A stretch of DNA of 38,533 nucleotides, taken from the IMG/VR virus record IMGVR_UViG_3300027710_000063, positions 1-38,533 of that record; one strand, given 5' to 3'. The notes below the pieces were generated by a model, which had not been told where the DNA came from, made no database searches, and worked only from the letters and a program-made list of their open reading frames with translations. Of the stretch, positions 1 to 38,533 are shown in pieces (position 1 is the first letter of the stretch; every line of letters begins with the position of its first letter). The translations under genes and the position numbers were made by a program. The stretch is from a virus.

Positions 1-1
1 G

Positions 2-1159
2 TTCAAGCATGAACACCTCACAGAAGGCACCGTCACCGCAGTTCGCGACATGGGCGGTTATGCTCGTTACACGTTCGCGAAGAAGTCCACCAAGAAAGAG
101 CCGAAGGTGCAGCCGAAAGCTGACAAGAAACCTTCCACCAAGAAAGAGCCGAAGGTGCAGCCGAAAGCTGACAAGAAACCTTCCACCAAGAAAGAGCCGA
201 AGGTGCAGCCGAAAGCTGATCCGGCTCCGAAGTCCGAAGGCAAGCGCAACAAGAAAGTTGCCGATGGCGTCGCCGCCGCACTTGCCGCACTGCGCGATGC
301 AAGCGGCCTTGATGCCAAGATCGCAAGCAAGGTTCTGCATGGTGTTCTGGCCGAGCTGAATGCCGCCGCTCGCGATGCAAACTTTGACGACCATATCACC
401 ATCGAAGGTGATGCCGTGTTCCAAGAAGAAGGCGGCGCTCGCGTCATGCTCAAGATTGGTTTTGATCTGGGCAACTACTACCAAGGCGAAGCCGAAGCCG
501 AAGCGCTGGAAGTTGACGAAATGCTCGACGCGCTGATCGAGGGCGGTTTCCTGACTGCAAGCCAAGCACGTCGCATGGAAGACGACGACATTTGCCGCAA
601 GTACAGCGAGCATTTCTCTGAGGAAGAGGAAGAGAACGAACTCGACACCGACTTCGACGGCGATGAGGACGAAGACGAGAACGAAGAAGAGGAAGACGAA
701 GAGAACGAAGACTTCGATCCGGAAGACGAAGAGAACGAAGAGGACGAGGACGAAGAGAACGAAGAGGACGAGGACGAAGTTCCTTACATCCAAATCGATC
801 TGCCCGCTACCTGTTTCGAAAATCTGCCGCGCCTGCCGAAGAACGAAGCGACCGACCTGAATGCCGAAATGCTGGAAGCGTTGGGTCTGGATGACCTCTT
901 CCCTGGGATCGTGTTCGACTACTCGCACAAAGACAAGGAACTCGAACTCGCGTTCGTCGCGTTCGCCAACAATGAGAACGGCGACCCGTGCATGGTAATG
1001 GCTCGCGTCGAAGACATTGAGAACGACCGTGAGAGCGTGCGCCGTATGTGGGTATCCACCAAGTTCGCGGCCAAGCGTCTGACTGTCCAAATCGGTGAAG
1101 CGGAAGGCAACGACAACGAGGAAGAGGAAGAGGAAGACGAGGACGGCTTCACTATCTAA
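2..1159 (+). CDS. Lys-repeat / Asp-Glu-rich protein, 5'-truncated by the window edge
   Basis: The frame is open from the first bases of the window, so the true start lies upstream. An internal ATG at 50 is in frame but has no ribosome site. About 385 residues are visible. Near the N-terminus are three 16-residue repeats of the form STKKEPKVQPKADKKP. An Ala-rich, probably helical segment follows, then a folded-looking stretch, then a run dominated by Glu, Asp and Asn (around 605-780), a second folded-looking domain, and an acidic tail ending DEDGFTI. I do not recognise the family. It shares the KADKK theme and acidic runs with the genes at 7803 and 8892, which suggests related roles, perhaps nucleic-acid or protein condensation in the head or nucleoid. 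That role is inference only. The CDS is followed by a perfect 11-bp stem palindrome. Confidence 0.75.
   Translation, partial: FKHEHLTEGTVTAVRDMGGYARYTFAKKSTKKEPKVQPKADKKPSTKKEPKVQPKADKKPSTKKEPKVQPKADPAPKSEGKRNKKVADGVAAALAALRDASGLDAKIASKVLHGVLAELNAAARDANFDDHITIEGDAVFQEEGGARVMLKIGFDLGNYYQGEAEAEALEVDEMLDALIEGGFLTASQARRMEDDDICRKYSEHFSEEEEENELDTDFDGDEDEDENEEEEDEENEDFDPEDEENEEDEDEENEEDEDEVPYIQIDLPATCFENLPRLPKNEATDLNAEMLEALGLDDLFPGIVFDYSHKDKELELAFVAFANNENGDPCMVMARVEDIENDRESVRRMWVSTKFAAKRLTVQIGEAEGNDNEEEEEEDEDGFTI
86..220 (+). repeat. 48-bp in-frame tandem repeat, nearly 3 copies
   Basis: Units begin at 86, 134 and 182. The first two copies are identical over 48 bases, and the third diverges after about 38 bases, where Asp-Pro-Ala-Pro replaces Asp-Lys-Lys-Pro. 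Each unit encodes a 16-residue, strongly basic peptide. The near-perfect DNA identity points to recent expansion or continuing homogenisation. Confidence 0.9.
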
Positions 1160-1180
1160 CCTCTCCCCTGCCTCGTATGT

Positions 1181-1202
1181 GAGGGGCGAACGTTCGCCCC
1201 TC
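1181..1202 (+). terminator. Intergenic GAGGGGCG perfect palindrome
   Basis: A 22-base perfect inverted repeat (11 bases per arm, GAGGGGCGAAC and its complement) lies between the stop at 1159 and the start at 1215. It has no long U-tract, so it may be a weak terminator, an mRNA processing or stability element, or a protein-binding palindrome. It belongs to the family of AGGGG...CCCCT stem-loops seen at several gene junctions in this window. Confidence 0.5.
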
Positions 1203-1214
1203 TAAGGAACATCA

Positions 1215-1577
1215 ATGATTGACAGTCGCATCGTCTATCAGCTTTTGGTTGGTGCAGCCATGAGCAAGACGCTTATCGATCTGAGTGCCGTCCTTTCCCA
1301 TCATTACTTAGCGCCTGACGATCCGAAGTTCAACGCATATCGTAGCCAAGTGAACGAAACGCTACTTGGTTTGTACGAAATGGATTTGAAAGCCGGACGT
1401 CCGCCGTTAAGTGCGCTGTTCGTGCTCCGGCAAACGAAGTTGCCCGGGCCAGCGTTACGTGACGCAATTGAAAAGAGTCGCGGCGCGAAGTTCCAAAGCA
1501 CCGAAGAATGGAAAGCCTACTGGCGTGAGTTGATTACTTCGATTTACACGCATTACGACTTTCCTGTAAAGGAATAA
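1215..1577 (+). CDS. Hypothetical protein, 120 aa
   Basis: An unrecognised small protein. The ATG at 1215 is chosen because AAGGA lies 6 bases upstream. An in-frame ATG at 1260 (MSKTLIDLSAVL) is a possible shorter start. The sequence looks soluble and mostly helical, with no signal peptide, membrane segment or recognisable motif. The end PVKE and stop are followed immediately by the next stem-loop region. The CTGTAAAGGAATAAT string at its 3' end resembles the AATCTGTAAA motif seen upstream of other genes, so it may carry a signal for the downstream gene. Confidence 0.7.
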   Translation: MIDSRIVYQLLVGAAMSKTLIDLSAVLSHHYLAPDDPKFNAYRSQVNETLLGLYEMDLKAGRPPLSALFVLRQTKLPGPALRDAIEKSRGAKFQSTEEWKAYWRELITSIYTHYDFPVKE

Positions 1578-1581
1578 TATG

Positions 1582-1600
1582 AGGGGCGACAAGCGCCCCT
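1582..1600 (+). terminator. Intergenic AGGGGCG stem-loop
   Basis: AGGGGCG (1582-1588) pairs with CGCCCCT (1594-1600) across a 5-base loop. It lies just after the stop at 1577 and before the preferred start at 1615. It shares stem sequence with the palindrome at 1181-1202. It has only two T residues after the stem, so termination is uncertain. Confidence 0.4.
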
Positions 1601-1614
1601 TGGAGTGTTGCCCT

Positions 1615-2052
1615 ATGAACAAAATCGACACACTGAGGCGTTTCGTCTCCGCCTTGATGCACGAAGATAGTGAAGTTACTCCCGTGGTGATTCACTCCCG
1701 TGCAATCTATAACCTGTCCGAAAAGAAGCGCAATGAAATCGGCGCGCTCGCGCTTGCCGAAGAGTTGACGCAACGTCTCCATCCAACTTACTGCGTCATG
1801 TACGCGGCGAGTGCTGTAAGTGATTCCGTCGGCGGTGGGCCGCTTGAAGATGACGCCGACGACTACGTGATATTCGGCCCGAATGTTCGCACTGCATCTT
1901 TGGAGAAAGTATTCGAAGCGATGCGCAACGATCCTTTCTCGCAGTTCGACGGACAAGAGAACACGCCTGAGTATGTTCAGCGATGGTGGCTGGATACTCA
2001 CGATTCGCTACCGCAGTTTATGGTAGACGAGGAAGACAACGACAAGGGGTGA
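1615..2052 (+). CDS. Hypothetical protein, 145 aa
   Basis: I do not recognise the family. The preferred start is ATG 1615 (MNKIDTLRRF), with TTGGAG 9 bases upstream and the stem-loop outside the coding region. An alternative ATG at 1579 has AAGGA 5 bases upstream and would add 12 residues (MRGDKRPLECCP), but those residues would be encoded by the stem-loop itself. The protein is moderately acidic and ends with a short acidic tail, VDEEDNDKG. It has no transmembrane segment or obvious catalytic motif. Only 3 bases separate its stop from the GTG of the next gene, so the two are probably co-translated. Confidence 0.65.
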   Translation: MNKIDTLRRFVSALMHEDSEVTPVVIHSRAIYNLSEKKRNEIGALALAEELTQRLHPTYCVMYAASAVSDSVGGGPLEDDADDYVIFGPNVRTASLEKVFEAMRNDPFSQFDGQENTPEYVQRWWLDTHDSLPQFMVDEEDNDKG

Positions 2053-2055
2053 TCT

Positions 2056-3282
2056 GTGATATTCGATATTCTGGACATGTGTGATGTGGACGTGTCTGAT
2101 TCGCGTTGGCACCGCACGGAAACAAAAGGTAAGCAGGGCCAAGGTAACTATTCCTCAATCAAGTATCTGCCGCGCATTTCGGTAAAGCGTGCGAAGCGCA
2201 TTATCGACGAGGTACGTGCAGATTTAGCGAGCGCTCCGAAGCGTGATCGTCTGGTTGATATGGTTCGCGCTGGTCTCGGCGTGCCTCCCGATGTGGAGTT
2301 GTTGAAGACTCTGCGTCAAACAACCGCAGGCATGACCGAAGAGCAACGCACTGAAATGTTCGCTGCGATTGCTGGTGTCGAAGCATCCGTTGAGGCAGTT
2401 GCATCCTTTATGTCGCCGTGGCCGTTCGTGCCGTCGCGTGACTGGGTGAGCACTGCGCTGGGTCGCGAAGTGTGGCCGTTCTTCAAATCCGAAGGGCGCG
2501 GCACACAACACGAAATCAGCGTGCCTCAACACGCTGCGTACGGCGCGCTGGTGTATCGTCAGAGGTCATACGAAAGCAGCGAATACAAACTGTGTGATGC
2601 GTTTGTGTTCAAGCATCGTAAGGGCGTTAACGCTGTGCCTGCCATGTTCGCGTTGCGTGCTGACCTGCTCGCTAAGAGTGGCCCGCGCGGTATCCACAAA
2701 ATCATCGACGTCAAAGACATTATGTCTGGCACCGGAATGTATTTTGCGGTGTTCGGTGTGTTCCACTTTCCGGACGCGCCCGCTTCAATGACGCAAGCAT
2801 CGTGCTTGAAGCAATTGCTGCGCCTCGACACGTTGAAGGTTGACGAGCTTTGGGATATGTACCCAACGCCTGAATACCTCGCGCTGAAAGAAGCTGTAAA
2901 GGAATACCGTGAGAAGGCAATCAGGGCACGCGCATTCCTTGCGAAGTATGCCGACCGTCTCGAACGCAAGCGCGTCACGCATAACATCGCCACCAAGGCG
3001 AAACGTGCAAACGCGCGTCTGGCTCGCCTTGTAGAGTTGGAAGATGAGTTGGTGAAGTTCACACGCAAGCCGCATCCCGAGAACGCGCTGAACATAGTTT
3101 CGTTCCACGCGCTTGATGTAATGCTGCCGACGTCAATCACCAAGCCCGAAGAATCTGAATGGCGTCCGATTAAGAGCAAGCGGTTCCTTGAGCTTGCCGG
3201 ACGTCTAGCCCCTGCGCAGAAAACTGTAAAGGGTAAATCGATCACTTACACACTGAGACCGAAAGGCTCTCGAATCTGGTAA
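2056..3282 (+). CDS. Hypothetical protein, 408 aa
   Basis: Start is GTG 2056, supported by AAGGGG about 6 bases upstream and tight packing against the previous stop. The product is basic overall. Residues about 275-340 are rich in Arg, Lys, Ala and Glu (YREKAIRARAFLAKYADRLERK and beyond) and look like a helical or coiled-coil stretch. The rest looks like a mixed alpha/beta fold. No family is recognised. The end GSRIW is basic. It lies directly before the large acidic protein at 3295, and the pair may be co-expressed. I infer no function. Confidence 0.7.
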   Translation: MIFDILDMCDVDVSDSRWHRTETKGKQGQGNYSSIKYLPRISVKRAKRIIDEVRADLASAPKRDRLVDMVRAGLGVPPDVELLKTLRQTTAGMTEEQRTEMFAAIAGVEASVEAVASFMSPWPFVPSRDWVSTALGREVWPFFKSEGRGTQHEISVPQHAAYGALVYRQRSYESSEYKLCDAFVFKHRKGVNAVPAMFALRADLLAKSGPRGIHKIIDVKDIMSGTGMYFAVFGVFHFPDAPASMTQASCLKQLLRLDTLKVDELWDMYPTPEYLALKEAVKEYREKAIRARAFLAKYADRLERKRVTHNIATKAKRANARLARLVELEDELVKFTRKPHPENALNIVSFHALDVMLPTSITKPEESEWRPIKSKRFLELAGRLAPAQKTVKGKSITYTLRPKGSRIW

Positions 3283-3294
3283 CGGAGAAACATC

Positions 3295-6200
3295 ATGATC
3301 ATTATCGCATCTGCACCTCTCGCGTCCGCTCTGGATCGTTCGAAGGGGATTGCCAACTCCAAATCACTGCGTCCGTCCAATACCAATCTGGCTTCTCGCT
3401 GTGAAGGGCTGAAATCTTCGCTGCGTTTGTTTGCTCGCACGCTGGCAACTCGCGCAATCACCACCGACGACTACAGCGTCGATCTGATTGCACTGGATGA
3501 CAAAGCGCGTCGCCTGTTCACTGAGCAAGTGCAGCGTGAGGGCGCGAACTTTGAAAGCGTGTCCGCAATGCTCGAAGCGAAAAACGTGTTCGCTGTTCTG
3601 TCCGTTGATGGCAGCGACCCCGAAGCCGTGTTCGATAACATCGCTGAACTGTTCGACGTTTATCTGAATGTCGATGACGTGTGGCAACGTGCATCCAGCA
3701 CTTCCAGCGACGAGCTGATCGCTAACCTTCTGTCTGACGCGGCGCACGGCGGTTATGCTGTCGAAGCGCTGGGCGGCGTACCTCCGGCCAGCATCGTAAC
3801 CAGCTCCGCTGACTGCGTTGTCGTAATCGAAGATCCGGATCTCTCGCCTGTCGTTGAAGTAGAGCAAAACGAAATGCCTGAGCCTGTGATCGGCGGCGTT
3901 GACGTTGCTCCGGTTGTCGAGACTGGTGTCGGCATCGGTGACGTCGTGGACACTCCGGAAGTTGTGATCGAAGAAGCGGTTCCGGAAAACCTCGACTTCC
4001 TGATCGCCTGCTGTGAAGAGTTGTATGCAGGCATCAAAGATGGCCTGCCTGACGTCAACGAGATCGGCAAACTGTTTGCAAGTCCCAAGCGTTTGGCAAC
4101 CTACATGCAAATGCCTGCGCTGACCAACAAGTTGAGCATCGACACGCAATCCATGTTGCCGTTTATGCTGGAAGCCACCGACGCGCTGGCCGCGCATTTC
4201 GCGTCACTGAATTCTGTAAATGAACAACACAACATCGAACAAAAGGAACCGAAAGCCATGACCAACCTGACCGAACTGATGCGCGTATGCCAAGAAATGT
4301 ATGCGGCCATCAAAGTCATTACCCCGAACCTGCCGGAAGTTTCCGAGCTGTTCGCTACTCCGGCCCGCATCCAGCGCTACGTGAAGTTCGCTCCGGTTGT
4401 GAACGCGATGAACGAAAAGGATCGCGCACTGCTGCCGGAAGTTGAAGCCAACGCCGAAGCAATCGCTGCTGGTTTCGTTGAGCTGGGCGAGCTGATGAAA
4501 GACGCCGACGCCGCTCCGGCTGCTGCTCCGGCTGCTGCTGCTGCTGCTCCGGTCGCTGCTGCCGCTCCGGTCGCGGCTGCCGCCTCCATTCCGGTCGCCG
4601 CTGTTGTTGCTGACGAAGACGACGAAGACGAAGAGGAAGAAGTCGCCGCCGTCGAAGATCAGGAAGAAGAGGAAGCGCAAGACGCCGAACATTATGCCCG
4701 TGAGCGCTGGCCTGTTCTGTCTCTGCTGCTGATCGATGGCGCTTACCAAGATCTGCCGAGCGAAGAGACTGCTGGCCTTACCGAAGTTCTGGCAGACGGT
4801 GCAACTCAAATGGTTGACCTGTTCAAAGACATGCCGATCAATGCGCCGTTCGATCTGGGTGACATTACCGAAGTTATGGACGACACCGATAGCAACCAAC
4901 TGGCTGCAATCGTCGGCCTGCTGATGGGTGACACCGACGATTTCGATCCGCTCAACTCCGGCTCCGCTGAGATCGAAGCGCTGCTCGATGCCGTTGAAGA
5001 AAGCGCGAACGTTATGGCCGACGCACTCGACGCCGAACTGGAAGAAGACGAGGACGAAGACGAAGACGGCAACGGTATCGAGCCTGTCGAATCCTCTCTG
5101 ATCGCCGCCTTCTCCGAACTGGGTGAAGACCTGTATCGCGTTGCTGAACTGATGATCCCTGGTATCACTGACGGCGGTGTCACTGTCGAAGAGCTGGCCG
5201 CTGCCGTTGCCGAAATGTGCGACCACAACGGCGAGACCGTGTGCCTGACTCTCAACTCCCTCTATCACTCCATCGAAGAAGAGGATGATGACTTCGCTGC
5301 CGTTGTCAGTGAGCTGGTAGAATCCGTTGCCGACGCGCAAGCAATCGATCTGGGTGACGAAGGCGACGATGATGACGTTGACGACGAAGACGACGAAATG
5401 GGTCTGGGTGACGAAGAAGACGACGAAGAAGATGAAAGCGACGACCTGCGTTTGGTCAACGTTACCATCGTTCCGCGTCTGGTTCTGAACCTGTCACTGG
5501 ATAACCGTCTGCACCTGACCGAAGAAGAAATTCTGGCGCTGGGTTGTGTCGAAGGTGAGCAAGGTGACTATGACCTGAGCATCGGTCTGAACGGTCGCAC
5601 CAAGGGCAAGAAAAATGCACCGCGCGGTTTCTACCTCGGCCCTATCCGTGACGTCGCAAGCGAACTGGCCAAGATCGCAAATGCGAGCGTGCTGATTCCG
5701 CAGAGCAAACTGAAAGGTGATCACGAACGTCTGGCCCGCGCAATCATCGCGGCACTGCCGAACGGTTCCGGTGGCCTGAACATGAACCTGCGCGGTGAAG
5801 AGCGTATCGTGCTGGATCCGGAAGGCAATATCACTGTCGGGTTCGCTGACGAAGAAGGCGACGGCGACGAGCGCGTCGTGAACTTCAACGACCTGTGCAG
5901 CCTGTCCACCAACTTCTATGTTGGTGACAACATTGCAACTGGCACCACCATCGAAGTGACCACCGTCCTGACCATGTTCCTGCCGCGCCTGAGCGGTGGC
6001 ACCAAAGAAGGTCGCTCGCTGCTGGTTGAGCATCTGTGCAAGCTGGCCGTGCGTAACGCTGAACGTACTGGCGTGCCTGTGCTGCCTGCGATCACTTTCC
6101 TCGGCGCTGATGCAGCACTGCAAGACACCAGCGGTATGTCTGTCGTTGAATGTCTGCAAACCATGCTCTCCGTAGCAGAGAACGAAGAGCCCACCGTGTA

Positions 6201-6480
6201 CGGCAACTGGGCGGGTGCAGTCGGTGCAAGTATGGCCGCAGTTATGTCCGGTGAAGATCACGGTATCAGCTACCTGAGCGAAGACCAGCGCATCGACTTC
6301 GACAACGCTGAGAACGAAGACGAGATCGAACTGATCGACGGCGTGCTGTCCGACACTGGTGCGGTAATGCTGACCGACGCTGGCCCGAACCTGTTTGCGC
6401 TGGGCGGTGACTACACCATCATGCTGGTTCCGCAAGGCAACGTCGAATCCGACGAAGACGAGGCGGTCGGTAAAGAATAA
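3295..6480 (+). CDS. Large acidic protein with duplicated helical domains, 1061 aa
   Basis: ATG 3295 follows CGGAG. The first ~60 residues are basic and low in acids; the remainder is very acidic. Two paralogous ~70-residue helical domains are visible at about 232-305 (CCEELYAGIKDGLPDVNEIG) and 322-395 (VCQEMYAAIKVITPNLPEVS), both with LFA(S/T)P followed by a Tyr. An Ala/Pro-rich hinge (about 405-440) and Asp/Glu runs then alternate with further helical segments. The C-terminal ~330 residues look folded and beta-containing. An internal ATG at 4258 has AAGGAA 9 bases upstream and an upstream CTGTAAATGAAC string, so a 740-residue isoform or an ancestral two-gene arrangement is possible. Codon use is strongly biased (CTG, CGT, GGT), as in highly expressed genes. 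I do not recognise the family; an abundant structural or scaffold-like protein is a guess. Confidence 0.8.
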   Translation: MIIIASAPLASALDRSKGIANSKSLRPSNTNLASRCEGLKSSLRLFARTLATRAITTDDYSVDLIALDDKARRLFTEQVQREGANFESVSAMLEAKNVFAVLSVDGSDPEAVFDNIAELFDVYLNVDDVWQRASSTSSDELIANLLSDAAHGGYAVEALGGVPPASIVTSSADCVVVIEDPDLSPVVEVEQNEMPEPVIGGVDVAPVVETGVGIGDVVDTPEVVIEEAVPENLDFLIACCEELYAGIKDGLPDVNEIGKLFASPKRLATYMQMPALTNKLSIDTQSMLPFMLEATDALAAHFASLNSVNEQHNIEQKEPKAMTNLTELMRVCQEMYAAIKVITPNLPEVSELFATPARIQRYVKFAPVVNAMNEKDRALLPEVEANAEAIAAGFVELGELMKDADAAPAAAPAAAAAAPVAAAAPVAAAASIPVAAVVADEDDEDEEEEVAAVEDQEEEEAQDAEHYARERWPVLSLLLIDGAYQDLPSEETAGLTEVLADGATQMVDLFKDMPINAPFDLGDITEVMDDTDSNQLAAIVGLLMGDTDDFDPLNSGSAEIEALLDAVEESANVMADALDAELEEDEDEDEDGNGIEPVESSLIAAFSELGEDLYRVAELMIPGITDGGVTVEELAAAVAEMCDHNGETVCLTLNSLYHSIEEEDDDFAAVVSELVESVADAQAIDLGDEGDDDDVDDEDDEMGLGDEEDDEEDESDDLRLVNVTIVPRLVLNLSLDNRLHLTEEEILALGCVEGEQGDYDLSIGLNGRTKGKKNAPRGFYLGPIRDVASELAKIANASVLIPQSKLKGDHERLARAIIAALPNGSGGLNMNLRGEERIVLDPEGNITVGFADEEGDGDERVVNFNDLCSLSTNFYVGDNIATGTTIEVTTVLTMFLPRLSGGTKEGRSLLVEHLCKLAVRNAERTGVPVLPAITFLGADAALQDTSGMSVVECLQTMLSVAENEEPTVYGNWAGAVGASMAAVMSGEDHGISYLSEDQRIDFDNAENEDEIELIDGVLSDTGAVMLTDAGPNLFALGGDYTIMLVPQGNVESDEDEAVGKE
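4210..4260 (+). promoter_or_regulatory. Buried intergenic-like segment with internal ribosome site
   Basis: Inside the 3295-6480 frame, TTCTGTAAATGAAC (around 4212) is followed by an AAGGAA Shine-Dalgarno sequence and ATG 4258. This matches the layout of true intergenic regions upstream of 7158 and 7803. The in-frame ATG begins the second paralogous domain exactly. It could drive a shorter isoform, or it may be the relic of a junction between two genes now fused. Confidence 0.4.
4510..4605 (+). repeat. Ala-rich GCT/GCC tract
   Basis: Runs of GCT and GCC codons encode APAAAPAAAAAAPVAAAAP, an Ala/Pro hinge between the duplicated helical domains and the acidic second half of the 1061-residue protein. 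It resembles the flexible Ala hinges seen in other acidic multi-domain proteins. Confidence 0.8.
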
Positions 6481-6502
6481 TCGCCTGTAGTCAGTAACTT
6501 TA

Positions 6503-6524
6503 AGGGGAGGGTAAAACCTCCCCT
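6503..6524 (+). terminator. Intergenic AGGGGAGG stem-loop
   Basis: AGGGGAGG (6503-6510) pairs with CCTCCCCT (6517-6524), 8 bp with a 6-base loop, in the 60-base gap between 6480 and 6541. A CTGTAGTCAGTAACTTTAA string just upstream resembles the one preceding the stem-loop at 14500. It has no U-tract, so it may attenuate or stabilise rather than terminate transcription. Confidence 0.45.
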
Positions 6525-6540
6525 AATTCTGGAGAGCGTA

Positions 6541-6978
6541 ATGGAACAAACGAAAAGCATGTGCGACGTACTTCTCGCACTTGAACTCACTGCGCGTACT
6601 GCAAGAGGTGCGCTGGTTGATAATGATAATGTTGTGGCACAACTTAGCGATAAGTTGGTGTCCAGCGAAACACTGCGTATGCAGCAACAGGAACAAAGCC
6701 AACAAGTTCTTGCCGCCGCCACCCGCAAATGTGATAACCTCGGCGCGGAAGTTGTGGCACTCTCTAACCGGCCCGCAGAGTTGATTCGCCTATTCGCAAC
6801 TCGCCTTGGCGTGGTGTGCGAAGCGACTGACTCCGCCGCCCGCGACGAGCTGCTGCGCGCGTTGCGTGACGAAATCAATCTCATGCTTCCGCAGCAACCT
6901 GCCGAGCCTGCGCAAAGTGAAGAAGACATTCGCGGTCGCGCACTCGCTACTTTAGAAAAGACCGGAAGTCAGAAATAA
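6541..6978 (+). CDS. Hypothetical helical protein, 145 aa
   Basis: ATG 6541 follows GGAGAG. The protein is largely helical, with a Gln-rich stretch around residues 47-55 (MQQQEQSQQ) that may form a short coiled coil. The C-terminal part is Ala/Leu/Arg-rich and ends TLEKTGSQK. There is no membrane segment or catalytic motif. The stop TAA abuts the ATG of a tiny membrane-protein gene. The family is not recognised. Confidence 0.7.
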   Translation: MEQTKSMCDVLLALELTARTARGALVDNDNVVAQLSDKLVSSETLRMQQQEQSQQVLAAATRKCDNLGAEVVALSNRPAELIRLFATRLGVVCEATDSAARDELLRALRDEINLMLPQQPAEPAQSEEDIRGRALATLEKTGSQK

Positions 6979-7092
6979 ATGCTCCGAGCTGCACTTGCTA
7001 ATTCCAAGGCATCGAAGCTATTCTGTTTTTCGATTCTAACTATCGTTGCCTTGCCCGTTCTTCTGGTGCTGGCCGACATGCTGTCGCGCTGA
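6979..7092 (+). CDS. Small single-pass membrane protein, 37 aa
   Basis: This short frame begins with the ATG directly after the TAA of the upstream gene, with GGAAG about 11 bases upstream, and stops at TGA 7090-7092. Residues 1-13 are polar with basic residues (Arg3, Lys10, Lys13). Residues about 14-33 (LFCFSILTIVALPVLLVLAD) form one hydrophobic segment, and the end is DMLSR. By the positive-inside rule the N-terminus is probably cytoplasmic. It could be a small lysis-related or membrane-modifying phage protein, but I see no family signature, and the short length leaves real doubt. Confidence 0.5.
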   Translation: MLRAALANSKASKLFCFSILTIVALPVLLVLADMLSR

Positions 7093-7099
7093 CGTCAGT

Positions 7100-7118
7100 A
7101 ATCTGTAAATGATAATTG
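7100..7118 (+). promoter_or_regulatory. AATCTGTAAATGATAATTG motif (candidate phage promoter)
   Basis: Located 40 bases upstream of the start at 7158. It matches the intergenic motif at 7712-7730 at 17 of 19 positions and resembles the one at 14481. The TGTAAATG core is similar to the T4 late promoter TATAAATA, which is recognised by a phage sigma factor. The promoter role is inferred from recurrence and position only. Confidence 0.5.
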
Positions 7119-7157
7119 TAAGCCGTTAATCAAACATCCCATTCAAGGAATCTCGTT

Positions 7158-7694
7158 ATGTCTAATGCTAAAAAGCGTTCCGCTTCTGAAACCGGCCTGC
7201 GTACCCGTGCTGCTCGTATCGTTGAGAAAGCCAACCTCGACCAGTCCACTTCCCATGCAGCGCAGTTTGAAGTTCAGGTGTTTGCGCGCGCTCCGGAAAC
7301 TTTCGGTGCCGTGATTCTGCGCGAAGGCGGCAACACGCTGCTGATTCGCCGCAAGAAAGGTTACGGCTCTTCCAAGCAGATCGAAACCACCATCAACCGC
7401 TCCGAAGTTATCGCCATCGCCCGTGATGCCGCCAAGGATCGCGCCGCTGCGATTACCATGTGGAATACCATTCCGGTGTTCCAACTGAAAGGTGTAAAGG
7501 TTGATTACGATGCCGAAGGTAATCTGATCTGCACCAGCGCCGAGACTGGCGAAGTGACCACTGTGCAGATGGACTCCCACGCTCGCGTTACCGTCACTGG
7601 CATGGACGGCAAGAAAGTTGCCGCGCCCGCTGGTGAAGCTGGCAGCAAGAAAAAGTCCGGCAAGGTAACTCAACTGCGCCGCGCTGCCAAGTAA
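7158..7694 (+). CDS. Basic hypothetical protein, 178 aa
   Basis: ATG 7158 is preceded by AAGGAATCTCGTT. The protein is strongly basic. Residues about 1-30 carry many Arg and Lys; the centre (about 36-155) looks beta-rich (FEVQVFARAPETFGAVILRE); the C-terminus is a Lys/Arg tail (GSKKKSGKVTQLRRAAK). Codon use is highly biased, as in neighbouring genes, which suggests strong expression. A candidate promoter motif lies just upstream. It could be a nucleic-acid-binding or structural protein, but I recognise no family. Confidence 0.75.
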   Translation: MSNAKKRSASETGLRTRAARIVEKANLDQSTSHAAQFEVQVFARAPETFGAVILREGGNTLLIRRKKGYGSSKQIETTINRSEVIAIARDAAKDRAAAITMWNTIPVFQLKGVKVDYDAEGNLICTSAETGEVTTVQMDSHARVTVTGMDGKKVAAPAGEAGSKKKSGKVTQLRRAAK

Positions 7695-7711
7695 TCCAAG
7701 TCTGCTTTCGA

Positions 7712-7730
7712 AATCTGTAAATAGTAATTG
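7712..7730 (+). promoter_or_regulatory. AATCTGTAAATAGTAATTG motif (candidate phage promoter)
   Basis: The second copy of the motif, in the 108-base gap between 7694 and 7803. It differs from the copy at 7100 only at two central bases (AG for GA). Conservation outside coding sequence and upstream of a highly biased gene supports a regulatory role, inferred to be transcription initiation. Confidence 0.5.
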
Positions 7731-7802
7731 AAAATCGGGGCGCTGCGAAACCGCGCGCCTTATCTCTCCAGCGCAAATGCGCAATTCAAGGAACTGTAGA
7801 AA

Positions 7803-8744
7803 ATGGCTAAGAAATCCAACAAGACCGCTGCTGCTAAATCCGCTCCGAAGAAAGCTGGCGTCGTTTTCCTCGAAAGCCTGTTTGGCTCTGCTGCCGAATA
7901 CATCAACAGCGATCCTGCTGCCGCTGCACTGGCCGCTTCTTTCGGTCTGGTAGCTGCCACCGCCGACAAGAAGGGCGGCAAGAAGTCCAAGCAAGTCGAA
8001 GCTGACGACGAAGACGAGGACGAAGACGAAGACGAAGAGGAAGAAACTTCTTCCAAGTCCAAGAAAGGCGGCAAGGCCGACAAGAAGGCCGACAAGAAAG
8101 CTGACAAGAAAGCCTCCAAGAAAAAGATGACCATCAAGCAGGTTGTCGCCGCGCTCAAGAAATCCGATCCGGCTGCCGTTGAAGCCATCAACGAAATGGA
8201 CGAAGACGAGCTGATCGAACTGGCCATCGCCACTGGCGTCGCCAAGACCGAGAAGGCCGCCAAGAAGCTGGGCGAAGACGGTATCGTAACCGCCCTGTCC
8301 GAAAAGTTCGAACTCGCCGATGACGAGGACGAAGACGAAGACGAGGACGAGGACGAAGAGTCCGACGACGAAGACGAAGATGAAGACGAGGACGAGGACG
8401 AGGACGAAGAGTCCGACGACGAAGACGAAGATGAAGACGAAGATGAAGACGAGGACGAAGACGAAGACGAAGACTTCGACCCCGAAGACGCCGACGAAGA
8501 CGAGCTTCGCGAATTCGCCAAGGCCAACAAGATCGCATCTACTCGCAAGCTGAACGGCTACGACGAAGATCAACTGCGTGCCGCCGTCACCGCATGGATC
8601 GAAGAGCAGGCCGAAGATGAAGACGAAGACGAGGACGAAGACGAAGATGAAGATGAAGACTTCGACGACGAAGACGGCTTCGATGAAGACGAAGACGAGG
8701 ACGAAGACGAAGACGAAGATGAAGACTTCGACGACGAAGATTAA
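7803..8744 (+). CDS. Asp/Glu-run protein with two small helical modules, 313 aa
   Basis: ATG 7803 follows AAGGAACTGTAGAAA. The layout is a Lys/Ala-rich N-terminus, a short hydrophobic helical part (about 20-57), an acidic run, a KADKK repeat block (about 93-107), helical module 1 (about 131-172, DEDELIELAIATGVAKTEKA), a long Asp/Glu run (about 173-225), module 2 (about 228-265, DEDELREFAKANKIASTRKL), and acidic runs to the end. The two modules align over ~38 residues and loosely resemble SAP or Rho-N type helix-extended-helix folds. About half the protein is Asp or Glu. It may act as a DNA mimic, histone-chaperone-like partner or scaffold; none of these is demonstrated. It sits beside an oppositely charged gene at 8892. 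Confidence 0.8.
   Translation: MAKKSNKTAAAKSAPKKAGVVFLESLFGSAAEYINSDPAAAALAASFGLVAATADKKGGKKSKQVEADDEDEDEDEDEEEETSSKSKKGGKADKKADKKADKKASKKKMTIKQVVAALKKSDPAAVEAINEMDEDELIELAIATGVAKTEKAAKKLGEDGIVTALSEKFELADDEDEDEDEDEDEESDDEDEDEDEDEDEDEESDDEDEDEDEDEDEDEDEDEDFDPEDADEDELREFAKANKIASTRKLNGYDEDQLRAAVTAWIEEQAEDEDEDEDEDEDEDEDFDDEDGFDEDEDEDEDEDEDEDFDDED
8320..8485 (+). repeat. GAC/GAA low-complexity tract
   Basis: A run of GAC, GAG, GAA and GAT codons encodes alternating Asp and Glu with two DEESDDED punctuations, a near-duplicate block of about 60 bases. The tract creates long spurious antisense open frames. Similar runs recur at 8615-8740. Confidence 0.85.
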
Positions 8745-8768
8745 TTCCTCGGTCTGACTCAATCCCAG

Positions 8769-8789
8769 CGGCGGGTAGCTTGCCCGCCG
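8769..8789 (+). terminator. CGGCGGG stem-loop
   Basis: CGGCGGG (8769-8775) pairs with CCCGCCG (8783-8789) across a 7-base loop, 25 bases after the stop at 8744. The position and GC-rich stem suit a terminator, but the following TGTTCAG is a poor U-tract. Confidence 0.5.
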
Positions 8790-8831
8790 TGTTCAGTGTG
8801 AAGATTAATTTCCAGCACTCACTAATTCTTA

Positions 8832-8851
8832 GCACGGTAAGAAACCCGTGC
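8832..8851 (+). terminator. GCACGG stem-loop followed by TTTT
   Basis: GCACGG (8832-8837) pairs with CCGTGC (8846-8851), followed by GACTTTTCTC. This is a second hairpin in the 147-base gap between 8744 and 8892, so the gap appears to carry two tandem termination or processing elements. Confidence 0.45.
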
Positions 8852-8891
8852 GACTTTTCTCAAATAGATTTCCATTAAGGAGTGCCTAATC

Positions 8892-9515
8892 ATGGCCAAG
8901 CAAATCAACGTCAACACTTCCGACCTGAAACAAATCCAACGCGAGCTGAAAGCTCTGGAAAAAACCCGCGCCGTCGCTGGCAAGGCTCTGGACAAATCCC
9001 GCAAGCAGTCCGAAGAGAACCTGAACGCGCAAGCGTCCACCGTGGACGCTCTGGATTCCAACATCGAATCCCTGCGCAGCAAGCTGGCCGTTCTGGAAGG
9101 TGGCGAAGCTGCTCCGGCCAAGGCTGACAAGAAAGCCAAGGGCGAGAAAGCTCCGGCCAAGGCTGACAAGAAAGCCGATAAAAAGGCTGACAAGAAAGCT
9201 GACAAGAAAGCCGATAAAAAGGCTGACAAGAAAGCTGAAAAAGAAGTGAAGCCGAAAGCTGACAAGAAAGCCAAGGGCGAGAAAGCTCCGGCCAAGGCTG
9301 ACAAGAAAGCCGACAAGAAGGCTGACAAGAAAGCCAAGGGTGAAAAAGAAGTGAAGCCGAAAGCTGACAAGAAAGCCGATAAAAAGGCCGACAAGAAAGC
9401 CGATAAAAAGGCCGACAAGAAAGCCGACAAGAAAGCCAAGGGCGACAAGGGCAGCAAGAAGAGCGGCAAGTCGAAAGACAAAGGCAGCTCCGGCGCTCTG
9501 GACTTCAAACTGTAA
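8892..9515 (+). CDS. H1-like Lys/Ala/Asp repeat protein, 207 aa
   Basis: ATG 8892 follows AAGGAG 9 bases upstream. The N-terminal ~75 residues are a predicted coiled coil (DLKQIQRELKALEKTRAVAG). Residues about 76-185 are repeats of KADKKADKK and AKGEKAPAKADKK, rich in Lys and Ala with no aromatic residues, much like bacterial histone H1-like tails. The end is GSSGALDFKL. The likely property is non-specific polyanion binding, to DNA or to the Asp/Glu protein encoded just upstream. Eukaryotic H1-like and AlgP-like tails share this composition, but low-complexity similarity does not prove homology. Codon use suggests strong expression. Confidence 0.8.
   Translation: MAKQINVNTSDLKQIQRELKALEKTRAVAGKALDKSRKQSEENLNAQASTVDALDSNIESLRSKLAVLEGGEAAPAKADKKAKGEKAPAKADKKADKKADKKADKKADKKADKKAEKEVKPKADKKAKGEKAPAKADKKADKKADKKAKGEKEVKPKADKKADKKADKKADKKADKKADKKAKGDKGSKKSGKSKDKGSSGALDFKL
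9113..9450 (+). repeat. Degenerate GCTGACAAGAAA repeat array
   Basis: Direct repeats of about 12 bases (GCTGACAAGAAA / GCCGATAAAAAG), with a longer unit that includes AAGCCAAGGGCGAGAAAGC, encode the KADKK array. Synonymous alternation between units suggests either selection against slippage or old divergence. The same 12-mer occurs in the repeats at 86-220 and at 8080-8110. Confidence 0.85.
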
Positions 9516-9537
9516 TTCAGGTTGATTGATCCGATTG

Positions 9538-9559
9538 AGAGGGGCCGCGTGGCCCCTCT
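9538..9559 (+). terminator. AGAGGGGCC stem-loop terminator
   Basis: AGAGGGGCC (9538-9546) pairs with GGCCCCTCT (9551-9559), 9 bp with a GCGT loop, followed by TTCCATTTC. It lies between the stop at 9515 and the start at 9597. This is a good candidate intrinsic terminator for the highly biased upstream genes. Confidence 0.6.
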
Positions 9560-9596
9560 TTCCATTTCAACTTTGCGCGAACAACTGGGGAATTCC

Positions 9597-10286
9597 ATGC
9601 TGAATCACAACACACTCGCCGCACTCGTTGCCGTCACCGACTCCGCTTACCAGATGCGCTTGACCGCAAGTCGCTTTGCTGCTCTGGAAGAGTGCGAGAA
9701 CGCTCACCAAGTTTTCAGCAACCTGCTCGAAGGCAGTTCAAGAACACACGTCCTTGATCGTGACTTCGCTAACTTCGTCTGCGTGCTTTCCGAATTCGAT
9801 GCCTCACTCGCATCGCGCATTTTCGTCGTGACGCTGCTGCGCGAATTGTTGACCGCTAAAGGTGTGCGGCCTGCCCCAGTTGAAGTTCTTGTCGATGTGC
9901 AAACCCGCGCATCCACTTCGATTCATGAAGAGAATCTGATCCTCGCTCTGCAATCCCCTAACCCGAAGCGTACGATGGCGCTGGTGGAGCCGCAGTTCAA
10001 CGTTCAACGTTGTGATGTTGCGCAGATTGCGGATGACTTGATCGGCGGTGCGGCAACAGTTATCGAGGCGCTGGAAATTCTCGACGTTTCCCTAGTTGAC
10101 CTCATGACAGAATGCCCCGTCTTAATGTGGGCAACAACTCTGAGCAAGGATCATATCACGGCGCTCAACCGTCTCGGTTCGCACTTGTCGAACCTGATCG
10201 ATGCAGGCGACCTTAGCAAGGTTACGGTTCGCGACATTAGCGCGTCATATGTGGTCGAAGCAATCGACCAACACGACCATTCCTAA
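9597..10286 (+). CDS. Hypothetical protein, 229 aa
   Basis: The start is ATG 9597 (MLNHNTLAALVAV), which has GGGGAATTCC upstream and lies beyond the stem-loop. A TTG at 9522 would place the hairpin inside the gene and is less likely. The protein is mostly helical and soluble, without membrane segments or recognised motifs. The end, EAIDQHDHS, precedes a 92-base gap containing a host-type promoter. Confidence 0.7.
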   Translation: MLNHNTLAALVAVTDSAYQMRLTASRFAALEECENAHQVFSNLLEGSSRTHVLDRDFANFVCVLSEFDASLASRIFVVTLLRELLTAKGVRPAPVEVLVDVQTRASTSIHEENLILALQSPNPKRTMALVEPQFNVQRCDVAQIADDLIGGAATVIEALEILDVSLVDLMTECPVLMWATTLSKDHITALNRLGSHLSNLIDAGDLSKVTVRDISASYVVEAIDQHDHS

Positions 10287-10342
10287 ACACGTCGCAAGAC
10301 CGCTGGCCGTCGAAAAGCGTACTAGCCTTTCCCGCTGCAATT

Positions 10343-10351
10343 TGATATAAT
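10343..10351 (+). promoter_or_regulatory. Extended -10 sigma70-type promoter (TGATATAAT)
   Basis: A perfect TATAAT (10346-10351) preceded by TG at the extended -10 spacing lies in the gap before the gene at 10379. The -35 region (around 10323, TAGCCT) is poor, as is typical of extended -10 promoters. It would start transcription near 10358 and drive the small gene and both topoisomerase subunits using host RNA polymerase, which suggests early or middle expression. Confidence 0.65.
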
Positions 10352-10378
10352 AGATCGATCCCGCATGGAGCGAATCCG

Positions 10379-10720
10379 ATGATCAATTCACTCAACACAC
10401 TGAACGACGCGCTATCCGCTGCCGCCTCAACACTTCATCGAGTGTATGCCGCGCGCAACGCTGATGCCGAGATAGTTGGTTACGTAGTCGTGACCGTACA
10501 ACTCGAACCGTCAATAGGTGTGCAAGTAACTCCGCTTGCTTCAATTGGTGAGCGTCACGACATGCTGCGCCAAACTCCGCTGGAAGTTTTGGAGTTGTAC
10601 TGCAATGTCCAGCGCAATCTGAACGGATGGAATGGCGATTTCGAATCGTATCCGCTGCCGCCTTCCGAAGAGGAAGACATGCAAGCCTATTATCACTATC
10701 AACAGTTCGACGAGGCGTAA
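10379..10720 (+). CDS. Hypothetical protein, 113 aa, leading the topoisomerase operon
   Basis: ATG 10379 follows GGAGCGAATCCG and lies just downstream of the extended -10 promoter. The N-terminus is helical, the centre is beta-like (EIVGYVVVTVQLEPSIGVQV), and the end is acidic and aromatic (EEEDMQAYYHYQQFDEA). The family is not recognised. Its stop is one base from the topoisomerase B-subunit start, so it is translationally coupled and may be functionally linked to it. Confidence 0.7.
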   Translation: MINSLNTLNDALSAAASTLHRVYAARNADAEIVGYVVVTVQLEPSIGVQVTPLASIGERHDMLRQTPLEVLELYCNVQRNLNGWNGDFESYPLPPSEEEDMQAYYHYQQFDEA

Positions 10721-10721
10721 A

Positions 10722-12734
10722 ATGGCCGAGAAGAAAAAGAAGAGCACGGGAGGCCAGTCTGCCGACACGTTCGCGATAAACGAAGGTGTGCGCGGCATTC
10801 AGGCGCGACCGCACATGTACCTCGGGGAAGCTGGCCCCTCTATGGTGTATCGCTGTATCAAGGAAGAGGTTGATAACTGCCTCGATGAAGCGATGGCCGG
10901 ACGTAATGACTGGGTAGAGATTTATTACGACAGCACCACGCGCGAGTTTATCGTTGCGGATAAAGCTGGCGGCATCCCAGTTGATTTCAAGAAGCGTGAT
11001 AACGGTGAGAAGATTTCGATCCTCACTGCTGCATTCACAATCGCGCACGCTGGCGGCAAGTTCAATGACGCCGCTTACAAAGTTTCTGCTGGTACTCACG
11101 GCGTTGGTGTGACCGCTGTTAACGCTGTGTCTGACTTCCTCGAAGTGTGGACGAAGCGCGACGGGCAAATCTGGTCGCAACGTTTCGAAGGCGGTTTCCC
11201 CGTCGAAGCAAAGCCGAAGAAAGTGAAGTCGTTGCCGAAGCACATTTCCGAATGCCTGACCTCCAAAGGTTACGGCACTGTGATTCACAACCGCCTCAAC
11301 CAAGGCATCGTTTCCGCTGATGCGAAAAACGGTAAGCTGCCGAAGGGCGGCGAAGTTGCGCACCCCGACCTTGCCAACGTCGTGAGTTGGATCGAATCGA
11401 TCTCCGAACTCAACCCAGGTTTGACGCTGGTGTTGTCGGTGCGTAATGCGAAGGGCGTGAAGTCAAAGACGTTCATCAACAAGCGTACGCTGGCGCAGAC
11501 GTTGGAAGAGATCGTCAACGACTGTCTGGGCGAAGAAGAGTCACGCCGCTCCAAGCCCGTGCTGTTCAAGAACGACTACGTGACCGCACTGTTGCAGTGG
11601 ACGACACTGCCGCACATGATGTTGCGTTCAAGCGTGAACAACTCTCCGACCGTAGATGGTGGTACTCACGTTCGCGGCCTGATCGATGCACTTGCCGAAG
11701 CGGTGAAGCCGTACGAAAACAGCAAGCACACCGACAAGAAGAAACGCAAGTATAGCAGTGACGATCTGCTGTTCGGTCTGGTCGGCATCTTCGACTGGCG
11801 TATGCACGGCGCGCAGTATCACAGCCAAGTAAAAGACAAGCTGGTGTCCAAGGTGCAGGACGAAGTGAAGGCGATGCTGTTGCCTGAAATTCAAAAGCAC
11901 TTCGCCGCCAACAAGGCACTGCCGAAAGCGATTCTGGATCGTGCTGTTCAAGTTGAAGCAAGTCGGGAGAGTATGCAGAAGACTCTGCGCTCCATGACCG
12001 ATGCGAAACGTAACGCGCGGGTCGGCGGCACTCCGGCGTGTCTGCACACTGCGAGCACCAAGGACGACACGCAACGCGAAATGTTCGTGGTAGAAGGGGA
12101 CTCCGCTGGCGGTACTGCGAAGAACGCCCGCAACCCTGTCACGCAAGAAGTGTTCAAGGCTGGCGGTAAACCTGCGAACGCCCTGACCTCTCCGCTCGAC
12201 AAGGTGATCGGCAACCCGACCGTCAGTGACTTTCTGGTGTCGCTCGGTGTGGACTTCAAAGAGTTTGACGAGCAGATCAAGAAGCGTGAACCGAACCCGA
12301 CTTTCAGCGTCAACAAGTTGCGCGTGCAGCGTCTCTACTTGCTCGCGGATGCGGACGTGGACGGATACCACATCAATGCTCTGTTCCTCGCCACCATCTG
12401 GACGCTGATCCCTGATCTGATTCGTCAAGGCCGTGTGTATGTCGTGGACGCTCCGCTGTTCAACGTGATCCACAAGGGCAAGCACTACGGCGGACGCACC
12501 AAGGAAGAGGTGATCGCCAAGGCACCGAAAGAGGTGAAGGCCACCGCGATTCAGCGCGCTAAGGGCTGGGGTGAAGTTCCTGTTCCCGTCATGGAAGTGA
12601 TCGCATTCGATAGCACAACTCGAAACGTGCTGCGTGTTCTTCCGTTCGACACAGCCGAAGGCCAGCAATGGTATTACCGTGTGGTGGGTGACGATGCGTC
12701 TGCCCGTCGTCAACTGCTGGGCTTCAAGGGGTAA
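10722..12734 (+). CDS. Type IIA DNA topoisomerase, ATPase/TOPRIM subunit (GyrB/ParE-like)
   Basis: This 670-residue subunit hydrolyses ATP to drive DNA strand passage. The start is ATG 10722, just after the previous stop, with GAGG upstream. GHKL ATPase motifs are visible: EEVDNCLDEA (about 48-57), VADKAGGIPVD (about 78-88), and AGGKF with SAGTHGVGVTAVNA (about 110-135). The TOPRIM domain shows EGDSAGG (about 458-464) and DADVDGYH (about 542-549). The length fits ParE (about 630) better than the usual GyrB (about 800). In the second GHKL motif the usual DxGxG reads DKAGG, with Ala at the first Gly. The partner subunit begins 4 bases after the stop. A phage copy probably maintains topology during replication of a large genome. 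GyrB versus ParE cannot be settled by eye. Confidence 0.95.
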   Translation: MAEKKKKSTGGQSADTFAINEGVRGIQARPHMYLGEAGPSMVYRCIKEEVDNCLDEAMAGRNDWVEIYYDSTTREFIVADKAGGIPVDFKKRDNGEKISILTAAFTIAHAGGKFNDAAYKVSAGTHGVGVTAVNAVSDFLEVWTKRDGQIWSQRFEGGFPVEAKPKKVKSLPKHISECLTSKGYGTVIHNRLNQGIVSADAKNGKLPKGGEVAHPDLANVVSWIESISELNPGLTLVLSVRNAKGVKSKTFINKRTLAQTLEEIVNDCLGEEESRRSKPVLFKNDYVTALLQWTTLPHMMLRSSVNNSPTVDGGTHVRGLIDALAEAVKPYENSKHTDKKKRKYSSDDLLFGLVGIFDWRMHGAQYHSQVKDKLVSKVQDEVKAMLLPEIQKHFAANKALPKAILDRAVQVEASRESMQKTLRSMTDAKRNARVGGTPACLHTASTKDDTQREMFVVEGDSAGGTAKNARNPVTQEVFKAGGKPANALTSPLDKVIGNPTVSDFLVSLGVDFKEFDEQIKKREPNPTFSVNKLRVQRLYLLADADVDGYHINALFLATIWTLIPDLIRQGRVYVVDAPLFNVIHKGKHYGGRTKEEVIAKAPKEVKATAIQRAKGWGEVPVPVMEVIAFDSTTRNVLRVLPFDTAEGQQWYYRVVGDDASARRQLLGFKG

Positions 12735-12737
12735 ATC

Positions 12738-14465
12738 ATGGCAAAGATTGTTCGCAAGAAAGTGGCCGACGAGAAACCAGCGGCCCCGAAAAAGAAAATC
12801 GTGAAGAAGGGCACGAAGAAAGAAGCGCCCTCCAAGAAGTCGTCACTGAATGAAACCGAACTCGGTAGCGTGAGCGCCAAGACCAAGAAGAAGAAGGTCA
12901 CGAAGCTCCGCTCTGGCGGGCAACTGGCTCCGACGGTCGATAGCAAACTGTCTGACGTTACCCTCAACGACTACACCGACCACGCGCTGAAAGAGTACGG
13001 CACGTATGTCGTGCAGGATCGTGCGGTTCCCGACAAGCGCGATGGATTGAAGCCGTCTCACCGCGCCATGCTGTGGTCGGTAGTTGATTCCGGTTGCACG
13101 CACACTGGCGCTTACGTGAAGTCCGCGCGTATCACAGGTAAAGCAATCGGTGACTATCACCCGCACGGTGATAAAGCGTGTTACGAATCCGGTGTGACAA
13201 TCGCGAACTTCAACGTTCCGCTGATCGATGGCGCTGGTAACTTCGGCTCGCCTGTCGATAACCCTGCGGCAATGCGTTATTCTGAAATGCGCCTGTCGCG
13301 ATTCAGTGCGATGTTCATGGTGGACAAGCGTTACCTTGAAGCTGTACCGCTGATCGATAACTTCGCACTCGACCGCAAATGGCCGCTGTTCCTTCCGGCG
13401 CTGTTGCCTACTCTGCTGATCGAAGGCAACGTCACGATCCCAGCGTACGGCGTGCGTGCAGGCAACCCCGCATTCGAGTTGTCGGGCATCGTCAAGCTGA
13501 CACTGGCAGCGTTGAAGGGCCGCAAGTTGAAGCTGGCAGACCTCGAACGCTTCATGAAGGTGAAGCACCCCTACGGTGCAGTGTGCCGCTCTTCGAAAGA
13601 GGACATAAGCGCGTTGCTCGCCAGTGGGCGCGGTAGCCTGACCTACGCGCCGATCATCAATGCCGAATGGAAAACGAAACGCATCATCATCCGTTCGTTC
13701 TCCCCAGGTTCTCTGTCGAACGCCAACTCGCTCGACAAGACGCTGAAAGATCTGCGCAACATGGACGGCGTGTCGTCCGCTGCGGAAATCTCTGGCCGTA
13801 AGAACCCAGACAGTGGCCCGTTCGGTTGCTGCATCTACGTCACGCCGCAACGTGGTACTGACGAGGACGCATTCAACGAGCTGGCGCTGCGTGTGCGTGA
13901 TAAGCTCACGAAGTCTGAGAGCTATGCGCTCGGTGTGACTGAACGTCGCGTCGTCGAGCAAAGCGGCTCCGATGACAATCCGGAACTCGAACCCTCGTTC
14001 GCGTACTGCAACTTCCTCAAGTTCTTTGAGGAATGGATCGCATACCGGATCGAGTTGGAAGTCAATTACCTGAAACACTTCATGGCGAAAGCAGAATTCG
14101 TATGCAAGATTCTGCGCGGCAAGATCAAAGTGTGTGCGAGTGCCGACGCGCTCGACCGTGCTATCAAGATCATCCGCACTGCCAAGGAGCCCAAGGCCAG
14201 CCTGATGAAAGAATTCAAGCTGGACGAGGATCAGGTTGAGGCTATCCTGTCAATGCAATTGCGGTCGCTCGCCAAGCTCGCACTGGCTGATGTGAAAGCG
14301 CAACTCGCGGCAGTGGAAGCCGAGCTGGCTGAATACCAACGCCGCTTGAAAGAACCCGGCAAGTCTGCGGCTAACGATCTGTCCAAGCGGATCAAAGCCT
14401 ACATACAGAAACCTGACATTGCACAAAGTCATGTACCCGTCTTTATTGACGACGATGACGAGTGA
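12738..14465 (+). CDS. Type IIA DNA topoisomerase, DNA-cleaving subunit (GyrA/ParC-like), lacking the C-terminal domain
   Basis: The 575-residue product forms the DNA-gate subunit. Motifs include RAVPDKRDGLKPSHRAML (winged-helix region), KSARITGKAIGDYHPHGD, and GAGNFGSPVDNPAAMRYSE. The catalytic tyrosine is Tyr181 in MRYSE, preceded by the conserved Arg. The coiled-coil gate follows (FEEWIAYRIELEVNYLKHFM). The protein ends in an acidic tail, IDDDDE, where GyrA and ParC (about 750-875) continue into a DNA-wrapping beta-pinwheel. That domain is absent, so supercoiling by wrapping is unlikely and relaxation or decatenation is more plausible. The first ~60 residues are a Lys-rich extension (KKKIVKKGTKKE) not found in the core family, perhaps a replacement DNA-binding tail. 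It is co-transcribed with the upstream subunit. Confidence 0.95.
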   Translation: MAKIVRKKVADEKPAAPKKKIVKKGTKKEAPSKKSSLNETELGSVSAKTKKKKVTKLRSGGQLAPTVDSKLSDVTLNDYTDHALKEYGTYVVQDRAVPDKRDGLKPSHRAMLWSVVDSGCTHTGAYVKSARITGKAIGDYHPHGDKACYESGVTIANFNVPLIDGAGNFGSPVDNPAAMRYSEMRLSRFSAMFMVDKRYLEAVPLIDNFALDRKWPLFLPALLPTLLIEGNVTIPAYGVRAGNPAFELSGIVKLTLAALKGRKLKLADLERFMKVKHPYGAVCRSSKEDISALLASGRGSLTYAPIINAEWKTKRIIIRSFSPGSLSNANSLDKTLKDLRNMDGVSSAAEISGRKNPDSGPFGCCIYVTPQRGTDEDAFNELALRVRDKLTKSESYALGVTERRVVEQSGSDDNPELEPSFAYCNFLKFFEEWIAYRIELEVNYLKHFMAKAEFVCKILRGKIKVCASADALDRAIKIIRTAKEPKASLMKEFKLDEDQVEAILSMQLRSLAKLALADVKAQLAAVEAELAEYQRRLKEPGKSAANDLSKRIKAYIQKPDIAQSHVPVFIDDDDE

Positions 14466-14480
14466 CACCGAAAGGAATAA

Positions 14481-14500
14481 AATCTGTAAAAGGTAGTTTG
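14481..14500 (+). promoter_or_regulatory. AATCTGTAAAAGGTAGTTTG motif (candidate phage promoter)
   Basis: The third intergenic copy of the AATCTGTAAA motif. It lies 15 bases after the topoisomerase stop and directly against the stem-loop at 14500. It may start transcription of the 14619 gene, with the hairpin forming the 5' end of the transcript. Confidence 0.45.
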
Positions 14501-14527
14501 AAGGGGTCAGTAGTTATTGACCCCTTC
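14500..14527 (+). terminator. GAAGGGGTCA stem-loop
   Basis: GAAGGGGTCA (14500-14509) pairs with TGACCCCTTC (14518-14527), a perfect 10-bp stem with an 8-base loop, followed by CCCAC rather than U residues. It may end the topoisomerase transcript or protect the 5' end of the next mRNA. Its contact with the AATCTGTAAA motif leaves both readings open. Confidence 0.5.
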
Positions 14528-14618
14528 CCCACTACGCTGCAATGCTAATTTGGCATTTCCAGCGCCAGCCCATACTGTTTGGGCTTACGTGTATTCACGT
14601 CCAAGGAAACATTTGCAT

Positions 14619-16100
14619 ATGTCTCTTATCCAAGGTTACAAGAACTTGGTCGCCGCTAACAAAGCGTGCGCCACTCTATTTGATTCTCTCGCTGCCTCCA
14701 AGAAGCAGCGTTCTGTATTGGCGGACACCATCACCTCCGCCGCTGAATCTGCGCAACAGTTCCTTGCTGGTGCGCCGAAGCAGTCCCTCATAGGTCAAGA
14801 CCTGATGGATGCGCGCGACAAGTTAACGGCCTTCGTGAAAGAGGCCAAGCGAATCGCGAAAGACGTATCTCCATCTGCGGCCACTCCGATCAGTCTGCCG
14901 AAGTTCAACGCGCGTATTTCCGCGTTGCGCACTGCCCAACAAGGCATCGAGTTCATCCTCGACAATGCCAAGGCAGCGATAGACAAGGCTGGGGCCAACA
15001 TGGTCAACGACGGGAAGTCTACGCGCAAGCCGATCACCACCGATGAATTCATCGAAGGCTGGATCGACGCTGCGGCAGATGACCCAAGCCCGCAAGATCC
15101 CCAAACTCCCAGAAGTGACTCCGTGCAAATTGCACTGGTGGAGAGTTGGCTTAATGGCCTGACTCACGCCGAACAACTTGCCGTCGCAACCAAGCGCGGC
15201 CCAATGCTGCGCGTGCTGACTGCGCTCGGTACGAAAGCCTCACGCCTGATCGCGCAAATCGCAACGTCAGAAATGCACAGCCGTCAACAGGACAACGCCG
15301 CTCGCCGAGAGCTGGAAGAAAACCTGCGGACTGACCGTGGCATTACCAACCTGACGCAACTGCGCTCTCGCTTTGAGCCGAAGCTGCAAGCGGCCAAGCC
15401 TCGCGAAGGCGGTATCGCGATTGCCGAGGTTCCGATCCTCGCAACGTTCGGCGCTGACTTCAAACTCGAAACGTTCAAGAGCGTCGGTATCGAAGCCGAG
15501 AAGTTTACGCTTGAGAAGTTCTCGAACGGCAAGTTCATCCTTGCCAAGCAATCGCTGCTTGTGTTCCGTATGAGCGACGCGAAAGATTTCGCCCGACAAG
15601 AAATCAACGAGTCACGGAAAGGGAATGCGGAGATCCAACAGCTCAAGAATTTGAATGCCGCCGCCCGTCGTGCTGACAAAGCTGTCGCTGACGTTGAAGC
15701 TCGCTTAGAGAAGCTGAGTGAGACCAAACAGCCGCGCGCCTACGCTAAGGTGAAAGCGGAACTGGTTGAGGCGAAGAAGGAACAGAGTGCTGTTCAACTG
15801 TCGCTCAAGGCAACCGCCGATAGCGCAGAGGCCCAAAAGAAATTGCTGCGTCTGAAAGACAAGCGCAACAAGGCTGACTCCAGCGACATGGTTCAGAGTT
15901 ATGTCACTCACTTGCTCGAAATCATCAACGCCCGTACCCCAACGGAATACGCGCTGATGAGTGCCAAGGCGTTGACCAAAGTGGTTAACGTGGACTTCGT
16001 GCATGTGTGGATCGCCCCGCGCTTTGCAGTCAAGCGACTGATCGCGTTGTCGAGTTCGCACAAGCGACTGATAACCGATTGGAGTTTGCCTTGGGCATAA
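14619..16100 (+). CDS. Hypothetical coiled-coil protein, 493 aa
   Basis: The start is ATG 14619 (MSLIQGYKNLVAANK), with AAGGAAA 11 bases upstream. A TTG at 14517 would run through the hairpin and is unlikely. The N-terminal ~170 residues are helical and Ala/Lys-rich. A Pro/Asp-rich linker (DDPSPQDPQTPRSD) follows, and a mixed domain (about 260-350). A long coiled coil runs over about 355-440 (ARRADKAVADVEARLEKL). There is no signal peptide or membrane segment. The family is not recognised. It sits between the topoisomerase genes and an HNH nuclease. Confidence 0.75.
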   Translation: MSLIQGYKNLVAANKACATLFDSLAASKKQRSVLADTITSAAESAQQFLAGAPKQSLIGQDLMDARDKLTAFVKEAKRIAKDVSPSAATPISLPKFNARISALRTAQQGIEFILDNAKAAIDKAGANMVNDGKSTRKPITTDEFIEGWIDAAADDPSPQDPQTPRSDSVQIALVESWLNGLTHAEQLAVATKRGPMLRVLTALGTKASRLIAQIATSEMHSRQQDNAARRELEENLRTDRGITNLTQLRSRFEPKLQAAKPREGGIAIAEVPILATFGADFKLETFKSVGIEAEKFTLEKFSNGKFILAKQSLLVFRMSDAKDFARQEINESRKGNAEIQQLKNLNAAARRADKAVADVEARLEKLSETKQPRAYAKVKAELVEAKKEQSAVQLSLKATADSAEAQKKLLRLKDKRNKADSSDMVQSYVTHLLEIINARTPTEYALMSAKALTKVVNVDFVHVWIAPRFAVKRLIALSSSHKRLITDWSLPWA

Positions 16101-16103
16101 CTC

Positions 16104-16625
16104 ATGGATGAGCTTAAAGCAGGAGCGACGACCAGAGGGCACTTAACCCAGTGCTTCATCTGTACTCACTTCTTCGCAAGCATCCATTGGCATCATACGG
16201 TGCCACGTTCTCTCGGTGGACATGAAGACTTGCAGATTCCCCTCTGCGGTTCATGCCACACCGCACTGCACGCAAAGGCTAGTGCAGTGTTCGCACTTCT
16301 AAAAGGTGGCAGAAAAACGAAGGTATCGACGTACTGGGCAGACGTGGAAGCCGAACAGCGTGCAGAGCGCTGGCTGCGAATTTTGGTTTCCGCTATGCTG
16401 TATCCTCCGGTAGATTCCGAGGACAAGACGATAACGCTTCCATCGTTAACTGTTGATAAGCATCGGCGCTTCGCCCTTGAGATAATAAAGCGTTCCGCAA
16501 ATCTCACTAGCGTAGCACAAGCATTGCTGTACTGCATCGACTTTACAGCGGCTTCTAAGGGAATTCAGAACAATGAAGAAGACGGCACAAACAATAAGCG
16601 TAAAAAGCGCAATGAGCTGTGGTGA
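16104..16625 (+). CDS. Free-standing HNH endonuclease, 173 aa
   Basis: A DNA-cleaving enzyme of the HNH family. A zinc-binding frame is formed by Cys17-x2-Cys20 and Cys48-x2-Cys51. Between them lies the beta-beta-alpha-metal motif, with His30/His31 in HWHHTVPRSLGGHEDLQ and the terminal His52 in CGSCHTALH. The position usually held by Asn is Asp42. ATG 16104 is 3 bases after the previous stop with a weak ribosome site, suggesting translational coupling. Such stand-alone HNH genes in phages often act as homing endonucleases, though some help packaging or host DNA degradation. The rest of the protein is helical and ends in a Lys/Asn-rich tail. Its 3' end overlaps the next gene by 53 bases. Confidence 0.85.
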   Translation: MDELKAGATTRGHLTQCFICTHFFASIHWHHTVPRSLGGHEDLQIPLCGSCHTALHAKASAVFALLKGGRKTKVSTYWADVEAEQRAERWLRILVSAMLYPPVDSEDKTITLPSLTVDKHRRFALEIIKRSANLTSVAQALLYCIDFTAASKGIQNNEEDGTNNKRKKRNELW

Positions 16626-17496
16626 GTGCGAAGGGCTGTCACGCCGCGCACTGATGGTCGCTGACGATAACGGGAAGTCAGTGAACTGTAGCTCTATGGG
16701 TAAGGAGGCGGACGCCAAGCCTTGTGGCAAGTTCCGCTCCGACCTTTTGTCGTTATCAGTCGATGAACGGGTGGCACTGCGCCAACTCATCAACCTCGTT
16801 AAGAAGTTCGATGTGAAAGCGCTACGGGTTGTGGCCGCCTCATTGCTGACAGAGAGCAAGACACGGGAGAAAGGAGTTCGTATCGGGCAACGCATGTTCG
16901 TCCGTATTCGCTCCACTGCAAACCGTAACTACGTGGGTAACTTCATGTCGTGCGTTGTGCTCGATGCGCGCGACGACATGATCCGGTTAATGAGCGACGA
17001 CGGTAAGACAACGCTGACTTACCAGATGCCTGACAGTGGTGAGTTCAACGGGCCGTGTCTCTACACGCTGTCCGAGTTCCGCCCGCTGTTGAAGCAGATG
17101 CGCGCTCAAGGGCACCTGATCGATCCGAAGGCCATTCCTGTCGCACGCAAGTTTGAGCCCGAAGAGGACGTCAAGTTCAAGGCACCGCGCAAGGGCGAAC
17201 TCGCCTCTGCGGTTGCGGACATTGACGAGATCATTTCCAACAAATCCAAAGCCAAGCGTAAGAAGGGTAAGGGAGCGTCAACCAGCTTGGTTGACTTCGC
17301 AGATCTGGCTCGCCAGATAGATAGTGGTATCGCCATCGGAACGCATTACGATGACGATGATTCCGACGCACCGGACTTGACTGGTGGTGGCTACCGCCGC
17401 AAGGTCAAGAAGGCGAAAGGCAAAGGTAAGCCCGTCGCCAAGAAGCGCCCGAAGAAATACTCGGGTGTCCGTGAAATCGAAATCGCCAACATCTAA
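16573..17496 (+). CDS. Putative zinc-finger protein with a disordered basic tail, 307 aa
   Basis: ATG 16573 has AAGGGA about 10 bases upstream. A later in-frame ATG at 16612 would reduce overlap with the HNH gene. Near the N-terminus four cysteines occur as CGEC (residues 16-19) plus Cys39 and Cys51, a possible zinc site. A mainly beta middle (about 97-190) contains RIGQRMFVRIRSTANRNYVG, reminiscent of a small beta-barrel. The last ~80 residues are Lys/Asp/Gly-rich and disordered-looking, ending KKYSGVREIEIANI. The DnaB-type helicase nearby ends in a matching KEIEI peptide after a similar basic linker, so both may dock on the same partner. I recognise no family; a replication accessory role is inferred from context. 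Confidence 0.7.
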   Translation: MKKTAQTISVKSAMSCGECEGLSRRALMVADDNGKSVNCSSMGKEADAKPCGKFRSDLLSLSVDERVALRQLINLVKKFDVKALRVVAASLLTESKTREKGVRIGQRMFVRIRSTANRNYVGNFMSCVVLDARDDMIRLMSDDGKTTLTYQMPDSGEFNGPCLYTLSEFRPLLKQMRAQGHLIDPKAIPVARKFEPEEDVKFKAPRKGELASAVADIDEIISNKSKAKRKKGKGASTSLVDFADLARQIDSGIAIGTHYDDDDSDAPDLTGGGYRRKVKKAKGKGKPVAKKRPKKYSGVREIEIANI

Positions 17497-17519
17497 CCAA
17501 CCTGTGAGAGACCTTCGAA

Positions 17520-18635
17520 ATGCGTAAAGACCTGCACGATTTGATCGACGATAAAAATCTGAATTCCAAAACCCGTCTGTTTGAGGAAGTGGTGTTCTAC
17601 CTTCTGCGAACGCACGGCAAGCCGATCAAAGAGTACCATGCACGGTTTACTTCCGTAGCGGATTTTTCCAACACGGAAGTCACAGCACCTCGCTTCCGCG
17701 CAGACCTTCATGAGACTGCGTATGTCGGTGTGACGTTGAAATTCTTCGCAGCGTATGCTGCACTCGTTGCCGACTCAACTTCCGAGCGTCGCCTTGTGGC
17801 GCTCGGTCAACGTTACGGTCTGACTCAACGCGATTCACGTCGCGTTGTGAACATGTTCCGTGACCTCGAAGTGAGGAAGAAGACTGTTTCCGTTCTCAAC
17901 GCTGATGGTATCGATCACCTGACGGTTGACCTTAACGCTTACAACGACGCAATCACAGTGGGCCATGAGTTGGTTGTTGGCCTGCGTGATTCCATCACCA
18001 AGCATGTTCGTTTGAAGTTGTCATGGGTAGCGCGGTCTCACAGCCTGCGCCCGGGTGACCTTGACACCGATATTACTTCGCAAGTGATCAGCGTGTACTA
18101 CAGCATGTTGCCCACCAAGCGGAGTCGGGATCATATTCACAACTACCTGTGTGCGACCATGCACTCACGTATCAAGAACTTGCAGAACTATCACAGCGCG
18201 GCTAAACGCAAGCGCACAGTACAAATCACTGAGCACGGTGAGCAAAGATATGCGCTGATGGAGGCCAACGAGTCACACATCAATCGCTACGCAAGTTCTG
18301 ATAGTGAGCTGTCCCTTGAACAACTCGGCGGCTGTGACGACTCTATCGAGATTCACAACTTCGAGTTCAAGCGGTCAATGAAACGGCTGATGGAAAACGT
18401 CGTGCGCGGCACGAAGCGCTTCGCACTCTACAGTGTGTTGCTCGGACTTGACTGCGACAAATTTACGGAGCACTTGCGCAAGCGTCGCTTACTGCGCTCC
18501 AAAACGAAGACAGTGCGTGAGTGGTTGCGCGGCAAGAGCCTCGACTACCTCTCGGAGGTGTTCGGTGGATGGTTGCGGTGCCCTGCATCCGCTGTCCGCT
18601 GCGGCATGAATGAAATGGCGGCTACCCTGTTATGA
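17520..18635 (+). CDS. Possible sigma-like transcription factor, 371 aa
   Basis: ATG 17520 follows GAGAGACCTTCGAA. The N-terminal half is helical. Residues about 175-235 (LDTDITSQVISVYYSMLPTK, then NYLCATMHSRIKNLQNYH) have the pattern of sigma70 region 2, in which an acidic helix precedes a Tyr-rich helix and a basic helix. Near the C-terminus, about 316-350 (KFTEHLRKRRLL, then VREWLRGKSLDYLSEVFGGW) could be a region 4 helix-turn-helix. T4 gp55 is the known example of a phage sigma for late promoters. The AATCTGTAAA motif in this window would be a natural target. The assignment rests on pattern resemblance only, and the gene could be another helical DNA-binding protein. It overlaps the next gene by 4 bases (ATGA). 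Confidence 0.45.
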   Translation: MRKDLHDLIDDKNLNSKTRLFEEVVFYLLRTHGKPIKEYHARFTSVADFSNTEVTAPRFRADLHETAYVGVTLKFFAAYAALVADSTSERRLVALGQRYGLTQRDSRRVVNMFRDLEVRKKTVSVLNADGIDHLTVDLNAYNDAITVGHELVVGLRDSITKHVRLKLSWVARSHSLRPGDLDTDITSQVISVYYSMLPTKRSRDHIHNYLCATMHSRIKNLQNYHSAAKRKRTVQITEHGEQRYALMEANESHINRYASSDSELSLEQLGGCDDSIEIHNFEFKRSMKRLMENVVRGTKRFALYSVLLGLDCDKFTEHLRKRRLLRSKTKTVREWLRGKSLDYLSEVFGGWLRCPASAVRCGMNEMAATLL

Positions 18636-18973
18636 ATGAACAAGTTATCTTCTCGTATTTCCGTTCCCAGTTTGCTGAGGATTACAAGCGGCTGGCAATC
18701 GTGGCGGTCGTTACCGAACTTCAAGGTTTGGAAAAGCCCATTGGTGAGAGTGCGTTGAAACACGCCGTTCGCAAGAAACACCAGATCGACATGGAGACCA
18801 TTGAAGATGTACTGTCCGTTCTGCGCAGCGCGTCGGGCTTCAATGCCCTCGCGTCGTGGAAGGGTACACGCGCAACCCTCTGTCGCCTGCGCACTGAATC
18901 TCAACGCCTCGATCAGTGGATGCACGCAAACGCTCCGCTAGTTCATGGAGTGCGCCAACACCTAGCTGCATAG
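18632..18973 (+). CDS. Hypothetical protein, 113 aa, upstream of the helicase
   Basis: The start overlaps the previous stop (ATGA), so the two genes are translationally coupled. It is helical and slightly basic. Its middle (GESALKHAVRKKHQIDMETI, then EDVLSVLRSA) has the look of a small winged-helix or helical bundle. No Cys motif, membrane segment or known family is seen. It ends 8 bases before the helicase start, so a helicase loader or accessory factor is possible by position alone. Confidence 0.65.
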   Translation: MNEQVIFSYFRSQFAEDYKRLAIVAVVTELQGLEKPIGESALKHAVRKKHQIDMETIEDVLSVLRSASGFNALASWKGTRATLCRLRTESQRLDQWMHANAPLVHGVRQHLAA

Positions 18974-18981
18974 GGTGGTTA

Positions 18982-20493
18982 ATGGAACTCTACAACTTAA
19001 ATTTGGAACTGCGTGCTCTACGCTCACTTGCTGACGAAGAGACTGACGCTTCCCGTCGCCTTGCGCTGCTGGGACGCCTCAACGTCAAGCATTTCTCAAA
19101 CGATATGACTCGCTCTGCGTACAAGCGCTTGCAGCGGTTAGCAAAGAACGACGGATCGCTTCCCGACTGGGGAGCATTCGTTAACGACCCTCGACTCACG
19201 GAAGACGTGCGGGAATTCCTGCGCGAAGCAACCGACGAGGTGAAGACCTGCCGACCTCAACGCTACAAGCGACTTGTCGAAGACCTCGGAGTGTTCAGTC
19301 ACCGACGTGGCTTGAACAGCATAGCGAAACTGATCAGCCAACGACTGCAAGAAGAAGAGTCCGACGAACTTGATGAAGCATCTATCCATGCGGAAATCGC
19401 TGGTGCGCTCGCGGGTCTCGGACACAATGCTGTCGAGGATGTGAAAGTTTACTCGATGGGTAAGAGCGGTAAGAGTGCGCTCAAGTTCGTTGACAAGGTA
19501 ATCGCGTCACCTTCTGAGCGGATGTTGAAGACTGGGTTCGATGAGTATGATCAGATTAACGGCGGCTTCCCCACTTCGGGCGTCGTGATTCTGGCAGCGA
19601 CAACCTCCGGCGGTAAGTCGGCGGTGTCCATGAACCTCGGCGATAACTTGGCTCTGCTTAACGGGATTTCGGTCAACCGTATCACGTTGGAAATGACGGC
19701 AGAACAAGAAGCGAAACGTTACGCATCAATGGTAAGCGGCGTCGCATTCAACAAGATCAAGCAAGCGAAACTGAGCAAGAAAGAAGCTGCCAAGATTCGC
19801 GAATCCATGATGACTCACTACAAGCGGCTGCGCAAAGCGGGCGGCACTTTCGGATGGGCTGCGCCGTCGCGCGGCATGTCGATGGAAGATGTGCTGTACT
19901 TCTCCGCATCCACTGGCTCGCACGTATCGATCATTGACTACGTTGGTTTGCTTGAAGGGGTAGACCCCAACAACCAAGCAATCTCGTTGAGTGAAGCGGT
20001 GCGTGCTGCCAAGATTCATGCGACCAACACTGGCCGCCTGTATGTGATTCTGGTTCAGCTTGATACTGAGAGTGGTAAGGTTCGTTACTCCCGCGCAATG
20101 GTCGAGCACTGTGACGTGCTGATCACTTGGTCGTATGTCGATTCAGAAGTCCGTGCCCTGCACAACCTGCCGATTGCAGTTGAGAAGGCGCGTGACGGTG
20201 AGCTGTTCGAGTTCGAGTTGCCGGAAGACTTTGCCACCATGTCCGCTGGCTCGCGTGCGGTTGTCAACCGTACGAAGCGTGGCGGTGATCGCAGTTCGCT
20301 TTCCGATGGGGACGCTTCGCCATTCCGCAGCAAGAAAAAGTCGGATGACGACGAAGAGCCAAGCAAGAAAAAGAAATCCTCCGATAAACCCAAATCGAAG
20401 TTCGGTTCGAAGCCCGACGGTAATAAGTGGTCGGGCAAGAAGAAAGAGTCGAGAGGCTTCAAGGAGATAGAAATTGGATCGTCGATCCTTTGA
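18982..20493 (+). CDS. DnaB-type replicative DNA helicase, 503 aa
   Basis: A RecA-fold hexameric helicase that probably unwinds DNA at the phage fork. The start is ATG 18982 (MELYNLNLEL), with AGGGTGG just upstream; the ATG at 18916 lies inside the previous gene. Walker A is ATTSGGKS (about 205-212), Walker B is SIIDYVGLLEG (about 314-324), and the switch-like QLDTESGKVRYSRAM follows. The N-terminal ~180 residues are helical, fitting the DnaB N-domain and linker. The last ~75 residues are Ser/Lys/Asp-rich and disordered-looking, ending in FKEIEIGSSIL. This tail resembles the end of the 16573 product and is not part of the usual DnaB core. A RadA-like or T4 gp41-like reading is possible. Confidence 0.85.
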   Translation: MELYNLNLELRALRSLADEETDASRRLALLGRLNVKHFSNDMTRSAYKRLQRLAKNDGSLPDWGAFVNDPRLTEDVREFLREATDEVKTCRPQRYKRLVEDLGVFSHRRGLNSIAKLISQRLQEEESDELDEASIHAEIAGALAGLGHNAVEDVKVYSMGKSGKSALKFVDKVIASPSERMLKTGFDEYDQINGGFPTSGVVILAATTSGGKSAVSMNLGDNLALLNGISVNRITLEMTAEQEAKRYASMVSGVAFNKIKQAKLSKKEAAKIRESMMTHYKRLRKAGGTFGWAAPSRGMSMEDVLYFSASTGSHVSIIDYVGLLEGVDPNNQAISLSEAVRAAKIHATNTGRLYVILVQLDTESGKVRYSRAMVEHCDVLITWSYVDSEVRALHNLPIAVEKARDGELFEFELPEDFATMSAGSRAVVNRTKRGGDRSSLSDGDASPFRSKKKSDDDEEPSKKKKSSDKPKSKFGSKPDGNKWSGKKKESRGFKEIEIGSSIL

Positions 20494-21238
20494 GTTCATG
20501 CTTGCAACTCCGAGCGGTCGAGTAGATTCGGTGCCAGAAGAAGTGCTGTTAGACTTCTGGCCCGTCAATGGTGTGGCATTGGAAGTCACGCGCGTGTTTG
20601 TCGATTCGGACACTAAAGTGAACAAACGATTCGATGATCATGTGCGTGATGATGTTCGACGTGAAGCTCCCGACGAACGGGGCTTCATCGACGTGACAGA
20701 ACTTGCCGAGACATTGACTGACGAGCGTAGGCGTGCATCGTTGCTTGTCCTACGCTCGGACACCGATGACGGATCAATCGTCCCTGAGAATGCAGTCAAG
20801 TTTAGCGAAGAGGAAGAACAAAAGGGCCGTGACCGCATTGCGGCCCTAACTTCCAACTTGCGTAATCTGTTCCTCGGCCACGCTGGCGAATTCGCAATAG
20901 CGTCAGACCGAGCATCTTCTGAGTTTGAGGCCATCATGCGCGACGTCTACGGACTGGAAGCGTCGATGGATTCAACGTTAACGGACTTAGCATCATTAGT
21001 CATGGACGCCGAAGCGTTCGGCATGATGTTGAGTGCGACCAAGCACCTTCCCGAGCGAGTCAAAGAAGAAGCGATGTTGCATGTTCTTCTCGACAGCTAC
21101 GAACAACTAAAAATAGACCGGAAGGCCGCTGCCAATAGAGAGCAAGCGCGTAGACTCCTTAACCGAAATGCGAATCTCGTGGCTGGTGAAGCCGAAGGCC
21201 CCACCGCCGCAGTGATGAGATCAATGGCACGTAAGTGA
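20474..21238 (+). CDS. Hypothetical protein with TTG start, 254 aa
   Basis: TTG 20474 is chosen because a perfect AAGGAG lies 7 bases upstream. The alternative ATG 20498 lacks suitable spacing. The start overlaps the helicase end by 20 bases, so reading is coupled. The protein is acidic and mostly helical, with a Glu-rich stretch (FSEEEEQKGRDR) and a Met/Leu-rich helical domain (about 150-225). It is followed 7 bases later by the terminase gene. By position it could be a small terminase subunit or a terminase accessory, but no helix-turn-helix is evident and I recognise no family. Confidence 0.7.
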   Translation: MDRRSFEFMLATPSGRVDSVPEEVLLDFWPVNGVALEVTRVFVDSDTKVNKRFDDHVRDDVRREAPDERGFIDVTELAETLTDERRRASLLVLRSDTDDGSIVPENAVKFSEEEEQKGRDRIAALTSNLRNLFLGHAGEFAIASDRASSEFEAIMRDVYGLEASMDSTLTDLASLVMDAEAFGMMLSATKHLPERVKEEAMLHVLLDSYEQLKIDRKAAANREQARRLLNRNANLVAGEAEGPTAAVMRSMARK

Positions 21239-21245
21239 GTCACGT

Positions 21246-24200
21246 ATGGCGAAGAAGAAAGCAGACCCCACGGTAAAGAAACGTTTAAAGGCTGGGCGCG
21301 TCGCTGCGCTCGACCTTCTTATTGAAGAGGGCGCTGGCGGCGGAACTGCTGTTGTCACAATGCCCGAGTTTGATCCGGAAAAAGGCGTAAGCGCCCCCGA
21401 CTTCGAATCCTCCGATGACTTCAACGTCGAGAGAATTCTCAACGAGTCCGGTGAAGCCTCTATTCCTGTTGACTTGAAGTTCGATGATTCCTCAATGCCT
21501 ACCGCGAAGAACTTCTTCGAGTGGGTGAGTTCATCCAACTACTTGGCGGCCACTCCGTATCTCGAACAGGCGTTGATTGGTATCCGGCTCTTTGGCGAAT
21601 ACTGCCCCAACCCTGAATGTTCAGACACCGAATGGATGCAAACTGAAAACCACGAACCTAGTGAAGGTATCGTCGGCCTGTTGAATAAGGTCACGTTGCT
21701 TGAGCATGGTGTGTGTCCGAAGTGTGGATCCAAGCGGTCAATGCTTTTCAAGAAGCGTAGACTCAACCTCTATAACGAGTTGGCTGTTTGCGCAGGCCAG
21801 CGTTGCGTGACTGGTAACACGCTGCTGACCACCGATATGGGCTTGCGTCGTGTGCGCGATCTCCCTGTCAACGGCGACGACTCCGTAATGTCGGATCTGA
21901 ATGTCATGCTCAACAACAAGGCATGTCGCGTTCATAAAGTTTTGAAAGATACCGACTGCAACCGGCTGGTCGCTGCGAACTTGTCTAACGGCATGTCTCT
22001 GCGCGGTACTGCTGACCACGGCGTTGAAGGCTGGGCGTTTTCCTATCGCCCCCTCTCCGACTGCGGGCGCTCCCCCATTGTTGTCAATCTCGGCACTCAC
22101 GATAGCAAACCGTTCCCCACCAAGGAATTCGTTTTGGGCTTGCACGCCAAATACAAAACGAGCGGTGTTGTAACCCGTGGTGCTCACTTCTCTTGCGGTG
22201 AAGATTTCATGTTGCCCGTTATCGCGGATCTCGCGAAAGGCAACGTGCGTGTTGTTGGCAATCGTCCGTACTTGGACGGTGACGGCGTAACGCTGTCCCG
22301 CAACATCGTTCTTCAACATCTGGTCGCCGCTCACATGCGCGATGATGTTCTCGCAGAACTCCCCGATTACGTTTTAACTCAACCGCGCGAAACGCTCGCG
22401 GTGTTCTTCGCCTCTCTGTTTGAGCTTGGCGAGGTCACTGTCGTTAGCGAACAACTGGCGCGTGACATTCAAGTTCTCGCCGTCGGCTGCAATCAGCCCA
22501 TCGTGCGGGAAGGATGTACCTTGATTCGCGACCGTGCGGCGTACGACGACTTCTCCCCGCTGGCCGAAACTGTTCAGCGCGTGTGCCCTGACTTCGCGCC
22601 GTCTGCATGGGATCGCGCAACTCTGGTGACTCTTCTCGCCGACGTGCAGGAATCCGACCCGCTGCATTACCTCAAGCGTCTGGTCGATGGCAAGTTCGCG
22701 GTGTTCACTGCCGAAGTCGAACACATCGAGCCCGAGCCCGTTTGGACTTTCGAAGTCCCGAGCGGTCAGCGCTATGTCTCCAACGGAATGGTTTCGGAAA
22801 ACAGCGGCAAGTCCATCGTGGTCGCAATGCTTTCCACCTACATCACTCACCTGCTGCTCAAGGTTCAGAAACCGACGCGCTTGTTCAACGTGGGTGATAA
22901 CCAAATCCTGCACGGAACATTCGTGGCCCTGACATTGGCGCAGGCGAAGGATACGCTGTGGGATCCTTACTACGGCTACCTGTTGGATTCGCCGTGGTTC
23001 CAGCGCTACCACGCACTGATCAGGCGACTCGAAGCGCTGCACGGTGTTGAAGTGTTGAAGCTGCGGGACACGTTCGTGCTCTACCGCCATCGTAACCTGT
23101 ACGTGTACGCTGCTGGCCCTGACAAACGGGTGCTTCGTGGTCGTACTCGTTTTCTGGCAGCGATAGATGAAATCGGTTACTTCGATAACAACGCCGCCGC
23201 GCAGAAGGTTAAGACTGGTGCCGCCGAAGTGCATATCGCACTCGAACGTTCGCTGCTTACCGTACGCGCCAACGAACAGCGGCTAGTCGATGAGGGCTAT
23301 GACAACTTGCTGACGGGCTACATGCTCAACGTGAGTTCCCCGAGTGATTACCGCGACAAGATTTGCGAACTCGTTCGCTTGTCACAAAGCTCGCGCAAGA
23401 TCCTCGGCATCCATGCCCCGACGTGGAAGATGAATCCGCACATCCCGCGCGATAACGAAATCATCGTGGACGCTTTCCAACGCGACCCAATGACTGCTGC
23501 CCGAGATTACGGAGCGCAGCCTCCGGTGTCCGCAAGTCCGTTTATCTCTCCGGTCGTTGTCAACGATACGATGCGCGAGGTCGGACGTAACGAGGTGGAA
23601 TACACGCACCAGATCAACCGCGCAAGTAACGCGGGCATTCAGGAGCGTACCATCTACGGCGTAGTGACTCGCATCAAAGAGACTGACGTGCCTTCGGTGC
23701 TGGCAATCGACGCAGGCGAAACGAACAACAGCTTTGCGCTGTCATGTACTTCGACCCGCGACGGTATGGCGAGCATCGACTTGCTAATCGAGATCATGCC
23801 TGCCCCTGGTGTTGCGTTGAACTACACGATGATCTTTGACTACCTGATCGTTCCGGTTATCAAAGCGCGTAACGTTCGCATCCTGTTGGCCGACCGTTGG
23901 AACTCAACCAAGTTGCTGCAAGATGCGCTCGCGACAAGTCTCGTTGACGTGTCGAAGAAATACTCCCTCAAGTATAACGACATGTGGGACGTCAAGAACC
24001 AGATGCAAGGCGGCACGCTGAGTTATCCGCGCAGCACGCATGTGAAATCTGTAACTGATATATTGAACTCGGATCTTTCGGATTACCCCGAATGCTTCAA
24101 GGGACGTCCGGTTGAACACTTCATGTATCAGTGCGTGACTATCCAAGATAGCCGCAATCAGGTATTGAAAGGGCAGGGACTAACCGATGACTTGTGGCGC

Positions 24201-24416
24201 GCAACTGCGCTGAGTGTCTACGGCCTTAACAATCCGGACTGGGCTCCGTTCCTCGTTCCGCGCAAGAACACCAACATGAATCGTGACCCTAGCCGCTTGA
24301 TGGTTATGGGTGCGGGTCAGCGTACGGCGGGCGGCGGCGGGTCTTCTGTGGCGACGAAATCTGGAGAGGTCGGTAATTTCGCCTGTGTAGCTGGTTCAAG
24401 GAGATTAAAACGATGA
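21246..24416 (+). CDS. terL: Large terminase subunit (packaging ATPase/nuclease) interrupted by an intein
   Basis: The motor that cuts and pumps DNA into the prohead. The 1056-residue precursor would give a ~723-residue mature terminase after splicing. N-terminal residues 120-160 form a zinc-ribbon-like Cys set (Cys120, Cys125, Cys157, Cys160). The Walker A loop is split: GQR (184-186), then the intein, then SGKS (520-523), restoring GQRSGKS. Walker B is FLAAIDEI with Asp641-Glu642. The RNase H-type nuclease shows VLAIDAGETNNS, ILLADRWNSTKLL and LTDDLWRATALS with the expected acidic residues. The start is ATG 21246 with AAGTGAG upstream. The gene overlaps the next by 4 bases. The zinc ribbon next to the ATPase is uncommon in T4-type terminases as I know them. 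Confidence 0.93.
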   Translation: MAKKKADPTVKKRLKAGRVAALDLLIEEGAGGGTAVVTMPEFDPEKGVSAPDFESSDDFNVERILNESGEASIPVDLKFDDSSMPTAKNFFEWVSSSNYLAATPYLEQALIGIRLFGEYCPNPECSDTEWMQTENHEPSEGIVGLLNKVTLLEHGVCPKCGSKRSMLFKKRRLNLYNELAVCAGQRCVTGNTLLTTDMGLRRVRDLPVNGDDSVMSDLNVMLNNKACRVHKVLKDTDCNRLVAANLSNGMSLRGTADHGVEGWAFSYRPLSDCGRSPIVVNLGTHDSKPFPTKEFVLGLHAKYKTSGVVTRGAHFSCGEDFMLPVIADLAKGNVRVVGNRPYLDGDGVTLSRNIVLQHLVAAHMRDDVLAELPDYVLTQPRETLAVFFASLFELGEVTVVSEQLARDIQVLAVGCNQPIVREGCTLIRDRAAYDDFSPLAETVQRVCPDFAPSAWDRATLVTLLADVQESDPLHYLKRLVDGKFAVFTAEVEHIEPEPVWTFEVPSGQRYVSNGMVSENSGKSIVVAMLSTYITHLLLKVQKPTRLFNVGDNQILHGTFVALTLAQAKDTLWDPYYGYLLDSPWFQRYHALIRRLEALHGVEVLKLRDTFVLYRHRNLYVYAAGPDKRVLRGRTRFLAAIDEIGYFDNNAAAQKVKTGAAEVHIALERSLLTVRANEQRLVDEGYDNLLTGYMLNVSSPSDYRDKICELVRLSQSSRKILGIHAPTWKMNPHIPRDNEIIVDAFQRDPMTAARDYGAQPPVSASPFISPVVVNDTMREVGRNEVEYTHQINRASNAGIQERTIYGVVTRIKETDVPSVLAIDAGETNNSFALSCTSTRDGMASIDLLIEIMPAPGVALNYTMIFDYLIVPVIKARNVRILLADRWNSTKLLQDALATSLVDVSKKYSLKYNDMWDVKNQMQGGTLSYPRSTHVKSVTDILNSDLSDYPECFKGRPVEHFMYQCVTIQDSRNQVLKGQGLTDDLWRATALSVYGLNNPDWAPFLVPRKNTNMNRDPSRLMVMGAGQRTAGGGGSSVATKSGEVGNFACVAGSRRLKR
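21804..22802 (+). mobile_element. 333-aa intein in the terminase Walker A loop, endonuclease motifs degenerate
   Basis: The in-frame insertion runs from Cys187 to Asn519 of the precursor, and Ser520 is the downstream nucleophile. Splice block A is CVTGNTLLTTDMGLRRVRDL; block B has Thr255 and His258 in GTADHG; block F/G reads VPSGQRYVSNGMVSEN. The usual block F His is replaced, and the penultimate residue is Glu rather than His. Two segments sit where dodecapeptide (LAGLIDADG) motifs belong: EFVLGLHAKYKTSGVV (294-309) and LAVFFASLFELGEVTV (384-399), 90 residues apart. Both lack the catalytic Asp. The domain is therefore probably a decaying homing endonuclease. Removing it rebuilds a normal P-loop. 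Confidence 0.9.
24046..24065 (+). promoter_or_regulatory. AATCTGTAACTGATATATTG, motif-like site inside the terminase gene
   Basis: This differs little from the intergenic AATCTGTAAATGATAATTG. It lies about 370 bases before the small zinc-ribbon and portal genes, so it could act as an internal promoter for them. It also encodes ordinary terminase residues (KSVTDILN), and chance is possible. Confidence 0.3.
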
Positions 24417-24658
24417 ATAAGTTCAACAACCCCGCACGTAACCGTTTGGCGGAACGTCAAGCAGTTCGTGCTGGCAAGGTCGATAATGATCTTGCCGCTG
24501 CCAACGTTGCGGTGGCATCCACTTCCGCTCTGAGTATCGACCGAGTAGACGTGTGCCCCAAATGCAAAGGCGGTATGCAACCTTCCACTCTGGCTGGGGG
24601 CCGCCCTGCATCGTTCTGCGCGCAGTGCTGCGTGACCATGCCCGTACCCGAGGCGTAA
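24413..24658 (+). CDS. Small zinc-ribbon protein, 81 aa
   Basis: ATG 24413 overlaps the terminase stop (ATGA), with AAGGAG 10 bases upstream. The N-terminal half is helical and Ala/Asn-rich. Residues about 48-76 hold a CPKC...CAQC pair, a four-Cys zinc ribbon. Its place between terminase and portal suggests a part in packaging or head completion, and it may relate to the zinc ribbon in the terminase N-terminus. No specific family is recognised. Confidence 0.75.
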   Translation: MNKFNNPARNRLAERQAVRAGKVDNDLAAANVAVASTSALSIDRVDVCPKCKGGMQPSTLAGGRPASFCAQCCVTMPVPEA

Positions 24659-24662
24659 ACGC

Positions 24663-26597
24663 ATGGGAGTTAAGTTCAAGTCTCAAAGTGACTTCTCTGA
24701 CAGAGGTGCCGCTTCCACAAAAGGAAAAGCTGCATCGAAGTCAGTCGGAGTTGCTGGAACATCAGAACTTGGCGCGAGTCTTCTGCGTGCAGCAAAAGAC
24801 GGTGTGAAGGAGCGTGCGAAAATGCGCGCTGCCGAAACCAATGATTCCCGCAAACTGAAATCGCTGTCCGCAGGGGGCGGCGGTTCCAGTGCAGGCAATA
24901 TGCAGTTTGGTTCGGTGGCTCTCGATATTGACGTAGACCCGTTGCTCGAAGGGATGGCGTACGACACTGACGACAAGCATTTGTTCAACGTGTACCGCGA
25001 CATTTATAACTTCGATCCGATCTGTGGTAGCTACGTCGATATGGTGAGCACGCTCCCTTACGACGAGTTCTCGTTCGGCGGTGCGAAAGACGCACTGCTC
25101 GAACCGTTCTATGAAACGTGTGACCGTCTCCGCATCGGGTCAATGCTGCCAGCGATTACCGCTGACCGACTTGTTACTGGTGCCCACGTTTCATCCATGC
25201 TCTACAACAAACAGAAGGCGCAGTTCCTCGACTTGTGGTGCCACCGCTACGACAACATCGACGTGTACCCGCTGCCGTTCAACAACCAAGATCCGATTTT
25301 GGAGTTGACCGTTCCGCAGGATATGCGCGACGTCATGCTGCGTGATAGTCCGCGCGTGAAGAAGTTGCGGGAGTACATCGGAAGTGACTTGTGCGCCAAG
25401 ATTGACGGTGGTGAGAAGATTGAACTCGAACCGCTGGGCACAATCTGGCTGCCGCGCCGTCCGTTCACCACTGGCCCAGGGAGATCGATCTTCGGTCGCG
25501 TGCTTCCTGTTTGGTTGATCGAGAAGAACCTGTATCGCGGGACGCTTATCGAGAGTGGACGTCGCCAGCGTGGTATTCTGCACGCGCAACTTGGTGACGG
25601 TGCTGACTGGGAAGCGAGCGTCGAAGAAATGCAGTACGTCACTGACTTACTGCTCGCGGCGGACGCTGATCCGATCGGTGCGGTAATCGCCACACGTCTC
25701 GGTGTTCAGATCAACGAGTTCCGTCAAGGCGGTGACTTCTGGAAGATCACGGACATTTGGGACACGACTACGCAATACAAATTGCGTGCGCTCGGTGCGA
25801 GTGAGGCGCTGCTGTCTGGTGACGCCACGTTCTCCAACGGCGAGCAAGGCATGATGGCGTTCATGGAAAGTCTCGCTGCTCAACGTAACGAACTTACCCG
25901 CCGCTTGTTCTACGAGAAATTGTTCCCGTTGGTCTCCATCATCAACGGTCTGGCTGTAAGTCGAAGCGGCAACGTGATTCGCAAGTCCGGTCTGATGAGT
26001 GGTGACGCAATGGACGTTCTCGCTCGCGTGCAAGATGGCTCCAAGTTGTTCATCCCGTCCGTTCATTGGGCGAAGAAGTTGCGACCCACTTCTGACCAAG
26101 GTCAGATGGAAGCGCTGCGTGCGATGACTGAAATGGGTGTGCCCATTCCGTTGCGCGCGATTGCGGCATCCGCAGGCTACAACCTCGACCAGTTGATGGG
26201 CGACCAAGATGAAAACTTGGCGATGCAGCGCAAGATGCTGGATTACCAACGTCGTCTCGCGGAGCTGAAAAAGAACTACGGCCCGAAAGAAGAAGACGAT
26301 GCAGGTGGCGGCGGTGGCGGCTCGTTCTCAAGCGCCAACTTCGGCGGCCCGCTTCTCGGTCGTAAGAAATTGTCAGAGCGCGATTTCGGTAGTCTCGGCG
26401 AAGCGTTCGAACGTACTGCGACAGGTAAGAAGAAATACATCTACAACCAGCGCGGTGCTCACGACAAGGCAAACAACGCCATCTACAAATCTGTAAAGAA
26501 TCTTACAGCGAACGGCCAGAATCGTCTGGCGTCCACGTCTTCCGTTTCGGCAACCCCCGAGCGCTGGGAGACTCTTGCAAACGCACGCATGTACTAA
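24663..26597 (+). CDS. Portal-like protein, 644 aa
   Basis: Probably the dodecameric portal through which DNA enters the head. The support is location two genes after the terminase, the length, and the layout. A flexible Ser/Gly/Ala-rich N-terminus (to about 80) is followed by FNVYRDIYNFDPICGSYVDM, typical of the start of portal wing domains. There is a central beta-rich part (about 175-280) and a helical stem/crown-like part (about 315-470) with QRNELTRRLFYEKLFPLVS, then AMRKM-type helices and a Gly/Lys-rich tail. ATG 24663 follows the upstream TAA by 4 bases, with a poor ribosome site, implying coupling. Similarity is by layout and context, not a unique motif. Confidence 0.75.
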   Translation: MGVKFKSQSDFSDRGAASTKGKAASKSVGVAGTSELGASLLRAAKDGVKERAKMRAAETNDSRKLKSLSAGGGGSSAGNMQFGSVALDIDVDPLLEGMAYDTDDKHLFNVYRDIYNFDPICGSYVDMVSTLPYDEFSFGGAKDALLEPFYETCDRLRIGSMLPAITADRLVTGAHVSSMLYNKQKAQFLDLWCHRYDNIDVYPLPFNNQDPILELTVPQDMRDVMLRDSPRVKKLREYIGSDLCAKIDGGEKIELEPLGTIWLPRRPFTTGPGRSIFGRVLPVWLIEKNLYRGTLIESGRRQRGILHAQLGDGADWEASVEEMQYVTDLLLAADADPIGAVIATRLGVQINEFRQGGDFWKITDIWDTTTQYKLRALGASEALLSGDATFSNGEQGMMAFMESLAAQRNELTRRLFYEKLFPLVSIINGLAVSRSGNVIRKSGLMSGDAMDVLARVQDGSKLFIPSVHWAKKLRPTSDQGQMEALRAMTEMGVPIPLRAIAASAGYNLDQLMGDQDENLAMQRKMLDYQRRLAELKKNYGPKEEDDAGGGGGGSFSSANFGGPLLGRKKLSERDFGSLGEAFERTATGKKKYIYNQRGAHDKANNAIYKSVKNLTANGQNRLASTSSVSATPERWETLANARMY

Positions 26598-26607
26598 GGA
26601 GTGATTC

Positions 26608-27255
26608 ATGGGGTGGAAGGATTGGCTGACTGGTTTGGCTAAAAGGAATCCATCAACTGACGTTGACACTGTGTCGCTGTTTAAAGAGCGCGTTGCAGCC
26701 GCAGCCGGAGAAGTGATTGAGGGTCAGGCTTCTCAACACACTCTGGCGCGTGAAGCGTACGGCGCGGTCGCGTATCTTTTCGAAGAGCGCGGCCACTTCC
26801 AGTCCTTCATGCAAGCTGCCCGTGTTCTGGGAAAGGCCAGTGTAGAGTTCGGAATGTTCCCGAGCGATGCGCCAGTCTTTGGCGGCACTCCGCTATCTGT
26901 TGAGGATACCGCATTCTATATCGCGGTGGCCGTGGCACTCGGCACGACCAACACTAACCGTGCGGCGTGCGAGTTGCTTGCTGCGCATGTGCGATTGCGT
27001 GAAGCGAGTTCTGCACTCGACCGTGAGTTGAATGCAAGCGTGCTAACTGCAAGTGCGAAGCGCGCGGAGAAGTTGCGCCTAGCGCGAGAGACGTGCATTA
27101 AGGAAGTGGAGCGCTTGTCGCTCTCCTTCTTCAACGCGACGCACCATCGACTGCGCCCGCAAGTCTATGCGAGCTGGCACTCGTTCGCTGGTAACATCGC
27201 GCGGGAGAAGTTCCCGCCCGTTCATGTCTTTGCAAAGAGGTATGCACATCAATGA
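26608..27255 (+). CDS. Hypothetical protein, 215 aa, after portal
   Basis: ATG 26608 follows AAGGAGTGATTC. The protein is helical, Ala-rich and basic towards its C-terminus (AKRAEKLRLARETCIKEVER). It opens MGWKDWLTGLAKRN, an amphipathic stretch. It has no membrane segment or known motif. It overlaps the next gene by 4 bases. By position it could be a head or portal-associated protein, but nothing in the sequence shows this. Confidence 0.7.
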   Translation: MGWKDWLTGLAKRNPSTDVDTVSLFKERVAAAAGEVIEGQASQHTLAREAYGAVAYLFEERGHFQSFMQAARVLGKASVEFGMFPSDAPVFGGTPLSVEDTAFYIAVAVALGTTNTNRAACELLAAHVRLREASSALDRELNASVLTASAKRAEKLRLARETCIKEVERLSLSFFNATHHRLRPQVYASWHSFAGNIAREKFPPVHVFAKRYAHQ

Positions 27256-27536
27256 CTGACTCTGATGACGTAATCGTGATTATGCGGAAGGTTACTGAGC
27301 AGTACGGCGAACGTTTCTCGCTTGCCGTCGCCACTGAGCTGGCGTACGAAGCAAACGCCGCATCTGCGTCAGCCGCGCGCAACATCGCCGAAGCAAATAC
27401 CGCTCCCGATGAGCTGCGTCGCATTGAAGCGTCGTGCTTCTACCGTAACCTGATTACCACAACGCCGGAAGCGGTTCACGCTGCAATCAAAGCCGTGATT
27501 GCAACTGGCGAGTTCAACAACCCGAATAAGGACTGA
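27252..27536 (+). CDS. Hypothetical protein, 94 aa
   Basis: ATGA overlap with the upstream stop. Small, helical and Ala-rich (ATELAYEANAASASAARNIA), without cysteine motifs or membrane segments. The end EFNNPNKD precedes the next gene by 4 bases. The family is not recognised. Confidence 0.65.
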   Translation: MTDSDDVIVIMRKVTEQYGERFSLAVATELAYEANAASASAARNIAEANTAPDELRRIEASCFYRNLITTTPEAVHAAIKAVIATGEFNNPNKD

Positions 27537-27540
27537 TCAC

Positions 27541-27936
27541 ATGTATAGCATTGTCGAAGGCGACGTACGCCTCTTCTCTCACAAAGTCTCTGGCAGTACC
27601 ATCGTGTTCAACTTTACTCCGATGAGCGAAGGTGCCGATTCCGTGTGTGCTCAACTTGCTGCACACGCCAAGACGGAAGACGCTGTTGAGCAAGCAGAAG
27701 TCATTCTGCTCGGTGACGGAACAGAAGACGCGCCGGATCGCAGCCTCGACCAAACGGGTGAACTGATCACCCAATGGCTCGACGATCTGGGATACGAAGA
27801 AGACGCATGGGGCGCATCGCTCATTGACGCGACCTACGTCAAGTCTGGCAAGTCTGAGATCTACGTTCTGAGCGTCGGTGTAGCCGACCCAGACGCATCG
27901 TTTGCCGAGGGCGGCTCCGGTGCGGACTGGAACTAA
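27541..27936 (+). CDS. Acidic hypothetical protein, 131 aa
   Basis: The start ATG 27541 (MYSIVEGDVRLFSHKV) has AAGGA about 9 bases upstream, and a start at 27499 would overlap the previous gene without a ribosome site. The product is acidic, with a beta-like first half and a second half containing EQAEVILLGDGTEDAPDRSL. No family is recognised. A strong stem-loop begins 8 bases after its stop. Confidence 0.7.
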   Translation: MYSIVEGDVRLFSHKVSGSTIVFNFTPMSEGADSVCAQLAAHAKTEDAVEQAEVILLGDGTEDAPDRSLDQTGELITQWLDDLGYEEDAWGASLIDATYVKSGKSEIYVLSVGVADPDASFAEGGSGADWN

Positions 27937-27943
27937 TCTGCCG

Positions 27944-27975
27944 AATGGGAGCCCTGTGCTCCCATTTTCTATTTC
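27944..27975 (+). terminator. AATGGGAGC stem-loop with T-rich tail
   Basis: AATGGGAGC (27944-27952) pairs with GCTCCCATT (27958-27966), a 9-bp stem with a 5-base loop followed by TTCTATTTC. It is a good intrinsic terminator candidate. It also contains the only plausible start codon (GTG 27956) of the next frame and its GGGAG ribosome site, so it could act at the translation level instead. Confidence 0.6.
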
Positions 27976-28162
27976 ACGACATGTTCGCGTTGTCCGTAAC
28001 CTGCTGAATGATGCAACGCCTGTTTACGCCGCGCAGTATATCAAGGCCAACATTGACCACAAAGAGTATCCCGCGCTGTGGGCGCAGCTTACGCCAATCG
28101 TCGGCCAGCAAACTGTAAATGAAATACATAACTTGCTGAGATTCCTTGGAGGTAAAATGTGA
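27956..28162 (+). CDS. Small hypothetical protein, 68 aa, start within a hairpin
   Basis: The frame contains no ATG until its last residue. The best start is GTG 27956, with GGGAG 4 bases upstream, placed inside the stem-loop at 27944-27966. Basic near the N-terminus (SRHVRVVRNLLND), then helical, ending LLRFLGGKM. It overlaps the GTG of the next gene by 4 bases (GTGA), which supports real coding. If translated, the hairpin would mask its ribosome site. A short reading frame of this kind could also be a regulatory leader. Confidence 0.45.
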   Translation: MLPFSISRHVRVVRNLLNDATPVYAAQYIKANIDHKEYPALWAQLTPIVGQQTVNEIHNLLRFLGGKM

Positions 28163-28608
28163 GAAGGCGAATACTGCGTGAGTCTTTGGCGAAACACAAA
28201 GGCACGTATGACATGGTTTTCTGCGACCTATGCGATGCGCGTGGAGTTAAACACCTTCTTGCGCGCGACGGGATCGTAGTTGCCTTCAACGTGTCACGCT
28301 TCGAACTCGCACGGTGTTCATACCGGACATGGAAGACATGGCCCATCATAGGAAAAGGGGTGGATATTCCGAAATCGCGTGTCGTAATGTTGACGGACTC
28401 GCGCCAAGGAATTCCAGCGTTCTCTCACCCACTGGTGTATGACGGAGCGTCGTGGTTGTACCAATTCCACTGGATGCTTGAGCTGCAAGCTGCGCGTGTG
28501 TTCTGCACAGGCACTCGCGTTAATGCAATGCTCGACGCACTCGATCAACAGGAAGGTGCGACGTGGCTGGCTGATGTTCATATCACCTTGCTGAGACAAA
28601 ACAAATGA
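28159..28608 (+). CDS. Hypothetical protein with GTG start, 149 aa
   Basis: GTG 28159 has a near-perfect GGAGG 6 bases upstream and overlaps the previous stop (GTGA). The ATG two bases earlier is followed at once by TGA, so GTG is preferred. The protein is basic, with a CDLC pair near residue 22 and many aromatic residues in the second half (SWLYQFHWMLEL). It shows no membrane segment or named motif. It overlaps the exonuclease gene by 4 bases and is therefore co-translated with it; role unknown. Confidence 0.7.
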   Translation: MRRRILRESLAKHKGTYDMVFCDLCDARGVKHLLARDGIVVAFNVSRFELARCSYRTWKTWPIIGKGVDIPKSRVVMLTDSRQGIPAFSHPLVYDGASWLYQFHWMLELQAARVFCTGTRVNAMLDALDQQEGATWLADVHITLLRQNK

Positions 28609-29543
28609 ATCATATACACGCCATCGACCTGAGCAACTGGATACATCGCGCGTACTACGTGGCCCCTGCCGAGCTTTCTGCGAACGGGGAACCCACGGGT
28701 GCCGCCAAAGTATTCATCAACATGGTCGAAGCGCTGGTCTCCAAGGTAAAGGAAACGGCAGGCAAGAACGACAAGCACTTCTTCGTTTTCGCCGTTGACT
28801 GCCCTCGCGAGAAATCGAATCGCTACTTGAAGGTTGCGCGCTGGGTCAAGAAGAAAGGGCTCGACGAAAACCATCTGTATAAAGCCGGACGTGATGACGA
28901 TCCGGAAAAGCGTGCCTCGATTCGCTCGCAAATAAAACTCGTGTTGAAGATGCTCGAAGTTTCCGGCTTCCCTCTGTTTGCCGCTGATGGCGCAGAAGCG
29001 GATGATGTGCTGGCAACCATTTCATTCATCTTCAAAGACGACCCGGACATCCGTGTGTGGCTTTACACCCGCGACAAGGATTGCGCCCAACTGTTGAAGC
29101 ACAAGAACACCAGTATCATCATGCCGGATACTGGCAACGCGAAACAGATTGTGCTGTCCACGTCGAAGGACTGCATTGCCAAATACGGAGTGCCGCCGAA
29201 GCGCATCGTTGATTACCTGACGATGTTGGGTGACAAGGCGGATAATATTCCCGGTATCCCTGGGCTGGGGGAATCGAAAGCTGCGGCTGCGCTCAAGCAA
29301 TACGGGTCGCTGTCTTCGGCATTAGAGGATCCTGATTTCGTTAAGCGCTTCAAGTCTCTGCGTGAAGGTTCGCTGGTTATGCCAGTGAAGATGATGCGCA
29401 ACTTGATCCGACTCGACACCGAGGTACAAGGAATCCCAACTGACTTGGAGGACTACGCACGCAAGCCGCTAACTGATAAGCGCGTAGAGCGTATGCGTAA
29501 ACTCCGTAAGAAGTACCGTTTCTCTTCACTGTTTGGAGCATAG
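28605..29543 (+). CDS. 5'-3' exonuclease (FEN/T4 RNase H-like), 312 aa
   Basis: A flap/5' nuclease that would remove RNA primers during lagging-strand synthesis. The PIN-like active site is visible: Asp8 in HAIDLSNWIHRAYY; Asp in FAVDCPREKSNR; EADDVLA (around 128-134); and TRDKDCAQLL (around 149-158). The helix-3-turn-helix DNA-binding motif GDKADNIPGIPGLGESKAAA (about 208-227) is characteristic of the family and of the PolA 5' nuclease domain. The length matches stand-alone phage nucleases (T4 Rnh is about 305). The start overlaps the upstream stop (ATGA). The helicase and topoisomerase elsewhere in the window suggest the phage carries its own replisome. Confidence 0.92.
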   Translation: MNHIHAIDLSNWIHRAYYVAPAELSANGEPTGAAKVFINMVEALVSKVKETAGKNDKHFFVFAVDCPREKSNRYLKVARWVKKKGLDENHLYKAGRDDDPEKRASIRSQIKLVLKMLEVSGFPLFAADGAEADDVLATISFIFKDDPDIRVWLYTRDKDCAQLLKHKNTSIIMPDTGNAKQIVLSTSKDCIAKYGVPPKRIVDYLTMLGDKADNIPGIPGLGESKAAAALKQYGSLSSALEDPDFVKRFKSLREGSLVMPVKMMRNLIRLDTEVQGIPTDLEDYARKPLTDKRVERMRKLRKKYRFSSLFGA

Positions 29544-29546
29544 GAT

Positions 29547-30455
29547 ATGGCTAACGTAACTAAACTCGAAGAACTCATGTCTATCGGCGTGGGTGGAAAA
29601 TCCAATCGTCAACCTTCCAAGCAGCGCCCGCGCCCGACGGAGGGACTGCAAGGTGCTGGCCGCGAACTCGTTCGCCGTGCAGTTGGTGAGTCAATGACTC
29701 CGGTCGCCGAGAATCTTTTCATCGCAGTCGAAGGGCGTCAAACTGCTGCGCTGCGTGCTGGTCTCTTCGACGTGTTCGTCGTTGAGAGTTTCGCTGGTGC
29801 GCCATTCCCCAGTAGCCCGACCGAACGTTTCCTGAAAGCAGACTTCCCGAATACCTGTTCGCAGTACGGCTCGATCATGCAGTACGCGCGCAGTGAAGTT
29901 TCGAGCAACGTGCTGATGGATGGGACTTCAACCGCCGAGTACCTGCTCGCTTCTTCCATCCTGTTGCCGATGGGTAATCACGGCGTAACGCTGGCTTACT
30001 CGTTCTTCGAGTACGGTGCAGAAATCCGCCGCTCGATCAACGACCGCAACATGAAAGATGCTGCGGCCAAAGGTCAGAAGCAACCGCGTCCGCTGAATCG
30101 CGTTACCGTTGAGAACATCTTCAAGGTGTTCGCTTCCATCGCGCGCCAAGCGTCGAGCCTGACGCCGCGCAACGGCCAACGTCTGGCCATCGGCATGAAT
30201 CGCATTTACGGTGGCACCAGTGGCATGTTGATGCACGACCTGCTGCGCATTCTCGCCGAAGTTGCTGCGCTGTATCCGCACATCGACTGGTTCATCATTT
30301 CTCCGAAGAACCCCGATGACGCCGTGCTGCATCCGTTCGATTACGCCCGCTGGCTGGAGCGCAAAGCCGAACGCGAAGCCCGCGCCGCTCGCCCGCAACG
30401 CCGCATGAAGCCGCGCCGTCCGCAGCAACAGCAACGTCAGGCGCGGAGAGCGTAA
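29547..30455 (+). CDS. Hypothetical protein with a very basic C-terminus, 302 aa
   Basis: ATG 29547 lies 3 bases after the exonuclease stop. The N-terminal ~40 residues are disordered-looking. The centre appears folded, with FNV-type helices and GQRLAIGMNRIYGGTSGMLM (about 210-230). The last ~40 residues are Arg/Gln-rich (RRMKPRRPQQQQRQARRA), likely binding nucleic acid. Codon bias is strong in this region. The family is not recognised. Placement next to the exonuclease hints at a replication or nucleic-acid role, unproven. Confidence 0.75.
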   Translation: MANVTKLEELMSIGVGGKSNRQPSKQRPRPTEGLQGAGRELVRRAVGESMTPVAENLFIAVEGRQTAALRAGLFDVFVVESFAGAPFPSSPTERFLKADFPNTCSQYGSIMQYARSEVSSNVLMDGTSTAEYLLASSILLPMGNHGVTLAYSFFEYGAEIRRSINDRNMKDAAAKGQKQPRPLNRVTVENIFKVFASIARQASSLTPRNGQRLAIGMNRIYGGTSGMLMHDLLRILAEVAALYPHIDWFIISPKNPDDAVLHPFDYARWLERKAEREARAARPQRRMKPRRPQQQQRQARRA

Positions 30456-30456
30456 C

Positions 30457-31059
30457 ATGGTACTTGTGACTGCTAACCCTCTGGTATCCAAAGGCTGTAC
30501 CATCGAGAAAATTCTTGATGCGTTGCGGGCACCGCTTAACCGAGACCTCAAGCGCCTCATACTCCCACGGACGCAATGTGCTCAACGTACGTTCTATCGT
30601 AACGTGAAGTTCATTTCCGAAGTGCTGCGTGATATGGAGCGCCGTGGTTTTCAACTCCCTGATGGATGCAAGTCAGAACAACGACAACTCAAGGGAGTAA
30701 AGGGCAGTCATACGTTTCGCGCTTTCAATCTGGTCAAGATGCCATCCGGAGTGACGTATTCGCTTGTTGCGTCAAGCTCCGGTGTTATCGCGGTTGCGGA
30801 GTGCGGAGGCCATCGCTCCGTCCTATACATCTACTCATCTGCTGGTTGCACGGTTCCGATTTATTCCGACGTGCCTGCGCCAACGCTGCTTGCCGAGTTC
30901 GACACTCTGGTGATTCCGTGGTTCAATCACTTCTGTGAGGGTCTGCGGTTCCAAGTGTCGAACCCTGCGCCTCGCGTTGTCCAACTACTGGCGGGTGATG
31001 AGTTTGGAGGTCTCTATCATGAGAATGTTCCGGAAACTGACAAGCCTAAAGCTGTTTGA
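30457..31059 (+). CDS. Hypothetical protein, 200 aa
   Basis: ATG 30457 follows GGAGAGCGTAAC, one base after the previous stop. The N-terminal half is basic and helical (APLNRDLKRLILPRTQCAQR). The second half looks beta-rich (VTYSLVASSSGVIAVAEC, SVLYIYSSAGCTVPIYSD). It has no recognised motif. Its 3' end overlaps the next gene by 41 bases, which is long for this window but supported by the downstream ribosome site. Confidence 0.7.
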   Translation: MVLVTANPLVSKGCTIEKILDALRAPLNRDLKRLILPRTQCAQRTFYRNVKFISEVLRDMERRGFQLPDGCKSEQRQLKGVKGSHTFRAFNLVKMPSGVTYSLVASSSGVIAVAECGGHRSVLYIYSSAGCTVPIYSDVPAPTLLAEFDTLVIPWFNHFCEGLRFQVSNPAPRVVQLLAGDEFGGLYHENVPETDKPKAV

Positions 31060-31336
31060 CATATCGGTGGTTTCATCGCGTGTCGAGATAGTGGGCAGCA
31101 ACGCGATCATCTACGGGGTAAAGCGCGAAGACTTCATCAAGGCCGCGCGTGTCGAGCCCCCGTGTGTAATGGAAGTAAGCGGACACTCGTATCCGGTGAT
31201 CGTCAATGGTGCGAATCGCGTACCAGAGGCACTGACTCCCGAGACTAGCAATATCTATCTCGAAGTCGAATCACCAACGGGTGACGCGCTTTATATGTCT
31301 GAGGAAGGCGCTGATGTTAACAGGGTCGAAAGTTGA
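31019..31336 (+). CDS. Hypothetical protein, 105 aa
   Basis: ATG 31019 is selected because a GGAGG lies 8 bases upstream, inside the previous gene. A longer frame from 30935 lacks a ribosome site. Residues about 12-60 look beta-rich (FDISVVSSRVEIVGSNAIIY). The end is acidic (EEGADVNRVES). It overlaps the following gene by 23 bases. No family is recognised. Confidence 0.65.
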   Translation: MRMFRKLTSLKLFDISVVSSRVEIVGSNAIIYGVKREDFIKAARVEPPCVMEVSGHSYPVIVNGANRVPEALTPETSNIYLEVESPTGDALYMSEEGADVNRVES

Positions 31337-32021
31337 ACGTTACTTCAATCGGGTGAACCAACGCTCGCTTGAGGTCGTCACTGCAAAGTTGACGCGCATG
31401 GAAGACAGTTTGATTGAGTTCATGGATAAGCGCACGTTCTCGCAACTCACTGCGGTTGCAGAAGCGCGTACCTGTGAAGCAATCAAATGTTCCTTGCTTG
31501 ATTTGGAAATGGAGTTCCTGCCGCGTGCGCTCGCTGTTCGTGTACGCTTCGGGCAAGCCGGATACTCGGCTGCTGAAATCGCAATCCTGCTCGACCTCCC
31601 GCTGGCGTTCGTGCTGGCGATCATCGAGAAGTACGGCGACGAGTGGCCCGAGCGTATGATGGTGAAGACGCTCCACCGATTCAGGCAAGAGCACACCTTG
31701 TTCAAGGCGCGTGACGGCGCATGGCACACACCAAAGACATTCGCATTCGTCTACGGTGTCGAGCAGTATAAAGTTGTCAACGCCGTGCGACTGGATGAAT
31801 GGCGAAATGTGGTGATTGTGCGTGACCTGATTTCAACTGGCCGCGCACTTGCACGCAAAGACCCAGACGCCAAGGTCGATCCTTTCGGCCCGCCCTGCGC
31901 CTCGTATCGCGTACCGCTGTTCAAGTATCCGACCTTTGCGACAAAGGAAGACTACTTGCGCTCGGGCGTGAAGCGCGTTGCACCTGATGACCTTAGTGAG
32001 ATCGTCGCGGAACTCACGTAA
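31314..32021 (+). CDS. Hypothetical protein with HTH-like segment, 235 aa
   Basis: ATG 31314 (MLTGSKVERYFN) has AGGAAGG 5 bases upstream. The N-terminal ~85 residues are helical with long Leu/Glu-rich helices. Residues about 82-106 (YSAAEIAILLDLPLAFVLAI) match a helix-turn-helix pattern of the kind seen in sigma region 4 and Xre-type regulators. The remainder is mixed and ends DDLSEIVAEL. It might bind DNA as a transcription factor, but no specific family is recognised. It is the last gene before a strong terminator. Confidence 0.65.
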   Translation: MLTGSKVERYFNRVNQRSLEVVTAKLTRMEDSLIEFMDKRTFSQLTAVAEARTCEAIKCSLLDLEMEFLPRALAVRVRFGQAGYSAAEIAILLDLPLAFVLAIIEKYGDEWPERMMVKTLHRFRQEHTLFKARDGAWHTPKTFAFVYGVEQYKVVNAVRLDEWRNVVIVRDLISTGRALARKDPDAKVDPFGPPCASYRVPLFKYPTFATKEDYLRSGVKRVAPDDLSEIVAELT

Positions 32022-32056
32022 CAAACGTGCCACGCGCTAATTTGTAGCAGGCACAC

Positions 32057-32084
32057 GGGGCCACTACGGCCCCTTTTTCTTTTT
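32057..32084 (+). terminator. Strong intrinsic terminator (GGGGCC stem, T-run)
   Basis: GGGGCC (32057-32062) pairs with GGCCCC (32068-32073) across an ACTAC loop, followed by TTTTTCTTTTT. It is the clearest rho-independent terminator in the window. It separates the upstream gene block from the PAAR / baseplate operon, which starts at 32096. Confidence 0.85.
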
Positions 32085-32095
32085 CGGAGACAATC

Positions 32096-32389
32096 ATGGG
32101 AAAAGCCATCATTCGAAAAGGGCGTGATGCTTCCGCTGGGCACGGATGTTTTCCTCCGACAAAACCAACGCAAGGCAGCAACAACGTCAAAGTGAATCGC
32201 ATCGGCGCAGTTCGCATGGGTGACATGTACCAACCACACAAGTGCGGTAAGGTAGTTCACGCCGGACGGCAAGCGCAATCTCCGTCAACCGTTAAAGTGA
32301 ATGGCCGTAAGGTTCACCGCAAAGGCGATGGTATCAGTTGCGGCGACAAGGGAAGCAACGGTTCCCCTAACGTGTTTGCCGGAGGTTGA
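32096..32389 (+). CDS. PAAR-repeat baseplate spike-tip protein, 97 aa
   Basis: A small cone-shaped protein that caps the central spike of contractile tails (T4 gp5.4 is the known example) and helps pierce the host envelope. Its Gly/Lys/Asn-rich repeated beta-strand pattern (AIIRKGRDASAGHGCFPP, NVKVNRIGAVRMGDMYQP, TVKVNGRKVHRKGDGISC) is typical, with His/Cys residues that could bind zinc. Length is in the usual range. ATG 32096 follows CGGAGACAATC. It heads the baseplate operon and lies one base from the gp25-like gene. Confidence 0.85.
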   Translation: MGKAIIRKGRDASAGHGCFPPTKPTQGSNNVKVNRIGAVRMGDMYQPHKCGKVVHAGRQAQSPSTVKVNGRKVHRKGDGISCGDKGSNGSPNVFAGG

Positions 32390-32390
32390 A

Positions 32391-32822
32391 ATGGCATCAT
32401 TAAGCGACGTGAGGATCAACTACGGTGACAGTAGCGATGACACTGTGACCGACGTTGATTCCGCGATTCAGAAATTGTATATCGTGTTGAGTGTGCCGCT
32501 CGGTGCGCGCAAGTATTATCCTGCATTCGGGGCGCGTCTTATCTCCCGACTGTTCGAGCCGTTCGATGCGATCACCGCTGACTGGCTCGGGGTGGATGTT
32601 ACTGACGCCATCGAGAATCCGGCAAACGAAATCAACACCATATTCACCAACGTGAAGACTGTGGTCACTCTCGGAAGGCAGACGTACAACGTGTCGATCA
32701 CATTCGACATTGTGTTGCCGTCCGGTGAGGTCACACGGAATTCAAGCTATCAGTTCAGTGCGGCACCTGACCCTAGCGCGTTCCAGTTGCCTACCAGAAC
32801 AACTGGACTTCGGAGGTATTAA
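32391..32822 (+). CDS. Baseplate wedge protein, gp25-like, 143 aa
   Basis: The sheath-initiating wedge protein of contractile phages, homologous to T4 gp25 and P2 gpW. The key motif is YPAFGARLISRLFEPFDAIT, the family's core sequence with FEP in the EPR position, followed by helical (about 65-90) and beta parts. ATG 32391 follows GGAGGTTGAA, and the gene lies one base after the PAAR stop. It is followed one base after its own stop by the gp6/gpJ homologue, the standard order in many contractile phages. The length (about 132-143) is normal. Confidence 0.9.
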   Translation: MASLSDVRINYGDSSDDTVTDVDSAIQKLYIVLSVPLGARKYYPAFGARLISRLFEPFDAITADWLGVDVTDAIENPANEINTIFTNVKTVVTLGRQTYNVSITFDIVLPSGEVTRNSSYQFSAAPDPSAFQLPTRTTGLRRY

Positions 32823-32823
32823 A

Positions 32824-34281
32824 ATGACGACCCAGCTCTCACGGGCAATGTACCATAAGGACTTCGTTACCGCCCTGCTTGAGAAGGCATCGGAGTCCAC
32901 CAACTGGTCTGATAAACAAGCGGCATCGCTGCTGGTGCTTCTGGCCGACGTGCTCGGTGATATTGGCGAGAATAACAACGCCGCGATCCGTATCGCTGCA
33001 CGCGAAGCATTTATCCAACTCTCCCGCCGCGCTTCCAGTACCTTGGCAGGCGCTCGCTTCCTCGGGATCCCGATCCGCCGCAAGTCTGCCGCTACCACGC
33101 GCGTGAAGTTCACCAACGGCAGCACGGATCCCGTTACCTACGACCAGCACACTGCGGTGTCTGTCAGTGGCAAGGCCGGATACCTGCGCACCACTCTCGC
33201 ACTCAATCCGGGTGAGACCAAAGACTTCGACGTGGTGATTGGTGAAGTTGTCGAAGAGACTTTCGAGATCACCGAACAGCGCGACCTTCAAACCTTCGCG
33301 CTGACTGCCGGAGAATTCACAATCGACTCGTACGATGTGTGGACAACTGACCCCGCTGGAAACACGTTCCCGTACACGGTGATCGATCAGGCATTCACTC
33401 GCGCCGCTGCTGGTGATTACGTGGTGACTGATTTCACTGACGAACAAGGCGCGGTATCCCTGCTGTTCGGCGGTCGATTCTTCGGTCGCGCACTTGATCG
33501 CGGCCATGTGCTGCACGCGCGTTACATTACCTGCGGCGGCTCTGCGGACAACAACGATGCGGTGGGCCTTGTGTGCTCGCTGCTCGACAACCGCCAGATT
33601 GCAGGCCGCACCGTTGAGCCGATCACCGGAGGCAGCGACGAACTCCCCATCGAATACTATCGCCAGTTCGGCCCCGTGCTGCACCTGTCGCGTCGTCAAC
33701 TGTCGCGTCCCGACGAATGGCGCGCGTTCATGCTGGCTCAACCGGGAATCGCGGATTGCTCCATCTTGAGCCAGCGTGACATTGCACCGAACGACCCATC
33801 GTTCCAGAAGGTGATTCGCATCTGCGCGCTTCCCTATCATGGCGAGACGTTGGGTGGCGTGAACCCTAATCCGCGCAGTGCGCAGTGGGATCGCTTGATT
33901 GACAAGATTGCGCTGTACCGTCCGCTGCATATCATCCAGACGTGGAACCCGACACGGCTGATGGTGCAGGCGGTGGTCGAAGTCATTGTCCACTCTTGGT
34001 ACAACGGCGACTTGCGTGAAGTCGAAGATCGCTGCCGCAATGAAATCACCAAACTGTTCCGTCCGCGCCCAGGGATTCTTGGCCGCACACTTGCGATTGA
34101 TGACATTAGCGATGCGTGCAAGTACGCAAAGGGCGTGCGCATTAATCACATCGACTACGTGCGCGTGCTGGGGCCAGAGACCGACCTTACCCCAAGTTCA
34201 AAGTTGGAGTACATTGCGCTGCGCAGTCTGCGTGTGACCGCGACGTACTCGAAACGTGGAGGTACGAATGCTTTCATCTAG
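32824..34281 (+). CDS. Baseplate wedge protein gp6 / gpJ-like, 485 aa
   Basis: A dimeric wedge protein that forms the inner ring of the baseplate. The start ATG 32824 (MTTQLSRAMYHKDFV) has GGAGG 8 bases upstream. A longer frame from 32710 would overlap gp25 and is rejected. The N-terminal helical region (about 1-70) is followed by beta-rich stretches. The C-terminal RIDY-like segment (KGVRINHIDYVRVLGPETDL) and LVVQAV-type strands are typical of the Baseplate_J family. The position immediately after gp25 supports the call. The last 14 bases overlap the next gene. Confidence 0.85.
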   Translation: MTTQLSRAMYHKDFVTALLEKASESTNWSDKQAASLLVLLADVLGDIGENNNAAIRIAAREAFIQLSRRASSTLAGARFLGIPIRRKSAATTRVKFTNGSTDPVTYDQHTAVSVSGKAGYLRTTLALNPGETKDFDVVIGEVVEETFEITEQRDLQTFALTAGEFTIDSYDVWTTDPAGNTFPYTVIDQAFTRAAAGDYVVTDFTDEQGAVSLLFGGRFFGRALDRGHVLHARYITCGGSADNNDAVGLVCSLLDNRQIAGRTVEPITGGSDELPIEYYRQFGPVLHLSRRQLSRPDEWRAFMLAQPGIADCSILSQRDIAPNDPSFQKVIRICALPYHGETLGGVNPNPRSAQWDRLIDKIALYRPLHIIQTWNPTRLMVQAVVEVIVHSWYNGDLREVEDRCRNEITKLFRPRPGILGRTLAIDDISDACKYAKGVRINHIDYVRVLGPETDLTPSSKLEYIALRSLRVTATYSKRGGTNAFI

Positions 34282-37200
34282 CGTACCAATTCTTGAAGTA
34301 GTCGAGCGTCAGGCGGCCTTCGATGAATTGATTACAATGCTCACTGCGGTAAACGACGAAATGGTGTTGCCGCACGTCGAGAAGTTATTGGAGATTCGCC
34401 GCCTTCGTGACCAGACGGATATTGTCACGATTGAGGCGAGCCTTCGCAGTATCGGGATCAACTTGGCTACAGGGTTGATGCGCAAACAAGCGCGTCGCCT
34501 TGCCAAGGGTTTTGATTTCCTCAACACCTACCACGAAGTTGTGGATACCGGATTCTGGGCGGACTACGCCCAATTTCTGATCAACAACATTTTCCGTGTG
34601 AAATCCCTGTGGTCTGCGGACTACGAATCGTTCTATCGTGACCCGCAAGGCGAGACGATCATTAACGGCGGTCGCTGGTATCCGACAACGCACGTCGAAC
34701 TCGAAGTCGGTATCGGTGCGCAGTACGCCGGATTCGATTTGAAGATCGATCACGACATGGTTCCGGAAATCGCTGACCTGCTGGTGAAGAATTTCAAGTG
34801 GGCGAAGGATATGGCGACCGAATGGGCCGAGCGTCACGTCGGGCTGCAACTGAACAACACGGAAGACCCCGTTGCGTTCGTGCGCATGTACGTGTTCTCG
34901 CGTCGCGTTGCCGAGTTCTTCTATCAGTGGGCACCCATTGATGACGTGCTCGAATCCATCGTCTTCGTTAACGAGGCGGGCACTGACCCCAATCCCGACG
35001 GCGGCGGCGGCGGCACCAACGATCCTAAAGACCCCGTGGATCCGGACAAGCCGCCAACAAATCCCGACGACCCCGACAATCCCGGTGGCGGCGATCCCAA
35101 CGATCCGAATAATCCCGGTGGCGGTAATCCGACTGACCCCAACGACCCAGACATTCCGGACGGCACTGACGATCCTGATAAACGCCCGAGCGGTTCGAAG
35201 CCGTTGCGCATTGGGATGATATTTGCGAACGAGGAAATCTTCTGGTCGCATGTTGGTGGCCGCACGCTTGACCAAGTGCGTTCCGGTTTCGTTCTGTCGG
35301 GATCCGTTCTGGCTGCTGGTGAACTGCTGCGATTCAGTTACCGCTCCGCATTCGTTGGCGGCGGTGAAGTGACTTACACCGCAGTGTGTCGCAGTCCGCG
35401 CATTGAAGCAGGCGGCATTAACTGGTGTACGTTCGTCCCGCCAAGCTCTGGCCGCGAAACACTGGTGGTTGATCTGTGGTGTCCGGAAACAGGCGCAAAG
35501 GGCAAAGTGAACCTCACACTGTTGAGTCCGTCGAACGTTGTTGACCCTGACGAGATTGCAATCCTGCCGAATAACAATCCGGTTACTGGCGGCTCTCGCG
35601 TTCCGTTCCGGTGCGTCGGCAAATTCCAAGGCCATACCTATCCGGTGGACATTACCGATTCCGGTCTCCTGACTTGGGAAACTGAACTCGGCGTGTTCGA
35701 TGGTTCGACGCTGGTGATTCCGAACATCGTGGAAGACACGCAGTTCATGGTGCGTTGCATCTACACAGGCAGCCACTACCAACGCGAAGCGCAGTTCAAG
35801 ATGACTGCCCGCAAGTCTATCCTGAAACGTGTGCCGACCGCGCTGCGAATCGAATGCCCGCAGGAACTCGCGCAAGGCACCAACGTGCAGATCAAAGCGT
35901 TCGCCAAATACAACGACGGCACCGAAGTTGAAGTTCTGCCCGTGTGGAACATCAGTAGTCGTCGCGTATCCATCGAAGGCACCACGCTTTCAAGCGCCAC
36001 GTACATCAAGGACTATCGCGTATCACTGTATGCGACGTTTGCAGATGCCAGCGACCCAGTGCATTCCGAACTCACAATCTCGTTGCTTGCCAAGCGTTGG
36101 CGTGTAAACGACACTCGCGTGCGGCTGCCCGTGCGTGCGGTTGAGGGCTCGGACATTTCACCGCAGGCGCAGGCGTTCTTGGTTGCCGAGGGTGCGACGC
36201 AAGAGCAGATCGATTCCGGCGACAGTCGTTACGTTCTCGGCTGGCGTGCAGTGCATGAATCGTTCTGGTACGGCGTTCACGTAGACGGTGCGATTGCCGC
36301 GCGTCCTAATCCGGTCACTGGTGAGTTTCAAGTTCCCGCAGTGACCAAGGACACCGAAGTCTATATCGGGTTCAATGGCAAATACGACGGACAAAGCATT
36401 ACAGGCACGGGTCGCATGACTGCCTTTGACCGTGTGATGACCGTAACCCATATCGACGTCGTGTGCGTGCAAATACTGACTGCGAAATCTACCACGCGCA
36501 TCAACACGTTCGGCAACTGGAACAACGGTGGCCGTACTGAAATCGGTGCAGAGTTGCAGGTGGAGTTCGAGCCCTCGCAATCCAGTTACCGTCGCGTGTA
36601 CGAAGAGACCAAGGCCGAGATCGAGAGATTGGAAGCCGCAGGTGAACCGTTCGATCACTTGAGCCTGACAGAGTTGGATTACACCAAGTATATCACGCTT
36701 GAGTTCCGCGATAGCCTTGAGACGTTCGTTGACGTGGCGACTGATTTGACGCACGTTCGCCAACTGCTGTACTTCAACGGCAGCCTGCACGGACAAGCGT
36801 TGCTCACTGCGACCTACACCCACAATGGAACTACGACTGTTGACCGTCGCCGCATTTCGCTGTCACCGACCCGCGCCCGTGTAACCGGAATGCGGATGGA
36901 GATTCCAGAAGTGATAGGTGAGCGCACTCGTACGTTTGTTCGCTCTCTCGTTGACTACGCTGACGGGACTTCGGAATACGTGGACAGTGTTTGGAGCGCA
37001 GAGCTGGAAGACGACGGCGGATTCACGCCGCTGGTTATTTTCAGTTCGCGTGAGTGGGAAGCGCCCGACCTCATCTATACGCTGGAAGGTAAGATGCCGG
37101 ATACCTTCGAAGAGTTCATGCGGATGCCAACATCGCGTCTGCCTATCTTCGCTGGTATGACTACGCTCGATGAAATCAAGAAGTCGTCGTTCGTCGGTGC

Positions 37201-38533
37201 CGTGATGCAGGTTGACCAGACAGAAGAAGTTGTTCGCGCAACGATCAGCTCGCGTTTCTTCAACGAGAATCGCACGTCTGTTCTGACAATCCTGCCTGCA
37301 ACACCGCTGCCCATCAACGACATTGTTGAAGCGCGAATCGAAGGCCCGATTGAAGTGAAGGCCAATAACCTTTACGCATCGTACGCACTGGTCTGCACCT
37401 ATCGCCTGACGGGTAGCAGTGTGCTGGCTGACGGCACCGAAGTAGAGCAAGCGCCGTATGATTACGACCTTGAAGTTTCCAACGACTGGTTCCTCAGTGA
37501 CCCAGAAGAGTTGGTCAACGGTCAGTATGTTCCGGCCACCAGTGCGCTTGCGGCAATCGACGGCGACGGTTACATGCGCCCGCTGCGAAACGTAGATGGT
37601 CGCGTAACGCTGCGCGCCGTGTTCGATGACAACTACAACAAGTTCAGTCGGACGATTGTGGTCTACATCCAGCGCGTGAACACCTACTTGATGCAGTTGG
37701 ACATTCTCGGTCAGACAAACGTATCGGACGACCCAGCGTTGAACCCGACAATCGAATACAGCGATGGCATTTGGTATGTGCCCTATCGCCTGCGTTTGTT
37801 CACTGCCGACAACTCGGAAGGGTTTGAAGTTCCCTCCGACGATGCACTGTGGGCGTTTCAGGCACCGACGGGTTTGACTGGCGTTTCCGTCGGCGACCAG
37901 ACCGGACGTTTGTATGTGAGTCAGCAAAACAGTGACGCGCAACTCACGTTGACCGCAACACTGCGCTACCCCGATCAGCGCGGCGTGATGGAAACAATCA
38001 CGGGCGCAATCACGCTCAACATCCAGTCGTCCCGCGCAATCACCGAAGCAACCATCAAGTTGCCGCCGGATAACATTGTGCCGGATGAAAACATTCAGCT
38101 CGTTATGGAATGGAAGCGCCGCAACGGTGTGACAGGTGATAGCCTGCATCCCATCCAGACCGTGAGTTATGAGTGGTTACTGCTGGAAGGTGCATCGCGC
38201 GGTGTTACGTTGAGTGCTGCTGGTGTTATCCGGTTCAAGCCGAGCGCCGAAGAGCAAACGGCAACCGTACAGTGTACGCTGAAAGAAGACCGGACTGTGA
38301 TTGTCGAATCCGTTATCGTTCTGTGCCCAGGTGTCGGCTACCCAATCGGGTTGACCGTTACCGGACATGAGCGCGTGCGTGACGACAGCATTATCAAGTT
38401 CCGTGCCGACGTCAGCCGCGCACAACGACCGACCACAGAAGAGACGTCGAACTGCTTCTGGTCTCTGCGTAACGCGAACGGCGACTCGATTCTCTATCCG
38501 GGAATTGAAATCGATCCGCGCACGGGTGTGATG
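34268..38533 (+). CDS. Very large multi-domain baseplate/tail protein, Ig-like, 3'-truncated (1422+ aa)
   Basis: ATG 34268 has GGAGG 6 bases upstream and overlaps the gp6/gpJ gene by 14 bases. The frame stays open to the window end. The N-terminal ~235 residues (from MLSSSVPILEVVERQ) are helical; RWYPTTHVELEVGIG and DVLESIVFVNEAG suggest a domain resembling tail-assembly wedge proteins that follow gpJ. A Pro/Asp/Gly/Asn linker follows (about 240-310; NPGGGDPNDPNNPGG). The remainder is repeated beta-rich segments of the bacterial Ig-like type (LRIECPQELAQGTNVQIKAF; VSYEWLLLEGASRGVTLSAA). It likely anchors or decorates the baseplate, possibly binding the host surface. The closest T4 equivalent by position would be gp7, but this is not certain. 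Confidence 0.8.
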   Translation, partial: MLSSSVPILEVVERQAAFDELITMLTAVNDEMVLPHVEKLLEIRRLRDQTDIVTIEASLRSIGINLATGLMRKQARRLAKGFDFLNTYHEVVDTGFWADYAQFLINNIFRVKSLWSADYESFYRDPQGETIINGGRWYPTTHVELEVGIGAQYAGFDLKIDHDMVPEIADLLVKNFKWAKDMATEWAERHVGLQLNNTEDPVAFVRMYVFSRRVAEFFYQWAPIDDVLESIVFVNEAGTDPNPDGGGGGTNDPKDPVDPDKPPTNPDDPDNPGGGDPNDPNNPGGGNPTDPNDPDIPDGTDDPDKRPSGSKPLRIGMIFANEEIFWSHVGGRTLDQVRSGFVLSGSVLAAGELLRFSYRSAFVGGGEVTYTAVCRSPRIEAGGINWCTFVPPSSGRETLVVDLWCPETGAKGKVNLTLLSPSNVVDPDEIAILPNNNPVTGGSRVPFRCVGKFQGHTYPVDITDSGLLTWETELGVFDGSTLVIPNIVEDTQFMVRCIYTGSHYQREAQFKMTARKSILKRVPTALRIECPQELAQGTNVQIKAFAKYNDGTEVEVLPVWNISSRRVSIEGTTLSSATYIKDYRVSLYATFADASDPVHSELTISLLAKRWRVNDTRVRLPVRAVEGSDISPQAQAFLVAEGATQEQIDSGDSRYVLGWRAVHESFWYGVHVDGAIAARPNPVTGEFQVPAVTKDTEVYIGFNGKYDGQSITGTGRMTAFDRVMTVTHIDVVCVQILTAKSTTRINTFGNWNNGGRTEIGAELQVEFEPSQSSYRRVYEETKAEIERLEAAGEPFDHLSLTELDYTKYITLEFRDSLETFVDVATDLTHVRQLLYFNGSLHGQALLTATYTHNGTTTVDRRRISLSPTRARVTGMRMEIPEVIGERTRTFVRSLVDYADGTSEYVDSVWSAELEDDGGFTPLVIFSSREWEAPDLIYTLEGKMPDTFEEFMRMPTSRLPIFAGMTTLDEIKKSSFVGAVMQVDQTEEVVRATISSRFFNENRTSVLTILPATPLPINDIVEARIEGPIEVKANNLYASYALVCTYRLTGSSVLADGTEVEQAPYDYDLEVSNDWFLSDPEELVNGQYVPATSALAAIDGDGYMRPLRNVDGRVTLRAVFDDNYNKFSRTIVVYIQRVNTYLMQLDILGQTNVSDDPALNPTIEYSDGIWYVPYRLRLFTADNSEGFEVPSDDALWAFQAPTGLTGVSVGDQTGRLYVSQQNSDAQLTLTATLRYPDQRGVMETITGAITLNIQSSRAITEATIKLPPDNIVPDENIQLVMEWKRRNGVTGDSLHPIQTVSYEWLLLEGASRGVTLSAAGVIRFKPSAEEQTATVQCTLKEDRTVIVESVIVLCPGVGYPIGLTVTGHERVRDDSIIKFRADVSRAQRPTTEETSNCFWSLRNANGDSILYPGIEIDPRTGVM
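34984..35200 (+). repeat. Pro/Asp/Gly-encoding low-complexity linker DNA
   Basis: Repeats of CCCGAC, AATCCC and GGTGGCGG encode a ~70-residue PDNPGGG-type flexible linker between the N-terminal domain and the Ig-like modules of the large baseplate protein. Such linkers commonly join a structural anchor to an extended adhesin. Confidence 0.8.

Follow-up and report, generated by a model that had tools for sequence, protein, structure and literature searches.

An intein insertion has already been noted in some large terminase subunits (TerL) of the phage group named Lupandier (PMC7412058), among them those of Lu11, Yoloswag, AD1, JA13 and Y3. The TerL inteins of mycobacteriophages likewise lie in ATPase motifs including the P-loop, although one of them, TerL1-a, sits between the P-loop Lys and Thr, which is a different point from the one considered here (PMC5050341). 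Phage inteins are often without the penultimate His, whose role can be substituted by the block F His, and splicing is kept; in an RDF phage intein with Gly at the penultimate position, restoring the His made splicing slower (PMC5050341). Known helpers of the C-terminal splicing step are the penultimate His and positions 4 and 13 of block F (F:4 and F:13; PMC4031507), and Asp at F:4, His at F:13 and a penultimate His are typical of class 1 inteins without being defining for the class (PMC4031507, PMC5050341). The archaeal VMA inteins TliVMA and PhoVMA (7QSS, 7QST) combine a Hint domain with a LAGLIDADG endonuclease, which in PhoVMA is dead through loss of an active-site Asp, and some Hint domains have been reported to need the endonuclease scaffold for splicing (PMC8966425).

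The window analyzed here is a stretch of 38,533 nucleotides which represents an entire virus record and probably a fragment of the genome. Comparison of protein sequences confirmed its TerL as a member of the jumbo-phage PaBG/"Lupandier" group. Its relatives are mostly jumbo phages infecting Erwinia, Dickeya, Yersinia and Pseudomonas, and no relative turned up when bacterial and archaeal genomes were scanned using a C-extein profile. The TerL gene adjoins a portal gene (phrog_16240, E 1.5e-216). Elsewhere in the window we noticed type II topoisomerase subunits and a further topoisomerase-like protein (10632-14465 and 16573-17496), which lie upstream of a DnaB-like helicase and TerL, as well as a 1061-aa ORF at 3295-6480 without a match in Pfam or PHROGs. 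The features of the TerL locus are as follows:

21246-24416, plus strand: ORF of the TerL precursor, 1056 aa, 723 aa minus the intein (phrog_17415, terminase large subunit, E 2.5e-271)
21246-21803, plus strand: N-extein with the C-terminal end AGQR, assigned by homology with intein-free TerL
21804-22802, plus strand: intein of 333 aa with class 1 layout, assigned as an insertion relative to empty alleles and by its fold match with inteins
21804-21842, plus strand: block A CVTGNTLLTTDMG with the nucleophile Cys1; Cys1-Val2 is invariant in 24 aligned same-site inteins
21993-22034, plus strand: block B, GTADHG; intein Thr69 and His72 (precursor Thr255 and His258) are both invariant in the 24 aligned inteins
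22104-22673, plus strand: degenerate LAGLIDADG endonuclease domain, about residues 101-290, from alignment with the endonuclease-containing inteins 7QSS, 7QST and 2CW7
22131-22157, plus strand: possible first LAGLIDADG remnant VLGLHAKYK, no Asp, about residues 110-118, read from the sequence where pLDDT is below 50
22407-22433, plus strand: second LAGLIDADG remnant FASLFELGE, Gly209 at the catalytic Asp position in the alignment with same-site relatives
22737-22775, plus strand: altered block F PVWTFEVPSGQRY, Thr315 at F:4 and Gln322 at F:13, from the residue survey
22776-22802, plus strand: block G VSNGMVSEN, Glu332 instead of the penultimate His, terminal Asn333
22803-24413, plus strand: C-extein starting with the +1 Ser of SGKS; 69% identity with the C-extein of the relative L001, SGK invariant

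The inserted stretch comprises exactly 999 nt in frame and spans precursor residues C187 to N519, after which comes Ser520-Gly-Lys-Ser. Its removal rebuilds AGQRSGKS, identical to intein-free homologues: the uninterrupted motif is present in PaBG, NCTB and many metagenomic phages, while an intein occupies precisely this point in others. The initial annotation had placed an intein in the terminase P-loop, had proposed that its excision restores GQRSGKS and had suggested looking for an intein-free allele at the same site. Such alleles thus exist, and the exact insertion relative to them, together with the fold match to inteins, bears out this reading. Cys1 provides the N-terminal nucleophile, Thr69 and His72 the TxxH motif of block B, and the terminal Asn333 is followed by Ser at +1, where class 1 inteins use Cys, Ser or Thr; a Hint fold is predicted, with matches to many inteins (Z 11-20). 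Sequence and model together confirmed the insert as a class 1 intein within the TerL P-loop. A class 3 intein, which has no position-1 nucleophile and carries a Trp-Cys-Thr triplet with Cys at F:4, was ruled out by Cys1 and the Thr at F:4. Because 42 distinct sequences including the window are occupied at this point and the fold is that of a Hint domain plus endonuclease, the insertion is far beyond chance. Codon usage and G+C content of intein and extein are close.

Searching Pfam and intein models, as had been suggested, gave little for the window copy: NCBIfam TIGR01445 matched at the N-terminus only and, at 14.6 bits, below its cut-off of 24.5, and no intein domain was found in Pfam. A Pfam match to a DddA-like domain (E 0.038, under the cut-off) was dismissed as chance. 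The sequence search of the PDB returned chance matches only, and when the intein by itself served as tblastn query, phages yielded only weak matches with a best E of about 2. The fold was predicted by AlphaFold2 for the intein with six flanking residues per side from 22 sequences (mean pLDDT 74, pTM 0.76; residues 110-170 poorly predicted). The model matched the endonuclease-containing inteins 7QSS (Z 19.8 over 282 residues), 7QST (Z 19.7) and 2CW7 (Z 19.5) with both domains covered, and mini-inteins at about Z 11-14. The insert is therefore predicted to consist of a Hint domain and a LAGLIDADG-type domain. TliVMA and PhoVMA are the best fold matches, at 14-15% identity over the aligned part.

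An active LAGLIDADG homing endonuclease has two motifs with a catalytic acidic residue in each. In the window intein Gly209 stands in motif 2 and the possible motif 1 has no Asp, in agreement with the initial annotation, which had called the motifs degenerate; that residues 110-118 represent a strongly diverged first motif is only plausible. Inspection of the alignment revealed no full LAGLIDADG motif among the aligned same-site relatives, although one Asp may survive in the second motif of L001 and L002 (LFPDDE). Of 24 same-site inteins only one matched Pfam LAGLIDADG_3, and this weakly (E 0.075). With the catalytic residues gone from the homing endonuclease, the intein would have lost its means of spreading and would now probably persist by vertical descent.

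To place the splice junction residues we compared the 42 distinct same-site inteins. Asp at F:4 together with a penultimate His (HN end) was found in 39, in which F:13 is Pro (25), His (11) or Gln (3). Only the window, L001 and L002 combine Thr at F:4 and Gln at F:13 with an EN end; L003 repeats the motif of L002. Absence of the block F His is thus frequent at this site, and among the 42 surveyed the joint loss of all three helpers is restricted to the window clade. The earlier description of the splice residues as non-canonical holds for the missing block F His and the Glu before Asn; the former is shared by most same-site relatives, in which the F:4 Asp and the penultimate His are nevertheless kept. 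By these comparisons the true oddity is that one small clade has lost the F:4 Asp, the F:13 His and the penultimate His together. The inteins of Lu11, Yoloswag, AD1, JA13 and Y3 share gene, insertion point (GQR/SGKS), homologous sequence and a degenerate endonuclease with the window intein, but measure 222-256 aa instead of 333 aa and carry both the F:4 Asp and the penultimate His. In comparison to the mycobacteriophage TerL and RDF inteins, the window type has lost the F:4 Asp and the block F His in addition. TerL inteins were known before in this phage group (PMC7412058); what looks new here is the residue subtype.

The altered C-terminal site is under constraint. Between L001 and L002, dN/dS is 0.045 for the N-extein, 0.107 for the intein and 0.032 for the C-extein; inside the intein it is 0.109 for the N-Hint part, 0.124 for the endonuclease remnant and 0.027 for the C-Hint part. 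Block F WTFEVPSGQRY is unchanged between the window and L001, though the inteins are 45% identical overall. The low C-Hint dN/dS and the unchanged block F indicate that the site is kept and not drifting. The constraint seen on the endonuclease remnant would be in line with a Hint domain that depends on this scaffold. Each of the six records searched (four metagenomic, two isolates, probably incomplete genomes) contains one TerL. Given purifying selection, the conserved extein and the single TerL per record, splicing is very probably retained, and the earlier claim to this effect was a good inference.

Taken together, we consider it highly likely from sequence and model that a class 1 intein with an endonuclease devoid of catalytic residues splices out of the Walker A loop. 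We infer the chemistry as follows. Cys1, aided by Thr69 and His72, would start the N-S acyl shift, the P-loop Ser at +1 would receive the N-extein, cyclization of Asn333 would release the intein, and ligation of the exteins would yield the 723-aa TerL with GQRSGKS intact. The usual helpers of Asn cyclization and +1 activation appear as Thr, Gln and Glu in the window clade, and these residues have stayed conserved. DnaE split inteins are also without the penultimate His; in the window intein some other group must act, because the block F His is gone as well. As the usual three residues are replaced and the substitutes conserved, the C-terminal step would have to use other helpers, for which Glu332, Gln322, Arg323 and nearby conserved Glu residues are candidates. 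The window type might tentatively be viewed as a mechanistic subtype of class 1, in which Asn cyclization proceeds without all three helpers via a new fixed set (Thr315, Gln322/Arg323, Glu332, perhaps Glu309, Glu311 or Glu317) and the dead endonuclease scaffold is needed for splicing; we give this extension less credence than splicing itself.

Counting against splicing are the match to the curated intein model below its cut-off, the absence of all three C-terminal helpers and the fact that the triple loss is shared by two independent relatives only. If the intein were dead, a further copy or a split protein without ligation would have to supply TerL activity. Inactive inteins are known (PMC3196547) and three assisting residues are gone, but intein and exteins are under purifying selection, the altered block F is kept, the nucleophiles and block B are intact and each record holds a single TerL. 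An internal start yielding the C-extein alone was rejected, as inspection showed the ATG in NGMVSEN to be missing from L001 and L002, so that no conserved internal start codon is present. We regard a dead intein as very improbable. The initial annotation had further proposed that slow or regulated splicing times DNA packaging. Loss of the helpers might make splicing slow or conditional and delay active TerL, all the more as the P-loop would be inactive in the unspliced protein. This proposal was not supported: penultimate His loss does not predict slowness, as restoring the His slowed splicing in a phage intein (PMC5050341), neither a conserved sensor residue nor a trigger is seen in the sequence, and other late events also limit TerL. 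Timed packaging is accordingly rated as unlikely, though less so than a dead intein, and splicing of the intein out of TerL is still the preferred reading.

Profile comparison and the identical insertion point assign the window intein to the same-site TerL P-loop inteins of PaBG-group phages, with a match of 96% to the L004/L006 inteins (residues 1-101) and of 86% to the Lu11 type (full length). The window clade (support 100) and the intein-bearing Erwinia/Dickeya clade (99) are sister groups in the extein tree, on which intein presence requires three changes. From these trees, vertical descent with fast change and independent entry of a related intein are each possible. In the latter case the window type came to the same site from another, related intein, and the helper residues were not lost in place. 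A very long branch separates the window type from the other same-site inteins, the best intein tree does not place it with its extein sister group, and three intein-bearing groups stand among empty ones in the extein tree. On the other hand, inteins at other TerL sites match less well in the profile comparison than same-site inteins do, the AU test does not reject a grouping with the Erwinia/Dickeya inteins (p 0.339), and searches including tblastn against phages found no outside relative. Independent entry therefore seems a minority prospect.

Further inteins were observed in this phage group. In L099 (1756-5401) and L102 (1868-5374) TerL is encoded in two ORFs interrupted at SPWF/C, the N-part of the intein ending the first and the C-part (VHN/C) opening the second, which constitutes a split-intein fractured gene; L100 is probably the same, and in L102 an endonuclease-like ORF lies between the two TerL halves. 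Additional TerL inteins sit at EY/C within the zinc-ribbon part in L064 and L082, and at Walker B in L008, L103 and L106. L110 carries a 137-aa mini-intein at RGLQ/C besides its P-loop intein. The portal ORF of L008 (about 6696-9395) likewise contains an intein, whose LAGLIDADG motifs look intact and whose terminal Asn is preceded by Lys. As this intein also lacks the block F His, a rule that either this His or the penultimate His is kept is not general among the inteins seen.

In the window, an essential motor protein thus harbors a natural class 1 intein whose splice site is still under selection although all three helpers are gone. This intein lends itself to testing directly which groups Asn cyclization truly needs and could supply a splicing scaffold with different behavior. 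In the phage family, the site displays one intein with loss of the endonuclease to differing extents.
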